NCBI GenBank assembly: GCA_021813585.1
Contig: JAKAJV010000015.1
Coordinates: 62,001-126,000 of the forward strand
Origin: Bacteroidota bacterium
GTDB lineage: Bacteria; Bacteroidota; Ignavibacteria; Ignavibacteriales; Ignavibacteriaceae
Direction of reading: 5' to 3'
Length of the DNA stretch: 64,000 nt
Part shown: positions 1-64,000 of the stretch, piece by piece
Position numbering within the stretch: position 1 is the stretch's first letter
Layout of the letters: each line of letters opens with the position of its first letter
The notes under the pieces: generated by a model
The model's input: the letters and a program-made list of their open reading frames with translations, nothing else
Told to the model about the DNA's origin: nothing
The model's database searches: none
Position numbers and translations under genes: made by a program

Positions 1-1650
1 GAAAGTACACCTGATGACCAACAGTATATTTTCATTTTATTAAAAACAGGTGCCAATAATGTAATAAAAACTATTGAAGTGGTAGATTTCGTTGGGATGA
101 GTCATGTTAAAATTGATAAGGCTTTTAAAATTTGGTTTGATAAAAATGCTGCGAGAAGATTAAATGATGAAACATTAAAAGACGCAAAGGTATTAGGAGG
201 ACATGGAAATGGCGGTAAATTTTATATGCGTGGAATGTTTAGAACTTCTAAAATAATAACCTATCGCGATGGTAGATTAAATTGTTTCGGTTTTAATGAA
301 AAAAAAGAATATGGCTTTGATAGACAAATGGATAATATTAAAGTGCCAATTGAGGGGGCAATTGAATTGGCTGGTATAAACACAAATATTGGTCTGTTTG
401 ATTTTACAAAGGATGCATTATTAAGATTGAAGAGATTTACTATAATTAGAGGAGAAAATCCAAAAAAAATTCATAAAACAAATAATATTCAGTCCTTGAT
501 TGATAATCTAGTAATACACCCCCAGGTGCGCCGGATTATTCAGCGAAAAAAGATTTATATTATTCTCGGCAACAACTATAAACCGAAGCAGCTAATAATA
601 CCTACATTATCTGCTAAAAAAGGATTTGAAGAAAACTTTAGATATAAATGTCCTGTAGAATTACTAATTGATAATGAAAAAATTATAATGTATAAAAATG
701 TTCCGATAACACTTACCCTTTCTACGTCTGAGGAACCATTAAGAAGAAATAAATATCGAGGAATGAACAGCATTGACTTTCTAAGTGAGGTTGGTGTCAT
801 TGCAAATTATGAAATTGATGAACTAGGTAGCTTTAGAACTTTTATGTATAGTGAATTTATTTATGGAGAATGTTTTGCTCAAGTTATGGAAGATGATGAC
901 TATGTTACTAATGATAGAAGTAAATTCGTTCCAAGTTTAAAGACTAAAGCACTGTTAAATTGGATTCGGGAATGCGTAGAAGAATTATGTAACAAGATGG
1001 AGGAAGCTACTCGAAAGGAAAGCAAGAAAAGAAATTTGTTACAAACATCCGAGTTTAATAAACTACTAAATAAATGGAAGAATCGATTCTTACAAAAATT
1101 GCTAAGGGAAAAACTAGCCGGGATCGGTAATTTTGGGATTGAAGGTAATGAAAATTCGGAATGGAATATTTTAACAAATAAAAAAAATTCTACTGATACA
1201 AAAGATTCTAAACAAAAGTCCGGGACATCAGGTGGAAGCCAGAAAAAAAGAGCAAGTGGATTTCCCGATGTCAAAATTTCAGGCAATGATCCTGACCCAT
1301 TTTTAGATCCTCCTTCTACCGAACCTTTCCAAGTAGATGCTAGAGAATCAGCCATTTATCAAAGACCAATTGATTTTAAAAATGGTATATATTGGATCAA
1401 TACGTCTAAAAAATTAGCAAGTATGATATTAGAAAAAGAAGGAGATAAGTCAGTAAGATGGAGGGACTATTTGTTTCAGAGATATATTGATATTATTGTA
1501 AAAGAAGCTGTATATGCAATAGGGAAAACCGATGTTATTCTGTCATCCGACTTTTTAAGTAATGAAATTGATCGTGTTACTTCAGATGTTTTGGATTTAG
1601 CCGCTGATGACCTTGAAGCATTTTTATTTGAATCCGAGTATAAAATATAA
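1..1650 (+). CDS. GHKL ATPase, MORC/paraMORC-like (5' end outside window)
   Basis: The frame is open from base 1, so the N-terminus, which should hold the N-box helix, lies outside the window. Seen: a D-x-x-G-M motif (VVDFVGMS), then a glycine-rich GGHGNGGK segment, matching the ADP-binding motifs of GHKL (gyrase/Hsp90/MutL) ATPases. A later block with YGECFA, a DDD run and NDRSKFVP resembles the conserved second domain of MORC/paraMORC-type ATPases. A Lys/Ser-rich, low-complexity linker follows near codons 385-430. Family knowledge: such proteins sit beside nucleases or methylases in restriction-like loci. The next gene is an HNH nuclease 8 bases downstream, so a two-gene anti-invader module is inferred. 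Composition is much more AT-rich than the core genes. Confident in GHKL, moderate for the subfamily. Confidence 0.75.
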   Translation, partial: ESTPDDQQYIFILLKTGANNVIKTIEVVDFVGMSHVKIDKAFKIWFDKNAARRLNDETLKDAKVLGGHGNGGKFYMRGMFRTSKIITYRDGRLNCFGFNEKKEYGFDRQMDNIKVPIEGAIELAGINTNIGLFDFTKDALLRLKRFTIIRGENPKKIHKTNNIQSLIDNLVIHPQVRRIIQRKKIYIILGNNYKPKQLIIPTLSAKKGFEENFRYKCPVELLIDNEKIIMYKNVPITLTLSTSEEPLRRNKYRGMNSIDFLSEVGVIANYEIDELGSFRTFMYSEFIYGECFAQVMEDDDYVTNDRSKFVPSLKTKALLNWIRECVEELCNKMEEATRKESKKRNLLQTSEFNKLLNKWKNRFLQKLLREKLAGIGNFGIEGNENSEWNILTNKKNSTDTKDSKQKSGTSGGSQKKRASGFPDVKISGNDPDPFLDPPSTEPFQVDARESAIYQRPIDFKNGIYWINTSKKLASMILEKEGDKSVRWRDYLFQRYIDIIVKEAVYAIGKTDVILSSDFLSNEIDRVTSDVLDLAADDLEAFLFESEYKI

Positions 1651-1658
1651 TTTTGTTT

Positions 1659-2324
1659 ATGAAATCATTTCTCCTAAAAACCACATTTAAAACCGATGAC
1701 ATAATCTCGTACACAGAATTAGTTGCGGCAGAACAAATCAATCTTCAAAAGGGAATGAACTTTAATGTTAAGTCGGAGTATTCCGTACTTCTAATGTCTT
1801 TAAGAAAAAATGCACCTTACGCTAATCAAGTTGATGAGAAAACGGGAACTCTTATTTATGAAGGACATGATGTCCCAAGTAATTTAGCAGACGATCCAAA
1901 GAAAGTAGATCAACCTTTACTAACACCCAAAGGTTCTTTAACAGAAAACGGAAAATTCTTTACTGCTGCTCAATCGTATAAAATGAAATTGATAGAACCT
2001 CCGCACAAAGTAAAAGTATATGAAAAGATTAAAGATGGTATTAGGTGTTATAAAGGTTTCTTCAGTTTAATAGATGCAAATATTATAAGTACCGGTACAA
2101 GAAATGTTTTTAAATTTTATCTACAGCCTGTAGAAGTAAAAGCATTCCAAAAAGAAATTACAATTCCATTCTCAAGATTAATTCCAACACATGTAAAAGT
2201 AAAAGTCTGGGCAAGGGACAAATGTCAATGTGTTAAATGCGGCTCGACAGAAAATCTTCACTTCGATTAAGCGGAGGCTTACAAGCATGATCTTCCATTC
2301 TCTAAAGGCGGCACTTCCCTAACC
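1659..2324 (+). pseudogene. HNH endonuclease gene, interrupted and 3'-truncated
   Basis: ATG at 1659 is preferred over an in-frame TTG six bases upstream. The protein runs about 200 residues and ends in a zinc-finger-like start of an HNH domain (VWARDKCQCVKCGSTENLHFD). A TAA at 2268-2270 stops it there. The same frame resumes after 18 bases with HDLPFSKGGTSLT, the expected continuation of an HNH core (His, then the GG-T-S turn). So 18 bases (2268-2285) appear inserted between Asp and His codons. Their outer part is palindromic (TAAGC..GCTTA). Downstream the frame runs into a dispersed repeat, so the last part of the HNH domain (Asn, final His) is missing. Unless HNH function is dispensable, the product is inactive. 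Partner of the preceding GHKL ATPase. Confidence 0.75.
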
Positions 2325-2337
2325 GCAAGGGCGGAAA

Positions 2338-2387
2338 GCCGCAAAGTTTTTAGTTTTAAATTTCTCTGCGTCATTGCTCTTGCAGAT
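2338..2387 (+). repeat. Dispersed repeat, copy 1 (GCCGCAAAG...CTCTGCGTC)
   Basis: About 50 bases beginning GCCGCAAAG and containing TTTAAATTTCTCTGCGTC. It matches a second copy at 3424-3475 in the same orientation with a few mismatches. The copies bracket the MNT-HEPN module. This copy also replaces the end of the HNH gene. The rest of the gap, 2388-2589, shows no gene; it is T-rich with no clear terminator. Confidence 0.6.
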
Positions 2388-2589
2388 CTAAAGTGCAGTC
2401 TTTGCACAAAAATTTTATGTTATTTATTCTGCCAATCTGCCTTTGCAGGAAATTGCTGTTTAATAAAATCCTGTGAGCTGCATTCTGTCCTTTTAATCAG
2501 CACCGCTTATTATTTTTTTGCAAAATGAATGCTGTAAAAGTATATTTGTTGATAGAAAGCCGATGTTGAATTAAAATGAAAAAGCATTT

Positions 2590-2937
2590 ATGAAAGTTAC
2601 AGTCTCCACAAAGATTACCGCAGCCGCAGATGAGCTGAAAATATTTTTGGAAAATACAATTCATGGAAAACTGCAAAAAATATTTTTGTTCGGCTCATCG
2701 GTTAGGAGCGATTACGAAAGTAATTCGGACGTAGATATCCTAATACTGGCAGATTTAACAGTTACAGAATTAGAAGATTTGAATAAACGCCTGGACGTAA
2801 TTGCTGCGGAAATTTCGTTGAAATACAATATTGTGCTTTCTCCCATCCTTAAAAATGCCGGGACTTTTTTTTCATATTCGGATTTGCTGCCCTTTTATAG
2901 AAACATTGTTTCCGAAGGGTTAGTGTTATATGGATAA
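2590..2937 (+). CDS. MNT-family minimal nucleotidyltransferase (antitoxin of MNT-HEPN pair)
   Basis: 115 residues. Seen: the polymerase-beta-type nucleotidyltransferase signature, FLFGSSVRSDYESNSDVDILI, with the G-S motif followed by D-x-D. Family knowledge: MNT proteins of HEPN-MNT modules AMPylate or otherwise neutralise the HEPN RNase toxin. The stop codon overlaps the start of the HEPN gene (ATG at 2930), which is typical of translationally coupled toxin-antitoxin pairs. The HEPN partner is disrupted here, so the antitoxin may be orphaned. Start: ATG at 2590. Confidence 0.85.
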   Translation: MKVTVSTKITAAADELKIFLENTIHGKLQKIFLFGSSVRSDYESNSDVDILILADLTVTELEDLNKRLDVIAAEISLKYNIVLSPILKNAGTFFSYSDLLPFYRNIVSEGLVLYG

Positions 2938-3331
2938 AACGGAATCATCTCTTTCAAACTAAAGGCTGTCAAAGTCTAAATCCGATATTAACGCTGCAGA
3001 ATTACTTCTGAAAAACAAATTATATTCCCAATCAATTAACCGGTCATATTATGGGATTTTTCATGCTGTGCGGGCATTGCTGGCTTTTGATAGATTTGAT
3101 TCAAAGAAACATTCGTGGATTATTTCATATTTTAATCAGAATTATATAAACAAGAATTTAATTGAAAAAGAATATTCCGTTATACTTATATCGGCAGAAA
3201 GAATAAGAACGGAAAGTGACTATGATGATCTTTTTATTGCTTCTAAAGACCAGGCAGAAACCCAGTTAAAGAATGCTAAAAAATTTTTAGAAAGGATTAT
3301 TAAATATCTATATACCGGTCATTCAATTTAA
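2930..3331 (+). pseudogene. HEPN-domain toxin gene with in-frame stop at codon 11
   Basis: ATG at 2930 overlaps the MNT gene by 8 bases. Reading on in the same frame gives MDKTESSLSN, then TAA at 2960-2962, then an uninterrupted HEPN sequence to 3331. This includes the helix with SINRSYYGIFHAVRALLAFD and a following KKHSWIISYFNQ segment typical of COG1895/COG2250 proteins. One base change (TAT or TAC to TAA, Tyr11) would explain the stop. A GTG at 3068 could restart translation but would drop the first helices. Seen directly: the stop and the continuous frame. Inferred: loss of toxin activity. Confidence 0.8.
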
Positions 3332-3423
3332 AATGAGCATTAAATTAATAAAAACAAAAATATATTATAATAGAGCGTAGAAAAGAATAAACAAATTTTT
3401 GAACTTAAAAAGTTAACTGCAAC

Positions 3424-3475
3424 GCCGCAAAGGTTTTTACTTAAAATTTTTCTCTGCGTCTTTGCGTCCTTGCGG
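3424..3475 (+). repeat. Dispersed repeat, copy 2 (GCCGCAAAGG...CTTTGCGTCCTTGCGG)
   Basis: Second copy of the element at 2338-2387, same orientation, here with a fuller 3' part (CTCTGCGTCTTTGCGTCCTTGCGG). GCCGCAAAGG at the start and CCTTGCGG at the end can pair, giving a stem-loop. It lies just downstream of the HEPN remnant. Confidence 0.6.
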
Positions 3476-3548
3476 TAAATTTTTTTGTAAGTAAAGTTCT
3501 GCAAAGTAAAAGCAAAAGTTAATTAGAATGCCCTAAGTAAGGATTCGT

Positions 3549-4013
3549 TCAAGTAGAGGTCTTCCCTGCCATCCCCATTCTTGCCAGCAAGTCGGCGCGT
3601 TCGTTCGGCTCTTCGCCGGCGTGCCCTTTTACCTTGTGGAACGAAATATCAAATTTATCGAGCAGCTTAATAAGTTCTTCCCACAAATCCTTATTCTCAA
3701 CCGGTTCCTTTTTAGAATTCTTCCAGCCGTTCATCTGCCATTTCTCATACCATTTCTGCTGCATGCAGTTTATAAGGTATGCGCTGTCCGAATAAACCTT
3801 AACCGGGTATGCATTGCTTTTTACGGATTTAAGAGCCTTGATGCATGCGGTCAATTCCATCCTCTGATTCGAAGTGTTTACATCCCCGCCGTTAATTTCT
3901 TTCTTCCTGTCTTTAAACAAAAGAACCGCGCCCCAGCCGCCTTTATTGTAGTTAAACTGGTTGCCGGAACAAGCACCGTCGCAGTAAATAATAACGGATT
4001 CTTTTTCTTCCAT
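3549..4013 (-). CDS. rnhA: Ribonuclease HI
   Basis: Cleaves the RNA strand of RNA-DNA hybrids. Seen: IYCDGACSGN near the N-terminus (first catalytic Asp), the NQRMELTA segment with catalytic Glu, YSDSAYLI with the second Asp, and KVKGHAGEEPNERAD with the flexible-loop His and last Asp. All four carboxylates are therefore present. At about 154 residues it has the usual single-domain length. The ATG at 4013 (MEEKES) is chosen over an upstream one at 4046, because the extra residues (NLILNLNLYF) are AT-rich and unlike the family. It is the last gene before the tRNA; no operon partner is evident. Confidence 0.95.
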   Translation of the reverse strand: MEEKESVIIYCDGACSGNQFNYNKGGWGAVLLFKDRKKEINGGDVNTSNQRMELTACIKALKSVKSNAYPVKVYSDSAYLINCMQQKWYEKWQMNGWKNSKKEPVENKDLWEELIKLLDKFDISFHKVKGHAGEEPNERADLLARMGMAGKTST

Positions 4014-4224
4014 AAAATACAAGTTTAAGTTTAAGATCAAGTTCAAGAAAAGATTATGTAATCATTTATTCTTTGTGCAGCATTGCCGCAATCAAATAAT
4101 ATAATAAAAATCAAAAACATGCATTCATGCCTTCCATGCAAACATGCAAGAGGAATACAAACACTAATAAATTTTATAATTTAAAAATAAAAAAAGCGAA
4201 TAAGTACTTTATTCGCATAACTTG

Positions 4225-4297
4225 TGCACCCTGGGGGACTCGAACCCCCGACCAATAGATTAAGAGTCTACTGCTCTACCAACTGAGCTAAGGGTGC
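4225..4297 (-). tRNA. tRNA-Lys (anticodon CUU)
   Basis: On the minus strand a full cloverleaf can be drawn. The acceptor stem is GCACCCT/AGGGTGC, the D arm is GCTC..GAGC, and the anticodon stem GTAGA/TCTAT has loop CTCTTAA, giving CUU. The T arm is GGGGG/CCCCC with TTCGAGT. The discriminator base is A (4225); CCA is not encoded. C34 in the wobble position reads AAG. Confidence 0.95.
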
Positions 4298-4465
4298 GGG
4301 GCAAAATTAAGGAAATCCGCATTTTTTTCAAAGCTGTTTTTATAGAAATAATTCGTGAATCCAAAACTTTTCCAGAAGATGTGACCGGTATTTTATAATT
4401 TGAGCGCATTTTATTATCCGGATTAAACAGGGGGCTTCCGGAAATTAGGTAAAGAGGGATTAAAG

Positions 4466-4888
4466 CTATAGTAGGGATAATATTGCAAGATAAAATGCGG
4501 TAAAATCTTTTAAATATAAGAGATACTTTCCGATCGTACCGAGATCGTAATTAGGAATAGAGCCGTACTGAAGCGCCAAGAATTTATACAGGTGTTTCTT
4601 AAAATCCGAAAGCGGATCCTGAACAAGCTTAGTATTCCTGAGATTATCTGCGGGCGGCTGCATTCCGAGGAACAGCTCGTTAAGCAGCCGGTCGTTATTT
4701 AAAAGAGGAATGCGCCTGTCGAAGAATTTTTGCCGGTCTCTATCAATCCGCAGGGCATCGTTATACAGCTTAAGAATATTCCCCGCGGTATCTTTTACAG
4801 CGCTTGCCTTCCCGTTATTTTCCTGCGCTGTACAAACGCCTGCAAAAAACAATAATGCCGCAGCGGCAATATTAAAAGCTCTGCCCAT
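4466..4888 (-). CDS. Secreted protein of unknown function
   Basis: 140 residues with an N-terminal signal peptide (hydrophobic run AAAALLFFAGVCTA, cleavage likely after TAQ). The mature part is charged and helix-rich, with KLYNDALRIDRDRQKFFDRR and a YLLYLKDFTAFYLAILSLL hydrophobic C-terminus. No family recognised. It lies at the 3' end of the minus-strand envelope cluster (5175-8957), separated by 286 bases in which no gene is visible. Confidence 0.5.
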   Translation of the reverse strand: MGRAFNIAAAALLFFAGVCTAQENNGKASAVKDTAGNILKLYNDALRIDRDRQKFFDRRIPLLNNDRLLNELFLGMQPPADNLRNTKLVQDPLSDFKKHLYKFLALQYGSIPNYDLGTIGKYLLYLKDFTAFYLAILSLL

Positions 4889-5174
4889 TCCCTAATTACG
4901 AATACTTTTTGTAAGAATTAATTATTGCCCACTTAATGCGCATTAAAATCGCAAAATTTTTTATAAGAATACAGATTAAAATAATGGGACGAATTTCCGG
5001 TAATGATAGAACACCCGTTAAATTTTTTTCCCATTATTTAAGTTTTGCTGCCGGTGTTAAATGTTATAATCCCTATCGAAAATATTCCGGCAGTAATTTA
5101 TACTGTTATGCCCGTACATTCAAATTGATGCACAGAACCGGGATTAAGCAAATTTAAATTCGGCAGAACTGCAG

Positions 5175-5522
5175 TTAGGCAGCAACCCAAGTAGACGACA
5201 CGCTGTCTAGCTGTGCGCCGCTGCTTTCCTGGATTACCGAAACTGTTAATGCTACATTTAACTGCACGCCGTTTCCCCAATTGTCGGATACTACATTAAC
5301 CGAATCGCTTATTACATTGTCTTCATCGGCCTGTGTGCAGTTGACCGATCTTTCCGCAATAATTTTATCGTTAACCGAGTAGGTGAAGAAATAAGTATCG
5401 TGGTTGGAATTTTTCCTGCATACTATTTCGGTCTCAAACGAGAACGAAGTACCGTCCGGGACGGCATCATTTAAATTTAGAGCCCTTGGAGAAACCCTGA
5501 ACGACTTTATATAGAACGACAT
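5175..5522 (-). CDS. Small beta-rich protein of unknown function
   Basis: 115 residues, no signal peptide. Alternating hydrophobic and polar strands (FSFETEIVCRKN, YFFTYSVNDKIIAE, GVQLNVALTVSVI) suggest a beta-sandwich. The ATG at 5522 follows a purine-rich AAAAGGAG stretch. It is the next-to-last gene of the minus-strand cluster, so it may be a soluble partner of the outer-membrane and muramidase-like proteins upstream. No family recognised. Confidence 0.6.
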   Translation of the reverse strand: MSFYIKSFRVSPRALNLNDAVPDGTSFSFETEIVCRKNSNHDTYFFTYSVNDKIIAERSVNCTQADEDNVISDSVNVVSDNWGNGVQLNVALTVSVIQESSGAQLDSVSSTWVAA

Positions 5523-5586
5523 GATTAGTACTCCTTTTATTTCCTGTGTACCTGAATTTATTCTAATTAGAGATTTTCATTTTCTA

Positions 5587-6675
5587 TCATAGAAGGTTTA
5601 ATCCGTTCAAGTCTACATGTAAACCCAGAGAAACATTTGTTGTATTTATAAAAGTCGGCGCAACATTGCCGTTTTGATATTTAACATTAATAGTTTGCCC
5701 TCTGGCAACGGGCACGCTCAGCTCAAGAGTTAAAAATTTTCTTTCCTTTTTATCGTTAATAACCGGATTCGAGTCGGACGATAGTCTATTCCAATACTGC
5801 CACCCGATAAAGAAGCCCGATCCTTTTCCCGCAAGCCCTACAAAACCCCACTGAACTTCGAGGCATAATCTTCCTTCCCGGAAAGGCTGCGTATCCTTTT
5901 GTACAATGTCGGCATATTCGTAAGCGGCGGTAAGGTAGATGCTCTGTAAATTTTCAAACGGAGAAATTACCAGGGAAGTAAAAATAACACCGGAGATATC
6001 GTGGTAGTTTAAAGTCTGAATAGTATTTTCCTGTGTGCGAATGCATAGTGGTCTCATTTTTAAAAAGGATGGGATAACGCTTTCCAGCTGCCATAAGTAT
6101 GATACATTGAATTTAATAGAATTTGCAGGATCATCTTTTTGAGAAGACACGGTGCCTTCCAGGTTAAAAATTAAGTTATCCGAAACACCGGCGGTAACCA
6201 GCCAGTAAATGCCTAGATCGCCGAAAGAATATTTAGAACTGTCGCTTTGGATTAAAACCGGAGCTGCGATGATATTCCATCCCAGCGATTTCCGCAGCTC
6301 GTATTTATCGTATGATTCTACGCCCTCGGCAAGCTTCTCGAAATTATCTTTATTTATAACGGCAGTCATCCCTTTGAATGAGAGCTTATATACGCGGTTA
6401 ATACTTAAAGGGAGTCCGGTAAACTTAACTCCGTTTTCTTCCTGCCCCCATTTATAAGGCTTACGAAGAGTGATGATATTATTGTAATTATCGGTTAATT
6501 GATATAAGGAAGAATCCCTATCGTAGCCGGACAAAGTAAAATTAAATTTTATTCCCATTGAATAAAGCCCGCCGGAATCTTTAAATATCCTGATTGTATC
6601 AATTGAATCCTGGGCGTAAGCGGCGCTTACTAAAGCTGCTAATATTGCTGCCGATATAATAAATTTGTTTTTCAT
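5587..6675 (-). CDS. Probable outer-membrane beta-barrel protein, unknown function
   Basis: About 362 residues from ATG 6675 (MKNKFIIS); an in-frame GTG at 6687 is less likely. Signal peptide: FIISAAILAALVSAAYAQ with cleavage after AYA. The mature protein has many alternating amphipathic strands with aromatic residues at their ends (NLIFNLEGTVSSQ, SIYLTAAYEYADIV, GFFIGWQYWNRLS), consistent with a barrel. It lies between a small soluble gene and a small acidic gene in the envelope cluster. The function is not recognised; barrel topology is inferred from pattern only. Confidence 0.65.
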   Translation of the reverse strand: MKNKFIISAAILAALVSAAYAQDSIDTIRIFKDSGGLYSMGIKFNFTLSGYDRDSSLYQLTDNYNNIITLRKPYKWGQEENGVKFTGLPLSINRVYKLSFKGMTAVINKDNFEKLAEGVESYDKYELRKSLGWNIIAAPVLIQSDSSKYSFGDLGIYWLVTAGVSDNLIFNLEGTVSSQKDDPANSIKFNVSYLWQLESVIPSFLKMRPLCIRTQENTIQTLNYHDISGVIFTSLVISPFENLQSIYLTAAYEYADIVQKDTQPFREGRLCLEVQWGFVGLAGKGSGFFIGWQYWNRLSSDSNPVINDKKERKFLTLELSVPVARGQTINVKYQNGNVAPTFINTTNVSLGLHVDLNGLNLL

Positions 6676-6732
6676 ATTCCAGTTCACATATTCATAATCC
6701 GGTTAAGCAAAAATCAATTAAAGAAAAAATTA

Positions 6733-7038
6733 TTAAGTATGGTCAAAAATATTGCCGGCCAGCTCCCTAATGGTAATTCTGTCATTAAATATTGTCCAGT
6801 CATCCGGAGAAGTAGCGGGCGGCTGTTCGGGATCCGGGAATAATTCTTTAAGCGCCAGCTTAAGGTCCTGGTATAAATCTTCTTTTTTTAGGTTGGGATC
6901 TATGATCATACTGTGCTTAAAGATCGGGAGATCAGGCAGGATAAGCTCAGCTATTTCATCATCCGGTAAATTAATATCCACAGCATCTTTCGATTTGAAA
7001 AATTCTATTAAGAATTCCAATATTTTCTGTCTAGTCAT
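6733..7038 (-). CDS. Small acidic protein of unknown function
   Basis: 101 residues from ATG 7038, which sits behind an AAGGTG ribosome-binding site. An in-frame GTG at 7047 is the alternative start. It is helical and acidic, with LEFLIEFFKSKD, LPDDEIAELILPDLP and LKLALKELFPDPEQPP. No signal peptide, so probably cytoplasmic. It belongs to the minus-strand envelope cluster by orientation and spacing (105 bases from the muramidase-like gene). No family recognised. Confidence 0.6.
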   Translation of the reverse strand: MTRQKILEFLIEFFKSKDAVDINLPDDEIAELILPDLPIFKHSMIIDPNLKKEDLYQDLKLALKELFPDPEQPPATSPDDWTIFNDRITIRELAGNIFDHT

Positions 7039-7143
7039 CTTATTCACCTTTTATTTTTTCATTTCTCAATTAACGGCTTGTGTATCCGGCAGCTTTCTTC
7101 TTTTAACTTCATAAAAGAGATTCGAAAAAAATTTTCATCCGGG

Positions 7144-7929
7144 TTACTGCCTGCCGTCTCCCTTAAGATAGTATCCCGTTACTTTCTTAAACGCATCCGA
7201 GGTGCGCTGGCCGGGAACGCCGTCTACCTTAACATAGATGCCGGGAATCTTATTAAGAAATGTCTGCAGCTCATCTGCAAACGGAACTACCTTTGTTGAA
7301 TATTTTATAACCGGCTCTCCGTCCGTTAACGGAACCGGGACATCCGGGAAAGCAATTTCATTTTTTTCTGCGAGTCTTCTTAAAAGCACCGCAGCGCCGC
7401 ACTGGTTAGATACGGCCGTATCAGACCACCTTCCGTCTGCAACGTACTTGCCGCTTGTATAATGGTTTGAGAAGCTCCACAAGTAGGGAGAGAGTACCTC
7501 CGGGTGCTTAGTCCGGTATCCGAATCCGTTATACGCTTCCAGCTTGTACAGAAGTCCCGGCAAGCTCCAGTCGTCCCACGAATCCAGCTTCTGGAAGGCA
7601 AGCGAATCGGCGGCACTGGCTTCCCAGGTAAAAGGCGGATTGCCTTCCGGCGGCCTGCCGGCAGGTACGTGCACAGTCCTGGCGGTTAATGGATCACCGT
7701 TGTGCAGGTGCGTGCCGAAGTTGAGCGACGCTTCCATGTTGTGGATTGCTGCTACAAAAAGCCAGGGTATTCCAAGCGGACTTGCCGCTGCCCCGTACCT
7801 GCTTTTATTATTTAGAAGCTTGCCGACAATGCTTTCCACAGCCGCGGATTTTTCAGGTCTTATATTGCACGTATCGAATAGTCTTTGGTATTCGTCTCTA
7901 AGGGCCGCCGTTAAATTAACACCGCTCAT
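7144..7929 (-). CDS. Muramidase-like protein with C-terminal peptidoglycan-binding domain
   Basis: 261 residues, no signal peptide. Residues about 30-190 contain PWLFVAAIHNMEASLNFGTHLHNGD, LYKLEAYNGFGYR and an SPYLWSFSNHY segment. This is a lysozyme-superfamily pattern seen in predicted peptidoglycan hydrolases, with Glu in HNMEAS as the candidate catalytic acid. The C-terminus (ELQTFLNKIPGIYVKVDGVPGQRTSDAFKK) fits a PG_binding_1 domain. A strong AGGAGG site lies five bases before the ATG. The start overlaps the upstream membrane-protein gene by 4 bases, so the two are translationally coupled. Lack of a signal peptide means it needs a non-Sec exit or acts inside. Catalytic activity is inferred. 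Confidence 0.7.
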   Translation of the reverse strand: MSGVNLTAALRDEYQRLFDTCNIRPEKSAAVESIVGKLLNNKSRYGAAASPLGIPWLFVAAIHNMEASLNFGTHLHNGDPLTARTVHVPAGRPPEGNPPFTWEASAADSLAFQKLDSWDDWSLPGLLYKLEAYNGFGYRTKHPEVLSPYLWSFSNHYTSGKYVADGRWSDTAVSNQCGAAVLLRRLAEKNEIAFPDVPVPLTDGEPVIKYSTKVVPFADELQTFLNKIPGIYVKVDGVPGQRTSDAFKKVTGYYLKGDGRQ

Positions 7930-8957
7930 GTTTCCTCCTTTTCTTTTTGCAATAAGAGACTGGCAAGCACAACCGGTTTGTCTTTTGTAATTTTTTTGTT
8001 TTTAATTGAAGCCGAGTAGACACCGTCGTTAATCTTTTTAGAAACGTCAACATCGTAAACGCCTTCGTTAACCGGGGGGAAGAAGAATACGCCGTCGCTG
8101 TCGGTTTCTTTTTCAACCGGATGCTCTCTGTCGGTTACGGGGGTAAGCACCACTTTCAATTTGGCTCTATCGATATCGGGTAAAAGCTTTTTAACGTCAT
8201 CGGAAAAATCCACCGTGCCTGCAAGAATAGTTTTACCTTCGGCTTCTTCTTTTCCGCCGGCCTTGCCCGGAAGAATTACATCTTTAATTTTGTTAAGCAG
8301 TTCGATGGCCCTGCCCGAGAAGAATCCGAGGACGAAAGAAAAAATAATTATTTCGATTGAGGTATTATCGAACTTTACCTCGCCGGACGAAGTAATGATT
8401 TTATAGCTGAAGACGATTATTAAGGTTATTAACGGCGCATAGAAAAGCTTTGCCCAATAAACGGGCAGCTCTTCCGGCTTAAACTCGTTTTTGCGCATGC
8501 ATTCGGAAGCGACGAACAGCAGGCTTGCAAGCACGCCGAATACAGCCCAGAAGATTACTTCCAGGTATTTTCTATCGCCTTCCAGCCAGAAGAAAGAATG
8601 CGTAGTAACTGCTATGGTGGGAATAGAATTAATAAAAGCATTAACGGTGAGGGCCGAATATTCATTTTTAAATTTGCGCGACGCTGTCGAATCTGCCGGC
8701 GGAATGGAGCTTAAAATATAATTTACAGCTTTCAGAACTTTAATCGAATCGGATGTGGTTTTTGAAGTGTCGGTTAACAAGAAAGTAACCGTCGACTTAT
8801 CCACGTCGGAAAGCTTTACGTTTACGCTTCCTTTAACCGATGAGTGCCAGATGCAGTATACCGCAGCAAATATTACCAGTACGGCAATAACGCCGGATAG
8901 AATAACCCACGGCTTCTGAAGGTAATCCTCTTTGGCCGGATTGTTTTGCTCGCTCAT
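7926..8957 (-). CDS. Membrane protein with C-terminal beta-sandwich (carboxypeptidase-regulatory-like) domain
   Basis: 343 residues. Four predicted membrane segments: WVILSGVIAVLVIFAAVYCIW near 17-37, one near VIFWAVFGVLASLLFVA, one near FYAPLITLIIVFSYKI, and IIIFSFVLGFFSGRAIELL. The C-terminal 100 residues (LAGTVDFSD..., SDGVFFFPPVNEGVYDVDVSK) look like a carboxypeptidase-regulatory/PEGA-type sandwich. It is the first gene of a minus-strand cluster and overlaps the muramidase-like gene by 4 bases. It may anchor or regulate that hydrolase. No known family name assigned. Confidence 0.65.
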   Translation of the reverse strand: MSEQNNPAKEDYLQKPWVILSGVIAVLVIFAAVYCIWHSSVKGSVNVKLSDVDKSTVTFLLTDTSKTTSDSIKVLKAVNYILSSIPPADSTASRKFKNEYSALTVNAFINSIPTIAVTTHSFFWLEGDRKYLEVIFWAVFGVLASLLFVASECMRKNEFKPEELPVYWAKLFYAPLITLIIVFSYKIITSSGEVKFDNTSIEIIIFSFVLGFFSGRAIELLNKIKDVILPGKAGGKEEAEGKTILAGTVDFSDDVKKLLPDIDRAKLKVVLTPVTDREHPVEKETDSDGVFFFPPVNEGVYDVDVSKKINDGVYSASIKNKKITKDKPVVLASLLLQKEKEET

Positions 8958-9392
8958 ACCAATTCCCTTTAAATTATTTAAGATAAAAATTTTCTTAAGC
9001 CAATTTACCGGGTATCTTATGAACTAATCCGAAAAAACTACTGTGCTATCAGTTCATTCACAACACAACGCCCAACCGTAATTAAGCGCATAGGCAAAAA
9101 TGAATTTCGAGAAATTGTTAAGGAATAAATTAATTGGGCAGCACCCTATTTCATAAAACCCTCTTAATTGTTAACCGGAAAAGATACGGGACAAATTCCG
9201 GTGTGTAATTATCAAAAATTTTAAATTAAAATCAATGTATATACCTTAAAATTGTCAACCAATTATTTTCGGCAGGAGTAAAAAAAACTGTTCGTGGAAG
9301 GAACCCGCCTGGCGGTTGCTGTTTGGCCGAATCTTGACCGTAAGGCGGGTTATACTCTAAACAAACGTCATGTTAAATTATCGGCGTATAGT
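8958..9392. other. Gene-free interval with a strong hairpin
   Basis: No coding frame is convincing. A stem-loop at 9302-9351 has outer arms AACCCGCCT and AGGCGGGTT, nine perfect pairs, and the left arm runs into a second small palindrome (CCGCCTGGCGG). It lies downstream of the DoxX gene (9393-9830, minus strand), where it could act as a terminator, although no clean U-tract follows on that strand. The remainder is AT-rich and shows nothing else. Confidence 0.45.
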
Positions 9393-9830
9393 TCATGAGT
9401 CCTCATGAGTATTTAAATAGTTGTCCACAGAGATAGTGCCGGAGCCGTAAATAAGGAATAACACCAGCAGCGCAAGCACAATTAAAGACAGAGCGAAATT
9501 TGAATTTATAAATGCGGTATTTGCAGGAATACCCGCAAAGAACGCTTCAATAACGATGATGGGAATATTCAATAAAGATGCAAACCTAGTAAGCATACCG
9601 GATGCTATTAATAGTCCGCCGCCCATATTAATAAGAATAAAATATTGGGCGGTCATAAAATTTAGATATTCGAGGTTGTGTGTTAGAATAAAGTTTGTAA
9701 TTAAGATACTATGCTCGAATAGGAAGAAGCCTTTGATGAATAAAAAAGCGCCGAGGATGATCCTAATAAAATCTATCCACGCCGGATGATGGCGGTCGCC
9801 CCAATCTTCTAATCTTAATATCATATTCAT
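9393..9830 (-). CDS. DoxX family membrane protein
   Basis: 145 residues with four hydrophobic helices: FIRIILGAFLFIKGFFLF, YFILINMGGGLLIASGMLTRF, IPIIVIEAFFAG and LSLIVLALLVLFLIYGSG. The R-x-x-LG-x-x-F..KG motif and the Gly/Ser-rich second helix are typical of DoxX/DoxD-like proteins, whose role in bacteria is mostly unclear (redox or quinone-linked in some). GGAGG lies six bases before the ATG at 9830. It is a paralogue of the gene at 10371-10844: both begin with an HHPxWxDxxRIxLG segment and end with a (I/L)SVD-Y motif. Confidence 0.8.
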   Translation of the reverse strand: MNMILRLEDWGDRHHPAWIDFIRIILGAFLFIKGFFLFEHSILITNFILTHNLEYLNFMTAQYFILINMGGGLLIASGMLTRFASLLNIPIIVIEAFFAGIPANTAFINSNFALSLIVLALLVLFLIYGSGTISVDNYLNTHEDS

Positions 9831-10061
9831 ATTACCTCCGGAATATTAACATGTTATTCAGCCGTTTTCATGAGGTGAAAACCTATACCGCATTTTACGC
9901 ATCTCTGCAAATTGAAAATAGGGGAGAATATCGCGCAGAAATTTACCAAGATCAAAATTTTCAGACATGAACCGGGAATAATATACTACCACCAGAGGAG
10001 TAATGTTATGACAGGGCACACCACGGGGAAATCATTCCGCGGAAATTTTCACCGAGGTCAT

Positions 10062-10337
10062 TCAGATGGAGCCGGGCCCGGTTTTATCGTTAAAGAATGA
10101 TATGCTTTCATTGCTTTCCTTTAAGCCGAGCACATAAAGCAGTGGAATGAAATGTTCAGGGGTAGGCACGGTAAGCTGAACTTCCTTGCCGAGAGAATTA
10201 TAATCAATCAGCTTTCGGTGGTCGCCGTATAGTATCAGGTTTTTAATTTTTTCATTGGTATCAATAGCCCAATCAAATCCGCCTGTGCCCTGCCGGTTAA
10301 GCAGGTGCAGGTTGTGGACTATTGAAATTATTCCGGC
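10062..10337 (-). pseudogene. C-terminal remnant of a 4,5-DOPA extradiol dioxygenase (YgiD/DODA family)
   Basis: A minus-strand frame of 91 codons with no start codon at its head, from just after a TGA (10338-10340) to a TGA at 10062-10064. It reads IVHNLHLLN, GGFDWAIDTNEKIKNLILYGDH, LIDYNSLGKEVQLTVPTPEHFIPLLYVLGL and SFFND. These correspond to the last third of LigB-type DODA dioxygenases, including the conserved VPTPEH..PLLY segment. The N-terminal two thirds, with the metal-binding histidines, is absent; the DoxX gene lies immediately upstream instead. Intact catalysis is impossible. The whole interval 9831-10370 between the two DoxX genes holds no other convincing gene. Confidence 0.75.
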
Positions 10338-10370
10338 TCATAAGCATTTCGTGAATTTGGGAAAATCGTT

Positions 10371-10844
10371 TCAGCCTGCGTCGTAGTTCTTGTCCTTATG
10401 CTGCTGTATGTAATAATCGACCGACAGCTTGCCGGGACCGTAGAACAGGAAGAACAAACACAGCGCGAGTACCAGTACCGAATAGACGACAACCGAATTC
10501 AGTTCGAACAAGTTTTTGTGTATATCAAGAAAGATAATTGAGCCCAGCACGGCAGGAATTTCAAAAAGGATTGCTATCCTTGTGAACAAACCGAAAGCAA
10601 TTGCAAATCCGCATGCAATGTATCCGCCGATAACGTAGTGGGCAATAGCGTAATGGAGTACCCAGTATTCGCTGCTTTCGATCATCTGGAGAACGATATC
10701 TTTGTTGATAACGTAAGCCAAGCCTTTTGCAATAAGAATAACGCCGAGGAGAATCCTCAAATAGTCGAGCCACCTGGGATGGTGAAGGTCTGCCCAATGT
10801 TCAAGTCTTTCTCCGAAAGGACGAAGCCTGGAAATAGTATTCAT
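10371..10844 (-). CDS. DoxX family membrane protein (paralogue)
   Basis: 157 residues, four helices: YLRILLGVILIAKGLAYVI, YAIAHYVIGGYIACGFAIAFGLFTR, IPAVLGSIIFLD and VYSVLVLALCLFFLFYGPG. It shares the HHPRWLDYLRILLG opening and the LSVDYYI ending with the gene at 9393-9830. GGGGAGGAG precedes ATG 10844. Together the two genes look like a tandem duplication split by the dioxygenase remnant. Function in this organism unknown. Confidence 0.8.
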   Translation of the reverse strand: MNTISRLRPFGERLEHWADLHHPRWLDYLRILLGVILIAKGLAYVINKDIVLQMIESSEYWVLHYAIAHYVIGGYIACGFAIAFGLFTRIAILFEIPAVLGSIIFLDIHKNLFELNSVVVYSVLVLALCLFFLFYGPGKLSVDYYIQQHKDKNYDAG

Positions 10845-10960
10845 AACTCCTCCCCGCTAAAATTTCTTTTGAAAAAACGGATATGTTAATTAATCCTTGT
10901 AGAATCTATTAAATATTTTTGAAAGTAGAAAGAAAAAAATTTTACGGCGTAGTTAGGAAC

Positions 10961-12235
10961 TTAGAAAAATATAACCGGTATATGAATAAGCGCCCATATT
11001 CCGTATAGTATGTAGGTCCTCTTTTTTTCCCGCTTAGCTTGAACGGCAAAGTAAATCGCCTTAATAACGGTGTTGCTCATCATCGCTACAATTATTGCAG
11101 GTACAACGATCGACCGTATTGGTTCTGCCTTCCTTATAAGCGAAAGTATAAACGGATCTATATCGGTAATACCAACAACTGCCGATAGAACAATTATACC
11201 TGTGTTGCCGAAAAAGTTTTTTACAAAGACAGTAATAACGGAAAGGAACACGAACAGCGCGGCGAAAATTACCGCCGGCTTAATTTCGAACGGGTTCTGA
11301 AGCGTTGAGACGGGATGCTCGCCGGGTGTTTGCTCTGCCTGCTTTATTGTAAATGCAAGAATTGCGCCTGCCGCAGTAAGCAGCAAAAATTTAGGCCATA
11401 GGTAAGCTACCATAGTAGGGTTTAACATCCAGATGATTATTAAGATGCGGGGGTACATTATACTGCTTGCCAGTATAGATGCCTGGAGAGCATTACCGCC
11501 CTGATCCGGGTTGTTCTTTGCAATCCTCCCGACCGCAATGCTGACGGCAGTGCTTGATACCATTCCGCCCATTAAGCCAGACACCCAAAGCCCCACTTTG
11601 TCGCCGAATTTTTTCATTAAAAAATAGCCGACGAATCCTATTGCCGAGACCAATATAACTATTTGCCATATATGCGAAGGGTTAAGATCGAACTCGGTGT
11701 AAGATTTATCAGGCAGTGCGGGAAGGACAATAAGAGTAACGATTAAAAATTTTAAGACCGCAAGAAACTCGGATTTATTCAGCCGCTCAACGTAGCTTTC
11801 TAGCTCGGATTTTTCTGAAAGGAGAAGAGTGGTAATTATTCCAAGCGCCATAGAAATCCACACATCGGTAAGCAAAGCCAGCACGCCGACTACAAAAGTA
11901 AGAAGCAATGCTATCTCGCTGGTGCCGCCTATATGCCCTTCCTTTTGCTTGGTAATATATTCCGCAAGTACCAGAGCGGCAATTGAGATAAGCCCGGCCG
12001 GTACTCCGAATGTAATATTCAATTTGTAAAGCCAGCCGCAGCCGAATCCGAACAGGCTTATTATTGTGTAGGTTCTTATGCCCGCAAAAAATTTTCCTTT
12101 GCGGTCGGAACGGGAGCTTTCTCTCTCAAGGCCGATTAAGAACCCGAGTCCGAGGGCAATAAGAAATCTTAGTTCGTTTGTCCATTCGAAGCTGTACAAC
12201 TTTTTACCGTGCAGATTAAAATATAAAACCGGCAC
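10961..12235 (-). CDS. MgtC/SapB-like membrane protein with DUF4010 domain
   Basis: 424 residues, about 12 hydrophobic helices. The N-terminal ~140 residues (LRFLIALGLGFLIGLERE, GIRTYTIISLFGFGCGW, EIALLLTFVVGVLAL) match the MgtC/SapB fold. The C-terminal part (GFVGYFLMKKFGDKVGLWVSGLMGGMVSSTAV and a DPFILSL segment) matches DUF4010. Family knowledge: this fusion is widespread and functionally uncharacterised; MgtC itself tunes ion homeostasis. The annotated start is GTG at 12235. A later start near the ELRFLIAL segment is possible, so the first ~15 residues are uncertain. Confidence 0.8.
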   Translation of the reverse strand: MPVLYFNLHGKKLYSFEWTNELRFLIALGLGFLIGLERESSRSDRKGKFFAGIRTYTIISLFGFGCGWLYKLNITFGVPAGLISIAALVLAEYITKQKEGHIGGTSEIALLLTFVVGVLALLTDVWISMALGIITTLLLSEKSELESYVERLNKSEFLAVLKFLIVTLIVLPALPDKSYTEFDLNPSHIWQIVILVSAIGFVGYFLMKKFGDKVGLWVSGLMGGMVSSTAVSIAVGRIAKNNPDQGGNALQASILASSIMYPRILIIIWMLNPTMVAYLWPKFLLLTAAGAILAFTIKQAEQTPGEHPVSTLQNPFEIKPAVIFAALFVFLSVITVFVKNFFGNTGIIVLSAVVGITDIDPFILSLIRKAEPIRSIVVPAIIVAMMSNTVIKAIYFAVQAKREKKRTYILYGIWALIHIPVIFF

Positions 12236-12499
12236 ATACCGGAGCTTGGTATTTATAACTGCGGTAATTTACAAAATTATTTTTAGTATTCTACATGCAG
12301 ATAAAAAAACATCGGAAAGGTGTGTACTGCTGAAGAGCCGGAAGATAATGCAGGCTGAGTACCGCAGTTAGAACAGCAAGGCAAAAAACGGGTGCCGCTT
12401 AGACCTGAATGCTGCGGTTAATAATGTAGAGTTGGGATATTCTTTTACGATATATTAAGAGGCGATGCATTCGGTAATTATGCACCGCCTAGGGAAAAA

Positions 12500-12952
12500 T
12501 TATTTCGGCAGCCTGCCGGTTAATCTGTTAAAGCCCTTGTGCATTCTGTGGAAAAAGGCAGCCGGCTCGGCAAACATTAAGATGCACTCGCCGTAGACTG
12601 CTTTAAGACCGTAGTCGCTGCAGAGTTTAATTGCGTTACTCGATTCGGAGCCGCGCTGCAGCCAGATTAGACCGATGCCTGCCGAGGCAGCTTCGGCTAT
12701 AAGCTTTTCCGTCTGGTCCGGCGGAATAACAAACACCGCTCCGTCAACCATTCCCTTCAGTGCTTTTAAATCGGTATAACACTTAGTCCCCTCAATTTCT
12801 CCTGCATATTGATTAACCGGGTACACTTCATAGCCTTTAGACCTGAGTTCTTTGAAAACCGAGTTGCCGAATTTTTTACCGCTTCTCGAAACGCCGATTA
12901 CCGCAATTCTTCTGCATGAAAGAAATTCATCTACTGTAGCTTTACTTACCAT
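12500..12952 (-). CDS. CoA-binding domain protein (YccU-like)
   Basis: 150 residues. Seen: a Rossmann start IAVIGVSRSGKKFGNSVFKELRSKGYEVYPVN, then VDGAVFVIPPDQTEKLIAEAASAGIGLIWLQRGSESSNAIKLC and ...VYGECILMF, matching the CoA_binding_2 family. These bind CoA through the glycine-rich loop; their physiological role is poorly defined. Single domain, normal length. It lies 30 bases downstream of the DUF4199 gene, likely co-transcribed on the minus strand. Confidence 0.85.
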   Translation of the reverse strand: MVSKATVDEFLSCRRIAVIGVSRSGKKFGNSVFKELRSKGYEVYPVNQYAGEIEGTKCYTDLKALKGMVDGAVFVIPPDQTEKLIAEAASAGIGLIWLQRGSESSNAIKLCSDYGLKAVYGECILMFAEPAAFFHRMHKGFNRLTGRLPK

Positions 12953-12982
12953 ACCGATGTTCCCACATTTTTAAAATTAATT

Positions 12983-13504
12983 TTATATTGAAATTTTCTC
13001 GCCTGGAGTCCGTTTCATAAACAGCGAAAGGGCAGCGGAAATTATAAAGCCCGTACCCACAGCGCCTATCGTTCCGTATAAAAACTGATTTAAAAAGCCG
13101 AGCGTGCTCTTCATCTTTTCCATCTCCACAGCAATTTCCGCACTGGACTTTCCGCGCAATATCATCTTCTTCTTGTGATAGGCAAGGCCCCATTCAGCGT
13201 AATCGGGGTTCAGGTAATTGAAGTATATTATTAAAAATGTTGCAATGATAACCGTACCGATCAATGAGATCATCAACCCGGTCTTAATCCCGCTATTAAA
13301 AGAAATCTGGCCTTTATTCCATTTATCGCGCTTCTCTTTAATGCCGAGATACAGCGTTAACAAAGGCACCAGTACAACAAAGTAGGTTGAATATTCACCC
13401 ATATCTATATTATTCGTATGAAAGCCCAGCAGAAATTCCAGCAGTATCCACAAACTGATGCCGACCCCGGTAATTATACCATATTTAAATTCCGCTTTTA
13501 ACAT
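12983..13504 (-). CDS. DUF4199 family membrane protein
   Basis: About 173 residues from ATG 13504; a TTG three codons upstream is the alternative. Four helices: YGIITGVGISLWILLEFLLGFH, YFVVLVPLLTLYLGIKEKRD, GLMISLIGTVIIATFLIIYFNYLNPD, and a final FLYGTIGAVGTGFIISAALSLFMKR. The LGIKEKRD..G.ISF..G.KTGL..S pattern is that of DUF4199 from Bacteroidota. Function unknown. Confidence 0.8.
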   Translation of the reverse strand: MLKAEFKYGIITGVGISLWILLEFLLGFHTNNIDMGEYSTYFVVLVPLLTLYLGIKEKRDKWNKGQISFNSGIKTGLMISLIGTVIIATFLIIYFNYLNPDYAEWGLAYHKKKMILRGKSSAEIAVEMEKMKSTLGFLNQFLYGTIGAVGTGFIISAALSLFMKRTPGEKISI

Positions 13505-13513
13505 ATGTAACAA

Positions 13514-13844
13514 ATCTTATAAATGTTTTAATATTTTTTAAAGAAATTTTTTTAACCGGCGCAGAGGAGGCGGTATTAGAACTTTAGCTTAATCATAAAA
13601 GGTTCGGCAGCATATCTCCCGCTTAATTTTACCGGCAATAATGATTAAAGATTTGAACTCAAGTTAATAATATAAATTCTAAATTTCAAAATTTGCAGAG
13701 CCCTTTACCGCCGAGAGCCGGTTTTTTTTATAATTTGAAATACTGCCTCGATTGTAACACTCCGGGGTACACAATAAAAACCTGTTTTGCTAACTATCGT
13801 ATTAGGTAATAAATTTGCCGGTACAATTTTTATCTTGGTGAAAT
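13514..13844. other. Gene-free divergent interval
   Basis: 331 bases between the minus-strand DUF4199 gene and the plus-strand TauE gene. AT-rich, no convincing coding frame, hairpin or repeat. Promoters for both genes presumably lie here, but I cannot place them confidently. Confidence 0.4.
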
Positions 13845-14594
13845 GTGCCGGAAATATATTCAATCTTAATTCTGTTCGCGGTAGGTACCCTTTCGGGTTT
13901 CCTTAACATTTTTGCGGGGGGAGGGTCCTCGCTAACGCTTCCTACTTTAATTTTTCTAGGGCTGGATGCTGCGCTGGCAAACGGCACCAACCGCGTAGCA
14001 ATATTTATCCAGAACGTATCCGCCGTCTACTCGTTTAAAAGAGAAAATTACCAGCAGTTCAATTTAAGCATGAAGCTTTCATTGCTTACTTTGCCGGGTG
14101 CAATTGCAGGCGCTCTTCTGGCTGTAAAAATTAGCGATGCTTCTTTTCAAAAAATTTTGGGGATTGTAATGATCGGGATAATTATTTCAATGATTATTCC
14201 CAGATCGAAGTTTACAATTGACAACAACGAGAAAAAAAAGATAACATGGGTTGTTGCCCTGTCGATGCTCTTCATCGGGTTTTACGGCGGATTTATACAG
14301 GTGGGAGTAGGCTTTATAGTTATGGCCGCGCTTAATTACCTGTTAAGGTTCGATCTAGTGCATGTGAGCATGCACAAGGTTTTTATAATTATGGTCTATA
14401 CCGTGCCCGCATTATTTATATTTATTTTTACGGGTAATGTTAACTGGACTCTTGGATTAAGCCTTGCGGCCGGCAATGCGCTGGGCGGCTGGTGGGCTGC
14501 AAAGGCAGCGGTAAAAAAGGGAGACAAGCTGATTAAAGTAATCCTTATTGCGGTTATACTTTTTATGTCGTTAAAGCTATTAAATGTTTTTTAG
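13845..14594 (+). CDS. TauE/SafE family anion exporter
   Basis: 249 residues, about eight helices. Seen: ILILFAVGTLSGFLNIFAGGGSSLTLPTLIFLGLD at the N-terminus, with the signature G-G-G-S loop and ANGTNRVAI, then a mirrored repeat FYGGFIQVGVGFIVMAAL...LVHVSMHKVF. Members of COG0730 export sulfite, sulfoacetate or related organosulfur anions across the inner membrane. The substrate is not predictable here. The start is GTG at 13845, since no ATG lies in a better position. It faces the arylsulfotransferase-like gene convergently. Confidence 0.85.
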   Translation: MPEIYSILILFAVGTLSGFLNIFAGGGSSLTLPTLIFLGLDAALANGTNRVAIFIQNVSAVYSFKRENYQQFNLSMKLSLLTLPGAIAGALLAVKISDASFQKILGIVMIGIIISMIIPRSKFTIDNNEKKKITWVVALSMLFIGFYGGFIQVGVGFIVMAALNYLLRFDLVHVSMHKVFIIMVYTVPALFIFIFTGNVNWTLGLSLAAGNALGGWWAAKAAVKKGDKLIKVILIAVILFMSLKLLNVF

Positions 14595-14701
14595 CCTGAG
14601 CAGAAAAATTTTTTAGTAAGGAAATTAAATCGGCATCAGGTTTTGTAAGCCAGATGCCTGTGGGGATGAAATGGGTTTAGTTTTATTCAGGTTGCCTGCC
14701 G

Positions 14702-17197
14702 TTATTTTAAGAGGATCATTTTTTTTACTGCCGAGAAATTTTGTTTCCCGTCTAGCGAGGCAGCGGTAATCTCGTCAAAATAAATTCCTGAAGGAAGGCC
14801 GGCGCCGTTAAAAACAATTTTATGCGCGCCTGCCGTCTGAATATAATTTACCAGAACCTTTATTTGCTGTCCGGTAATGTTGTAAATTTTTAACGTAACC
14901 CTGCTGTCTGCAGGCAGCTCGTATTTTATAATTGTACTCGGGTTAAAAGGATTCGGATAGTTATAGAACAAAGTATAGTTTTGCGGAAAGAGATTTACGT
15001 TTGTAGAGATTTCCTTTAAGTAATGAGTATTGCCGTTCAGATCGATCTGACCCAGCCGGTAAAATATCTCTCCCTGGAATGTAGTGGTATCAAGGTTATC
15101 AACAAAGGTATAATTATTCTGGTGAGAAGAATTGCCTGCGCTTTTTACAAAACCCAGGTCCTGCCAGTCCTGCGCAGTAAATTTTCTCTGGATTATAAAG
15201 CCGTAATTATTTTTTTCAGACTCGGTAACCCAGTTAATCTGTATTACGCTGTTCTGGACATCCAGAGTTAGAGAGTCCAGCTTAACGGACACAGTGCTTT
15301 GTATAGAAAAGGAAGAATCGCTGACCGCAGTATCGGGAATAGCGGTTATGCCCGCATCGTATACTCTTAATTTACAGTTAGCCGAAATTAAATTCGGGAC
15401 GGCCCATAAATATTTTTCGGAATCGGCGGGGAATGCGGTAATAATTCTATTCCAGTCTGCGCCGTTATCGGATGAGTAGTCTATATTAACTGAGTCAACT
15501 CCCGAAGCAGTCCACAAAATTTCCTGGGAGCTGTTCCCGGCAAACTTTTCGCCTCCGTTAGGCGAGTTCAAAATAATTAAAGGGAACTTAAATGCCCTGT
15601 AGCTCCACTCATTCTCCGGCAGAGACATCTCGAGCGCCACCGCCCCGTCGGGAGTAACTTCGGTTACCGACGGGTTGGCGGTGCCCCAGCCGATTAGACT
15701 GTTCCCGTTCTTAAGCCTTTGTACGTAGCCCATCGCGAAAGCGTATATATCGGGATTGTTCCTGTACTGCCATACCAGATCGGCGGTCATGTTTTGCTCG
15801 TCAAGCTTGTATTCAACTCCCCTGCTAAAGGGGGGCGAATGAAAATTTCCATCGTCGAAAATTGTTATATCGCCGCCGGGTAAATATCTTGCGGCGTGCT
15901 GGTGAGAGAAGCCGACGGGATCGTTTATAAAATTGAATTGGTTGTTCTTGCCTCCCAGCCTCCAAATTATGTCGCCCGTATTTATATTTATCTTTGTAAC
16001 CTCGTCTGTATGCCTGGAAGAAAGAAGAAGGTTGCCGTCGGGTTCTATATCAATAGAGTTTGAATGTATATAGTCTATATTAGCGGCGGTTAAATCTTCT
16101 TCGGTAGCATCGGTAATATTTATATGATCGAAGCTCCTCCACTGAAAAACAACGTTACGGTTCTTATCCAGCTCCTGGATAACAATGCCCATAACAGTTG
16201 CATTGGGATTGCCGCCCGGAACAATCTGGCTCATATCGATAGTTTCGTAGTCGTCGCATAAAAGAAAGAAGTGCCCGTCCGGCAGCACGATTAATTCATG
16301 AACATCGTTAACGTAGCCGTTGCCGCATGTAAAGCTGTCAACAACGGCAAAGGAAGTATTCATTGCATAGAACTTCATTGTGTTGGAATCGAAGTAAGTT
16401 ATTAAGCCGTCAGGCTGCATTTTAAAATCGAAACAATTGTCCGGCATCTTTCTGTAGAAGACCGGGTTGCCCGCGTTGTCTACAATCATCAAATAATTTC
16501 CGTAAGGGCTGTTTTGCTGGATGGTAAAGTTGGAAAGGAAAATATATCCGGGAGATGGATTATTCGATTGAGTTACCTTTAATACCGGGAAGTCGTTGGG
16601 CAGCTCTTTAACTCCGGCAACTTTGTTGAATGAGTTGTTCTTTGTGCCGGCGGGCTTTGTATAGGGAACCGGCTGCGGAAACTCCTTACTTATTTCGCTC
16701 AGCATAGTCTGTCTTGCGTCTTCTCTGCTTACAGTGAATCCGGAAATTGAAAAATTAAAAGTAGTATCTTGCAAGTAATTGCCGTTTACGGTTCTTATTC
16801 CTTTGTTTATTCTTATGGATACTTTTTCACCTGGAGTAAAAGGAGTGTAAGGCAGAAACACAATCGTCCTGCCGTCGTCAGATAAATTAATTTTACCTTT
16901 GTGCAATCCGCTTACCGAGCCTTTAGCCTGCAGGATCGAACTGTTGTGAATGTCTGCCGCATCAATTAAGCTTTTTGAACGGATAATAATATTTGTTTGA
17001 GGCTTTATGTATTTAGAGCCGGGTAAAGGAGAGATGTAAATAGGGCGTACGGGCTTTTCTTTATTATTTATCCCCGGAACTGATTTAGTATTGTATTCCG
17101 CATTTCCTTTAACCGGAAGCGGATAAAGTTTGTTTGCAAAGAGTAAGTTTATTGCCAAGAGGGAAACCGAAATCCAATAGTATCGTTGCTTGTTCAT
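14702..17197 (-). CDS. Secreted arylsulfotransferase-like protein with T9SS sorting domain
   Basis: About 831 residues from ATG 17197; upstream in-frame extensions lack a signal peptide. Order: a signal peptide (ISVSLLAINLLFANKLYP), an SbsA-type Ig-like Big_5 domain (about 55-155), then an ASST/arylsulfotransferase beta-propeller (about 210-540). The propeller contains NDVHELIVLPDGHFF, IHSNSIDIEPDGNLLLSSRH and FSHQHAARYLPGGDITIFDDG, histidines typical of the family. An Ig-like region follows (about 545-635), then a spacer, and a C-terminal type A T9SS signal (YNYPNPFNPSTIIKYELP, IYNITGQQIKVL, GIYFDEIT). Inferred location: cell surface or secreted. Whether it transfers sulfate is untested; many ASST-like propellers have other roles. 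Confidence 0.85.
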   Translation of the reverse strand: MNKQRYYWISVSLLAINLLFANKLYPLPVKGNAEYNTKSVPGINNKEKPVRPIYISPLPGSKYIKPQTNIIIRSKSLIDAADIHNSSILQAKGSVSGLHKGKINLSDDGRTIVFLPYTPFTPGEKVSIRINKGIRTVNGNYLQDTTFNFSISGFTVSREDARQTMLSEISKEFPQPVPYTKPAGTKNNSFNKVAGVKELPNDFPVLKVTQSNNPSPGYIFLSNFTIQQNSPYGNYLMIVDNAGNPVFYRKMPDNCFDFKMQPDGLITYFDSNTMKFYAMNTSFAVVDSFTCGNGYVNDVHELIVLPDGHFFLLCDDYETIDMSQIVPGGNPNATVMGIVIQELDKNRNVVFQWRSFDHINITDATEEDLTAANIDYIHSNSIDIEPDGNLLLSSRHTDEVTKININTGDIIWRLGGKNNQFNFINDPVGFSHQHAARYLPGGDITIFDDGNFHSPPFSRGVEYKLDEQNMTADLVWQYRNNPDIYAFAMGYVQRLKNGNSLIGWGTANPSVTEVTPDGAVALEMSLPENEWSYRAFKFPLIILNSPNGGEKFAGNSSQEILWTASGVDSVNIDYSSDNGADWNRIITAFPADSEKYLWAVPNLISANCKLRVYDAGITAIPDTAVSDSSFSIQSTVSVKLDSLTLDVQNSVIQINWVTESEKNNYGFIIQRKFTAQDWQDLGFVKSAGNSSHQNNYTFVDNLDTTTFQGEIFYRLGQIDLNGNTHYLKEISTNVNLFPQNYTLFYNYPNPFNPSTIIKYELPADSRVTLKIYNITGQQIKVLVNYIQTAGAHKIVFNGAGLPSGIYFDEITAASLDGKQNFSAVKKMILLK

Positions 17198-17564
17198 AAT
17201 AATTCCTTTCTCCAGATCAAAGTTTCTTCTCGCCAGAATGGCAGCGCACTTGAAAAAACCAACGTTTTGACAATAGCGCTTTACCATAAGTTTAAAAACA
17301 AATTTGGCTATATTCCTCCGGTATTCATTAGCACGACTCTCCATCAGTCAGGATCTTTAATTGTAACGCCTTTTAATTAATATTATATTTATCAGAGGTC
17401 TTATCTTCTTATAAAATTTATACCAATAAATAATAAAAATGCGGGAACATAAGATGTGCTCTTCAATAGACAGCCGAATTTATTCTTCACGAAGTTTTTA
17501 TAGCGGCAGAAAACCGTTTTCCGCATTAACGGATAATTAATATCTTTAAATAAGAGGTAGGGCG
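17198..17564. other. Gene-free divergent interval
   Basis: 367 bases between the start of the minus-strand ASST-like gene and the plus-strand secreted protein. No coding frame with family resemblance and no strong hairpin seen. It should hold both promoters; none assigned. Confidence 0.35.
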
Positions 17565-18527
17565 ATGAACAGAAAAAATCTCATCCTTATTTCAGCCGTC
17601 ATTATTTTTCTGCCTGCGTTAGTCTTTTCACAACCTTCGAAAAAAAATGCGGATTTAAAAAGGAGTTTCAATCTTGCGGGAAAAAGACTGCCGGAGAAAA
17701 AATTTTATATTGTTGAATCCAAATTTGAAAACATCGCCTTAAACGGTAAGCGCTCTGGATTTACGGTTTACAAGTTGTTTCTAAAATGCACGCCTTCCAA
17801 GCTTGCCGGGCAAGACGGTGATGTTTATACCTGCTCGAAGTTTCTGGTAAATACCGGCGATACAGCCATAGTTGAAATTCCCGCTCTAAAAGATTGGTCT
17901 TACGTCTTTGGAATTATTCAAAGCGGAATTGATGAAAAGGGGCAGTTGTTCGGGATTGATCACGCCAAGTTTGAAAACCTGGTTGACGGCAAAGGCAAAA
18001 GAATTCCGCAGGATAAAGCCTATATGACTTATAATACTTTTATCGACTTCCACACTTTCTGCAATGTCTTTGCCGAAAAAACATTCGACGGCGGCGGCAT
18101 ACAGAAACTGAAAAAGATCGGCGACAGAATAATTCATTCGAGTGCAAACTCACAGCCGCCTTTAAACCTGGGCAGCAATATAAGCGAAGTCTCTTATTTT
18201 AAGAACGGAGAGATAACTCTTACATTCAAAGGATTAAGCCTGGTAAACAAAGCAGAATGTGCATTGGTAGGTTTCGATTCGGGCGAAAGCTCTTTCTACA
18301 TTAGAATGCAGCCGTCGAGTGATCTTACAATAGAAACGAAAGGAGGCTCGCATTATAAGGGAGATCTGTACATCGACCTGAAGACTTACTGGATTAAAAA
18401 AGTAATTATGGATGAATTTGTTGTAGCCGAGACGAAACTGCCGTTCCCGCCCGCAACGGTTCATTCGGTTACCGAAAGAAACACGGTTGTTCGGGATGTG
18501 AGCGAAAAAGAATTTAACATGGAATAA
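17565..18527 (+). CDS. Secreted protein of unknown function
   Basis: 320 residues. Signal peptide: LILISAVIIFLPALVFSQP, cleavage after FSQ. The mature part is beta-rich, with KKFYIVESKFENIALNGKRSGFTVYKLFLKC, EITLTFKGLSLVNKAECALVGFDSGESSF and GDLYIDLKTYWIKKVIMDEFVVAETKLP. The last segment, a strand that converts a lipid-like probe into MDEFV..E, resembles DUF3108/LolA-type half-barrel proteins, but I do not claim membership. GAGG lies upstream of ATG 17565. Monocistronic. Confidence 0.7.
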   Translation: MNRKNLILISAVIIFLPALVFSQPSKKNADLKRSFNLAGKRLPEKKFYIVESKFENIALNGKRSGFTVYKLFLKCTPSKLAGQDGDVYTCSKFLVNTGDTAIVEIPALKDWSYVFGIIQSGIDEKGQLFGIDHAKFENLVDGKGKRIPQDKAYMTYNTFIDFHTFCNVFAEKTFDGGGIQKLKKIGDRIIHSSANSQPPLNLGSNISEVSYFKNGEITLTFKGLSLVNKAECALVGFDSGESSFYIRMQPSSDLTIETKGGSHYKGDLYIDLKTYWIKKVIMDEFVVAETKLPFPPATVHSVTERNTVVRDVSEKEFNME

Positions 18528-18775
18528 ATTCATAAAGTAAACATGATTCACCGGCTTCTTTACATAGATGATTTACCCGGCTATTGATTAACTGCAATTT
18601 ATATATTATTGTAAAGAGCGAATATTTTTTCCTAATGAATTGATCAAAAAAAATGGTAGTGTCAAAAGTTTTATGAAAAAATAGGATATGAAATGAAAGT
18701 AAGAAAAGAGAGGATATGTTAAAGACATAGATAAAAACGGAAAGCGTTTTCTTAGTTAAGGAATAATAATAAATA

Positions 18776-18920
18776 ACTCATGTTACGCAGGAATACATTT
18801 TGATGTCCGTATTGTCATTCCCACGAAAGTGGGAATCCATTTTTTATCATATTTTCGCATCTTGGATACCCGCTTTCGCGGGTATGACACTCAAGCTTTA
18901 TAATTTTACGTAACATGAGT
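18776..18920. repeat. MITE-like element with 12-bp terminal inverted repeats
   Basis: 145 bases bounded by ACTCATGTTACG (18776-18787) and its exact inverse CGTAACATGAGT (18909-18920). Inside are two perfect hairpins: ATTCCCAC-GAAA-GTGGGAAT and ATACCCGC-TTTC-GCGGGTAT, each with an 8-bp stem. The inner part resembles the GTCATTCCCGCGAAAGCGGGAATCC dispersed repeats known in many bacteria. No coding capacity. It lies in the 768-base gene-free field 18528-19295. Confidence 0.75.
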
Positions 18921-18946
18921 AAATAAAATAATAATGGAATTTCGGA

Positions 18947-19140
18947 AGTTCCGTAAGGGACTAAATATCTATAGAGAATAGATAACCTAATAAAATCACC
19001 GTCCCGCAAGGGACGAAATATTAAGGGTTCGAATATTGTGAAAGAGCAGTGAATTAAAATTTTTATAACGTCCCTAAAGGGACTCTGGTATATCTTCCGG
19101 GATAATTAGTTTTATAAATATATTGTCCCTATCGGGACAA
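18947..19140. repeat. Cluster of four REP-like palindromes (GTCCC-N-GGGAC)
   Basis: Palindromes at 18947-18962 (AGTTCCGTAAGGGACT, imperfect), 19000-19015 (CGTCCCGCAAGGGACG), 19070-19083 (GTCCCTAAAGGGAC) and 19123-19140 (TTGTCCCTATCGGGACAA). Start-to-start spacings are 53, 70 and 53. Two are followed by AAATAT. They look like REP-type elements mobilised in trans by TnpA-REP transposases; no such gene is in the window. The remainder of 18528-19295 has no gene. Confidence 0.65.
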
Positions 19141-19295
19141 AGAATTAAATAAATATGAAAACAAAAATATTGAGCCGTGGGGGTAGAAAAGTCCTGATAA
19201 TAAAAAATAAATCTAACTTCCTGTAAAACAAGTGGTTAAATTTTTACTAAATAAAAATATTTTGACAATACCCCCAAAATGGAAAGGAGTAAAGA

Positions 19296-19757
19296 ATGAA
19301 TAACGAAAAAGGAAAAAAGTCCGGCTTGCTTACAGCCTTTATTCTGGGAGGCATTACCGGCAGTGTGGTTACGTTTCTTTTTACGCCGTACAGCGGTAAG
19401 GATTTGCGGGGCAAAATTGAAAAGGAAGTAAACAGCAGCTTGAAGAAAGCGAAACAAAAACAGGAAGAGATAATCAATAGAGCCAAAGCGGTGGCCGACG
19501 ATATAATACTTAAAGCTACACAGCTTGTAGCCTTTGCCGATAAATACGCTGGCGCTGTCGATTCCCCTGCAGAAAAAATAGACAAGGAAATAAAAGGAAT
19601 AAAGGCTGCTATTGATGCCGCAATTAAATCCTACCATAAAGATAATATCGAAATGGAAGGAACCAGGTCGACGGACGATATTGTTGAAAATATTTTTTCG
19701 GATTATGAAAACGAAAGCCTTCCAAAGCACGAAGGGATGAGGAGAAGAAAAGAATAG
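19296..19757 (+). CDS. YtxH domain protein
   Basis: 153 residues. The N-terminal helix LLTAFILGGITGSVVTFLFTPYSGKDLRGKIEKE is the YtxH signature: a glycine-rich membrane helix followed by TP.SGK..R. A long Lys/Glu coiled-coil (KKAKQKQEEIINRAKAVADD) follows. Family members are membrane-anchored general-stress proteins of unclear function. AAGGAG lies seven bases before the ATG. Monocistronic, downstream of the repeat field. Confidence 0.85.
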   Translation: MNNEKGKKSGLLTAFILGGITGSVVTFLFTPYSGKDLRGKIEKEVNSSLKKAKQKQEEIINRAKAVADDIILKATQLVAFADKYAGAVDSPAEKIDKEIKGIKAAIDAAIKSYHKDNIEMEGTRSTDDIVENIFSDYENESLPKHEGMRRRKE

Positions 19758-19814
19758 TCCGGTTTATAGTTTTACTTTATTTTTTATTCCGGCAAAATAA
19801 TTCTAAACTTCTAA

Positions 19815-20312
19815 TTAAATCCGGATATTCCGTTCATCAAAAATAATATTATACTTCGGAAGAATATTCACGGGTTGTATTTCAAACGTCCCTATTTGTA
19901 TTTTATACCAGCCGCGTTCATTTGTAGAAAAATTAAAATTAAAATCGTAAACCATTTCTTCATGCAGGGCAGAGATGTTTTTTAGCAGTGGAAATATTTG
20001 CTGCTTCCCTTCCGGCGAAATAATTTTAGCACTTAAAGGCAAATCCAGAATATCCCCTTTATGATGCATTATTATAGAAATATCTATTTCAAACATTAAT
20101 GATTTGTAAATAGTTACCGTAGGCAGTACTATACCGCCTCCTATATATTTATTGTTGGATCTTGTTATAACGGTATCTAAAAATACGGAGTAAGATGAAA
20201 TGATGGATATTTTAGGAGGAACTGACAGAGAGTCTTGCGCATGTGCGCGGGTAAATATACCCCAGAACATGCAAAAGCATAAAAACAATTTGATCTGATT
20301 TTTTAACATCAT
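19815..20312 (-). CDS. Secreted protein of unknown function
   Basis: 165 residues with signal peptide (KLFLCFCMFWGIFTRAHAQ). The mature part is beta-rich (YKSLMFEIDISIIMHHKGD, EEMVYDFNFNFSTNERGWYKIQIGTFEIQPVNI), suggesting an Ig-like fold. ATG at 20312 lies 2 bases after the stop of the transglutaminase-like lipoprotein gene, so the two are co-translated and probably act together in the periplasm. No family recognised. Confidence 0.6.
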   Translation of the reverse strand: MMLKNQIKLFLCFCMFWGIFTRAHAQDSLSVPPKISIISSYSVFLDTVITRSNNKYIGGGIVLPTVTIYKSLMFEIDISIIMHHKGDILDLPLSAKIISPEGKQQIFPLLKNISALHEEMVYDFNFNFSTNERGWYKIQIGTFEIQPVNILPKYNIIFDERNIRI

Positions 20313-20314
20313 AC

Positions 20315-21388
20315 TTACCTCTTTAGGATTATTCTATCGGTAGTTATATCCGCCTTAACTCCGCTTATAACTACCGATACGAGTTGCATAAAATCAATCC
20401 GGCTGTCGTTTACTTCAGAGTTGTTGTAATCTGCCCACTTTGGTGCATATCTTATAGGAATGTTCATACCTACCGATGCAATCAGTCTTTCGTTATCAAG
20501 ATGGCAGAAGCCGTCCTTCTTGGTAGCGTCTACAGGCACCCAGCCGTAAACAGGCAGATAAATTTCAGACCAGACGTGGTAGCCGATGTTGCCGGGAGAA
20601 AATTCGAACCCGGACTGCTGCCTAGCCGGTATGCCTGCTGCTCTGGCCAGTGCTATAAACAGCTCCGAGTACTGCCCGCAGTCGCCCGTGCAGGTTTTTA
20701 ACGCGGCTTCAGCGCCCCGCTTTTCTGGCGGGTAAACATATTTCATCGTATCGTTTACCCATTTGAAAATTGCTTCGGCTTTATATAGAGGATTGGTTAT
20801 TCCATTAATTATTTTTTGAGAAGCCTCTTTTATTTCCGGCGTCTGCTCAAGCAGATACTCCGGCTTAGTATAAAATGATTTTAACGCGGGAGGAATTTTA
20901 TTCCAATTATCGCTTACAATTTTTTTATCGATGACAGGTTTATAATCGTAGGCTGTATAGCTGAATGTCCTTTCAATTGTCAAGGAATCCCCGTTCTTTA
21001 ATTTACCGGTCAGGTCCCAAAAGCAAATCCGGTTGCCGTTTTCCGCATCGCTAAACAAATCCGTCGGAGGAGGCGAGCAGCTTAAATTCTTAACGTCTCT
21101 TTGATTTGTATGATCAGCTATATCCGAGCTCCAGAGCATTAATGTAGGCGCCTGAGAAGCCGGGATGTTATGTTCCATATTCCATTTCTTCAGGGAATCG
21201 CCGGATAGAATTTTTATGTTTTTTATGTGTACCAGCAACTCGCCCTCAACATACCGCGGCTTTGAAAATCCGTTTTCCACAGTTGCTGCTGGCAAATTTG
21301 CTTTTTCTAATATGCCCGTAGAAGAACATGCATAGAATATAAAAGAAATAAGTGAGAGCAGAAGATATTTTGAGTAAGAGGCTTTCAT
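20315..21388 (-). CDS. Transglutaminase-like lipoprotein
   Basis: 357 residues. Lipoprotein signal with lipobox LISFIFYACSS (Cys near 21). The central domain carries the transglutaminase-like triad: Cys in CTGDCGQYSELFIALARAAGIPARQ, His in IGYHVWSEIYLPVYGW and Asp in VPVDATKKD. Family knowledge: such domains are often peptidases or cross-linkers in the envelope. The first ~150 residues look beta-rich, an accessory domain. It is immediately upstream of the 165-aa secreted protein. The substrate is unknown. Confidence 0.85.
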   Translation of the reverse strand: MKASYSKYLLLSLISFIFYACSSTGILEKANLPAATVENGFSKPRYVEGELLVHIKNIKILSGDSLKKWNMEHNIPASQAPTLMLWSSDIADHTNQRDVKNLSCSPPPTDLFSDAENGNRICFWDLTGKLKNGDSLTIERTFSYTAYDYKPVIDKKIVSDNWNKIPPALKSFYTKPEYLLEQTPEIKEASQKIINGITNPLYKAEAIFKWVNDTMKYVYPPEKRGAEAALKTCTGDCGQYSELFIALARAAGIPARQQSGFEFSPGNIGYHVWSEIYLPVYGWVPVDATKKDGFCHLDNERLIASVGMNIPIRYAPKWADYNNSEVNDSRIDFMQLVSVVISGVKADITTDRIILKR

Positions 21389-21477
21389 TGCGCATAACCG
21401 TAAAATTATTCGATGCGATAAAATAAATAAATTGTAGAAAGAATTAAATTGATATTTAAGAAAGGCAGCAGGCTCTT

Positions 21478-22584
21478 CTAAATCTTTTTTAATATTATGA
21501 TTGATAGGTCGTCGAACGCGGAGGCGCTGCCGGTAAAGGTATCCACGTAATTTACAATTGCCTTGCCAATTCCTTCGGCATTAAGATTTTTTACCTGCAT
21601 AATTATATTATGCAGCCTCGCAGTGCCGAAGAATTCGCCGTGTTCATTTTGGGCTTCGGTTACGCCGTCGGAGTATGCTAGAAATAAATCGCCGGAATTC
21701 AAATTAATTATCCGTTCCGAATAATTAAATTTATCCATCAGTCCCAGAGCAGGCTCTCCCTTTGGCAGTTCGCTTATGCCTCGGTCGTTCAGCAGCACCG
21801 GCGGCAGATGACCGGCGTTTATAAATTTTAGCTCGCAGCTATCGGGCGCAAGCTTGGCATATACCATTGAAGCGAAGAGACCCGGCAGGCTGTCCCGGTG
21901 AAAAATTTCATGCAGCTTGGAGCCGAGGCTCGAAAGCGAATCATAATCCGGAGCCAGGGCCCTTATACTTGCCTGCAGCTTAGCCATAAGCAGAGCGGCT
22001 TTAAGGCCCTTGCCCGCAACATCGGCCAGCACAACGCCTGTTTTTTCATTGTTAATTTTTAAATAATCAACCAGGTCGCCGCCCACCTCGTTTGCGGAGC
22101 GGGTAAACAGCCAAATAGACCAGCCGGGAACTACCGGGCAGCTTTCCGGCATAAGCGCCTGCTGCAATTTACGCCCCGCTTCAAGCTCGTCCTTGGCCAG
22201 AAGCTTATCTTTAAGCTCGAGCACGAGGACAAATAAAATTATTACCCCGCCTATCAGCCCTTTATCGTCTGTTTCGGACCGGCCGCTGTCTGTGTAAACA
22301 GTCCGTGCGCCTATTATTAGAATTACGCCGAGCAGTACCAGCAGCCTCCTTAGCGGCGTAAGGCGCAGGAACATGCTCTTTAAAATCCAGAATACCTCGT
22401 GGGCAATACGACTTACGGTATTCATCCTTTCCAGGCGCGCTTTTTTAGCATCGTCTATATAAAATTTTTTTAATTCTTTATATTCTTTTTTCAGTTCTTC
22501 AATAACGTTCAAATGCTTGAAATCGTTTTTCAAGACACGCCCTATACGCGGTTCGCCGGTTTGATGAGCTTCGTAGTTATTCAT
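21478..22584 (-). CDS. Membrane-bound PP2C-type serine phosphatase (SpoIIE/RsbU-like)
   Basis: 368 residues. Two membrane helices near 90-135 (LLVLLGVILIIGARTVY and GLIGGVIILFVLVLELKD). Then the SpoIIE domain from about 145 (ARKLQQALMPE, SANEVGGDLVDYL, GVVLADVAGKGLKAALLMA, FLAYSDGVTEAQNEHGEFFG, AFDDLSIIILKK), with the metal-binding Asp residues in GGDLVD, DVAGKG and DDLS. Such enzymes dephosphorylate anti-sigma antagonists or similar partners. No partner anti-sigma gene is nearby. Distinct from the DinB gene on the same strand. Confidence 0.9.
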   Translation of the reverse strand: MNNYEAHQTGEPRIGRVLKNDFKHLNVIEELKKEYKELKKFYIDDAKKARLERMNTVSRIAHEVFWILKSMFLRLTPLRRLLVLLGVILIIGARTVYTDSGRSETDDKGLIGGVIILFVLVLELKDKLLAKDELEAGRKLQQALMPESCPVVPGWSIWLFTRSANEVGGDLVDYLKINNEKTGVVLADVAGKGLKAALLMAKLQASIRALAPDYDSLSSLGSKLHEIFHRDSLPGLFASMVYAKLAPDSCELKFINAGHLPPVLLNDRGISELPKGEPALGLMDKFNYSERIINLNSGDLFLAYSDGVTEAQNEHGEFFGTARLHNIIMQVKNLNAEGIGKAIVNYVDTFTGSASAFDDLSIIILKKI

Positions 22585-22750
22585 ATTAATAACAACAGTA
22601 AAAAATTAATGATAGCCGAGAATATTGAATTATAAAAATTTTTCATTAACTGTTAATTGCCGTAAAAAAATTATAAAATATAAGTCAATTGCACAATTAT
22701 TATGTGACAAGCGGGAGAAGAATAGTAAGAGCAACCGGCGAAAAAATATC

Positions 22751-23224
22751 TTAGGAAAAAATCTGTTCGAAGTGATGCTGCATATGAGCGAAGTAATCGT
22801 TTATCAGATATTCCAGAGTAACCGGCTCTTCTGCCGGTGGCTTTTCCCAGCAGATAATATCAAGATTATGCTCGTCCCTCGGCTCGCTTAATATTTCTTC
22901 CGGTATGGAATCCACAAAGTAAAGAATGTGCTTGTTGTAAGATGACCAGAGTGTAATAAGCAGCTGCCAGGGTGCCTCCTTATAGTTTTGTATCTTAACC
23001 CACCTGTTCTCATCATAAGCGTTAAAAATTAATTCCTGGGTAAGCAGCGCGCTTACAAACCTTGCATGGTTGTTCGCAGCCGAGTCAATAAGGTGGCCGA
23101 GCACTTCCTTTCTAAGCCATTTGCCGGGCCCGTACGGCTGTGCCGCAAAATCATCATGCATGTCCCTTAGGTTTGATTCGGTAGACTCGATAAAATCCTG
23201 ATAGTATTCTGAAAATTTTCCCAT
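22751..23224 (-). CDS. DinB/DUF664-like protein
   Basis: About 157 residues from ATG 23224, which has GAGAGG just upstream; an in-frame ATG at 23284 gives an implausible extension. Seen: KWLRKEVLGHLIDSAANNHARFV and NDYFAHMQHHFEQI, giving histidines in the spacing of the DinB four-helix bundle (H in the first and third helices). DinB proteins often bind a metal and act as thiol-dependent transferases, but the specific role is unknown. A second DinB-like gene lies at 55460-55933. Confidence 0.8.
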   Translation of the reverse strand: MGKFSEYYQDFIESTESNLRDMHDDFAAQPYGPGKWLRKEVLGHLIDSAANNHARFVSALLTQELIFNAYDENRWVKIQNYKEAPWQLLITLWSSYNKHILYFVDSIPEEILSEPRDEHNLDIICWEKPPAEEPVTLEYLINDYFAHMQHHFEQIFS

Positions 23225-23380
23225 AACATCCTCTCTGAAAATGTATTCTTGTATATCCTGTTGAACCGTAAAATTGTAAAGCAAATACCGCGTAAATCAA
23301 ACCGGGAAGACAGAGCCGCGGGTAAAATTACGGCGATACGAATTCACTTTATTGACTGCGGTAAATTTACGAAAAAAATA

Positions 23381-24322
23381 TTAATCGGCGCTTTGGCCGT
23401 ATTTCTTTTCGCCTGCAGTAACTTTTAAATGAAGATAATTTTGCTTGGGCGGCAAAGGACAGGTAGCAAACTTTGTAAAGGCACACGGCGGATTGTACGC
23501 CTTGTTAAAATCAATTATTACTTTTCCTGCCGAATCCGGCTTGCTTGTGTAAAGAAACCTCCCCGCGCCGTATGTTTCCTGACCGCTTGTTTCATCTGCA
23601 AAGATTATAAAGAGCTGTCCGTCTTCTTCCAGAGGATCCAGGCGGTACGTGTTTCCTTTAAGAACAAACTCTAGAGAACCCGGAACGGTATCCTGCTCGG
23701 TTGTACCTATTATGCTGGGCACCGAAATAATTTTTGGCGGATTGTAGGGGATTAACGTTGCAGTTAATCTCCAATCTTCATTTACAGGGTAAGTATCTAT
23801 GCCTTTAAAATCTTTTACCAAGGAAGCATTCAGGTTGCGGAGCCTAACGCCGTAAAGATCCTTTCCTCTCTTTATAACGAACCACCTTAAATAGCCCAGG
23901 CTTAAAACATCCGGGCTGCCGGAAAGATCGTTATTCATCTCCATTTCTTTTACCGGCTTGCCTGCGCAGGTTACACTAATTCCCGGATTTATTTTTACAG
24001 TAACTGCGCCGTTGTATAAATAGAATGAGCCGATAACGCCCGGCGATGTTCCTTTGGGAAAGACTATATCGTTATCCAGGCCGGTCCCGAATTTGTTTTC
24101 CCCTCCGTGAAGCCAGAATAAACCAGCCAAGTTTAGCCAGCCGTTTTCTTTTTTAAGGTTGGCTATTCTTTTTTGATGCCATGTATTTATAGATGCTATA
24201 TACGCCGGGCTTCCTTTTTGTTCTATTCCGTTGCTCTTGCATCCCGCCGCAAACAGCGTAGAAATGATTAAAACAACCGATGCGGTTATTAATTTTTTCA
24301 TTCCGGATAATTTGTTAGCCAT
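23381..24322 (-). CDS. DUF1684 lipoprotein
   Basis: 313 residues. Signal with lipobox ISTLFAAGCKS; ATG at 24322 or, equally plausible, the ATG at 24301 (MKKLITAS). Seen: WHQKRIANLKKENGWLNLAGLFWLHGGENKFGTG, near the N-terminus, and the C-terminal signature AYNPPCAFTKFATCPLPPKQNYLHLKVTAGEK, which define DUF1684. The function of this family is unknown. Full length. Downstream of the ABC transporter genes in the same orientation. Confidence 0.9.
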   Translation of the reverse strand: MANKLSGMKKLITASVVLIISTLFAAGCKSNGIEQKGSPAYIASINTWHQKRIANLKKENGWLNLAGLFWLHGGENKFGTGLDNDIVFPKGTSPGVIGSFYLYNGAVTVKINPGISVTCAGKPVKEMEMNNDLSGSPDVLSLGYLRWFVIKRGKDLYGVRLRNLNASLVKDFKGIDTYPVNEDWRLTATLIPYNPPKIISVPSIIGTTEQDTVPGSLEFVLKGNTYRLDPLEEDGQLFIIFADETSGQETYGAGRFLYTSKPDSAGKVIIDFNKAYNPPCAFTKFATCPLPPKQNYLHLKVTAGEKKYGQSAD

Positions 24323-24403
24323 AATGCGTAGCCTTTAATTTGTTTTTGCTGCCGGCAGCTTTTTATAAAAAATTCCTGTTAAGCAGAAGAAAACTAAATT
24401 TAA

Positions 24404-25099
24404 TTACGCCGAGAAATATTCTTCAAGCTTTTTAAGAGTATCTTCGTTCGTACGTATATCTTCTGCTATAATCCCTTCCTTAAGGATTACAATCCTCTCG
24501 CAGACTTCGGTTACGTGGTTAAGATCGTGGCTGGAGACAAGGATTGTAACATCTTTGTTCTTATTTAAATCCTTTAACAAATTCTTTAACCTGATTACGG
24601 TTGAAGGATCGAGATTAGGGAACGGCTCATCTAAAATAAGTATTTGCGGGTTGAACAACAGCGCCGCCGCTATGCCGACTTTTTTCTGGTTGCCCTTGGA
24701 TAAGTGTCTGATATATTTTTTCTTACCGAGGACCTCGCCGTTAAAAAAATCGGAGAACAAATTTAATCTCGTCCGGGTGTCTTCCTTATTAAGGGAATAC
24801 AGGCTGCCGAGGAATTCAAAGTATTCTTCGGGTGTAAGGAAATCGATTAAAAAATTTTCGTCAAGGTAAGAGCCGGTATAGCTTTTCCAGTGCTCGCTAC
24901 CCTTAACATTTTTGCCGTCCGAAAGCACCTGGCCGCTGTCGGCTTTTATAATGTCGAGAATCAGGCTGAAAAATGTCGTCTTGCCTGCGCCGTTGTTGCC
25001 TACCAACCCAAAGCTCTCTCCCTTTGGTATTGTAAGTTCGGGAATATTAAGTACGGTAGTTCTGCCGTAAACTTTTGTAAGATTTTTTGCTTCAATCAT
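24404..25099 (-). CDS. ABC transporter ATP-binding protein
   Basis: 231 residues. Walker A GNNGAGKTTFF, Q-loop region SYLDENFLIDFLTPEE, signature LSKGNQKKVGIAAALL, Walker B ILILDEPFPNLDPS, and H-loop SSHDLNHV. The pattern is that of CcmA/YxlF-type ATPases of multidrug or copper-related exporters. It lies 75 bases downstream of the DUF5687 permease gene, same strand; the two together make a complete ABC transporter with ATPase and membrane subunit. Confidence 0.92.
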   Translation of the reverse strand: MIEAKNLTKVYGRTTVLNIPELTIPKGESFGLVGNNGAGKTTFFSLILDIIKADSGQVLSDGKNVKGSEHWKSYTGSYLDENFLIDFLTPEEYFEFLGSLYSLNKEDTRTRLNLFSDFFNGEVLGKKKYIRHLSKGNQKKVGIAAALLFNPQILILDEPFPNLDPSTVIRLKNLLKDLNKNKDVTILVSSHDLNHVTEVCERIVILKEGIIAEDIRTNEDTLKKLEEYFSA

Positions 25100-25174
25100 T
25101 TTTTATTTTCCGAAAAATTATGATCGTAGAATTTCTAAGTCTAAAAAAATAACCCCGGTTAATTTTGCAGTGCA

Positions 25175-27049
25175 TTAATAAAGCTGCCTAAACCCGGCAG
25201 CCATTTTATATTTTTGTTTATAAAATTGCGCAATGATAAAATTCATAATTTGCTTTTGAAAAAAGATTCCGATTAATCCTATTGCACCCAGCAGAACAAG
25301 CGCCTCGTTAATGTTATTCAGAAGAGCGAACGGCAAAAAGATTGCAGTAGGGATTAATAGCGTGGGAATTCCGGCTATATACTGGCTGGCTCCTTTGCCC
25401 TGCTGGCTCATCATGCCGATATTAAGATCGAAGCGCTTCCGGTTAAAAGTTGCCAGGTACATCAGCATAAAGGTATTTACCCCGATGTTGTACAAAAAGG
25501 CGGCGAAATTAATCGCTATAACCCTGGCTCCAAAATATCCGTACGGCAGGCTAAGGACAAAGAATACGCAGCCGACCGAAACCATGAGCAGATATTTTGC
25601 CTTAAGATAATTTAGGAAATTAATTTTCTTTGTAATTATTGCATCAAAGTAGCTGCTTTCCCAGCTAAGGATAAACTGGCCGTAAGTAAGCAAAAACATC
25701 CCGGTAATTGCAATGCCGATGTAAATCAACATAATTAAGGATGTAACCGGCATCTGCGGAACGCCCCATTTTTCGGCATTTACAACTACGGTTGTATCGC
25801 CTTTAACGTTCAGTACATAGTTTGCCGGAATCGAGCCGTCGCTGTTCAATCTCTGCGCAGACCAATTGCCTAAAGTAACTTTGTAAGTTAAAACAGTGTT
25901 CTTATTAACAGGCATAGAGCCTATCCAATTGCCGTTCTTCTGTTTTACAAGTGGCATTCCTTCCGGCTGCCAATTCTTTAGAACGCCCTGGCTGCCCGCA
26001 ACAAATACCGTGGCTCCGAATGGAATATTATTAGCATTAACTTTAAAAGTAACCTTTGCGCTTTCAGGGTTGTTCTTCATCTGCAATTTGTAAACTTCAA
26101 TTTTTTGCAGAGTCCTTTTTGTCGGCGGGGGGTATATATCCCTGGTTTCGTATGTGGGATAAATAAGCAAGCCGATAGCAATCATGACGAAAGAATAAAC
26201 AAGGATGTTCCTGGAGCGCTTGTTGCGCAGGAGTAGTTTAAGTTCAAGCGAAATGTAAACACCAACTTCGCCGAAGCTTTCCAGTATATCGAACAGCTTA
26301 AAAGAACCGAAGCGAAACTTCTTCTGGATGGTAAAGCTCTCCAGGTAAAAGTTATTAAGCAGCAGCCGGTAATTTGCCGAATATACCAGAAAGAAAACCG
26401 CACCTAGAATCAATACAAATTCCGGAGTCGATATAAAGATTCCGAAAAGGTCGGATGAGAATTTGGATATCGAAAATAAATTATAATAATCCGAAAGCAC
26501 TGCAGCCGCAAGAATAACAAATGCAGCAAGCCCAGCACGGGAATTTTTAAACGAGCTCTTTTTAATGTAAGCTACCAGAAAGCAGTTTATCAAAAGGAAG
26601 AAGATAAAACACGCCAGCCAGGCCAAGCCCTGCACAACGGAATAAGCAGGGATAACTTCCTCAGCCGCAAAAGGAATTACAAGAAAAAGAGGAAGGAAAT
26701 TAAATAAGCTGAAGAATGACTTTGACAGTAAATAATTAATCAAGGTCGATCTTTTAACGGGCAGACTAAGATAAGGCTTTACAACCAGTCCATGGTTCTT
26801 CTGTAGCGCCAGCCTGATCAAAAAGTCGAACAGAAGATAGTAGATTAGAATCCCGTTGAACAGCACCACGGGGTTTTTACCCGGTGCGATTTCCGAAAAA
26901 ACTTTATCTACCTGTAATCCTATAATAAGGAAGTTCAAAGCCAGGATAAAATACAGCAAGCCTATTAAAATGTTGCCCACCAGGTTTCTTGTCCAAACGG
27001 ACGACCTGGTTGTTTCTCTCCACTGATTTATGAATAACCGTTTTACCAT
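25175..27049 (-). CDS. DUF5687 ABC permease with inserted carbohydrate-binding-like domain
   Basis: 624 residues from ATG 27049 (MVKRLFINQWRE). At least ten membrane helices. The first ~310 and last ~200 residues fit DUF5687, a Bacteroidota ABC-2-type permease family. Between them, about residues 315-435, is a soluble block (AKVTFKVNANNIPFGATVFVAGS, LKNWQPEGMPLVKQKNGNWIGSM, YKVTLGNWSAQRLNSDG). It resembles the CBM48/CBM20 starch-binding Ig-like fold, which should face the periplasm. Partner ATPase: 24404-25099. An in-frame ATG at 27133 is less likely, as the extension reads into low-quality sequence. The insert may serve as a substrate sensor. Confidence 0.8.
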   Translation of the reverse strand: MVKRLFINQWRETTRSSVWTRNLVGNILIGLLYFILALNFLIIGLQVDKVFSEIAPGKNPVVLFNGILIYYLLFDFLIRLALQKNHGLVVKPYLSLPVKRSTLINYLLSKSFFSLFNFLPLFLVIPFAAEEVIPAYSVVQGLAWLACFIFFLLINCFLVAYIKKSSFKNSRAGLAAFVILAAAVLSDYYNLFSISKFSSDLFGIFISTPEFVLILGAVFFLVYSANYRLLLNNFYLESFTIQKKFRFGSFKLFDILESFGEVGVYISLELKLLLRNKRSRNILVYSFVMIAIGLLIYPTYETRDIYPPPTKRTLQKIEVYKLQMKNNPESAKVTFKVNANNIPFGATVFVAGSQGVLKNWQPEGMPLVKQKNGNWIGSMPVNKNTVLTYKVTLGNWSAQRLNSDGSIPANYVLNVKGDTTVVVNAEKWGVPQMPVTSLIMLIYIGIAITGMFLLTYGQFILSWESSYFDAIITKKINFLNYLKAKYLLMVSVGCVFFVLSLPYGYFGARVIAINFAAFLYNIGVNTFMLMYLATFNRKRFDLNIGMMSQQGKGASQYIAGIPTLLIPTAIFLPFALLNNINEALVLLGAIGLIGIFFQKQIMNFIIAQFYKQKYKMAAGFRQLY

Positions 27050-27343
27050 TTTCACAAATAAATTTTTATACCTTCCAAAACAGCCCCTGACTAGCAGCAT
27101 TGGAAAAATAAATATTACCCGGATGTCTAACAACTTTATCTTTTATTTTATTCACCATGTTATGCAATTTTATAGCGGTTCGTCCGTATGTAAACCGTTA
27201 GTGAAAATATATTCCCACAAATGTTGTCTAATGAGCCATTCATCAAAAAGGAATTAACAGCTAGCGTAAGAATAGATATTTTTACACCGGACACTAGCAA
27301 ACATGTAAATAAATATATTATAAAAAATGTAACGGGGGATAAA

Positions 27344-28063
27344 ATGAACAGGCAGTCTTTAGAAGAAGTAATAAAGAGAATAGGCGAGCTCGGGAACGAG
27401 TGTATTAAAAACATTATGATGCCGATTTCCTCGGTTGCTGCGCTTGAAATAAATGAAAGCCGGGAATCAATAAGGAAAAAAATTAAGAGAAGTAAGCGGA
27501 CGTTTTATCCTGTTTATAATACCGGCCGTGAAAACTTTGTTGGAATAATCCATATAAAAGACCTTCTGATAAGTGCACTAAGCGGTCCGGAGTGTGACTT
27601 GATGGAAGGTATGCACGAGCCGGTTTATTTTAAGGAAGACACAACCGTTCACCAGGTTTATGATATCATGTTTCAATCCAACACCGGTGCGGCATTTATC
27701 GTAAATAAAGGGAACAATATCTCCGGCTTTATTACGTTAAGAGATATTACAAAATCGTTTTTAGGAAGCCTCCAGCTTGAAGACGATATGATCGAGTCTT
27801 ATTATACCCGGCAGCAGGACGGCTCGTGGCTGGTAGACGGGCAAATGCCTGTCTGCAGCTTCAAGAAAGTTTTTAATATAGAAACTCTTCCGAACGAAGA
27901 GGCGCAGGCTTTTAAGAACATAGGCGGCTTTTTGATAAATTTCCTGGGCAAAGTTCCATCCGCAGCCGAAGGCATTGAATTTTCCGGATATTCGTTTAAG
28001 GTTATCGAGGTAAACGGCAGCCTGATTGAAAAAATAATTATCAAGAAGGCAGGAGAAAAGTAG
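27344..28063 (+). CDS. CBS-pair plus CorC/HlyC-domain protein lacking DUF21
   Basis: About 240 residues from ATG 27344, behind GGGGGAT; an ORF extension to 27221 looks non-coding. Seen: two CBS motifs (SSVAALEIN...FYPVYNTGRENFVGIIHIKDLL, and HEPVYFKEDTTVHQVYDIMF...GFITLRDI). Then a C-terminal transporter-associated CorC_HlyC domain (SWLVDGQMPVCSFKKVFNI, GGFLINFLGKVP). Family members normally have an N-terminal DUF21 membrane domain (CNNM/CorC); this one is the soluble part alone, so it may work in trans or bind nucleotides. Convergent with the small membrane gene, 3 bases apart. Confidence 0.85.
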   Translation: MNRQSLEEVIKRIGELGNECIKNIMMPISSVAALEINESRESIRKKIKRSKRTFYPVYNTGRENFVGIIHIKDLLISALSGPECDLMEGMHEPVYFKEDTTVHQVYDIMFQSNTGAAFIVNKGNNISGFITLRDITKSFLGSLQLEDDMIESYYTRQQDGSWLVDGQMPVCSFKKVFNIETLPNEEAQAFKNIGGFLINFLGKVPSAAEGIEFSGYSFKVIEVNGSLIEKIIIKKAGEK

Positions 28064-28066
28064 ATG

Positions 28067-28276
28067 CTAACGCTGGCTGAATTTTCTTATACCGCGTTTA
28101 AATTTATTGAGGAGCTTTTCCGCCCACACAAATTCTGATGCAAGAATTGTTAAGCCGACGGGGATGACCAAAGTTGCCGGTCCGGGTGTTACAATAAGTA
28201 TAATACCCAAAACAAGTACCGTAAAGCCTAGAATTGCTACTACAATTTTCTTCAGCTGTTTAAGAGTTTTCTGCAT
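28067..28276 (-). CDS. PGPGW-type small membrane protein
   Basis: 69 residues. One or two hydrophobic segments, IVVAILGFTVLVLGIILIVTPGPATLVIPVGLTILASEFVWAEKLL. The TPGP-x-x-x-x-IP-x-G-L-x-I-L-A-x-E-F-x-W-A pattern defines the putative transmembrane PGPGW family; function unknown. Ends a few bases from the convergent CBS-protein gene. Confidence 0.85.
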   Translation of the reverse strand: MQKTLKQLKKIVVAILGFTVLVLGIILIVTPGPATLVIPVGLTILASEFVWAEKLLNKFKRGIRKFSQR

Positions 28277-28363
28277 AAAAGTTCTTGCGTTTCAAAAGAA
28301 TGAAACTTCTTAAAATTTCCAGTTAATACTTAAATCAAAGTTATATCCGAAATTCCCTCTGAG

Positions 28364-28651
28364 ATGATCAAATTTCCTAAAACGGAAATTTGGTTAACGG
28401 AAAGATATTTTAATTTAAATAATTTTCAAATAGAAAATATTGAAAAATTATATTACCGCAGCCGGAAGCTGATTAAGTCTATTTTACCTAACGGCTTAGT
28501 GTAAAATTTTGAATGGAGAATTACAGGCAAAATAACGGTTTTAGAGTCGCAGTATAAAAAAGACGGAATTCAGGAAGAATTTGTGAGATTAGAAAGCCAG
28601 AATTATTTTCATCTAAAAGCCGATCTCTACCGATTATTCTATTGCTTTTAA
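28364..28651 (+). pseudogene. Degenerate ORF with one internal stop
   Basis: ATG at 28364 opens a frame of 46 codons (KFPKTEIWLTERYFNL, YYRSRKLIKSILPNG), then TAA at 28502-28504. The same frame then continues for a further 48 codons (NFEWRITGKITVLESQYKK, FVRLESQNYFHLKAD). The even amino-acid texture on both sides suggests one gene with a nonsense mutation, but I recognise no family. It may also be chance. The rest of 28277-28774 shows nothing else. Confidence 0.3.
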
Positions 28652-28774
28652 AATTAATTATTCTAAATTAACATCATCAAATTCTTCCACTATTAGTTCT
28701 AACTATCTTCTATTTAATATCGATTCTTATTTCCATTTAATTTTAGCGATATGCAATTAAACGGCGGAGTTTTT

Positions 28775-28951
28775 ATGAGGACGATTTTAATTTCATCTTT
28801 AAACAGTTTGATAAAGTCTGCAGCAGCATTAGCTGCCAAGGCAGGTTTGTTTATTTTAGCGGTCCCTCTGGCGCTGACCACTTTTATTTTAATTATCCCC
28901 ACCATGGTGCTTTTAGAAGAAGTTAACAGGCTGTTTCACAGAACCGCATGA
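28775..28951 (+). CDS. Small hydrophobic protein, unknown
   Basis: 58 residues from ATG 28775, which follows GGCGGAG at a good distance; an ATG 24 bases upstream is the alternative. One long apolar stretch (AAALAAKAGLFILAVPLALTTFILIIPTMVLL) predicts one or two membrane helices. No family recognised. Could be a real small membrane protein or a chance frame. Confidence 0.4.
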   Translation: MRTILISSLNSLIKSAAALAAKAGLFILAVPLALTTFILIIPTMVLLEEVNRLFHRTA

Positions 28952-29053
28952 AATTTTACGGACAGACATTTTTGATATTATAAAGATGGATGCCGTTACG
29001 CACGGGATAAAGAAAAAATCCGGCCGGATTATATAAAACCCGGCCGTTGGAAA

Positions 29054-30223
29054 TTATCCTGCTCTTAATGCGCTTACTATATTCAGCCGCGCCGCTCTTA
29101 CCGAGGGCAGAAAGCCTCCTACGAAACCCATAAAACCTGCAAAGACCAAAGAACTAATTATAATTGACGGAGAAATAGCAAACGAGAATGTAAGCTCTGA
29201 GAATGAGCCGAAGTTAAGAGTAGAGACGGAAAATAGCTGAAGGAACGAAGCTAAAAACAATCCGATACCTCCGCCGATAACCGCAATGGAAAGCGATTCC
29301 AAAAGGAAAGCGCTTAGTATGCTTCGACGGCTGAATCCGAGTGACCTGAGCGTTCCAATCTCAACTGTCCGGTTGGCAACGGAAGCATACATGGTAATCA
29401 TTGCGCCTATCACTGCGCCGAAGCTGAAAATTATTGTTATAAAAATTCCGAGTATTCTGATAAAGGTAGACATTACCGCCGACTGGTCTTCAAAATATTG
29501 CTTTTCTATTTTCGGTTCAAACTGCTGCAGCCGCTTGTCGGATTCGAATGCGCTTTTAAAGCTGTCGTAGTTTGCAGGGTTATCAAGCTTTAGCGTAACC
29601 GTAGAAACTGTCGTTCCGCGATTGAATGCATTAAGTAGCTGAAGAGCATCGCCCCAGAGTTCTGAATCGAATCCGCTGCCGTCAGCCGTAAAAACCCCGA
29701 CTATCTTCCAGTTGTCTCCCGCAATTTTAACAAAGCTTCCCAACTGTGCGCCTTTGAATCTTTTGGCAATCGCCTCGCCTACTATCAGTTCGCGCATTCC
29801 CCACCGGAACATTCTGCCTTGAATCATTTTCATATTAGGTCTAAGCTCATTTATCGGTTTAGAAACTCCTCTAACAGTAATGTTGCTTAACCCGCCGCTT
29901 ATTTTTTCAAGGTTAATAACAACAACCGGCTCGTACGAAATTAACGGTGTCCCGTCGGCCGATTTGGCAATATGCGGAAGCGTGCTTATAATGTTCTGTA
30001 TATCCGGTCCGACTATACTCGTTATTTCGCTGGTAGAGGATTTGCGGAATATCATTACGTTATCATTGCTGCCGGTCGCTCTCATAGTCTTCTGTATTCC
30101 GTATGCCATCATCAGCACTGCTGCAAACACAAACACGACAAGGGCAATGCCGGCAACCGTAATAAAAGTAGTAAGCTTTCTCGAGCTGAAATTTCGTATC
30201 GTATATTTAAATGGAATCTTCAT
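29054..30223 (-). CDS. ABC permease, FtsX/MacB type (1)
   Basis: 389 residues. N-terminal helix ITVAGIALVVFVFAAVLMMAYG, a periplasmic MacB_PCD domain (about 40-260), then three C-terminal helices (FITIIFSFGAVIGAMITMYAS, FLLESLSIAVIGGGIGLFLASF and VFAGFMGFVGGFLPSVRAARL) of the FtsX family. The conserved EIGTLRSLGFSRRSILSAFLLES segment (coupling helix) is present. Likely lipoprotein-export or efflux transporter with the ATPase at 31460-32143 and adaptor at 32204-33388. Its sister permease is 30303-31463; the pair may form a heterodimer. Confidence 0.88.
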   Translation of the reverse strand: MKIPFKYTIRNFSSRKLTTFITVAGIALVVFVFAAVLMMAYGIQKTMRATGSNDNVMIFRKSSTSEITSIVGPDIQNIISTLPHIAKSADGTPLISYEPVVVINLEKISGGLSNITVRGVSKPINELRPNMKMIQGRMFRWGMRELIVGEAIAKRFKGAQLGSFVKIAGDNWKIVGVFTADGSGFDSELWGDALQLLNAFNRGTTVSTVTLKLDNPANYDSFKSAFESDKRLQQFEPKIEKQYFEDQSAVMSTFIRILGIFITIIFSFGAVIGAMITMYASVANRTVEIGTLRSLGFSRRSILSAFLLESLSIAVIGGGIGLFLASFLQLFSVSTLNFGSFSELTFSFAISPSIIISSLVFAGFMGFVGGFLPSVRAARLNIVSALRAG

Positions 30224-30302
30224 TTTTAAATCCTTTTAAATTCTATCTTCAAAAAAATCCTGTTAAGGTTATTTTGATATTACTTATTTGATGGACTAAT
30301 AA

Positions 30303-31463
30303 TTATCCGACAAACCTGAAACCTTCTACAATCCTGGTTCTTAATGTTTTCTGTATGGGGAATAGTGCCGCTACTAGTCCAACCAGTACCACAGAGCTTA
30401 CTCCGATAATAACCGTAACCGGCTCCAGGGAGAATACCGGGAACATTCCTTTTGGAATTACCTCGGCAAAGCCTGCAATAATGGGGAAAGATAAAAACAA
30501 GCCCAGCCCGCCGCCAAGCACTGAGATTAAAAGCGATTCGCCCAGAATTATTCCTGCCAAATGTTTGCCCGAAAAACCGAGAGTTTTAAGAACTGCGTAT
30601 TCGCGTGTCCTTTCGCGCGCCGCCATTATCATGGTATTTCCAAGCACCAGCATTATTATTCCTATTATTATGAATGAAATAAAATTCATCGAAGTGATTA
30701 TTGCGCTGGATGCCTGAATAAATCCTTGTTGAAATGCGCTCTCGGACTCGGTCTTGGTTTCCGCAGGAGAGTTCTTGAATAGCGCATCTATCTGAGAAGA
30801 TATGCTTGCAGCCTTCGCGGGATCGTTTATGTAAACCACATACCATCCCACATCGCCTTCCCTGCCCGGCATTTCCTGTTTCATCCTTTCGTCAATGTAG
30901 CTCCAGTGAAACAACATTTGAGTCGCATCGGTGGACTGGTATTTGGGTGTATAAATGCCGCGGACTACAAACTCCCAAGTACCCGGGTAAATATCCCCCT
31001 CCAGAGTCATCACGTCGCCGATTTTAAGATGATATTTCTTTGCAATCTCCGAGCCGATTACGCAGGAATTCCGCTCTTTCTTAAAAGTGTCAAGCTCGTC
31101 TTTCGGAAGGACATATTCGCTGTATACATCAAAATAAGTATCGGCATCAACACCCATGCGGGCAAAAAAATTGCTGGCGTCTATATAAATACCACCGAAC
31201 CAATTTGCAAATGTTACTTCCTTTACGCCGGGTATGCCTGCAATCTTATCCCTGTAAGAATAAGGCAGCGGGAATATAAACGAAACCGCCTGCCTTACAA
31301 TTAAACGGTTTGCCGAAGAGGCTTTTTCTCCGGAATACCAAGCCGTTACAACTGTTCTTAAAAGACTGAAGGCTATAACTGCAATGGATATACCGACAAT
31401 TGTCAAGAAAGTTCTCAGCTTGTGGCGCATAGTATTTTTAAAAATCAATTTGAAGATTTTCAT
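30303..31463 (-). CDS. ABC permease, FtsX/MacB type (2)
   Basis: 386 residues with the same architecture: first helix LTIVGISIAVIAFSLLRTVVTAW, MacB_PCD periplasmic domain, then FIIIGIIMLVLGNTMIMAARERTREYAVLKTLGFSGKHLAGIILGES and two more helices. The start overlaps the ATPase stop by 4 bases (31460-31463), so the two are translationally coupled. It is diverged from the sister permease at 29054-30223, consistent with heterodimer formation. Function inferred as macrolide/lipoprotein-type efflux. Confidence 0.88.
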   Translation of the reverse strand: MKIFKLIFKNTMRHKLRTFLTIVGISIAVIAFSLLRTVVTAWYSGEKASSANRLIVRQAVSFIFPLPYSYRDKIAGIPGVKEVTFANWFGGIYIDASNFFARMGVDADTYFDVYSEYVLPKDELDTFKKERNSCVIGSEIAKKYHLKIGDVMTLEGDIYPGTWEFVVRGIYTPKYQSTDATQMLFHWSYIDERMKQEMPGREGDVGWYVVYINDPAKAASISSQIDALFKNSPAETKTESESAFQQGFIQASSAIITSMNFISFIIIGIIMLVLGNTMIMAARERTREYAVLKTLGFSGKHLAGIILGESLLISVLGGGLGLFLSFPIIAGFAEVIPKGMFPVFSLEPVTVIIGVSSVVLVGLVAALFPIQKTLRTRIVEGFRFVG

Positions 31464-32143
31464 ACCGCCTCCTGGATTAAATCTCCCTTTTCAAGATGTC
31501 TTACTATATGGGCCTTAGTAGCTGCATGAGGATCGTGTGTAACCATTAGAATTGTCTTATTGAATTCCTTGTTCAGCCGTTCCATCAGTACCAAAATTTC
31601 TTCTGCGGAATTTTTATCGAGATCTCCGGTAGGCTCATCGGCAACCAATATAACCGGGTCGGTTACTACTGCTCTGGCAATTGCAACACGCTGTTCCTGC
31701 CCGCCTGAAAGCTGCTTCGGATAATGTTCCATCCGGTCTGATAGCCCAACTATATTTAATGCGGTCTCAACATGCTTTTTCCTTTCGGATTTTGAAAGCT
31801 TTGTGAGCAGGAGAGGCAGCTCAACATTTTCGTATGCGGTTAAAACCGGCATCAGGTTGTAGAACTGGAAAACAAAGCCGACATTATTTGCGCGCCATTT
31901 GGCCAATGCCGATTCCCCGAGCCTGGAAATGTCTGTTCCTCCCACAATAATGCTGCCCCTGGAAGGCTTGTCTATTCCCGAAATCAAGTTGAGCAGCGTG
32001 GTTTTTCCCGAGCCTGAAGGTCCCATCAACGCAAGAAACTCGCCTTCTTCAATATCTAAAGTTATATTGTGCAGAACCGAAGTCTCAATGCTGTCCCGCC
32101 AATAAGACTTATACACATTTTGAACCTGGATTATGTTTGACAT
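31460..32143 (-). CDS. ABC ATPase, LolD/MacB type
   Basis: 227 residues. Walker A GPSGSGKTTLL, Q-loop FVFQFYNLMPVLTAYENVELPL, signature LSGGQEQRVAIARAV, Walker B VILVADEPTGDLD, H-loop MVTHDPHAA. The ENVELPLLL..LS..ER..HVETALNIVGL pattern is typical of LolD/MacB-like subunits. In an operon of adaptor, ATPase, permease, permease on the minus strand. It is the only ATPase of this class in the window, so it may also serve the MacB-like permease at 47799-49091 (inference). Confidence 0.93.
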   Translation of the reverse strand: MSNIIQVQNVYKSYWRDSIETSVLHNITLDIEEGEFLALMGPSGSGKTTLLNLISGIDKPSRGSIIVGGTDISRLGESALAKWRANNVGFVFQFYNLMPVLTAYENVELPLLLTKLSKSERKKHVETALNIVGLSDRMEHYPKQLSGGQEQRVAIARAVVTDPVILVADEPTGDLDKNSAEEILVLMERLNKEFNKTILMVTHDPHAATKAHIVRHLEKGDLIQEAV

Positions 32144-32203
32144 TTTATCTCCGTTAAATCATTTAATACTAATTGCACATATTGCTTAAAATGACGGTGG
32201 GCG

Positions 32204-33388
32204 TTAATGAATTTTTACCTTAACGCCGTCTCTTATTTTATCGCTTACATTGTCGATTACTTTGTCTCCGCCGGCCAGCCCGGATTTAATTTCAATGTAA
32301 GAATCAAACTTCTGCCCGGTTGCAACGGGAATTTCAACTGCCGAATTATTTTTTACTATGAACACACACGTCTTGCCGTTTATTGTTGTTACCGCAGTAA
32401 CAGGTACAGAAAGCACGGGTTGCTGAGTGCCGGTTTTAACGTTTTCCTTTGATAGAAATATTACCTTGGCGCTCATCTCGGGAAGAACACGGCTGTCGTA
32501 GGATTTAAAACCCACCTTAACCGTTACCGTGGCCTTTGTTCTATCTGCAGTGGGAACTATTTTGAAAACGTAGCCAGGATAGCTGTGGTTTGGATAGGCA
32601 TCAAGAGTAATGTCGCAGTTCTGGTTTGTAGAAATTCTTTCAATATTCGATTCCGAAACATCGGCTTCTACCTGTAGAGATTTCATATCTGCAATTGTTA
32701 CTACTGCAGCTTTGGAATTTACTCCGGCAGCCAGAGGTGCAACTATTTCCCCCACATCGGCATTCTTGGTTAAGACTGTACCGTCGAACGGGGCGCGGAT
32801 AATCGTATTCTCAACAGCTACTTCGGCAGCCTGTTCCTGGGCCTTTGCAAGATCAATTGAAGCGAGCAGCCTTTTGTAGTTGGCTTCAGCCGCATCAACT
32901 TCGGCCTGGGTTGTAGAGCCGGTGTTAAATAAAGCCTTTTCACGTTTGTAGGTGTTCTCAACCTGCTTTTCGTTCGCTTCCTGAAGTTCCAGGTTCGCTT
33001 TGGTTTCGGCTAGCTGTGCTTTCACGTCGCTGTCTTCCAGTCTTGCAATAATTTCATCCTTCCTTACTTTGTCTCCCTCAACAACGCCAAGATAAATGAG
33101 TCTGCCGGTGCCCTTGGATGCAACGGCAGCTTTTCTCTGGGCAACAACATAGCCGCTTGCCGTAAATACGGCGCTTGCTGCCGAAGGCGATTGAAGTACC
33201 GCCGTTGCCAGCGTAACTTCTACAGGGGGATTTACCAGTGAATTATAAAAATTATAGCCGAAGTATATAATAACCAATACAGCTGCAAGCGAGACGGCAG
33301 CATATATCTTTTTTCTGGTTCCGGAAGTCGGTTGCCTTTCCGATTTATTAATCTTTAATGATGACAGATCGGTATTTTTTGTTTCCAT
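32204..33388 (-). CDS. Efflux periplasmic adaptor (HlyD/RND-type MFP)
   Basis: 394 residues. Membrane anchor KIYAAVSLAAVLVIIYFGYNFYN near 30-50. A barrel-sandwich lipoyl motif GRLIYLGVVEGDKVRKDEIIARLED, a coiled-coil hairpin (QLAETKANLELQEANEKQVENTYKREKALFNTGS), and a second lipoyl half IIRAPFDGTVLTKNADVGEIVAPL. Beta-barrel and C-terminal domains follow. It bridges an inner-membrane ABC permease to an outer-membrane channel. Starts the four-gene operon; no TolC gene is present in this cluster. Confidence 0.9.
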   Translation of the reverse strand: METKNTDLSSLKINKSERQPTSGTRKKIYAAVSLAAVLVIIYFGYNFYNSLVNPPVEVTLATAVLQSPSAASAVFTASGYVVAQRKAAVASKGTGRLIYLGVVEGDKVRKDEIIARLEDSDVKAQLAETKANLELQEANEKQVENTYKREKALFNTGSTTQAEVDAAEANYKRLLASIDLAKAQEQAAEVAVENTIIRAPFDGTVLTKNADVGEIVAPLAAGVNSKAAVVTIADMKSLQVEADVSESNIERISTNQNCDITLDAYPNHSYPGYVFKIVPTADRTKATVTVKVGFKSYDSRVLPEMSAKVIFLSKENVKTGTQQPVLSVPVTAVTTINGKTCVFIVKNNSAVEIPVATGQKFDSYIEIKSGLAGGDKVIDNVSDKIRDGVKVKIH

Positions 33389-33489
33389 TTAAAATATGTT
33401 TTTGTTTAAAAATTTGTTTTCATCAATGCTTATTAGTTAAGTAAGCACGGTTTTTATAGAAGAATTTTTTCCGGAGTATTGCAAGATAG

Positions 33490-33705
33490 TTAGTCTTCTA
33501 GTTCTTTGCAAAAGAAGCCCAGGCGGTTTACTTCTTTCTCCACTTCCTCAATTGATAAATCTTCCGATATAACTCTTAGTACCTTATCGGCGTCTTCCAG
33601 GTCGATGGTGCAATCGTATATGCGGGGGCTACAGTATAATACCTTTTTTACTTTGTTAAAGCTTTCAGCAGAGTTTATGTTCGTTTTAAATATTAATGGT
33701 TCCAT
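33490..33705 (-). CDS. Small HMA-like ferredoxin-fold protein without metal cysteines
   Basis: 71 residues, MEPLIFKTNINSAESFNKVKKVL followed by DCTIDLEDADKVLRVIS and IEEVEKEVNRLGFFCKEL: a beta-alpha-beta-beta-alpha-beta pattern like heavy-metal-associated domains. The usual M-x-C-x-x-C loop is replaced by INSAES, so metal binding through that site is unlikely. Lone gene upstream of the efflux operon, same strand. Function unknown. Confidence 0.6.
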   Translation of the reverse strand: MEPLIFKTNINSAESFNKVKKVLYCSPRIYDCTIDLEDADKVLRVISEDLSIEEVEKEVNRLGFFCKELED

Positions 33706-33923
33706 ATTCAGGTCCGTTACTTATAATCAAATCAAATTTTGCCGGTAAAATTATACGCTTGCCTATTCCGGTAAAATAAGAAATCGGTAAACATCGGAAA
33801 TTTACCGGTAATTCTGCTGTGCCTTTTACCGGAGTATTGCGCACAAGATTATTGCAGGAATTGTTATATCCATTTTGTTCTTATATTAGAGCATCAAAAA
33901 ATAAATCCGTTAAGGAACAACAA

Positions 33924-34874
33924 ATGGAGCCGACAAGTCATAAAATTATTTTCGGCAGCTCCGTCAACATGAGGGAAGTTGAATCAAATTCCGTAAATCT
34001 CGTAATCACCTCGCCGCCTTACCCTATGATTGAAATGTGGGATGATATGTTCGGGAAAATGAACAATGAAATTAAAGATGTCCTTATGACCAACAGGGGC
34101 AATATTGCTTTCGAGCTGATGCATAAAGAGCTGGATAGAGTTTGGACCGAATGCTACCGCGTGCTTAAGGATGGTGGAATTTTATGTGTAAACATAGGCG
34201 ACGCAGTAAGGACGATTGAAAAGGATTTTATATTGTTCCCTTCTCATTCGCGCATCATCAGCTTCTGCAGCAAACTTAATTTCTCCAATCTTCCGAATAT
34301 TATATGGAGAAAGACTACCAATGCGCCGAATAAATTTATGGGCTCGGGAATGTATCCGCCCGGAGCTTACGTTACGCTAGAACATGAATACATTTTGATT
34401 TTCCGAAAGGGAAAGAAAAGAGAGTTCAAACTAAACGATGAAAAACGGAGGAGGCAGGAAAGCGCCTACTTCTGGGAAGAAAGAAACAGTTGGTTTTCGG
34501 ATGTCTGGTTCGGCCTGCAAGGCACCAGACAAAAACTGGAAGATAAGAAGATTAGAAACCGCAGTGCCGCCTACCCTTTCGAGCTGGCAATAAGATTATT
34601 ACTTATGTTCTCTATAAAAGGAGATACCGTCCTCGATCCTTTCCTGGGCACCGGCACCACTATGGCAGCAGCCATGTTCGCCGGAAGGAACAGCATCGGA
34701 TTCGAAATCGAGAAAAGCTTTTTAAGCGCTATTAATTCAAAGATAGGCGAAGTAAAGGATCTGTCCTGCCGGTTTCTTAGGGAAAGAATTACCGGGCATA
34801 GAGATTTTTGGAAAGCAGGGAAGGAATTAAGCCTGCTGGATATTCGAATATATTTTATGATATACCGTGTATAA
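33924..34874 (+). CDS. Site-specific DNA methyltransferase (N4-cytosine or N6-adenine), beta-type motif order
   Basis: Start ATG 33924; the extension to 33819 is not plausible. Motif IV TSPPYP at residues 29-34 and the FxGxG-type motif DPFLGTGTT near 237-245 come in beta-class order (catalytic motif first). GGILCVNIGDAVRT lies between. The residue after the catalytic loop (SPPY) fits N4C or N6A chemistry. No restriction enzyme or specificity subunit is adjacent, so it is orphan. The predicted C-terminus after HRDFWKAGKEL looks unrelated to the family, while a family-like tail appears in another frame just downstream (34841-35008). Confidence 0.85.
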   Translation: MEPTSHKIIFGSSVNMREVESNSVNLVITSPPYPMIEMWDDMFGKMNNEIKDVLMTNRGNIAFELMHKELDRVWTECYRVLKDGGILCVNIGDAVRTIEKDFILFPSHSRIISFCSKLNFSNLPNIIWRKTTNAPNKFMGSGMYPPGAYVTLEHEYILIFRKGKKREFKLNDEKRRRQESAYFWEERNSWFSDVWFGLQGTRQKLEDKKIRNRSAAYPFELAIRLLLMFSIKGDTVLDPFLGTGTTMAAAMFAGRNSIGFEIEKSFLSAINSKIGEVKDLSCRFLRERITGHRDFWKAGKELSLLDIRIYFMIYRV

Positions 34875-35008
34875 GCCGGCAGGAACGAAAAATGAAATTC
34901 CATACAATCGAAAGTGTTGACAAGAAGAAATCCTCCGCGTATCTGGTTAAGTATAAAGAATTGACCAAAGAGGAATTTGCCGAATATTATACAAATAAAC
35001 TTGCCTAA
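34841..35008 (+). pseudogene. Probable frameshifted C-terminal tail of the DNA methyltransferase
   Basis: In a different frame from the methyltransferase stop at 34874: YSNIFYDIPCISRQERKMKF, then TIESVDKK and YLVKYKELTKEEFAEYY, ending at TAA 35006-35008. The order (Tyr-rich, P-x-I-S-R-Q-E, then a basic strand and an acidic helix) fits the expected continuation of this methylase class after GKEL. If so, a one- or two-base indel near 34835-34845 split the gene. An alternative is a separate 38-residue peptide starting at ATG 34892. Confidence 0.5.
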
Positions 35009-35190
35009 TAATACCTCTAAGCGGAATTGTTGTTTGTAAAGGCGGTTTAACGGATTATAAATTAAACAGCATTTAAAAAGGGGTAAAAACCTAAATTTTT
35101 CCCGGTAGTATTCGATTATAATACAGTGGTTTAATTATCTGTATTCGTAAATAATGCATTTTGAATATATTAGTAGAGAAGTGAGAAATT

Positions 35191-35511
35191 ATGCCGAAGC
35201 TTGTTGTGCTGGAAGAAATAAAAGAGGGAATGGAGCTTGCGCTTCCGTTAAAAAATAAGTTCGGGCAGGTGCTGCTTTCGGCAGATGTACGCCTGGAAAA
35301 CAAGCACAAAAAGATTTTGAAAATGTGGGGTGTTACTGCTGTTTATATAAAAGAAAATAACAACGAATATAAAGATATTGATTACAGCGAGGAGACAAAG
35401 GGCGAAGCTGCAAAATTATTGGGCCTCCGTTTGAAGTGGACACCGAAAAATCAAAATGAAGAAGATTTATACGAAATGGCGCTGAGGAATATTCTTGAGA
35501 AGCATTTTTAA
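35191..35511 (+). CDS. Small HD-GYP-N-terminal-like protein
   Basis: 106 residues: VVLEEIKEGMELALPLKNKFGQVLLSADVRLENKHKKILKMWGVTAVYI. This resembles the short N-terminal module that precedes HD-GYP domains in c-di-GMP phosphodiesterases (Gm.la.pv.n..GqvLl..g..l...h...L...gi). No catalytic domain follows; instead the HDOD gene starts 15 bases after the stop. The pair may be a split regulator. Short spacing implies an operon with the HDOD and kinase genes. Confidence 0.6.
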   Translation: MPKLVVLEEIKEGMELALPLKNKFGQVLLSADVRLENKHKKILKMWGVTAVYIKENNNEYKDIDYSEETKGEAAKLLGLRLKWTPKNQNEEDLYEMALRNILEKHF

Positions 35512-35526
35512 CAACGGGAAGAATAA

Positions 35527-36375
35527 TTGAACTTAATTGAAAAAATAATATCCGGGGTAAATAATCTGCCTACTTTACCCACAGTATATTCTACACTGGT
35601 GGAAGCGGTTGAAAATCCCTTAACCTCTTCGGATCACCTTGCCCATATCATCTCTTCCGATCAAGTCTCGGCGTTTAAAATATTAAAAGTGGTCAACTCG
35701 CCCTTCTATGGCTTCCGCGGCAAGATTGACACTGTTTCCCAGGCAATACTGCACCTGGGGTTTAACGAAGTAAAAAATATTGTATTTGCCCTTTCTGTAA
35801 TAAATTTCTTTTCAGAGGACAAGATTATCCAGAAGTTTCGCCCGGTAGATTTTTGGGCTCACTCAATCGGGGTGGGCATTGCAACCAGGATTATTGGAAC
35901 TGTTATAGGCGAGCGGAACATTGAAAATTATTTTCTTGCCGGTATAATTCATGATATCGGCAAGCTTGTGTTCTACGAATTTGCACAGAAGGATTACGAG
36001 CGCGTGCTGGAAATTGTGGAATCGAAAAATTGCAGCATAAAGGATGCGGAAACAGAAATTTTCGGAATAGACCATACGGTGGCCGGGCAAATGCTGGCCG
36101 AAAAGTGGAAGCTTCCTCAGAGCATTCAAAACACCGTACGCTACCATCATACCGGCTATGTTGCCGGAAGTCCGGACGTTCTTGTTGCGGCAGTGCATAT
36201 AGGAGATATTATTGCCAGGATGCTCGAACTCGGCTACCCGGGCGACAACCTGGTTCCTGAACCTTTTCATAAGGTATGGGAAGTTTTAAACATCCCCAAA
36301 GGCTTTTTTTACCTGATGAGAAAAAGACTGATTGGGGACTTTACCCAAACCGTGCGTCTGATGCTGGCGGAATAA
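35527..36375 (+). CDS. HDOD domain signalling protein
   Basis: 282 residues, TTG start at 35527 because no ATG precedes the conserved LIEKIISGVNNLPTLPTVYSTL. HDOD domain from about 10 to 210: HIISSDQVSAFKILKVVNSPFYGFRGKIDTVSQAILHLGFNEVKNIV and an HDIGKLVFYEFA segment with His-Asp. HDOD proteins are non-catalytic HD relatives used in stress and motility signalling. It lies in the operon 35191-38520 with the kinase 18 bases downstream. Confidence 0.85.
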   Translation: MNLIEKIISGVNNLPTLPTVYSTLVEAVENPLTSSDHLAHIISSDQVSAFKILKVVNSPFYGFRGKIDTVSQAILHLGFNEVKNIVFALSVINFFSEDKIIQKFRPVDFWAHSIGVGIATRIIGTVIGERNIENYFLAGIIHDIGKLVFYEFAQKDYERVLEIVESKNCSIKDAETEIFGIDHTVAGQMLAEKWKLPQSIQNTVRYHHTGYVAGSPDVLVAAVHIGDIIARMLELGYPGDNLVPEPFHKVWEVLNIPKGFFYLMRKRLIGDFTQTVRLMLAE

Positions 36376-36393
36376 ATATGTGTATGAGCGGCT

Positions 36394-38520
36394 ATGAAAA
36401 ACTTAGATAAAAATATTCCAAACTCCGACTTTCTGAGTGCGGTTGCCGGATTTAATTCCGTCTCCATTCAGAATAAAACGCAGTTTGAGATTATTTCTGA
36501 GGGGCTGTCAATTTATAAGTGCCTGCCGTTCTGCAATGGCGCTGCTCTTTTCCTGCTTAACAGCGATGACTTCGACTTTTATTATAAAGCCTCAACGGTT
36601 GGTGTTAACGAGGCCGAAATAAAAAATATTTTCCGGGAACTGGCTCTTAAGGAGGAAGTTACTAATGCGTTAAGCACAGGCGAGATAACCGGGATCGATC
36701 AAAATTCGGCTGCCGGGCAAGTAAGCTATTGCGTAATTCCTCTTACCGTTAAGACCGGCGTAATAGGTATCTGCCTTTTGATAATGCAGGGTTCCGTTTC
36801 CGGGTATTCCGGCGAGTTTACAGCCTGCAGAATATTTTCAAACTATTTTGCCCAGTTGCTTTACTCCTTGCAGCTTGAAGAGGAAATCTTATTCTTAAAG
36901 GAAAGCACCGAGCAGAAAATTGCACTTCGAACAAACGATTATGTGCAGAGCACAAACGAGCTGAAGGCGATACTGGATTCGGTTCAGGTGGGAATTATCA
37001 TCGTTGAAAAATCCACAAACCAGATTGCCGATGCCAACAAAGCTGCAACCGAGCTTATCGGCATCAGCAAGGAGAAAATAATCGGATCGCAAAGGAATAA
37101 TTATTTCCTTTTAACCAATTTAAAAACCTACTCGGATGATTTTGTAACTAACCACGAAGGCCTGCTCAAAAAAAACAACGGCAATCTAGTTCCCGTTATT
37201 ATTACCGTTGCAGGAATTAGGCTTGGCGACAAAATGTACAGCATAGAAAGCTTTATGGATATTTCCGAACGGAAAAGGATGGAAGATGCTCTTCATAAGG
37301 CGCATTATGAGCTGGAGCTGAAGGTTGAAGAGAGGACGCTTGAGCTTTCTAGTGCCAACAAGGAACTCCAAAAGCAAATAAGCGAAAGAATAAAAGCCGA
37401 GGAGGAAAAATTAAAGCTTTACTGGGCAGTGCAGCAGAGCCCCATCTCTATTGCCATTACAGACCTCGAAGGAAAAATTGAGTATGTTAATCCCCAGTTT
37501 ACCGAAATGACAGGATTTGAATTTGAGGAGGTACTGGGCAAGGATTCCTTCTCCTTAAAGTCCGTTGATGTTCCCGACGCTACCAAGAAGAAAATTAATA
37601 ATTCGCTTATAAGGGGATATAAATGGCACGGTGAATTTAAGAACAGGAAAAAGAACGGCGAGCTGTTCTGGGTTTCATCGTTCATCTCTCCTCTAAGCAA
37701 TATGCAGGGCGAGCTTTCCAACTACCTGGAAGTTGAAGAAGATATTACCGAGAAGAAAAAGGCCGAGATTGAATTGCTTACCGCAAAAGAGAAGGCAGAA
37801 GAATCTGATAAATTAAAATCCAGCCTGCTTTCCAACATGAGCCACGAGTTCCGCACGCCGCTGAGCGGTATTTTGGGCTTCGCTCAAATTTTAATAAACG
37901 AGATAACCGACCCGCTGCTTTCCGGCATGGTTAAGGATATTTATTCATCGGGCAAACGGCTTATGGATACACTGAACGGAGTATTGAATCTGTCGCGGTT
38001 CGAAGTGATGCAGCTGTCCACAGATACCTGCGTAATAAATCTGCCCGGGCTGCTGGAAAAAATTATAGTACCGTACACGGATGCAGCCAAGAGAAAATCG
38101 CTGGAGTTCAATTTTGAAATTGTACGCAGGCAGCTTTTCACTCTAGTGGACTCCGACCTTATTACGCAGGCTGTAGGCTATGTTATAGATAATGCCGTCA
38201 AGTTTACCGAAAAGGGCTCGGTTACGATAATACTAGATTCGGCTTACAATAAGGGTAAGAAATGGGCGGTGATAAAAATTCGTGATACTGGCATCGGGAT
38301 AGACGGGAAAGATCATCAGCTAATTTTCGAAGCCTTCAGGCAGGCCAGCGAGGGCTTCAGCAGAAACTTTGAAGGGATAGGGCTGGGATTAACTCTGGCC
38401 GAAAGGATTATATACCTAATGAACGGGAACATTACGGTGGAAAGCAGTTTGATGAACGGAGCTACTTTTACAATCTGGCTTCCGCTGGCGGAAAGATATG
38501 AACCCGCATTAATGGGATAA
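36394..38520 (+). CDS. Sensor histidine kinase with two PAS domains
   Basis: 708 residues, no membrane segments. GAF-like N-terminus (about 1-165), PAS 1 (LKAILDSVQVGIIIVEKS..., about 188-300), a coiled-coil linker (LKVEERTLELSSANKELQKQI), PAS 2 (AVQQSPISIAITDLEGKIEYVNPQFTEMTGFEFEEVLG, about 345-455). HisKA has the autophosphorylation site in MSHEFRTPLSGILGF (His about 484). HATPase has DNAVKFTEKGSV (N box), DTGIGIDGKD and GIGLGLTLAERI. Likely cytoplasmic redox or light sensor. No response regulator is adjacent. It forms an operon with the HDOD gene. Confidence 0.9.
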   Translation: MKNLDKNIPNSDFLSAVAGFNSVSIQNKTQFEIISEGLSIYKCLPFCNGAALFLLNSDDFDFYYKASTVGVNEAEIKNIFRELALKEEVTNALSTGEITGIDQNSAAGQVSYCVIPLTVKTGVIGICLLIMQGSVSGYSGEFTACRIFSNYFAQLLYSLQLEEEILFLKESTEQKIALRTNDYVQSTNELKAILDSVQVGIIIVEKSTNQIADANKAATELIGISKEKIIGSQRNNYFLLTNLKTYSDDFVTNHEGLLKKNNGNLVPVIITVAGIRLGDKMYSIESFMDISERKRMEDALHKAHYELELKVEERTLELSSANKELQKQISERIKAEEEKLKLYWAVQQSPISIAITDLEGKIEYVNPQFTEMTGFEFEEVLGKDSFSLKSVDVPDATKKKINNSLIRGYKWHGEFKNRKKNGELFWVSSFISPLSNMQGELSNYLEVEEDITEKKKAEIELLTAKEKAEESDKLKSSLLSNMSHEFRTPLSGILGFAQILINEITDPLLSGMVKDIYSSGKRLMDTLNGVLNLSRFEVMQLSTDTCVINLPGLLEKIIVPYTDAAKRKSLEFNFEIVRRQLFTLVDSDLITQAVGYVIDNAVKFTEKGSVTIILDSAYNKGKKWAVIKIRDTGIGIDGKDHQLIFEAFRQASEGFSRNFEGIGLGLTLAERIIYLMNGNITVESSLMNGATFTIWLPLAERYEPALMG

Positions 38521-38556
38521 CTTCAATTTAAACTGTGTGCAGATAAATAAAAATTT

Positions 38557-41500
38557 CTATCCGCCCTCATCGTAATTCAGCGCAGGTCTCAGCCATCTTT
38601 CCACTTCGTCCAGGCTCATGCCTTTACGCCTGTGGTAATCCAGCACCTGGTCTTTGCCAATTTTTCCCACGTTAAAATATTTCGATCCGGGATGAGCAAA
38701 ATACAGCCCGCTTACCGAGGCAGCAGGATACATTGCCAGGCTTTCAGTAAGAGTTATAGATGCATTTTTTTCAACGCCAAGCAGATCAAATATTATCAGC
38801 TTCTCTGTGTGGTCCGGCTGTGCCGGGTAGCCGGGCGCCGGGCGTATGCCAGAGTAGCTTTCGCTAATAAGCGCCTCGTTGGAAAGATTTTCTTCAGCGG
38901 CGTACTTCCAGAATTTTTTTCTCACCAGTTCGTGCAGGTGCTCTGCAAAGGCCTCTGCAAGCCTATCGGCAATTGCCTTTACCATAATGCTGTTGTAGTC
39001 GTCGTGCTCTTCTTCAAATTTTTTAATAACCGGCTCAATGCCTATTCCTGCGGTTACTGCGAAGGCGCCTACATAGTCCGGTATGCCGGTCTCTTTGGGC
39101 GCAATAAAATCGGCTAGGGCAAGGTTAGGCAGGTTATCCGACTTTTTAGTTTGAGAGCGCAGAGTATGCAGCACTCTCCTTACTCCTTTCCGGGAGTCGT
39201 CTGTATATACTTCAATATCGTCGCCTACGGAATTTGCGGGGAAAATACCGAAGACGCCGTTGGCCTGTAACAAGTGCCCGGCAATAATTTCATCCAGAAG
39301 CTTGTTCGCATCATCATAAATTCTTTTCGCCTCGGCGCCTAATTTTTTATCATCGAGTATCGCAGGGTACTTGCCCTTTAGCTCCCATGTCTGGAAAAAA
39401 GGAGTCCAGTCTATATATTCGCGAAGAGTGCTAACCGGATAGTCGTTTAATATTGTTATTCCCGGGGTCTCAGGCCTTTTTATTTTAACGCTGTTCCAGT
39501 CCGTCTTAAGCCTGTTCTGCCTTGCAGACTCTAGAGAAATATAATTTCTCGCCTCCCTTTTCTTTAAATGATCTTCCCGGATTTTTTGGTATTCCTTATT
39601 AAGATCATTGACGAATTTTTCTTTTGCATGCTTATCGTTTGTAAGGAGGCTGCTTACTACCGGAACGCTCCTGGACGCATCGAGCACGTGAACCGTGGTG
39701 CCGCTGTAGCCCGGGCTTATTTTAACCGCGGTATGAATTCTAGATGTAGTAGCGCCGCCAATCAATAGCGGAATCTTTAATTCCTGCCGCTCCAATTCCT
39801 TTGCTACATGAGCCATTTCATCTAGCGACGGGGTAATAAGACCGCTAATGCCTATTACGTCCGCATTTTCTTGTATTGCGGTACGGATTATCTTATCCGA
39901 GCTTACCATTACGCCCAGGTCAATCACTTTGTAATTGTTGCAGCCGAGAACAACGCCGACAATGTTCTTTCCGATGTCGTGCACATCTCCTTTTACCGTA
40001 GCCATTATAATCTTGCCGGCCTCTCCCCGTCCCTCAGGCGCCCCACCTAAATCCTCCCCAAGCGGGAGGTCTTTTACCGAATGCAAGCTTTTAAGTTCTT
40101 CCGAAATTTTATCCAATACTTTATCGATTTCATTAATTACTTCTTCGTTTTTAAATTTAATAACTTTAAATCCTTGTTTGACTAACCAATCTGTTCTTAT
40201 TTCATCCGACTCCCGGTTTTCAGGCAGTTGATGAATTAGTCCGTCGAGCTCAATTACAAGTTTTTTTTGAAGGCAAACAAAATCTGCAATGTATTGCCCG
40301 ATTATATGCTGTCTTCTAAATTTAAATCCCTCAAGTTGTTTTGACTTCAATTGTTCCCATAAAATCAATTCCGCATCAGTGGGATTACTGCGGTTTTTCT
40401 CGGCAAACTCTTTTAGTAGTGGATACAGAATAGGATCAGCCATTTCATATCCAAAATGTTTTAATTCCCCTTCCTTTTGGGAAGGGGCAGTGGATGGGCC
40501 TTTGATATATGGTTCCAGGTAAGTCACCGCCTTCTTCATCACTCTTGCGCTCTTTACAACCTGCGGTAAAAACATTTTTCCGGCGCCAAACAGATCGCCG
40601 ACAATATTCATTCCCGCCATTAACGGCCCCTCAATTACGTCCAGCGGCTTTGCATATTTTTTCCGTGCCTCTTCGGTGTCTTCTTCAATAAAATCGACTA
40701 TACCTTTAATCAGTGCGTGCTTCAGTCTTTCTTCAACAGGCAGGCCTCTCCATTCGTCTTTCTTTACTTCTTCTTTATCTTTCTGCTTAACGGTCTCTGC
40801 AAAATCAACTAGCCGTTCCGTTGCATCTTTTCTTCTGTTGAACAAGACATCTTCGACCAAAGTCAGCAGGTCTTTCGGTATTTCTTCATAAACCTCAAGC
40901 TGGCCGGCGTTAACTATTCCCATGTCCATGCCTGCTTTAATAGCATGGTAAAGGAAAGCCGAATGCATTGCCTCGCGTACGGTATTGTTGCCCCTGAACG
41001 AGAACGAAATATTGCTTACGCCGCCGCTTACCTTTGCAAGCGGAAGGTTCTTCTTAATCCACCTTGCCGTTTCAATGTAGTCTATCGCGTAGTTGTTGTG
41101 CTCTTCAATGCCGGTGGCAACTGTAAGAATATTCGGGTCGAAGATAATATCCTGCGGCTGAAAGCCTACTTCTTCGGTAAGAATTTTATAAGCGCGCCTG
41201 CAAATCTCTATTCTTCTTTCGAGCGTATCGCCCTGTCCTTTTTCGTCGAAGGCCATAACGATTGCCGCAGCGCCGTACTGCAGTATTTTGCGCGCATGAT
41301 CTTTAAAAACCGCTTCGCCTTCTTTTAAGCTGACTGAATTAACAATGCTCTTGCCCTGCAGGCACTTTAAGCCGGCTTCTATAACCGACCATTTGGATGA
41401 ATCGATCATTATCGGGAGCTTGGCAATATCAGGTTCCGAGCCGAGCAGGTTTAGGAACTTGGTCATTGCAGCTTCGGAATCCAGCAAGCCTTCATCCATG

Positions 41501-42705
41501 TTAACATCCAGTATTTGAGCACCGCCGTCCACCTGGCTTCTGGCTACGGACAAAGCTCCTTCAAAGTCGCCGGACAATATTAACTTCTCAAATTTCTTTG
41601 AGCCGGTAATGTTCGTCCTTTCGCCTATGTTCACAAAATTTGTTTCCGGCCGGATGATTAAAGGCTCTAGCCCGCTTAGCCTTAAGTATGGAATTGATTC
41701 CGGAATTTTTCTCGGCTTAAAATCGGCTGCAATTCGTGATATCATTTTAATATGATCCGGGGTTGTGCCGCAGCATCCGCCTACAATGTTAAAGAATCCC
41801 TCGCCTGCAAACTCCCTAAGTACCGAAGACGTGTACTCGGCAGTCTCTGTGTATTCTCCCATTTCATTCGGCAGGCCTGCATTGGGATAAATGCTTACGA
41901 AGCAAGACGCAATTTTGGATAGCTCTTCTATAAAAGACCGCATCTGCTTTGCGCCGAGCGCGCAGTTAAGTCCCACGCTTAATAAATTTTTCGTATGCGA
42001 AATTGAAATCCAGAAAGCTTCGGTTGTTTGCCCGGATAGTGTTCTGCCGCTCTGGTCGACAATCGTCCCGGAAATCATAACGGGGATTGGTGCATTGTCT
42101 TTTCTGCACAGTTCATCTATAGCATAGATGGCAGCTTTGGCGTTCAGTGTATCGAAAATTGTTTCGACGAGCAGTACGTCTGCCCCGCCGTCAATCAAGC
42201 CTTTAGCCTGTTCCAGGTAAGCGGCCGCCAGCTGGTCGAAGGTAACTGCCCTGTAGCCCGGATCGTTAACATTCGGAGAAAGGGAGGCGGTCTTGTTCGT
42301 CGGCCCTAGCGACCCGGCAACAAATCTCGGCTTGGATGGATTTAGTTCGGTAAACTCGTCTGCGGCTTCGCGCGCAATTTTAGCTGCCCGGTAGTTCAAC
42401 TCGTAGATTATGTTTTCCAGCTTGTAGTCGGCTTGAGAAATTGCAGTGCCGCTGAAAGTATTCGTCTCTATAATATCGGCGCCTGCTTCCAGGTAGGCGC
42501 GGTGAATTCCTTTAATTATTTCCGGTTGGGTAATGCATAAGAGGTCGTTGTTTCCTTTTAAATCGTAAGGGTGATCTTTAAATCTTTCGCCCCTAAAGTC
42601 GGCTTCCGTTAAGCGATGCCTCTGAATCATTGTACCCATTGCACCGTCGAGAACAAGTATTCTTTCGCTAAGTATTTTTTTTATCTTTTCGAATTTGTTA
42701 TCCAT
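38557..42705 (-). CDS. metH: Cobalamin-dependent methionine synthase with an in-frame DUF559 nuclease insertion
   Basis: 1382 residues from ATG 42705; an earlier ATG at 42765 adds a non-family extension. Makes methionine from homocysteine and 5-methyl-THF. Domains: homocysteine-binding (about 1-330, with the Zn motif GGCCGTTP), pterin-binding (about 350-610, [12 protein letters not shown]), cap (about 640-735), cobalamin-binding (from 896; DVHDIG with the His ligand near 909), SAM-activation domain (about 1060-1370). Between cap and cobalamin domains 160 extra residues (736-895) form a DUF559 nuclease domain. Without them the enzyme is 1222 residues, the normal size. Enzyme activity probably persists because the insert is in the linker. 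Confidence 0.95.
40021..40500 (-). mobile_element. In-frame DUF559 nuclease cassette inside metH
   Basis: 480 bases, 160 codons, in frame on the metH strand. Protein: [20 protein letters not shown], then [30 protein letters not shown] and [12 protein letters not shown], the DUF559 (PD-(D/E)XK, Vsr-like) pattern; D in IADF, E and D in LVIELDG are the candidate catalytic residues. Each end has a hairpin: CCTCCC/GGGAGG at 40053-40069 and CCCCTTCC/GGAAGGGG at 40467-40487. The ends are imperfect inverted repeats, with CCCCACC at one and CCCATCC at the other. The ends are translated as linkers ([17 protein letters not shown] and [14 protein letters not shown]). An internal ATG at 40443 could give a free-standing nuclease. 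Confidence 0.8.
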
Positions 42706-42787
42706 CTTAATCTTTTGTAATCGTGTGCAAATATAATTAAATTGAGTCCTATTAAAAAGTTGCATTGGAAAGCATTAGGGCGTAATT

Positions 42788-43759
42788 ATGATAGCTGTTA
42801 CCGGCGGCGCGGGCTTCATCGGCAGCGCAATAGCCTGGAGGTTGAATACTCTTGGCGAAGATAAAATTATTATTGTGGATGAACTAGGCCTGGAAGAGAA
42901 ATGGAAAAATCTTGTCGGTCTTAGTTATTACGACTTTATAAACAAGGACGAATTTATAAAAGGCATAGAAGCCGGTAAGGATTTCAATTTTACCGCGGTT
43001 ATTCATATGGGCGCCAACTCTTCAACAACCGAAAAGGACGCCGACCATCTTTTAAAAAATAATTATGAGTACACCAAGAAGCTGGCCGAGTACTGCTTAA
43101 GCAAAGGCGTAAGGTTCATCTACGCATCGTCGGCGGCAACTTACGGCGACGGCTCGCTCGGCTTTGACGACGACGAGAAGCTTTGCGCAAGGCTTAGGCC
43201 GCTTAATATGTACGGATACTCTAAAAACCTTTTTGATATAAGGGCGGTAAAGAAGGGCTACATAGATAAGATAGCAGGCATAAAATATTTTAACGTCTAC
43301 GGCCCCAACGAATACCATAAAGGCGACATGCGCAGCGTAGTGCACAAAGCCTTTGAACAGGTAATGAGCACCGGGAAGGTAAAGCTATTTAAATCCTGCA
43401 ATCCAAATTATAAAGACGGCGAGCAGATGAGGGACTTTGTTTATGTTAAGGATGCGGTTGACATGACTCTGTTCTTTTTGGAAAGGAAGGACAGGAACGG
43501 ATTGTTTAATGTAGGTTCGGGAAAGGCGCGCACCTGGAACGATCTTGTTACTGCATTGTTTAATGCAGCCGGCAAGCCGGTTAACATTGAGTATATTGAT
43601 CTACCCGGACACCTTGTTGAAAAGTACCAGTATTTTACCGAAGCCAGGCTTGAAAAAATAAAAAAAGCCGGCTACTCGAAAAATATAAACTTGCTGGAGG
43701 AAGGAGTAACCGACTATGTTAAAAACTATCTGTTAAAGGATAGATACTTCGGGATATAG
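42788..43759 (+). CDS. hldD: ADP-L-glycero-D-manno-heptose 6-epimerase
   Basis: 323 residues. Interconverts the heptose epimers for lipopolysaccharide core; NADP-dependent SDR. Seen: GGAGFIGSAIAWRL, a catalytic Tyr-x-x-x-Lys in MYGYSKNLFD, and KYFNVYGPNEYHKGDMRSVVHKAF, the HldD substrate loop. It is close to the family length. Divergent from metH, sharing an 82-base gap. Confirms a Gram-negative with LPS heptose. Confidence 0.93.
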   Translation: MIAVTGGAGFIGSAIAWRLNTLGEDKIIIVDELGLEEKWKNLVGLSYYDFINKDEFIKGIEAGKDFNFTAVIHMGANSSTTEKDADHLLKNNYEYTKKLAEYCLSKGVRFIYASSAATYGDGSLGFDDDEKLCARLRPLNMYGYSKNLFDIRAVKKGYIDKIAGIKYFNVYGPNEYHKGDMRSVVHKAFEQVMSTGKVKLFKSCNPNYKDGEQMRDFVYVKDAVDMTLFFLERKDRNGLFNVGSGKARTWNDLVTALFNAAGKPVNIEYIDLPGHLVEKYQYFTEARLEKIKKAGYSKNINLLEEGVTDYVKNYLLKDRYFGI

Positions 43760-43793
43760 AGCTTGCGGCTTAACCGGGGTGCGACCGATAAAA

Positions 43794-44150
43794 TTAATTA
43801 AATGGTATATCCTCATCGTCGTCGTATAAGTCGTCTTCATCCTCGTCGAAGTCAAAGTCCTCTTCATAGAAATCTTCATTTTCATCCGGCTCTTTTTCAA
43901 AGTCGTCGTCCTCGTCTTTAAATTCGTCCTCGTCTTCGTCCTCATCGTTAAAGTCGTCTTCATCCTCAAAGTCGTCGTCTTCGTCGTCAAAATCGTCGTC
44001 TTCGTCTTCCTTCTTTTTCCTGCCGAGATTCAAAATCAAATTATCATCGTCTTCTTTTCCGGCTGCCGGGAACACAGAGCTAAGCTGGTCTTCGATTAAT
44101 TTCTCGATAGATTTATATTCTTCTTCCGGAACGTTAAAAGCGCTTTCCAT
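43794..44150 (-). CDS. Strongly acidic low-complexity protein
   Basis: 118 residues. After a normal 40-residue N-terminus (MESAFNVPEEEYKSIEKLIEDQLSSVF) the rest is almost only Asp and Glu with some Phe, e.g. DEDDDFDDEDDDFEDEDD. It is probably disordered. No family is assigned. The codon pattern is clean (GAC/GAT, GAG/GAA mixed) rather than a simple trinucleotide run, supporting a real coding gene. Converges on hldD with a 34-base gap. Confidence 0.75.
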   Translation of the reverse strand: MESAFNVPEEEYKSIEKLIEDQLSSVFPAAGKEDDDNLILNLGRKKKEDEDDDFDDEDDDFEDEDDFNDEDEDEDEFKDEDDDFEKEPDENEDFYEEDFDFDEDEDDLYDDDEDIPFN

Positions 44151-44352
44151 TACAAACGATCTCCTATTGTTATATTTAATTTGTATACTAAAATTAAAAA
44201 TACTCTTACAATATTTCCAAAATTTTTGAAAGAGTAAAATAAAATTATGATTATATTTTGTTTAACAAAAATAATATAAATAGAACGTGTTAAAACTTAA
44301 TTTAGTCCGGTTTCAGTGTCAATACAATTGTTAATCTTTAAGGGAAATAAAT

Positions 44353-44817
44353 ATGAAGCTTGCAACATTATGCTATGTGAAAGATAAAGGAAAAAATAAA
44401 ACACTAATGCTGCACAGGGTAAAAAAGGAGAACGATTACCACGAAGGCAAATGGAACGGCCTGGGCGGCAAGCTGGAAGAAACGGAAACCCCGGAGGAGT
44501 GCGTGATTAGAGAGGTTAGAGAAGAGTCCGGTTTAACAATCTCATCGCCCCGCATGCACGGCTTTATTACCTTCCCGGTATTCGACGGCAAGGACGACTG
44601 GTATGTGTTTATCTTTACCGCCGATAAATTTGAAGGTGAATTGATAGATTCAAGCGAAGGTGTACTTGAGTGGATTCCCGACGATAAAATTACCGGATTA
44701 AATTTGTGGGACGGCGACGCCGTTTTTATGAAGTGGCTAAATAACGATAAATTCTTCAGCGCAAAGTTTATTTATGAAAACGGTAAGTACGTTGACCACC
44801 AGGTGTTTTTTTATTGA
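44353..44817 (+). CDS. Nudix hydrolase, MutT/MTH1-like (8-oxo-dGTP-type)
   Basis: 154 residues. Nudix box GGKLEETETPEECVIREVREESGL: G-x5-E-x7-REVREE. The N-terminal LCYVKDKGKNKTLMLHRVKKENDYHEGKWNGLGGK is typical of 8-oxo-dGTP diphosphatase-like members (MTH1 type). Sanitises oxidised nucleotides or hydrolyses other nucleoside diphosphate derivatives; substrate inferred. Plus-strand; the ArsB/NhaD gene begins 61 bases downstream. Confidence 0.9.
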   Translation: MKLATLCYVKDKGKNKTLMLHRVKKENDYHEGKWNGLGGKLEETETPEECVIREVREESGLTISSPRMHGFITFPVFDGKDDWYVFIFTADKFEGELIDSSEGVLEWIPDDKITGLNLWDGDAVFMKWLNNDKFFSAKFIYENGKYVDHQVFFY

Positions 44818-44878
44818 CAGCCGTTGATGCCTGCTTTATAAAACGGAAAATTTTTAATTACTTAATTTTGTTGATTTA

Positions 44879-46117
44879 ATGATTTCAATTATTGTTCTAG
44901 CCGCCGTATTCATTTTAATTGCCGTAAGACAGGTGGGCAGCGTAAAATTGCAGATCTGGCAAATAATGCTGGGCGGTGCTGCCGTTGTTCTAGCAGCAGG
45001 GCAAATTTCTCCCGCCGCTGCCTTGCAGTCTATAAACTTCGATGTAATCGTATTCCTTTTGGGAATGTTTATTGTTGGCGAAGCCCTTGTAAGAAGCGGA
45101 TACCTTGCTTATATGTCTTATAATTTTTTTAAGGGGGCAGGATCGGCGGACTCTCTTGTGCTTCTGCTTATTTTCGGTATGGGTATCGTTTCCGTTTTTT
45201 TAATGAATGATACGGTAGCGGTTATAGGAACGCCGGTAGTGCTTATGCTGGCGGAGAAAAACAATCTTCCGCCTAAGATGCTGCTGCTTGCCCTTGCATT
45301 TGCAATTACTACGGGCAGCGTAACAAGCCCCATCGGCAACCCGCAGAATTTGCTTATTGCTCTTAGCGGAGGCACCGGCAACAGCTTTACTACCTTTTCA
45401 AGGTTTTTATTTATTCCCACCGTTATTAATTTGTTTATTGCTTATGCGCTGCTAAAGGTATTCTATAAAAAAAATTTCCATAATGTAGAGCTTAACCATT
45501 ATCCGGAAGCAATAACCGATGCAAGGCTGGCAGCTCTTTCCCGCATTTCGCTGGCTATTATTCTTGTGCTGGTATTTGTAAAGATTGCTATCGTCTTCCT
45601 AAGGCTGCCGGTAAATTTTAAGCTTACTTACATCTCTATCTCTGCGGCACTCCCCATAGTTTTGTTCAGCACTAAAAGGATTAGCATACTAAAGAAGGTT
45701 GATTGGCATACGCTAATATTTTTTGCAGCGATGTTCGTTTTGATGCAAAGCGTTTGGAACAGCGGGTACTTCCAAAGGATTATTGTCCATTCAAAAGTAG
45801 ATATCACTTCCAATATTATGGTCCTCGGCGTAAGCGTTCTGCTTAGCCAGCTTATTTCCAACGTGCCTCTGGTTGCATTGTACATGCCGGTTCTTAGTCA
45901 CTTACATGTTTCGGTTGACGGATTGATGGCGCTTGCCGCAGGCAGCACGGTAGCGGGCAACATGTTCATCCTAGGTGCAGCCAGCAATATAATTATTATT
46001 CAGAATGCGGAAAGAAGAAGCAAAGTTTCTTTAACGTTTTTTGAGTTTGCCAGAATAGGAATACCCCTGACGGTTCTGAATGTTATAGTCTATTATCTTT
46101 GCCTAAAGTTGTTTTAA
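44879..46117 (+). CDS. ArsB/NhaD-type ion or anion transporter
   Basis: 412 residues, about 11 helices. IT-superfamily signatures: FVIFLLG-like INFDVIVFLLGMFIVGEALVRSGY, FLMNDTVAVIGTPVVLML with the DTVAV re-entrant motif, and GSVTSPIGNPQNLLIALSGG with the second re-entrant. Substrate could be Na+/H+ exchange, arsenite, or a dicarboxylate; the sequence alone does not decide. Standalone gene followed by a repeat-rich gap. Confidence 0.85.
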   Translation: MISIIVLAAVFILIAVRQVGSVKLQIWQIMLGGAAVVLAAGQISPAAALQSINFDVIVFLLGMFIVGEALVRSGYLAYMSYNFFKGAGSADSLVLLLIFGMGIVSVFLMNDTVAVIGTPVVLMLAEKNNLPPKMLLLALAFAITTGSVTSPIGNPQNLLIALSGGTGNSFTTFSRFLFIPTVINLFIAYALLKVFYKKNFHNVELNHYPEAITDARLAALSRISLAIILVLVFVKIAIVFLRLPVNFKLTYISISAALPIVLFSTKRISILKKVDWHTLIFFAAMFVLMQSVWNSGYFQRIIVHSKVDITSNIMVLGVSVLLSQLISNVPLVALYMPVLSHLHVSVDGLMALAAGSTVAGNMFILGAASNIIIIQNAERRSKVSLTFFEFARIGIPLTVLNVIVYYLCLKLF

Positions 46118-46129
46118 TCCGCCTAACGA

Positions 46130-46203
46130 GCGGGCTGCCCGCCTTGTCGCAGCGGAACATGGTTCATGATTCATTTTGGGTATAACATAGCGCGGCAAGC
46201 CGC
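46130..46203. repeat. Pair of small palindromes after the transporter gene
   Basis: GCGGGC-T-GCCCGC at 46130-46142 and GCGGC-AA-GCCGC at 46192-46203. No U-tract follows, so not a classic terminator. A short AATGGAAGATG run starts at 46204, and a tandem version of it occurs at 61583-61615. The rest of 46118-46416 has no gene. Confidence 0.45.
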
Positions 46204-46416
46204 AATGGAAGATGTTTGATTGAAGATGGGAAAAAATTAAAATATCTTGATATAAAAAACGAAAAAATTTTTAATTGCCCGAAACTTTTATTCTACTTAA
46301 GTGTCTATTAAGTAAATAAATATTTTTGTGTTTCTTTTTAGCGGGGATACTTTTAATATTGCATAAAGAAAACATACAAATCATTAATTTCCCAAATAAT
46401 ATGGGGGAAAAGTAAG

Positions 46417-47802
46417 ATGAGTTTAAAGAGGGTTCATGTATGGTTAAAGAAAAGCTTTTCAATAGCATCGTTAAAATCTTTTTTAGATAAATTCGACGGG
46501 TACCTTAAAGGCACAAAGCTTCCCCCGCTATTAAAAAACGCGCGGCTCGTCTCCGGTGCATCGGCAGCAATTATTATAATCTTTTTTATTTTGTTCATCA
46601 GGTCTTTTTCAGCTGCAAAGACCAAAGTGCCCGTCTACAAAGTTGTAAAAGGCAATTTCCTGGTTTCAATTACGGAAAGCGGCGAGATTAGAGCGAAGAA
46701 CTCAACATCGGTAGTAACACCACGGGTGCAGGGCAATTTAAAAATAATTTACATTGTACCGGAAGGAACGTATGTTCACGCTGGGGATACCGTAGTAAAA
46801 TTCGATCCCACAGAAGCATTGACGAACCTGAAGAACGCAGAGTCGAAGCTGGAGATTACCGAATCGGATAAGGCGAAAATGCTGGCAGATCAAAAATCCC
46901 AGCTTACAAACCTGGAGTCTGCACTGAAAGGCGCAGAGCTTTCCTATGAGCTGTCCAAGCTTAACCTTGAGCAGATGAAATTTGAAGCCGAGATAAAACA
47001 GCAGCAGGCAAAGCTAGAGCATGAAAAGAATCAGCTTAGCTTAACTAAGGCAAAGCAGGACCTGGAGTCGCAGAAGATTATTCAAAAATCCGAATTGAGC
47101 AAAATCGATATACAGGTTCAGCAGGACCGCTCTAACCTGGAAAAGGCTAAGCGAGATCTTTCAACATTAACGCTTACCGCACCTAAAGAAGGATTGGTAG
47201 TTTACGAAGTAAACTGGAGTACCGGCAGAAAGGTAATGATAGGCGATACTCCCTGGCCCGGCATGCCGATTATAAGCCTGCCGGACCTGTCTGCAATGCA
47301 AAGTATGACGTACGTGAACGAGGTCGACGTAAGCAGAGTACGCAAAGGCCAAAAAGTTCTTGTAAAACTAGATGCATTCCAGGACAGTACCTTTGCCGGA
47401 GTTATTTCTTCGGTAGCCTCGCTAGGAAGAAATAAGGATAGAAATTCCAATATAAAAGTATTTGAAGTTGAGGTGGATATTAATTCCCAGTCATCCATAT
47501 TAAAGCCGGGCATGACTACCAGCAACAAAATAATAATAGACCAGGTGTCCAATGTTATTTACGTACCGCAGGAATCAGTCTTTGAAAAGGCAGGGAAGAA
47601 AATTGTTTACGTAAAGAACGGCTCTGGCTTTGATGACCAGGTAGTAGAGACCGGAGAGAAGAGCGAGAACTACATAGTTGTTACCAGGGGCTTAAATTCC
47701 GGCGACGAAGTTGCGTTGATAGATCCCAACATTAAGCCGGATGAGTTTGAGTTGAACAGCGAGAAGAGCAAATCGGTAAACTACCCTTCTACGGTGAAGT
47801 GA
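46417..47802 (+). CDS. Efflux periplasmic adaptor (HlyD/MacA type)
   Basis: 461 residues. Membrane helix GASAAIIIIFFILFIRSFS (about 49-67). Lipoyl half KIIYIVPEGTYVHAGDTVVKFDP, a long coiled-coil hairpin (about 135-235, LESALKGAELSYELSKLNLEQMK), second half LTAPKEGLVVYEVNWSTGRKVMIGD, then barrel and membrane-proximal domains. GGGGAAAAG precedes ATG 46417. It overlaps the permease gene by 4 bases, so translational coupling. Operon with MacB-like permease and TolC. Confidence 0.9.
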   Translation: MSLKRVHVWLKKSFSIASLKSFLDKFDGYLKGTKLPPLLKNARLVSGASAAIIIIFFILFIRSFSAAKTKVPVYKVVKGNFLVSITESGEIRAKNSTSVVTPRVQGNLKIIYIVPEGTYVHAGDTVVKFDPTEALTNLKNAESKLEITESDKAKMLADQKSQLTNLESALKGAELSYELSKLNLEQMKFEAEIKQQQAKLEHEKNQLSLTKAKQDLESQKIIQKSELSKIDIQVQQDRSNLEKAKRDLSTLTLTAPKEGLVVYEVNWSTGRKVMIGDTPWPGMPIISLPDLSAMQSMTYVNEVDVSRVRKGQKVLVKLDAFQDSTFAGVISSVASLGRNKDRNSNIKVFEVEVDINSQSSILKPGMTTSNKIIIDQVSNVIYVPQESVFEKAGKKIVYVKNGSGFDDQVVETGEKSENYIVVTRGLNSGDEVALIDPNIKPDEFELNSEKSKSVNYPSTVK

Positions 47803-49091
47803 TGAAAGCTTTCGAATCATTCATGATCGGCCTTGCGGGGCTGCGCTCCAACAAGCTTCGCGCCGCACTAACGATGCTGGGTATAGTGTTCGGGGTAGCT
47901 GCGGTCATAGCAATGATGTCAATAGGCGAAGGCGCCAAGCAGGAAACCCTGCAGCAGATTGAGCTGATGGGGACGAACAATATAATCATCCAAAGGCAGG
48001 CTATTAAGCAGGGAATAAAAGAATCGAAGGCGATGTTCTCGCCCGGGCTAAACCTAGAGGATGCAAAATCAATTAAGGAGCTTGTTCCTTTAATAGAATA
48101 TGTTACGCCGCAGAGGGAAATGGAAAACAAGCTGATATATAAATCTTACATACTCGATGTCAGGTTCATCGGTACAACGCCGGAATATCCGCACACATTC
48201 AACTCAAAGCTTGAGGAAGGGACTTTCTTTCAGAATTTTCATCTTTCGGAGTACGCCAATGTATGCGTTATCGGCTCGGCGATAAAGGAGAAGCTTTTTA
48301 AGTTTGAGGATCCTCTGAAAAAGAAAATTAAAATAGACGACCAGTGGTTTGAAATTATAGGCGTAATGGCCCCGAAAGATATTTCAAGCTCGACCGGCGG
48401 ATTAGGCCTGCGCAACTTTAACGAAGACGTTTATATCCCTATTACAACAATGATGAATAAGCTGGAGCCGATGGCACCGCCGCAGTCGAATATAGAATTC
48501 TTTTATCCGGGTATGCAGGAGCCCGCCAACGTAATAGATAGAAATTCGGTCGACCAGTTAACAGCGAAAGTAAAAAACTCCGATTATCTGAAGCAGGCAG
48601 CTTATCTGGTTGAGAAAATTATGCAGCGGCGGCATTACGGTATAAAAGATTATGCAATCGTTCTGCCGGAAGAGCTGCTGGCACAAAAGCAAAAAACGCA
48701 AAGGATATTTAATATTGTAATGGGCGCCATCGCAGGAATATCTCTCCTTGTAGGAGGAATAGGGATAATGAACATTATGCTGGCAAACATTCTGGAAAGG
48801 ACAAGAGAGATAGGCGTAAGACGCGCAGTAGGAGCTACTAAAATAGACGTCCTTAGCCAGTTTATGTATGAAGCCCTTACGATAAGCGTTGCAGGCGGAC
48901 TGCTGGGAATAATTGTTGGCTACTTTATGACTTCTTTAATTTCTACTTACGCCGAATGGAAGACTATTATTTCACCGTTCTCGGTTATTCTTGCATTCGT
49001 CGTTTCGGTTGCCACCGGGCTTGTCTTCGGGATTTATCCGGCTAAGCAGGCGGCGGAAAAGAATCCGATTGACTCGTTGAGATATGAATAA
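47799..49091 (+). CDS. MacB-like ABC permease without a fused ATPase
   Basis: 430 residues. First helix AALTMLGIVFGVAAVIAMMSIGEGAKQETLQQI, MacB_PCD periplasmic domain (about 40-290), and C-terminal FtsX with GIGIMNIMLANILERTREIGVRRAVGATKIDVLSQF plus two more helices. True MacB carries an N-terminal ATPase; here it is absent and no ABC ATPase lies in this operon. Overlaps the adaptor by 4 bases. Confidence 0.9.
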   Translation: MMKAFESFMIGLAGLRSNKLRAALTMLGIVFGVAAVIAMMSIGEGAKQETLQQIELMGTNNIIIQRQAIKQGIKESKAMFSPGLNLEDAKSIKELVPLIEYVTPQREMENKLIYKSYILDVRFIGTTPEYPHTFNSKLEEGTFFQNFHLSEYANVCVIGSAIKEKLFKFEDPLKKKIKIDDQWFEIIGVMAPKDISSSTGGLGLRNFNEDVYIPITTMMNKLEPMAPPQSNIEFFYPGMQEPANVIDRNSVDQLTAKVKNSDYLKQAAYLVEKIMQRRHYGIKDYAIVLPEELLAQKQKTQRIFNIVMGAIAGISLLVGGIGIMNIMLANILERTREIGVRRAVGATKIDVLSQFMYEALTISVAGGLLGIIVGYFMTSLISTYAEWKTIISPFSVILAFVVSVATGLVFGIYPAKQAAEKNPIDSLRYE

Positions 49092-49099
49092 AAAAATCG

Positions 49100-49574
49100 A
49101 ACGCAGATGACGCAGATTAAACAGATTTTCACAAAAGGGAGGCTTTTATGTCAGAATATTTATACAAGGAGTTGTCTGAAAAAATAATAATATGCTTTTA
49201 TAAAGTTTATAATACTCTAGGTTACGGATTTTTAGAAAAGATATATGAAAAAAGTTTGGAGATTGAATTAAAAAAGAATGGGATTAGAGTTGAGACTCAA
49301 AAACCAATTAAAGTTTACTATGAAGGTAATCTTGTCGGAGACTATTTTGCAGATATGTTAGTTGAAGACAAGATTATTCTTGAATTAAAGGCGGCTGAAA
49401 CTATAATCGAAGAACATGAATTTCAATTAATAAATTATCTTAAAGCTACAAATATAGAGATAGGTTTGTTGTTAAATTTTGGTAAGAAACCGGAAGTTAG
49501 AAGGAAAATATTTACTAACAATAGAAAACATTTATGATCGGTGTAAATCTGTTAGATCAGTGTTATCAGTGTTC
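49100..49574. mobile_element. Inverted-repeat-flanked GxxExxY nuclease cassette
   Basis: Left arm 49100-49133 (GAACGCAGATGACGCAG...) and right arm 49541-49574 are 34-bp imperfect inverted repeats; I count 26 of 34 matches, including a run AACAGATTT. They lie 14 bases before and 3 bases after the GxxExxY gene, hugging it. A weaker, partial copy of the motif (CGGATTAAGCAGATTC) is visible near 54796. The unit separates the permease from the TolC gene of an otherwise continuous operon, so insertion is inferred. Confidence 0.7.
49148..49537 (+). CDS. GxxExxY protein (PD-(D/E)XK-like)
   Basis: 129 residues. The name motif G-F-L-E-K-I-Y is at 27-33. The nuclease-like core is FADMLVEDKIILELKA (D69 and E79-x-K81) with a following EEHEFQLINYLKAT helix. 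Known family: TIGR04256; multi-copy in many genomes, function unknown, related to PD-(D/E)XK nucleases. AGGG lies before ATG 49148. More AT-rich than the flanking efflux genes, a sign of recent arrival. Between permease and TolC on the same strand. Confidence 0.88.
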   Translation: MSEYLYKELSEKIIICFYKVYNTLGYGFLEKIYEKSLEIELKKNGIRVETQKPIKVYYEGNLVGDYFADMLVEDKIILELKAAETIIEEHEFQLINYLKATNIEIGLLLNFGKKPEVRRKIFTNNRKHL

Positions 49575-49607
49575 TATTGATCTATTATTATAAAGAGGCA
49601 GCAGAGA

Positions 49608-51044
49608 ATGAAATTCTTTTATAGTACAATTCTTATAGTCTTAGCATTTATAAATTTATCGTTCGCGCAGAAAGTGCTTACACTGCAGGATGCACTTTCG
49701 ATAGCGCTGAAGCAGAGTTACGCCATAAAATCGGCAGAGCTTAATTTGATTAATTCCCAGAAGTCGCTTGATGCAATTAAGCTCGGGCTGATGACGTCTG
49801 TCAGCATGGATTTCAACATACCAAGTTATTCCAGAACGTTGTCCAACCAGTTCGATCCTATTACGGGCACGCAGCAGTTCTTCGATTACGGATTTACTAC
49901 CTACGAAAGCAGGCTTTCTTTTTCGCAGCCTATAATCTTTACGAATGGCACATTCACACTTAACGGCGACCTCTGGCAGAGAACGCAGTTTAGTTCCGGG
50001 CAGCAGCTGCCTAAAGATTATTACTCGAACTTAAGCTTGAGTTTATACCAGCCGCTTTTTACTTTCAACACGTTAAAGGCTAGTCTTACGCGCGCGGAAA
50101 TAAATTTAGAGAAAGCCGAAAGAAATTATACCAGTTCATCCAAGGATATTGTTTACAATGTTACCTCTGCTTTCTATCGGCTGTACCAGGCAAGGGAGAG
50201 CGTGGAAATTGCTCACGAAAAAGTAAAGCAGACGGAGAGTTCTTACATTACCGCTCAGAATAAATTCAAAGCCGGCCTTATTGCTGAAGTGGAAGCTCTT
50301 CAGCTTGAGGTTGATCTTGCATCGAGCAGGAACGATCTGTTAAATGCCGAGAGAGATTACAGCGAAGCTAAAAATGATTTTAAAATTCTTATCGGATTAA
50401 AGTTGAGCGACAGCATAGACGTAACCGCAAAGATTGATTATAACCCTGTATCAGTTAACCTGGAAGAAGCAATAAATTACGCACTGGCAAACAGGAGCGA
50501 ATTAAAAAATTCCGAAGCCGATATTGAATTAAGCAAGCTTTCGGTTGATGAGATTAATTCGCAGGGCAGCATAAGCGCATCAATTTCGGCTAACTACGGA
50601 ATAAATAAAGACGACAACCAGTTCGAAGATATTTTTCATCAGTTCGACGGCTCAAGGAGCGTAACGTTCTCAGTCCATGTGCCGGTGCTCGATTGGGGAT
50701 CGAACAGCCGTAAGGTTGAGGCAGCCGAAGCCAATTTAACTCTGAATAAGCTGAGCTACGAAAACCAGAAAGAAGAAATTAAAAAGGAAATTATCGAAGT
50801 CGTTAATAGAATCAACTCAGCCAAAGCCAGAGTTGAAGCGCTAAGCAAGAGTGTAGAGCTTGCACAAAAAAGCTTCGACATAAGCAGCCAGCGCTTCCAG
50901 TCGGGTAACATTACAAGCTTCGAGCTGCAGCAGATGCAGCTTCGATTAACCGACGCAAAGACAAACAGTCTAAATGCTCTTATAGACTACAAACTTGCAC
51001 TGGCAGATTTAAACAGAAAAACACTACACGATTTTGAGAAGTAA
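49608..51044 (+). CDS. TolC-family outer-membrane efflux channel
   Basis: 478 residues with signal peptide (FFYSTILIVLAFINLSFAQ). Two OEP repeats: LTLQDALSIALKQSYAIKSAELNLINSQKSLDAIKLG, YNVTSAFYRLYQARESVEIAHEKV, and later LEEAINYALANRSELKNSEADIELSKLSV and an AQKSFDISSQRFQSGNITSFELQQMQ segment. It forms the outer-membrane exit duct for the adaptor and permease upstream (46417-49091). Last gene of the operon. Confidence 0.92.
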   Translation: MKFFYSTILIVLAFINLSFAQKVLTLQDALSIALKQSYAIKSAELNLINSQKSLDAIKLGLMTSVSMDFNIPSYSRTLSNQFDPITGTQQFFDYGFTTYESRLSFSQPIIFTNGTFTLNGDLWQRTQFSSGQQLPKDYYSNLSLSLYQPLFTFNTLKASLTRAEINLEKAERNYTSSSKDIVYNVTSAFYRLYQARESVEIAHEKVKQTESSYITAQNKFKAGLIAEVEALQLEVDLASSRNDLLNAERDYSEAKNDFKILIGLKLSDSIDVTAKIDYNPVSVNLEEAINYALANRSELKNSEADIELSKLSVDEINSQGSISASISANYGINKDDNQFEDIFHQFDGSRSVTFSVHVPVLDWGSNSRKVEAAEANLTLNKLSYENQKEEIKKEIIEVVNRINSAKARVEALSKSVELAQKSFDISSQRFQSGNITSFELQQMQLRLTDAKTNSLNALIDYKLALADLNRKTLHDFEK

Positions 51045-51123
51045 TTAATCTATTTTAATGAAGTGAAAAAGCGTTTGTAACTGCTTTTGACGATTATTAT
51101 ATTTATGTTAAAAAGAAATTAAA

Positions 51124-51276
51124 ATGGATAAAACCAAATTGAAAAATACAGACAGTAGAAAAAGAATTAAAAATAAAGCCGATATTAAAAAAAGTATATT
51201 AAAAAAAATTGATTCTTTAAGCTGGGAGATGGGAAAAAAGACAAATTTGTCCCGTAATGAGTTTTATGATAGATAA
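51124..51276 (+). CDS. Small antitoxin-like protein of a PIN module
   Basis: 50 residues, very basic (MDKTKLKNTDSRKRIKNKAD, then KKIDSLSWEMGKKTNLSRNEFYDR). It precedes the PIN gene and overlaps its start by 20 (or 11) bases. Length, basic charge, position and coupling fit a VapB-type or other DNA-binding antitoxin, although I see no clear ribbon-helix-helix core. Assigned from context. Confidence 0.6.
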   Translation: MDKTKLKNTDSRKRIKNKADIKKSILKKIDSLSWEMGKKTNLSRNEFYDR

Positions 51277-51691
51277 AATATTTTTAGACTCGAATGTAGT
51301 TGTTTATTTGTTTGATAAATCCGAAAGACAAAAACAATCGAGAATAAAAAAGTTAATTGCCCAGCATATTACACAATCAAAAATCTATTTGAGTGTTCAA
51401 GTTATAAATGAGTTTGTAATTGTTACCTCAAAAAAAATTGCTTTCCCTATAACTGCCTCCAGGCAGAAAGAAATAATTGAATTACTAAATGATTTATTCT
51501 CGATTGTTCCGCTTAATTACATAACTTCCTTAAGGGCATTGGAATTATCTGTAAAGTATAAGTTATCTTATTGGGATTCACTTATAATATCGTCTGCAAT
51601 AGAAAATATGTGCAATATATTATTTACGGAAGATATGCAAAACGGGTTGATAATTGAAGATAAACTTAAAATAGTTAATCCATTTAGTTAA
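51257..51691 (+). CDS. PIN-domain toxin (VapC-like RNase)
   Basis: About 144 residues (ATG 51257; ATG 51266 also possible). Seen: IFLDSNVVVYLFDKSE (first Asp), QVINEFVIVTSKK (Glu), LSYWDSLIISSAI (Asp) and LFTEDMQNG (last Asp), so the four acidic residues of the PIN fold are all present. Predicted Mg-dependent RNase. The antitoxin is the preceding small gene. AT-rich relative to neighbours, consistent with acquisition. Confidence 0.85.
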   Translation: MSFMIDKIFLDSNVVVYLFDKSERQKQSRIKKLIAQHITQSKIYLSVQVINEFVIVTSKKIAFPITASRQKEIIELLNDLFSIVPLNYITSLRALELSVKYKLSYWDSLIISSAIENMCNILFTEDMQNGLIIEDKLKIVNPFS

Positions 51692-51771
51692 ATCATATAT
51701 ACCTACGCCCCTTTAATAAATATTGGTAGCAGCGCTAAAGGTGGGAAAAACATTTTTATGATAATCTAACA

Positions 51772-52905
51772 TTGAAAGAAAAAAAAAGATTCACATTCGT
51801 CGACCTTCTGCGGGGATGGGCACTTCTAGTTATGGTAGAAGTGCATATCTTTAATGTTATGCTTATTCCTGCATTAAAAGAGACGGGCTGGTTCGGCATA
51901 TTAAATTTTATCAACGGGCTCGTCGCCCCCTCATTCCTTTTTATTTCCGGCTTCGCATTTGTACTTTCTACTCAACAAAAAAGGGAAGATCTGTTCAAGG
52001 TAAATTATGCTTTCTGGAAAAAGCTGGGACGGATTGCACTAATATTTTTAGCGGGCTATTCGCTTCATTTGCCGATACTATCTCTTAGAAGATTGATGAA
52101 CTTTTACAGCTATGATGTGCTTCTCCGCTTTTATAATGTTGATATTCTCCAATGCATTGCAACCGGGCTTCTGTTGGTGTTTGCCGCAAGGTTAATTATT
52201 AAGTCGGATAAAGCGTACAACATTTTTCTAATTGTAAGCTTGTTCATTATAGTGCTGGTTTCCCCTTGGGTCTGGGGGACAGATTTTACAAAGTATATGG
52301 CAGTTCCCCTTGCAGATTATTTCAACTCAATGAACGGTTCGTACTTCCCGTTGTTTCCGTGGCTGGGCTTTCTGCTTGCAGGCGCAGTAGCGTGCAAATA
52401 TTTTATAGATGCCAGAACGAACAACATGGAGAAAAATTATATTAATGCGATCATCATTATAGGCGTAATACTGGCGGCTTCGGGTCACTTCTTCCTTTCG
52501 GAAATTTTCAACCTTTCATTTAGAACGGTAAGACCGCATCCGCTCTTTTTCATTCAGAGACTCGGATACGTGCTTATGCTGCTGGGTGCCTGCTGGTACT
52601 ACGCCGAATTAAGACAGACAAAAAAATCTTTCGTGCTTGACGTAGGGAAAGAATCCCTTCTTGTATACTGGCTGCATCTGCAGATTATCTACAGGCATTT
52701 CTGGAACGACCAGAGCATTGCATCGATACTCGGCGGCAAGCTTAATTTGCTAGAAACTATTGCTGCTACTTTAGCTCTAGCGCTGCTGATGATAGGCGTA
52801 GCTAAAGTCTGGGGCGGCTTTAAGAAAAGCCACCGTAAGTTAGCTTCAAATTTTACGTTAGGACTGGTAAGCGTTTGTATAATTATTTTTCTGATGGGAT
52901 TATAA
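51772..52905 (+). CDS. DUF1624/HGSNAT-like multi-pass membrane protein
   Basis: 377 residues. About ten helices. N-terminal RFTFVDLLRGWALLVMVEVHIFNVML, then FINGLVAPSFLFISGFAFVLS, and LPILSLRR. This D-x-x-R-G pattern is shared by heparan-alpha-glucosaminide N-acetyltransferase and DUF1624 proteins, acyltransferase-3-like membrane enzymes. It would transfer an acyl group to an envelope sugar (inferred). TTG start at 51772, since no ATG precedes the conserved segment. Lone gene between two toxin-antitoxin modules. Confidence 0.8.
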   Translation: MKEKKRFTFVDLLRGWALLVMVEVHIFNVMLIPALKETGWFGILNFINGLVAPSFLFISGFAFVLSTQQKREDLFKVNYAFWKKLGRIALIFLAGYSLHLPILSLRRLMNFYSYDVLLRFYNVDILQCIATGLLLVFAARLIIKSDKAYNIFLIVSLFIIVLVSPWVWGTDFTKYMAVPLADYFNSMNGSYFPLFPWLGFLLAGAVACKYFIDARTNNMEKNYINAIIIIGVILAASGHFFLSEIFNLSFRTVRPHPLFFIQRLGYVLMLLGACWYYAELRQTKKSFVLDVGKESLLVYWLHLQIIYRHFWNDQSIASILGGKLNLLETIAATLALALLMIGVAKVWGGFKKSHRKLASNFTLGLVSVCIIIFLMGL

Positions 52906-52916
52906 TGAACTATCTG

Positions 52917-53141
52917 TTAGCTTTCGTGCCGGTTTGCAGCTATTTTTATCAACAATTTTAAAACTTTATTTACATCCTTGGAGGTAGGAAAAGCCTTAGC
53001 TACTTCCGGTTCAAGCAAGACAATATTACTATTTTTATTAAATTCTCCGGCATATTTACCCCTGACTCCTTCTTTAAGATTTTTGAAATCATATTCTTTC
53101 CGTAGAACATCGTACCGTTGTTTTTTAGTTGTACCTTTCAT
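52917..53141 (-). CDS. brnA: BrnA-like antitoxin
   Basis: 74 residues: KKQRYDVLRKEYDFKNLKEGVRGKYA then a SNIVLLEPEVAKAFPTSKDVNKVLKLLIKI ribbon-helix-helix region. It starts inside the end of the BrnT gene (overlap 53125-53141), the usual BrnT-BrnA order. Neutralises BrnT and represses the operon in known systems. The exact antitoxin family is moderate confidence; the pairing is strong. Confidence 0.8.
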   Translation of the reverse strand: MKGTTKKQRYDVLRKEYDFKNLKEGVRGKYAGEFNKNSNIVLLEPEVAKAFPTSKDVNKVLKLLIKIAANRHES

Positions 53142-53400
53142 AAAACTTTCTTTCTTTTTTTGTAGCTAATCTTGCACTAATTATCCTAATTCTATTTTCT
53201 CTTTCGGTATGAGACACTATTAGAATTTTACCTGTTACAGACTGACCAATGGTTATAAATCGTTCTTCACCCAATGAATGATCAGGATCGACAATAGTAT
53301 ATGATAAAATATCTCCGAATATTGTTGAGGCTTCTTCAAAAGAAATATTATGTTTCCTAATATTTTCTTCTGCTTTTAAAGAATGCCATTCAAAAATCAT
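53125..53400 (-). CDS. brnT: BrnT-family toxin
   Basis: 91 residues: FEWHSLKAEENIRKHNISFEEASTIFGD, then EERFITIGQSVTGKILIVSHTERENRIRIISARLATKKERKFYER. This is the BrnT (RelE-superfamily RNase) signature: WD/H-x-x-KA-x-N..KH..F.EA and R-x-I-S-A-R-x-A. Promoter-proximal gene of the BrnTA operon, on the minus strand facing the acyltransferase-like gene. Confidence 0.93.
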   Translation of the reverse strand: MIFEWHSLKAEENIRKHNISFEEASTIFGDILSYTIVDPDHSLGEERFITIGQSVTGKILIVSHTERENRIRIISARLATKKERKFYERYN

Positions 53401-53461
53401 TTTTCAATTTTTATTTATTAGAACGCAATAAAAATAATAAAACTTTTCATTACTAATTCTT

Positions 53462-53932
53462 TTAGATAATATTTTTCTCTTCGACTTTCAAAACTCTTTC
53501 TTTATAATCGATTAATTCTCTATTGTATTCAGAGGACATTAATGGAGAAGAAATGATAAAGTCTGCGGTGGCTCTGTTGTTTGCCACGGGAATATTGTAA
53601 ACAACTGCAATCCGGAGGAGCGCTTTCACATCGGGGTCGTGGGGCATTGGCTCAAGCGGGTCCCAGAAGAAAATTAGGAAGTCGATCTTGCATTCGGCAA
53701 TTTTAGCGCCCACCTGCTGGTCGCCGCCCAAAGGACCGCTTTTAAACCTATGAACTTCCAGGTTCAATTCATTTGATATTATCTGTCCGGTTGTGCCCGT
53801 GCCGAACAGCTCGTGTTTTGCTAAAAGGTCCCTGTTGAATTTTGCCCATTCGAGCAGGTCTATTTTCCTGTTATCGTGTGCAATCAGTGCAATCCGTTTC
53901 TTCTTTGCCATTACCAAAACTTTCTTTGTCAT
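53462..53932 (-). CDS. mgsA: Methylglyoxal synthase
   Basis: 156 residues (ATG 53932; ATG 53908 equally possible and closer to the core). Converts dihydroxyacetone phosphate to methylglyoxal. Seen: [91 protein letters not shown]. The catalytic Asp lies in GGDQQ and phosphate-binding Gly/Thr in GTGTTG. Normal length. Monocistronic. Confidence 0.96.
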
Positions 53933-54191
53933 TACTTATCTCCGGTGATTAATTTTCAGAATACGGGCGGCAGCAAGATAATTATGTATTTGCCGTTAAT
54001 CAACAGGTTAATGTTAATTAAAATTTAAATTCAATCTCCTTGCTTTTAAATTCTTATTCATTAACTTAGCGCTAAAATTTTCCGTTTTCTATTTTCCAAG
54101 TGCGGGTTCTTTCTATTCTACCCTTATTACAGCTTTAAGATTAACTCAAATAATGTCAGCATCAATTTATATAATAATAAAGGAGACCGAG

Positions 54192-54704
54192 ATGAAAACT
54201 TTTTTTGCAGCAGCTTTTTCATTTTGCTTTGTCCTTATATCTGCTCATTTGTACGCGCAGGAAGATATGAGCAAGCTAAAGGAAAAGATTGAAGCTATGA
54301 ACGATACTTATTCCAAAGCGGAAATTGCAGGCGACGACGAAACAATTCTCTCTTTCTATGCCGAGGATGCGATTTCCCTGCCGAGCTATTCGCCCATAAT
54401 TAAAGGGAAGGAAGCCATTAAAGAGTCCATGTTGCAGAGTAAGGGCGCATATAAAATTACCGAATTCAAGATGACTACCTTGGATGTTTTCGGAAGCGGC
54501 GATTTGGTATATGAGATCGGGAATTACAATATGGCAATGACTATGCCCGGTATGGAAAAACCTGTAACCGATACGGGCAAGTACCTTACCGTTTATCAAA
54601 AGCAGGCAGACGGCTCGCTGAAAATAAAAGCCGAAACGTGGAATACGGATCTGAATCCCTGGGCCTCGATGGGAAAAATGCAGGAAGAAAAAGAGAAGAA
54701 ATAA
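54192..54704 (+). CDS. Secreted SnoaL/DUF4440-like protein
   Basis: About 170 residues from ATG 54192, preceded by AAAGGAG. Signal peptide AAAFSFCFVLISAHLYAQ. The mature part is a nuclear-transport-factor-2 fold pattern: MNDTYSKAEIAGDDETILSFYAEDAISLPSYSPIIKGKEAI, then VYEIGNYNMAM and TDTGKYLTVYQKQADGSLKIKAETWN. DUF4440/SnoaL members bind small ligands; function unknown. A candidate terminator follows. Confidence 0.75.
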   Translation: MKTFFAAAFSFCFVLISAHLYAQEDMSKLKEKIEAMNDTYSKAEIAGDDETILSFYAEDAISLPSYSPIIKGKEAIKESMLQSKGAYKITEFKMTTLDVFGSGDLVYEIGNYNMAMTMPGMEKPVTDTGKYLTVYQKQADGSLKIKAETWNTDLNPWASMGKMQEEKEKK

Positions 54705-54724
54705 TAATCAGTTTAATCAATAAC

Positions 54725-54776
54725 AGCCGCTCATAATTAAGGCTTGCTTTGCAGACTTTATTGGGCGGCTTTTTTA
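54725..54776 (+). terminator. Candidate rho-independent terminator
   Basis: Arms AGCCGCTC (54725-54732) and GGGCGGCT (54763-54770) pair at 7 of 8, followed at once by TTTTTATT. The 30-base loop is long, which lowers confidence. Lies just after the SnoaL-like gene. Confidence 0.5.
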
Positions 54777-54897
54777 TTTCTGCGATGCCGCGAAAACGGA
54801 TTAAGCAGATTCAAAGTAGAAAATATTTTTCAAGTTTATTCGTCTCTAGATGTAAATAGAAAAATATTTTTACAAGAATAATTAAACGGAGAAGTTA

Positions 54898-55467
54898 ATG
54901 GCGGAAAGTGTTTGCCCGGTGTGGGTTGGTTATTTCCTGGCAAGTCCTATTAGAAAATTATATCAAAATCCAGGAGAAATATTGAAGCCGTATTTAAGGG
55001 AAGGAATGAAGGTCATCGATATCGGAAGCGCTATGGGATTCTTCAGCATACCGGCGGCAAAGATTGTAGGCAAAGACGGAAGGGTAATTTGCATCGATCT
55101 TCAGAAAAAGATGCTGGAGCGATTGGAAAAGCGAGCAGTAAAAGCAAAAGTATTAAACCGGCTGGAACTGCACGAATGCACCGCAGAGTCTTTACAAATA
55201 AATAGATTTGAAAATCAAATCGATTTTGCGCTGGCATTTGCAGTGCTGCATGAGATGCCAGACTTATCCATTGTATTTAAGGAAGTAAATGCTGCGCTTA
55301 AAATAAAAAGTAAAATGCTGATTGCAGAACCTAACGGTCACGTTACTGAGCAGAACTTTGCAGGCACTCTTAACGCGGCAAAGAAAAATGGTTTTAGAAT
55401 AATTGGTCATCCTAAAATCGGCGGAAGCAAGACGGCGCTTCTTGAAAAAGCAGAGACCGTTAACTGA
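54898..55467 (+). CDS. SAM-dependent methyltransferase
   Basis: 189 residues. Class I Rossmann start KPYLREGMKVIDIGSAMGFFSIPAAKIVG (motif I), then VICIDLQKKMLERLEKRA (acidic residue at end of strand 2), and IDFALAFAVLHEMPDLSIVFKEVNAALK. Substrate unknown (UbiE/arsenite-type family look). GGAG precedes ATG 54898. Overlaps the convergent DinB gene by 8 bases. Confidence 0.85.
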   Translation: MAESVCPVWVGYFLASPIRKLYQNPGEILKPYLREGMKVIDIGSAMGFFSIPAAKIVGKDGRVICIDLQKKMLERLEKRAVKAKVLNRLELHECTAESLQINRFENQIDFALAFAVLHEMPDLSIVFKEVNAALKIKSKMLIAEPNGHVTEQNFAGTLNAAKKNGFRIIGHPKIGGSKTALLEKAETVN

Positions 55468-55933
55468 TTTTTTTATACTTCGTTCCTATGTAGTCTACAA
55501 AGTCCGGCTCAAATCCCTGCTCGCGTATCAGCGTTTGAATTTGGGCTCGGTGATGAACCGAATGAAAGTTTAGCTGCAGAGGAATATCTTTCAGAGGTGA
55601 AGTCCATCTTCCACCGTCAAAGCCGGTAAATTCGATTTCTTCGAACAATTGCTGCTCGGTTTTTTCGCTTAAAAAATCCAACCACATTAAAAGGCTGTCA
55701 TCCCATTTTTCTTCAAGCTCATCAAATTTATAAACAGGGTCCCACCAGCTCATTTGAACGACATTCGGATCCTGTAATATTCTTGCCATCCACTTGTTTT
55801 GAGAATTTATAAGATGGCTGAAGAAAATTATGCTCTTCTCCTTTTCGGGCAGCTCCGCAATTTTTTTAAGTACCAGCTTGTTAGCGTAATCGTTGTACTT
55901 GAAAATTTCAATGAGAAATTGTTTCATTTCCAT
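55460..55933 (-). CDS. DinB family protein
   Basis: 157 residues: FKYNDYANKLVLKKIAEL, FFSHLINSQNKWMARIL and LNFHSVHHRAQIQTLIREQGFEP. The three histidines (first in SHLI, others in HSVHHRAQI) are the metal-site pattern of DinB four-helix bundle proteins. Specific role unknown. Overlaps the methyltransferase 3' end by 8 bases, convergent. Confidence 0.87.
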   Translation of the reverse strand: MEMKQFLIEIFKYNDYANKLVLKKIAELPEKEKSIIFFSHLINSQNKWMARILQDPNVVQMSWWDPVYKFDELEEKWDDSLLMWLDFLSEKTEQQLFEEIEFTGFDGGRWTSPLKDIPLQLNFHSVHHRAQIQTLIREQGFEPDFVDYIGTKYKKIS

Positions 55934-56112
55934 TGGCAGACCTTTTCTTTCTATATTAAGATTGATTTTAATTTCCTATAGAATAATTTCCGGTTAGGTT
56001 TTGCCTATTTAATTACAAAACCGAAACCGGAGTGTATTTCAGCTTAAAAGTGCCTTAAATAACTTGTAATTGTTATAAAAATTTTTATTATGTAATTAAA
56101 ATTAACATTACT

Positions 56113-57006
56113 ATGAAGAATATAACATCATTCGGCGAAATATTGTTCGACGTTTATCCGGATAAAAAAACTCTTGGCGGCGCACCGTTTAATTTTATTT
56201 ATCATATAATAAAATTAACCGGGCAGGGCAACTTTATAAGCCGTGTTGGAGATGACGAACCCGGCAGGAAAATTCTCGGCGGTCTAACATCCGCCGGCAT
56301 TTCTACTGCCTTTATTCAGAATGATCAAACTCATCCAACCGGCGCGGCTAATGCAAACCTAGATGAAAACAAAATTCCTCATTGGATTATTGAAGAAAAC
56401 CGCGCTTACGATTTTATTGAAGCAACAAGCAGCATTAACGACCTTATAAAGAACAAAACCGACTGTCTATACTTCGGTACGCTTGCTCAGCGAAATGTTA
56501 TCTCAAAAGAAACTTTACGCTCGTTATTCGGCAAGAAGATAAAATATTTTTGCGACCTTAATCTAAGGCAGAATTTTTACAATGAAGACGTGCTTATTTC
56601 TTCTCTTGAAAATGCGGATGCATTAAAGCTTAATGACGATGAATTAAAAATATTAAACAACTTGCTGCTGAAGAAGAGCGAAAACGAAGTTGATTTAATC
56701 AAGAGGCTTTCCGGTAATTTCAATATTGAATTAGTCTGCTTAACCAAAGGAGAAGACGGTGCGGCAATTTATAAGAACGGCGAAACAAACTGCTGCAAAG
56801 TTAATGTTAAGAATGTTGTCGACACAGTTGGTGCCGGCGATGCGTATGCTTCAATTTTATCCATTGGCTATCTGCAAGGATGGGACATAGGTAAAATAAA
56901 TAAGCTGGCGTCGGAATTTGCCGCAGAGATTATTAAGGTTGACGGTGCGCTGCCAAAAGATGATAATGTTTATAAATCCTTCAAAGAAAAGATAAACGAT
57001 GGCTGA
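56113..57006 (+). CDS. PfkB-family fructokinase
   Basis: 297 residues. Seen: FGEILFDVYPDKKTLGGAPFNFIYHI (PfkB sugar site, GGAPxN), FISRVGDDEPG, and VVDTVGAGDAYASIL (catalytic Asp in GAGD). Phosphorylates fructose to fructose 6-phosphate. Its last codons overlap the next gene by 8 bases (ATG 56999). Context (SPS-SPP and sucrose synthase) supports fructose as substrate rather than ribose or another sugar. Confidence 0.9.
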   Translation: MKNITSFGEILFDVYPDKKTLGGAPFNFIYHIIKLTGQGNFISRVGDDEPGRKILGGLTSAGISTAFIQNDQTHPTGAANANLDENKIPHWIIEENRAYDFIEATSSINDLIKNKTDCLYFGTLAQRNVISKETLRSLFGKKIKYFCDLNLRQNFYNEDVLISSLENADALKLNDDELKILNNLLLKKSENEVDLIKRLSGNFNIELVCLTKGEDGAAIYKNGETNCCKVNVKNVVDTVGAGDAYASILSIGYLQGWDIGKINKLASEFAAEIIKVDGALPKDDNVYKSFKEKINDG

Positions 57007-59191
57007 ACCAATCAATTCCAATAGAAAGTTTTATGTTCAGTTATACAGCATTCACGGACTGATCAGGGGACACGACCTGGAGCTAGGCAGAGATGCCGAT
57101 ACCGGCGGACAGACAAAGTACGTTCTCGAGCTAGCCAATACCTTAAGCCAAGATCCGCGCATAGAAAAAGTTGAATTGATAACCAGGCAAATAAGAGACA
57201 AAAATGTTTCAGAAGACTATTCGCAGTTCATCGAAAAGATAAACGATAAATTCGACATCGTAAGAATAAGATGCGGAGGAGGAAAATATATTAGGAAAGA
57301 ACTCCTCTGGCAGCACCTTGAAGAATTTATAGACCAAAGCATAAAGTACATCAAATCAAAAAAGAAGTTTCCCGACGTTATACACAGCCACTACGCCGAT
57401 GCCGGTTATGTTTGCAGCGAGCTTTCCAAATTCTTCGGCATCCCGTTTTTTCATACCGGGCATTCACTCGGCAGGGATAAGCTAAGAAAGCTTTTAGCCG
57501 ACGGCATCCCTTTTGAAGACATTGAAAAGCGTTATAAGATTACTAATAGAATAAATGTTGAGGAAGAAGTTATTTTTTTTGCTGATTTAATAATTACTAG
57601 CACGCGCCAGGAGATCCAAAAACAGTACAGAGAATATAAAAATTCCAATGCCGATAAGTTCAAAGTAATACCTCCCGGAGTTGATCTGGAAAATTTTTAT
57701 CCTTACAACAATAAAGACAAAGTAGATGATGAGGCGATAATGTTTAAAGGAATAATCACCGAAAAGCTACTCCGCTTCTTTGTTGATGTTGATAAGCCTC
57801 TGATCCTGTCTCTTTGCAGACCGGACAAAAGGAAAAACATCTCCGGCTTAATTACTGCTTACGGCGAAGATAAAGAGCTTAGGAAAAAAGCTAACCTTGC
57901 AATTTTTGCCGGCATAAGACAGGATATTCAAACTATGCCGGATAACGAAAGAGAAGTGCTTACGGAAATCTTACTGCTTATGGACAAATATAACCTCTAC
58001 GGTAAAATGGCAATTCCTAAACGGCACGATACTCAACATGAAGTACCGGAGCTTTACCGTATTGCCGCAGCATCCGGCGGCGTGTTTGTTAATGCGGCAT
58101 TGACTGAGCCTTTCGGCTTAACACTAATTGAGTCTGCCGGAACCGGGATCCCCGTTGTTGCTACAGATGACGGCGGTCCGAGAGATATTATTTCAAACTG
58201 CAAAAACGGATTGCTGGTAGATGTCTCGGACTCTAAAAATATCGCTTCGGCTTTAAATAAAATTTTAGACGATAAAAATTTATGGGAAGAGTTTTCGCAA
58301 AACGGAATTAAGAACGTAAAAAAATATTATACCTGGAAAGCTCATGTGGACAGTTATCTAAATGAAATTTTTAAGCTGCCCGACAAGTCCGCCGTAAACC
58401 AAAATACTTTTGCAACCATGGGAAGAAAGCTTATGGATATGGAGAAACTAATCGTTACGGATATCGATAATACGCTGCTGGGCGATGAAGAATCTTTAAA
58501 TGAATTTTCCGCTCTGCTGAATAACATTCACGGAAAGATAGGCTTCGCTGTGGCTACCGGACGCACCGTTAAATCGGCATTCGATATACTTAAAGAAAAC
58601 AACGTTACACTGCCGGATGTAATTATATCTTCGGTGGGCACGGAAATATATTATAATTATAAGGGCGAGCTTATCTATTCCAAAGGATGGGATGCGCATA
58701 TTTCGCATCAATGGAAAAAGGATAAGATTGTAAGCCTGCTGAAGCAGCTTGATTTTCTAGATTATCAGGAAGAAGAAACGCAGCGTAAGTTTAAGGTAAG
58801 TTATTATATGCATGAGTCTGATGAAAATTTAACAAGCATTAAAGATATTCTGGTAAAGAACAAATTAAAGGTTAACGTTATTTACAGCCACGGAAGCTTT
58901 CTAGACATATTGCCTTACAGGGCTTCCAAAGGAAAAGCAATTAGATACTTATCGTACCGGTGGAATATTCCTCACGAAAGAATTCTTGTGGCAGGCGATT
59001 CCGGCAACGATGAAGAAATGCTGAAAGGCGAGCTGCTCGGCGTGGTTGTTTCAAACTACAGCAAAGAGCTTGAGAAATTAAAAGGCGGTAAGAGAATATT
59101 CTTTGCTGAAAGACAGTTTGCCGGCGGAATAATAGACGGAATAAAGTATTACAATTTTTTAGATGAAGGAAAGGTAAACACCCATGACTAA
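56999..59191 (+). CDS. Bifunctional sucrose-phosphate synthase / sucrose-phosphate phosphatase
   Basis: 730 residues. N-terminal GT4 part: SIHGLIRGHDLELGRDADTGGQTKYVLELA, FFHTGHSLGRDKLRKLL, PPGVDLENFYPY, LSLCRPDKRKNISGL, and ALTEPFGLTLIESAGTGIPVVATDDGGPRDII (donor site). C-terminal HAD part from about 475: LIVTDIDNTLLGDEE (nucleophile Asp), FAVATGRTVKSA and LVAGDSGNDEEML. SPS makes sucrose 6-phosphate from UDP- (or ADP-) glucose and fructose 6-phosphate; SPP removes the phosphate. Overlaps both neighbours by 8 bases. Confidence 0.93.
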   Translation: MAEPINSNRKFYVQLYSIHGLIRGHDLELGRDADTGGQTKYVLELANTLSQDPRIEKVELITRQIRDKNVSEDYSQFIEKINDKFDIVRIRCGGGKYIRKELLWQHLEEFIDQSIKYIKSKKKFPDVIHSHYADAGYVCSELSKFFGIPFFHTGHSLGRDKLRKLLADGIPFEDIEKRYKITNRINVEEEVIFFADLIITSTRQEIQKQYREYKNSNADKFKVIPPGVDLENFYPYNNKDKVDDEAIMFKGIITEKLLRFFVDVDKPLILSLCRPDKRKNISGLITAYGEDKELRKKANLAIFAGIRQDIQTMPDNEREVLTEILLLMDKYNLYGKMAIPKRHDTQHEVPELYRIAAASGGVFVNAALTEPFGLTLIESAGTGIPVVATDDGGPRDIISNCKNGLLVDVSDSKNIASALNKILDDKNLWEEFSQNGIKNVKKYYTWKAHVDSYLNEIFKLPDKSAVNQNTFATMGRKLMDMEKLIVTDIDNTLLGDEESLNEFSALLNNIHGKIGFAVATGRTVKSAFDILKENNVTLPDVIISSVGTEIYYNYKGELIYSKGWDAHISHQWKKDKIVSLLKQLDFLDYQEEETQRKFKVSYYMHESDENLTSIKDILVKNKLKVNVIYSHGSFLDILPYRASKGKAIRYLSYRWNIPHERILVAGDSGNDEEMLKGELLGVVVSNYSKELEKLKGGKRIFFAERQFAGGIIDGIKYYNFLDEGKVNTHD

Positions 59192-61577
59192 GGACATTGT
59201 TTCGCTAATAGAAGAAAATAAAACTTATTTCTTCAGGTTCCTGAACAGAATTGCCTCGCACGAAAACAAACTGCTTGTAAAAGGAAACCTACTGGAAATT
59301 TTAGACGACTTTAAGAAGAGTAATGAAAGCGGAGACCATAAGGTAGTTGAAGAAATAATCGGGAAAATAACCGAGTCGGTTGTAATAGGCTCTACAATTT
59401 ATGTTGAACTAAGACAGCGGATTGCATACCCCGCATTCTTCCTTTTCAACATAGAAGAGCTTTACTACGAAAAGATAAGCGTTCATGAATTCCTTAAAGC
59501 TAAAGAGCGGTTCGTAAATCCCGGCAGCAGCGATGAAATTCTAACTCTTAACTTCAATACCTTTTACGATAAATTTCCGAGCATAAGAGAATATAAAAAT
59601 ATCGGCAGAGGAATGGAGTATTTAAACCGCTATCTTTCCAGCAATATGTTCATGCAGCCCGATAAGCTTAGGAAGGCTCTCTTCGACTTTTTATTCGTCC
59701 ACAAATGCAAGACGCAGCAGCTTATATTGAACGAAAGAATAAACAGCCCCGAACACCTCAGCATGAATATAGACACCGCACTGAGCCTTCTGCGTAGAAA
59801 GCCGCCGGAGGAACCGTACGAAAATTTTATACACGAGCTTCAGCAATTAGGATTTGAACCGGGGCTCGGAAATACTGCGGGCAAAATTACCGAAAGCCTG
59901 GAAATACTCGACGGGCTGCTTCAGTCACCCGACCATCAAACCTTAAAAGAATTTCTTTCACGCATTCCGATGGTATTTAATATCGCTGTCATTTCACCAC
60001 ACGGATATTTTGGTCAGGAGGGCGTTCTAGGTATGCCTGATACTGGCGGGCAGGTAGTTTACATACTTGACCAGGTTAAGGCTTTGGAAAAAGAGATGAT
60101 TCAATCGTTAAAAGAATCGGGGCTTAATGCCGAGCCTAAAATAATTATACTTACAAGACTGATTCCTAATCCGGGAGTAACGCGCTCAAACGAAAGGCTG
60201 GAGAAAGTTCACGAGACAATAGATTCATGGATACTGCGCGTGCCCTTCAGAACTTACAACAAAAATGTTACCGACAATTGGATTTCCAGATTTGAAATAT
60301 GGCCTTACCTTGAAGAATTTGCCGAAGATGCTTACAAAGAACTGATGGCTGAATTCGGAGGCAAGCCAGATCTTTTAATCGGCAATTATTCAGACGGCAA
60401 CCTGGTTGCATATATCCTCTCTAATAAATTCGGGGTTACTCAATGCAACATTGCTCATGCTCTTGAAAAGAGTAAGTACTTGTACAGCGCTCTGTATTGG
60501 AAAGACCTTGAACAATACTACAACTTCTCAATTCAGTTTACTGCCGATTTGATTACAATGAATGCGGCAAATTTTATAATAACTTCCACGTATCAGGAAA
60601 TAGTTGGGACTCAGGATAATATCGGCCAGTATGAATCATATGAGAATTTTGTTATGCCGGGTCTCTACGGAGTTGAAGGCGGAATAAATTTATTTCATCC
60701 TAAATTTAATATAGTGCCGCCGGGAGTAAACACAAGAATTTATTTTCCGTACACAAAAAAAGAAGACCGGATAAAAGAGATAGAGCAAGAATTAACCCGG
60801 CTGCTTTTTGAAAATGCGGAAGACCCGGAAGTGTTTGGTAAATTAGAAAACCCGGATCTTACGCCTGTATTTTCAATTGCACGTTTAGATAAGATTAAGA
60901 ACATAACGGGACTTGTAAACTGGTACGGTGAAAATGCCGAACTGCAGAAGGCGGCAAACTTAATTATCGTTGCCGGTAAAGTTGATGCCAATAGTTCAAG
61001 TGACGGAGAAGAGAAAGAACAGATTAACTGGATGCATCACCTAATCGATCAGTACAATCTTTATAATAAAATAAGATGGATAGGCAAGCTGTTTAGAAAA
61101 GACCAGACAGGTGAGGTATATAGAATCATCGCCGATAGAAAGGGAATCTTTGTGCAGCCAGCATTGTTCGAGGGCTTCGGCTTAACAGTACTAGAGGCGA
61201 TGAGGTCAGGTCTTCCGGTTTTCGCTACAATGTACGGTGGTCCGCTGGAAATAATTCAGGATGAAATTTCCGGCTTTCATATCAATCCTATACACGGCAG
61301 CGAGGCGTCGGCTAAAATTTTAAGCTTCATAAATAAATGTAAAAAGGATAAAAGCTACTGGGAAAAGATTTCGGCTAATGCTGTTCAAAGAGTAGATAAA
61401 GCTTACAACTGGGAGTTGTACGCTAAAAATCTTTTATCATTATCCAAGATTTACGGCTTCTGGAAATACACTACAAATATCGAAATGGAAGAGATGAACT
61501 CGTACCTGGATGTTTTGTTTCATCTTTTATATAAACCGCGAGCCAGGGCTTTGCTTGAAGTCCACAACAGAAGATAG
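59184..61577 (+). CDS. Sucrose synthase
   Basis: 797 residues, full length for bacterial SuSy. Seen: VISPHGYFGQEGVLGMPDTGGQVVYILDQVKALE (substrate loop), IIILTRLIPNPG, GNYSDGNLVAYILS, CNIAHALEKSKY, FSIARLDKIKNITGLVNWYG, and ALFEGFGLTVLEAMRSGLPVFATMYGGPLEII. The N-terminal ~240 residues fit the SuSy regulatory domains. Reversibly converts sucrose plus NDP to NDP-glucose and fructose. Third gene of the overlapping sucrose operon. Confidence 0.95.
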   Translation: MTKDIVSLIEENKTYFFRFLNRIASHENKLLVKGNLLEILDDFKKSNESGDHKVVEEIIGKITESVVIGSTIYVELRQRIAYPAFFLFNIEELYYEKISVHEFLKAKERFVNPGSSDEILTLNFNTFYDKFPSIREYKNIGRGMEYLNRYLSSNMFMQPDKLRKALFDFLFVHKCKTQQLILNERINSPEHLSMNIDTALSLLRRKPPEEPYENFIHELQQLGFEPGLGNTAGKITESLEILDGLLQSPDHQTLKEFLSRIPMVFNIAVISPHGYFGQEGVLGMPDTGGQVVYILDQVKALEKEMIQSLKESGLNAEPKIIILTRLIPNPGVTRSNERLEKVHETIDSWILRVPFRTYNKNVTDNWISRFEIWPYLEEFAEDAYKELMAEFGGKPDLLIGNYSDGNLVAYILSNKFGVTQCNIAHALEKSKYLYSALYWKDLEQYYNFSIQFTADLITMNAANFIITSTYQEIVGTQDNIGQYESYENFVMPGLYGVEGGINLFHPKFNIVPPGVNTRIYFPYTKKEDRIKEIEQELTRLLFENAEDPEVFGKLENPDLTPVFSIARLDKIKNITGLVNWYGENAELQKAANLIIVAGKVDANSSSDGEEKEQINWMHHLIDQYNLYNKIRWIGKLFRKDQTGEVYRIIADRKGIFVQPALFEGFGLTVLEAMRSGLPVFATMYGGPLEIIQDEISGFHINPIHGSEASAKILSFINKCKKDKSYWEKISANAVQRVDKAYNWELYAKNLLSLSKIYGFWKYTTNIEMEEMNSYLDVLFHLLYKPRARALLEVHNRR

Positions 61578-61582
61578 TTGGG

Positions 61583-61615
61583 AATGGAAGATGGTAGGTG
61601 GTAAATGGAAGATGG
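61583..61615. repeat. Tandem AATGGAAGATGG repeat
   Basis: AATGGAAGATGG at 61583-61594 and again at 61604-61615, separated by TAGGTGGTA. A near copy of the unit is at 46204-46214. Looks like a small dispersed repeat of this genome. Confidence 0.4.
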
Positions 61616-61817
61616 AACATGTTGTTAGTCAAAGACACGCGCAGGGTTCAATGATTGATTATTTGATTGTAACTATTATTAAACTTAATTTTAAGAGAAA
61701 ATATTAATCCAACTTGATATGGGTAATTGTAAAATATGAATGCTCGGTATTTCGCTGGCAAGTGACCCTGAAATGCTGAATGATAAACTATTTCAAATAT
61801 TAAAAATTAAGATTATT

Positions 61818-62087
61818 ATGGAAACAAAAACATCATATAAATATATTGTTAAAAGATCGGACGATTTTGAACCTATAATTGAAGGGACAAGGATAAGTGT
61901 TAGAGATATAGTAGAACAATGGAGATTAGGCTTAGCCCCTGAAGAAATTACATCAATATATCCTCATATAAATCTTTCGAAAATTTTTGAAGCTTTAGCA
62001 TATTATCAGGACAATATGGAAGAAATACATGGTTTTATAAATCTTAATAAAGTACCGGATGGATTAAGTGGTAAAACTTTATCTTGA
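61818..62087 (+). CDS. DUF433 antitoxin
   Basis: 89 residues from ATG 61818; an upstream in-frame ATG gives a poor extension. Seen: EGTRISVRDIVEQWRLGLAPEEITSIYPHINLSKIFEALAYYQDNMEEI, the DUF433 winged-helix core. In VapB-like modules it represses transcription and blocks the PIN-like partner. Overlaps the next gene (GTG 62068) by 20 bases. Confidence 0.88.
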   Translation: METKTSYKYIVKRSDDFEPIIEGTRISVRDIVEQWRLGLAPEEITSIYPHINLSKIFEALAYYQDNMEEIHGFINLNKVPDGLSGKTLS

Positions 62088-62397
62088 TGAAGATGTTAAC
62101 ATTTTGTTGGCTAAATTGCTTAAAGCAAAAAATATTTTAAATGAAACTACTCAAGAAAGTGGAATGCTGGGTAAAAGCGATTTAGAGCAAATGGGATATG
62201 CAATAAAGAGTGAAGCTGCTTTGGTAACACATAATAGAGTTCATTTTGAAAAGATATATGAAGATTATATATACCATCAGAAAAACCATAATGGTATTAT
62301 TATTCTTATTAGAAGGGAAGCTTATGTAATGGCAAATCGTCTCGCAAAATTTGTTTTATCACATCATGAAATTAAAAACCAGCTTTGGTACGTTTGA
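62068..62397 (+). CDS. DUF5615 PIN-like toxin
   Basis: 109 residues: VKLYLDEDVNILLAKLLKAKN (Asp-Glu-Asp start), SEAALVTHNRVHFEKI and NGIIILIRRE. Matches DUF5615 PIN-like proteins that pair with DUF433. The start is GTG at 62068, set by the LYLDEDV motif. AT-rich. Forms a toxin-antitoxin pair with the preceding gene. Confidence 0.88.
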   Translation: MVKLYLDEDVNILLAKLLKAKNILNETTQESGMLGKSDLEQMGYAIKSEAALVTHNRVHFEKIYEDYIYHQKNHNGIIILIRREAYVMANRLAKFVLSHHEIKNQLWYV

Positions 62398-62414
62398 ATG
62401 CAATTGTGCATCAA

Positions 62415-62930
62415 TTACCTGTTCAGCATATAATCTGAAAAATCTTTCAGCTCTTCTAACTCTGCTCTTACATATGATTGAAAGAGTGCTTCACCGGTGC
62501 GGGATTTAATTGCGGAGATTCCCACATCGATCAATCTAAATCCGTTGTTGGTAAGAATTATATTATCGTATGGCTCACCGTTAAATCCGGAAGGTCTTTG
62601 AATATCCCTGTGCACAAATCCGTTTGAATGAAGCTCGGTAAGTTTTTTTTCTAGTTCCATGAACATTGCCTCACGAATCTCTATTTCAAAGGTACGGTAG
62701 TCAAGAACTTCCAATCTTTCCATAACAAGAATTTGATTTGGCTCGTCAATGTCAATTCTAATAAACTTGCAGACAAGACCGTTTATAGAATTGGCATACT
62801 TCATATTTTCGGCTTCAATTGAAATCTCAACTCTTGAGTCGGGAGTAAAAATTTTTCCGGCTTCCGTATTTGACAAAGCAACAACGGCGTTGTTGTGTCC
62901 TTTACTTAGCTGACGGGGGTATTTGTTCAT
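62415..62930 (-). CDS. Compact protein-kinase-like protein
   Basis: About 171 residues from ATG 62930 (MNKYPRQLSKG); an ATG at 62975 adds a sequence inside the MscS gene. A short N-lobe with candidate Lys26 (AGKIF) and Glu41, then HRD at 107-109 (FVHRDIQRPSGF), Asn123 (DNIIL) and DVG at 135-137 (LIDVGIS). All core catalytic residues seem present in a protein about half the normal kinase size, like Kdo/RIO-type kinases. It overlaps the MscS gene end by 29 bases. Substrate unknown. Confidence 0.7.
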   Translation of the reverse strand: MNKYPRQLSKGHNNAVVALSNTEAGKIFTPDSRVEISIEAENMKYANSINGLVCKFIRIDIDEPNQILVMERLEVLDYRTFEIEIREAMFMELEKKLTELHSNGFVHRDIQRPSGFNGEPYDNIILTNNGFRLIDVGISAIKSRTGEALFQSYVRAELEELKDFSDYMLNR

Positions 62931-63984
62931 TGCTATTCTCCTTTGAAACAAACAGAGTTTGAGTTGGATATGCAAACTCTATCCCGCGCTTTTCAAACTC
63001 TTCAAATATTTTTAGGTTAATTGCCTGTTGAATGTCCATATATTTTGTATAGTCGGCATCGGTAACATAATATACAAACTCAAAATTAAGGCTGGAATTG
63101 CCGAACGATGAAAAATGCCCCCGGTCGAATTTGACATCTTGCTGCGCTTCAATAATACTTTTTACCAAGCCGGGGATTTCTCTTAGCTGTGCGGCTGTAG
63201 TTTGATAAATTACTCCAAGACTAAAGACCACACGGCGGTTTTCCATCTTCTTATAATTGTGAATTATTGAGTTGGTTAAATCTTTGTTTGAAAATACAAG
63301 CTGTTCTCCGCCGAGCGCTCTTAATCTGGTTGTCTTTATACCGATATACTCTATCGAGCCGGCTTTATCGCCTACGGTAATGAAGTCGCCTATTTCAAAC
63401 GGGCGGTCGAAGAATATTACAAAGTAGCTGAACAAATCGCCGAGTATTGCCTGCGCAGCCAAAGCTATTGCAATGCCGCCGATACCTAATCCGGCAATTA
63501 CCGCAGAAACATTTACCCCAAGATTATCAAGCAGGAAAACTAAGCCGAGTACCCAGATTAAAAAATTAACTAGAGTTATTATTCCCTTAATCTCTTTCTT
63601 GCGCGTTTTGCTGTCACCGCTTCTTTTTAAAAAAAGAGTAAGTGAAAAATCAATTGCCGAGACGACCATCTTGAGTGAAAAGAACGTAATAAGTATTATG
63701 GATGCCTTATCGAAAACAACAAGCAGCTTGGCTGCTAAGTTTAAAGTTGTTACCGCTAAATAAAAAGCTCCATAGTAAAGAAGAGGTACAATAGATTTTT
63801 CGACTGAAGCAACAAGAAAATCGTCCAGCATAGAATCGGTTTTTTCAGCCCAGCGTTTAAGCCTGGCAAGAACAATTTTCTTAAAGACGATTACCGCAGC
63901 TATGCCGATAATTAAAACTACAAGCGCCGTCATGTATTGCTGATAGCTGTTTCCTAAAAAAGTTTGATCAAGAATGTTTTGCAT
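62902..63984 (-). CDS. Mechanosensitive ion channel, MscS family
   Basis: 360 residues. About four to five N-terminal helices, then the MscS pore helix region VSAVIAGLGIGGIAIALAAQAILGDLFSYFVIFFDRPFEIGDFI and the beta domain TVGDKAGSIEYIGIKTTRLRALGGEQLVFSNKDL. Releases solutes on osmotic downshift. C-terminal domain GVIYQTTAAQLREIPGLVKSII is typical. Its 3' end overlaps the kinase-like gene. Confidence 0.93.
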   Translation of the reverse strand: MQNILDQTFLGNSYQQYMTALVVLIIGIAAVIVFKKIVLARLKRWAEKTDSMLDDFLVASVEKSIVPLLYYGAFYLAVTTLNLAAKLLVVFDKASIILITFFSLKMVVSAIDFSLTLFLKRSGDSKTRKKEIKGIITLVNFLIWVLGLVFLLDNLGVNVSAVIAGLGIGGIAIALAAQAILGDLFSYFVIFFDRPFEIGDFITVGDKAGSIEYIGIKTTRLRALGGEQLVFSNKDLTNSIIHNYKKMENRRVVFSLGVIYQTTAAQLREIPGLVKSIIEAQQDVKFDRGHFSSFGNSSLNFEFVYYVTDADYTKYMDIQQAINLKIFEEFEKRGIEFAYPTQTLFVSKENSNEQIPPSAK

Positions 63985-64000
63985 TTGGCTCTCGGTTTAA

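Follow-up and report, generated by a model that had tools for sequence, protein, structure and literature searches.

The GxxExxY gene studied here and the two inverted repeats that flank it, referred to as arms, are shown by comparison across genomes to be one genetic unit. Arms of the same kind are scattered elsewhere in genomes that carry the gene, and gene and scattered arms together have the look of a single REP-like genetic element that had gone unrecognised. The nearest parallel appears to be the REP/RAYT systems, with a nuclease standing where those systems have a transposase.

The GxxExxY gene and its arms

The window is a stretch of 64,000 nucleotides from a contig (C83) of a bacterium in the Ignavibacteriaceae, and window coordinates equal contig coordinates minus 62000. 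The GxxExxY gene (49148..49537, + strand) encodes a 129-aa protein of the PD-(D/E)XK nuclease type (TIGR04256 / PF13366) and is the sole gene between the arms, with no transposase inside the unit. The left arm (49095..49133, + strand; AATCGAACGCAGATGACGCAGATTAAACAGATTTTCAC) is composed of tandem 9-10-nt units reading inwards, while the right arm (49536..49578, - strand) is an inverted copy, reading AATAGAACACTGATAACACTGATCTAACAGATTTACACCGATCA on the - strand. Both arms match the arm model R1, at C83:111095-111133 (E 8e-10) and C83:111536-111578 (E 6e-11), respectively, and these E-values are self-included, as the model was built including both window arms. At its longest extension, the inverted repeat found by repeat search covers 49082..49132 on the left and 49541..49591 on the right (51 nt, 73%).

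The initial annotation had described inverted repeats of 34 bp, matching at 26 positions, that box the gene. This was confirmed, as the best ungapped 34-mer inverted match between the window flanks is 26/34, and 0 of 2000 dinucleotide shuffles of these flanks reached 26 of 34, the top value being 23. The arms lie ~15 (left) and 3 (right) bases from the gene; the left coordinate of the annotation was one base off, and 49100-49133 taken literally yields only 7/34 in register. The description of the neighbourhood also held. Upstream is a gene for a MacB-type permease (47799..49091, + strand), the orthologous junction of which was compared among relatives, and downstream a gene for a TolC-type outer membrane efflux protein (49608..51044, + strand), both being host genes outside the element. 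The GC content of the GxxExxY gene is 26%, compared to 45% and 42% for the MacB and TolC genes, respectively.

The two host genes are part of a group of HlyD-type, MacB-type permease, and TolC-type genes (46417-51044), with no ABC ATPase among the ORFs listed nearby. Just 3' of the TolC-type gene, a toxin-like PIN-domain protein is encoded (51257-51691, E 5e-15), with no obvious antitoxin among the adjacent listed ORFs. Further on, two small overlapping ORFs on the - strand (52917-53400) resemble, by eye, a BrnT/BrnA-type toxin-antitoxin pair.

In alignment A4, an arm opens with the head AATAGAAC, after which the pattern CRCNGAT recurs about four times at 9-10 nt spacing. The window arms are imperfect and follow the pattern AATAGAAC-RCNGAT-NACRCNGAT..., again with about four units of 9-10 nt. 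The unit sequence varies by locus, e.g., CACAGAG, CGCAAAG, ACGGAT, ACGAAA, CACGAAT, ACAGGAT, and GCCAAG, and a rhythm of 9-11 nt is common to all unit types. When 69 arms of many types were compared with themselves, the match was highest at shifts of 9 and 10 nt (0.38 and 0.36, compared to 0.27 and 0.28 in shuffles). Folding of single arms was no better than that of shuffles (2 arms tested), and inverted doublets of arms folded as hairpins (z -6.0, -2.1, and -5.3 for 3 doublets). The arm consensus AATAGAACACGGATGACACNGAT... displays neither a GTAG nor a CGTC tag, and a search of Rfam gave no match.

The GxxExxY protein

The window protein matches TIGR04256 (GxxExxY) at 139.9 bits (cut-off 35) and PF13366 at 146.3 bits (cut-off 22; E 6e-43). 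In Pfam, PF13366 was the only match at E<=10, and no Y1/HUH tyrosine transposase domain was detected. An AlphaFold2 model (pLDDT 93) predicted a PD-(D/E)XK fold, for which the top structural match is Cas4 SSO0001 (Z 9.5, Foldseek E 7e-5), while Hjc resolvases, exonucleases of the RecB/AddB type, and further nucleases sharing this fold matched less well. Motif assignment identified the catalytic residues D69, E79, and K81 and the motif Q93xxxY97 in the window protein, and an alignment of 75 sequences shows no variation at D69, E79, K81, or Q93, which form a D-ExK-Q active site. In one orthologous pair, dN is 0.003 and dS is 0.133, giving a dN/dS of about 0.025. Given the Cas4-like predicted fold, the invariant residues, and the low dN/dS, it is very likely that the window protein works as a nuclease and is maintained by selection.

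In PADLOC, the window protein had no match, and the second GxxExxY protein of the genome matched Cas4 models only weakly; the window protein was likewise without a match in PHROGs, and no phage record matched. A search of an open-access paper collection, covering both the family and the repeat sequences, returned no paper on GxxExxY function or on a link between GxxExxY and repeats.

Flanking repeats across the GxxExxY family

The repeat-nuclease-repeat arrangement, put forward as a unit by the initial annotation, is both real and recurrent. An inverted repeat flanks 114 of 145 GxxExxY genes at p<=0.05, with 82 at the floor of p<=0.005, in a set covering the phylum of the source genome and about 20 other groups; it does not represent a random sample of the family, because the loci from genome contigs were selected by their resemblance to the window protein and to relatives aligned with it. 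No significant flanking inverted repeat was found at 31/145 loci. The arms fit tightly against start and stop codons, with median arm-to-gene gaps of 16 and 3.5 nt in the 145-locus survey. In a separate, earlier test, 51% of 111 GxxExxY loci were above the 99th percentile of shuffles, compared to 2.6% of 114 neighbouring ORFs and 3.7% of mismatched flank pairs at the same cut-off. As arms are widespread in intergenic space, it could be argued that AT-rich intergenic repeats merely happen to lie near GxxExxY genes. However, such a coincidence has a negligible probability and is refuted by the shuffles at the window and by the difference between control ORFs and GxxExxY loci.

A look for the same flanking repeats at other GxxExxY loci had been proposed as a check. 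The second GxxExxY gene of the source genome, located between hemE and a hemN-like gene, does carry inverted repeats, but these have a sequence of their own (TTCACCGCAAAGTCGCGGAGGCGCAAAG / TTCACCGCAATGACGCTAAGACGCAAAG), unlike the window arms. Within the phylum, GxxExxY is present in 75 of 148 sampled genomes, or about half. Relatives of the window protein are found in distant phyla at 57-72% identity, and one is on a Fusobacteria plasmid (65.5% identity) with a short inverted repeat of the ATCCGTGTACCTATNA type; these distant-phylum and plasmid relatives suggest horizontal spread of GxxExxY.

Similar gene copies within one genome were also seen. At L036 (G092:C4), a tandem GxxExxY pair encodes proteins that are 99% identical, and the flanks are near-identical as well. 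Another pair, in one MAG (L056/L063, 83% identical), was considered as a case of intragenomic copying, yet this is doubted, as homology extends beyond the arm and mixing in the MAG is possible.

Match between arm type and protein clade

For genes from different phyla, the more alike the proteins are, the more alike their arms tend to be (Spearman 0.29, 0 of 500 permutations), and within genomes the correlation between protein and arm was not significant (69 pairs). The window clade, recognised by LGYGFLEK...GKKPE, is accompanied by arms of the ATAGAACRCNGAT type in several phyla, among them Bacteroidota, Chloroflexi, and Armatimonadota. Furthermore, the CAC or CGC type of the units agrees between left and right arms (rho 0.77, 80 loci). 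Within genomes, the left-right difference in this type is 0.14, compared to 0.43 for arms reassigned at random inside each genome (26 loci in 10 genomes, p 0.0005), and since the agreement is found inside genomes, genome base composition cannot be its source.

Arms away from the gene

For arms of clade A, the type described by R1, the source genome has 16 copies, G148 has 21, and the congener G159 has 26, so that copies per genome are in the tens. In several genomes, many of the dispersed arms form compact inverted doublets with few nucleotides between the arms; in arm surveys the doublet centres are short and nearly fixed, and most doublets are without a gene. Repeats spread over the genome without the gene had been regarded by the initial annotation as speaking against its reading. 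Such repeats are present, but mainly in genomes with the cognate clade: of 17 genomes having a clade A gene, 16 contain clade A arms, compared to 14 of 58 where only other GxxExxY genes are found and 4 of 73 without GxxExxY. Arm presence is associated with the clade A gene across these 148 genomes of the phylum (Fisher 3e-11), although the sampled genomes are related, which makes the p values stronger than truly independent cases would give. When two arms are discounted for each gene, the mean number of arms is 9 in genomes with clade A, 1.6 in those with other GxxExxY genes, and 0.14 in those with none.

The genomes with orphan arms include G047, of the same order, in which the clade A gene is broken and the arm count is inflated by a MITE. 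This genome has 42 arm matches, many of equal score, and the burst was considered as a recent transposition. This was rejected, as the copies are inside a separate MITE with GAGACCTCTGAAAAAT termini and therefore give no evidence for mobility of the element discussed here. The MITE (L266-L281, L283, e.g., L267:1515) is present in high copy number, has the termini GAGACCTCTGAAAAAT / ATTTTTCAGAGGTCTC, and holds a captured arm doublet inside it; an identical arm score was obtained for at least 25 copies, and contig ends are a frequent location. Capture by a MITE with its own terminal repeats thus does occur, and it could be speculated that the arms are the terminal repeats of some ordinary IS or MITE, that an unrelated transposase moves them, and that the nuclease is a passenger. 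Yet arms co-vary with the GxxExxY clade across phyla and between sides, arm copy number follows the cognate clade, and neither a transposase in the unit nor a target duplication was recognised, making such cargo very improbable.

Other arrangements of arms were also observed. At L243 (G154:C77), the downstream side of a clade A element is a complete arm doublet, and TGAAATCAAT together with the arm head forms a direct repeat that brackets the gene, as would be expected had the unit entered beside a doublet. In the genus of G054 (L264, L328-L347), an intergenic region is pieced together from several interspersed repeats, of which one spans ~70 nt (query 611-682) and recurs dozens of times in each genome. 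Finally, a lone arm at L002:1501-1543 (C83:149217) supplies the end of the coding sequence, including the TGA stop, for the transporter gene upstream of it (...AIEHG*).

Different states of the same site across genomes

Three states are seen at the MacB-TolC junction. The window carries arms and gene, while in congener G159 there is no gene, only the two arms, placed head to head around a centre of 18 nt. Empty sites, suggested at the outset as something to look for, were sought, and the element is absent from six order-level relatives (L163-L168), which display a plain junction with neither arms nor gene. At site L021 in another genus, the element is found in three species, a divergent or rearranged version in one, and an eroded gene with remnants of the outer arms in one (G038), while the genes are directly joined with no element in three.

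Between hemE and hemN, orthologously placed elements are found in many genomes of the order, including different families. Their GxxExxY proteins fall into two clades (99/98 support), and the division coincides exactly with arm type, the units being all CAC or all CGC on both sides, apart from one mixed case. In three genera, congeners are split between the element clades. The clearest pair is G169 and G218, where hemE and hemN are 87% and 88% identical, respectively, whereas the GxxExxY proteins are 61% identical and the arm types differ; the hemE tree unites the two genomes (99/96 support), and hemE and hemN follow the hosts in this pair. The simplest reading is that the whole unit, including the arms, was replaced at one site, while an ancestral duplication followed by differential loss is less likely. 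As some elements keep the same site across families of the order, mobility would be slow. No target-site duplication was recognised at MacB-TolC, at L021, or at gene-less arms in genus g43, where flanks are too diverged, or too much of a repeat mosaic, to show one, and neither an excision product nor a recent burst of the element was found in the compared genomes.

Some of these observations may be explained by a free-standing homing gene, a reading close to that of the initial annotation, for which doublets would be the pre-existing target: the nuclease would cut the doublet centre, the gene would be copied in by repair, and the arms would be the halves of the split target. The short, near-fixed doublet centres would provide a uniform target, and in-place replacement at hemE-hemN is in line with homing. 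The arms-only site in G159 fits a homing target or gene loss equally, the latter being comparable to the eroded gene of G038, and its centre of 18 nt is atypically long for a doublet. Moreover, the arm type differs by element and follows the gene clade across phyla, which argues that arms travel with the gene, and the gene is absent from most doublets. A homing gene is thus an unlikely explanation.

Alternatively, the gene and arms could be a resident, non-mobile module in which the nuclease serves repair, defence, or DNA uptake, with the repeats acting as its binding sites, as regulatory sites, or as hairpins in mRNA. This would be consistent with the strong purifying selection (dN/dS about 0.025), the long persistence at one site across families, the tight fit of arms to start and stop codons, and the arm copy that supplies a stop codon. 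However, the in-place swaps between congeners, the close protein relatives in distant phyla and on the Fusobacteria plasmid, the scatter of arms over the genome, and the merely weak PADLOC matches speak against a resident module, which is considered quite unlikely.

Proposed explanation

By analogy, the gene and its repeats probably represent a REP/RAYT-like system with a PD-(D/E)XK nuclease in place of the Y1 transposase. The low-copy nuclease would recognise the 9-10-nt units of its own arm type, as the co-variation of arms and protein suggests. Recognition by the protein is proposed because the units at hemE-hemN are uniformly CAC or CGC in both arms; base pairing between the arms alone would give matching partners but not uniform units. 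The nuclease may act on arm doublets, probably extruded as hairpins or cruciforms or in single-stranded form, and nick or cut them. Host repair would then copy or exchange doublets between sites and occasionally the whole arms-plus-gene unit. Rejoining of the cut DNA would be left to the host, since a PD-(D/E)XK enzyme, unlike RAYTs, makes no covalent protein-DNA bond. That gene-less arms track the cognate clade, as REPs track RAYTs, argues for this REP/RAYT-like system and not for a simple homing gene.

More tentatively, GxxExxY genes and their arms could well constitute a separate class of selfish or domesticated elements in many phyla, spreading doublets by nuclease and host repair with no transposase or recombinase, and could be the source of many unexplained CACAGAG, CGCAAAG, ACGGAT, and ACAGGAT repeats. 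The tie to dispersed repeats gives GxxExxY a candidate substrate, and many unexplained intergenic repeats gain a candidate enzyme. If true, REP-like systems would have evolved around no fewer than two unrelated enzymes.

Comparison with known systems

In protein terms, GxxExxY resembles Cas4 and RecB nucleases in its predicted PD-(D/E)XK fold and D-ExK-QxxxY motif set. Unlike Cas4, the window protein is 129 aa long with no CRISPR genes adjoining, and having one cysteine only, it is without the Cas4-type iron-sulphur site of four cysteines. Like free-standing homing endonucleases, it is encoded by a small nuclease gene placed between genes, polymorphic at a fixed site, and replaced in place, but GxxExxY brings flanking repeats that also occur gene-less elsewhere. 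With MITEs and IS elements, it shares a short unit bounded by inverted repeats and gene-less derivatives, yet it has no transposase, no recognised target duplication, and arms made of tandem units.

The closest likeness is to REP/RAYT systems. A REPtron is a Y1 transposase gene flanked by inversely oriented REPs, pairs of inverted REPs scattered over the genome are called REPINs, and RAYTs are single-copy and distinct from one another within a genome (PMC8266576, PMC3116915). Repeat families without a dedicated transposase are stated as an open question in the REP literature (PMC3733652). As in REP/RAYT systems (PMC3116915, PMC8266576), GxxExxY genes are low-copy, non-identical enzyme genes flanked by inverted repeats, and the same repeats are dispersed between genes as hairpin-forming inverted doublets. 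As with RAYTs (PMC3116915, PMC8266576), the repeat type is specific to the cognate enzyme, the genomes compared here being phylogenetically non-independent. In contrast, the GxxExxY enzyme is a PD-(D/E)XK nuclease and the RAYT a Y1/HUH transposase, and a single GxxExxY arm is no palindrome, has no GTAG/CGTC tag, and is a run of 9-10-nt units present in tens, not hundreds, of copies per genome. As the architecture matches that of a REPtron while the enzyme, palindrome, and tag do not, the element may be described as REPtron-like without being a REPtron.
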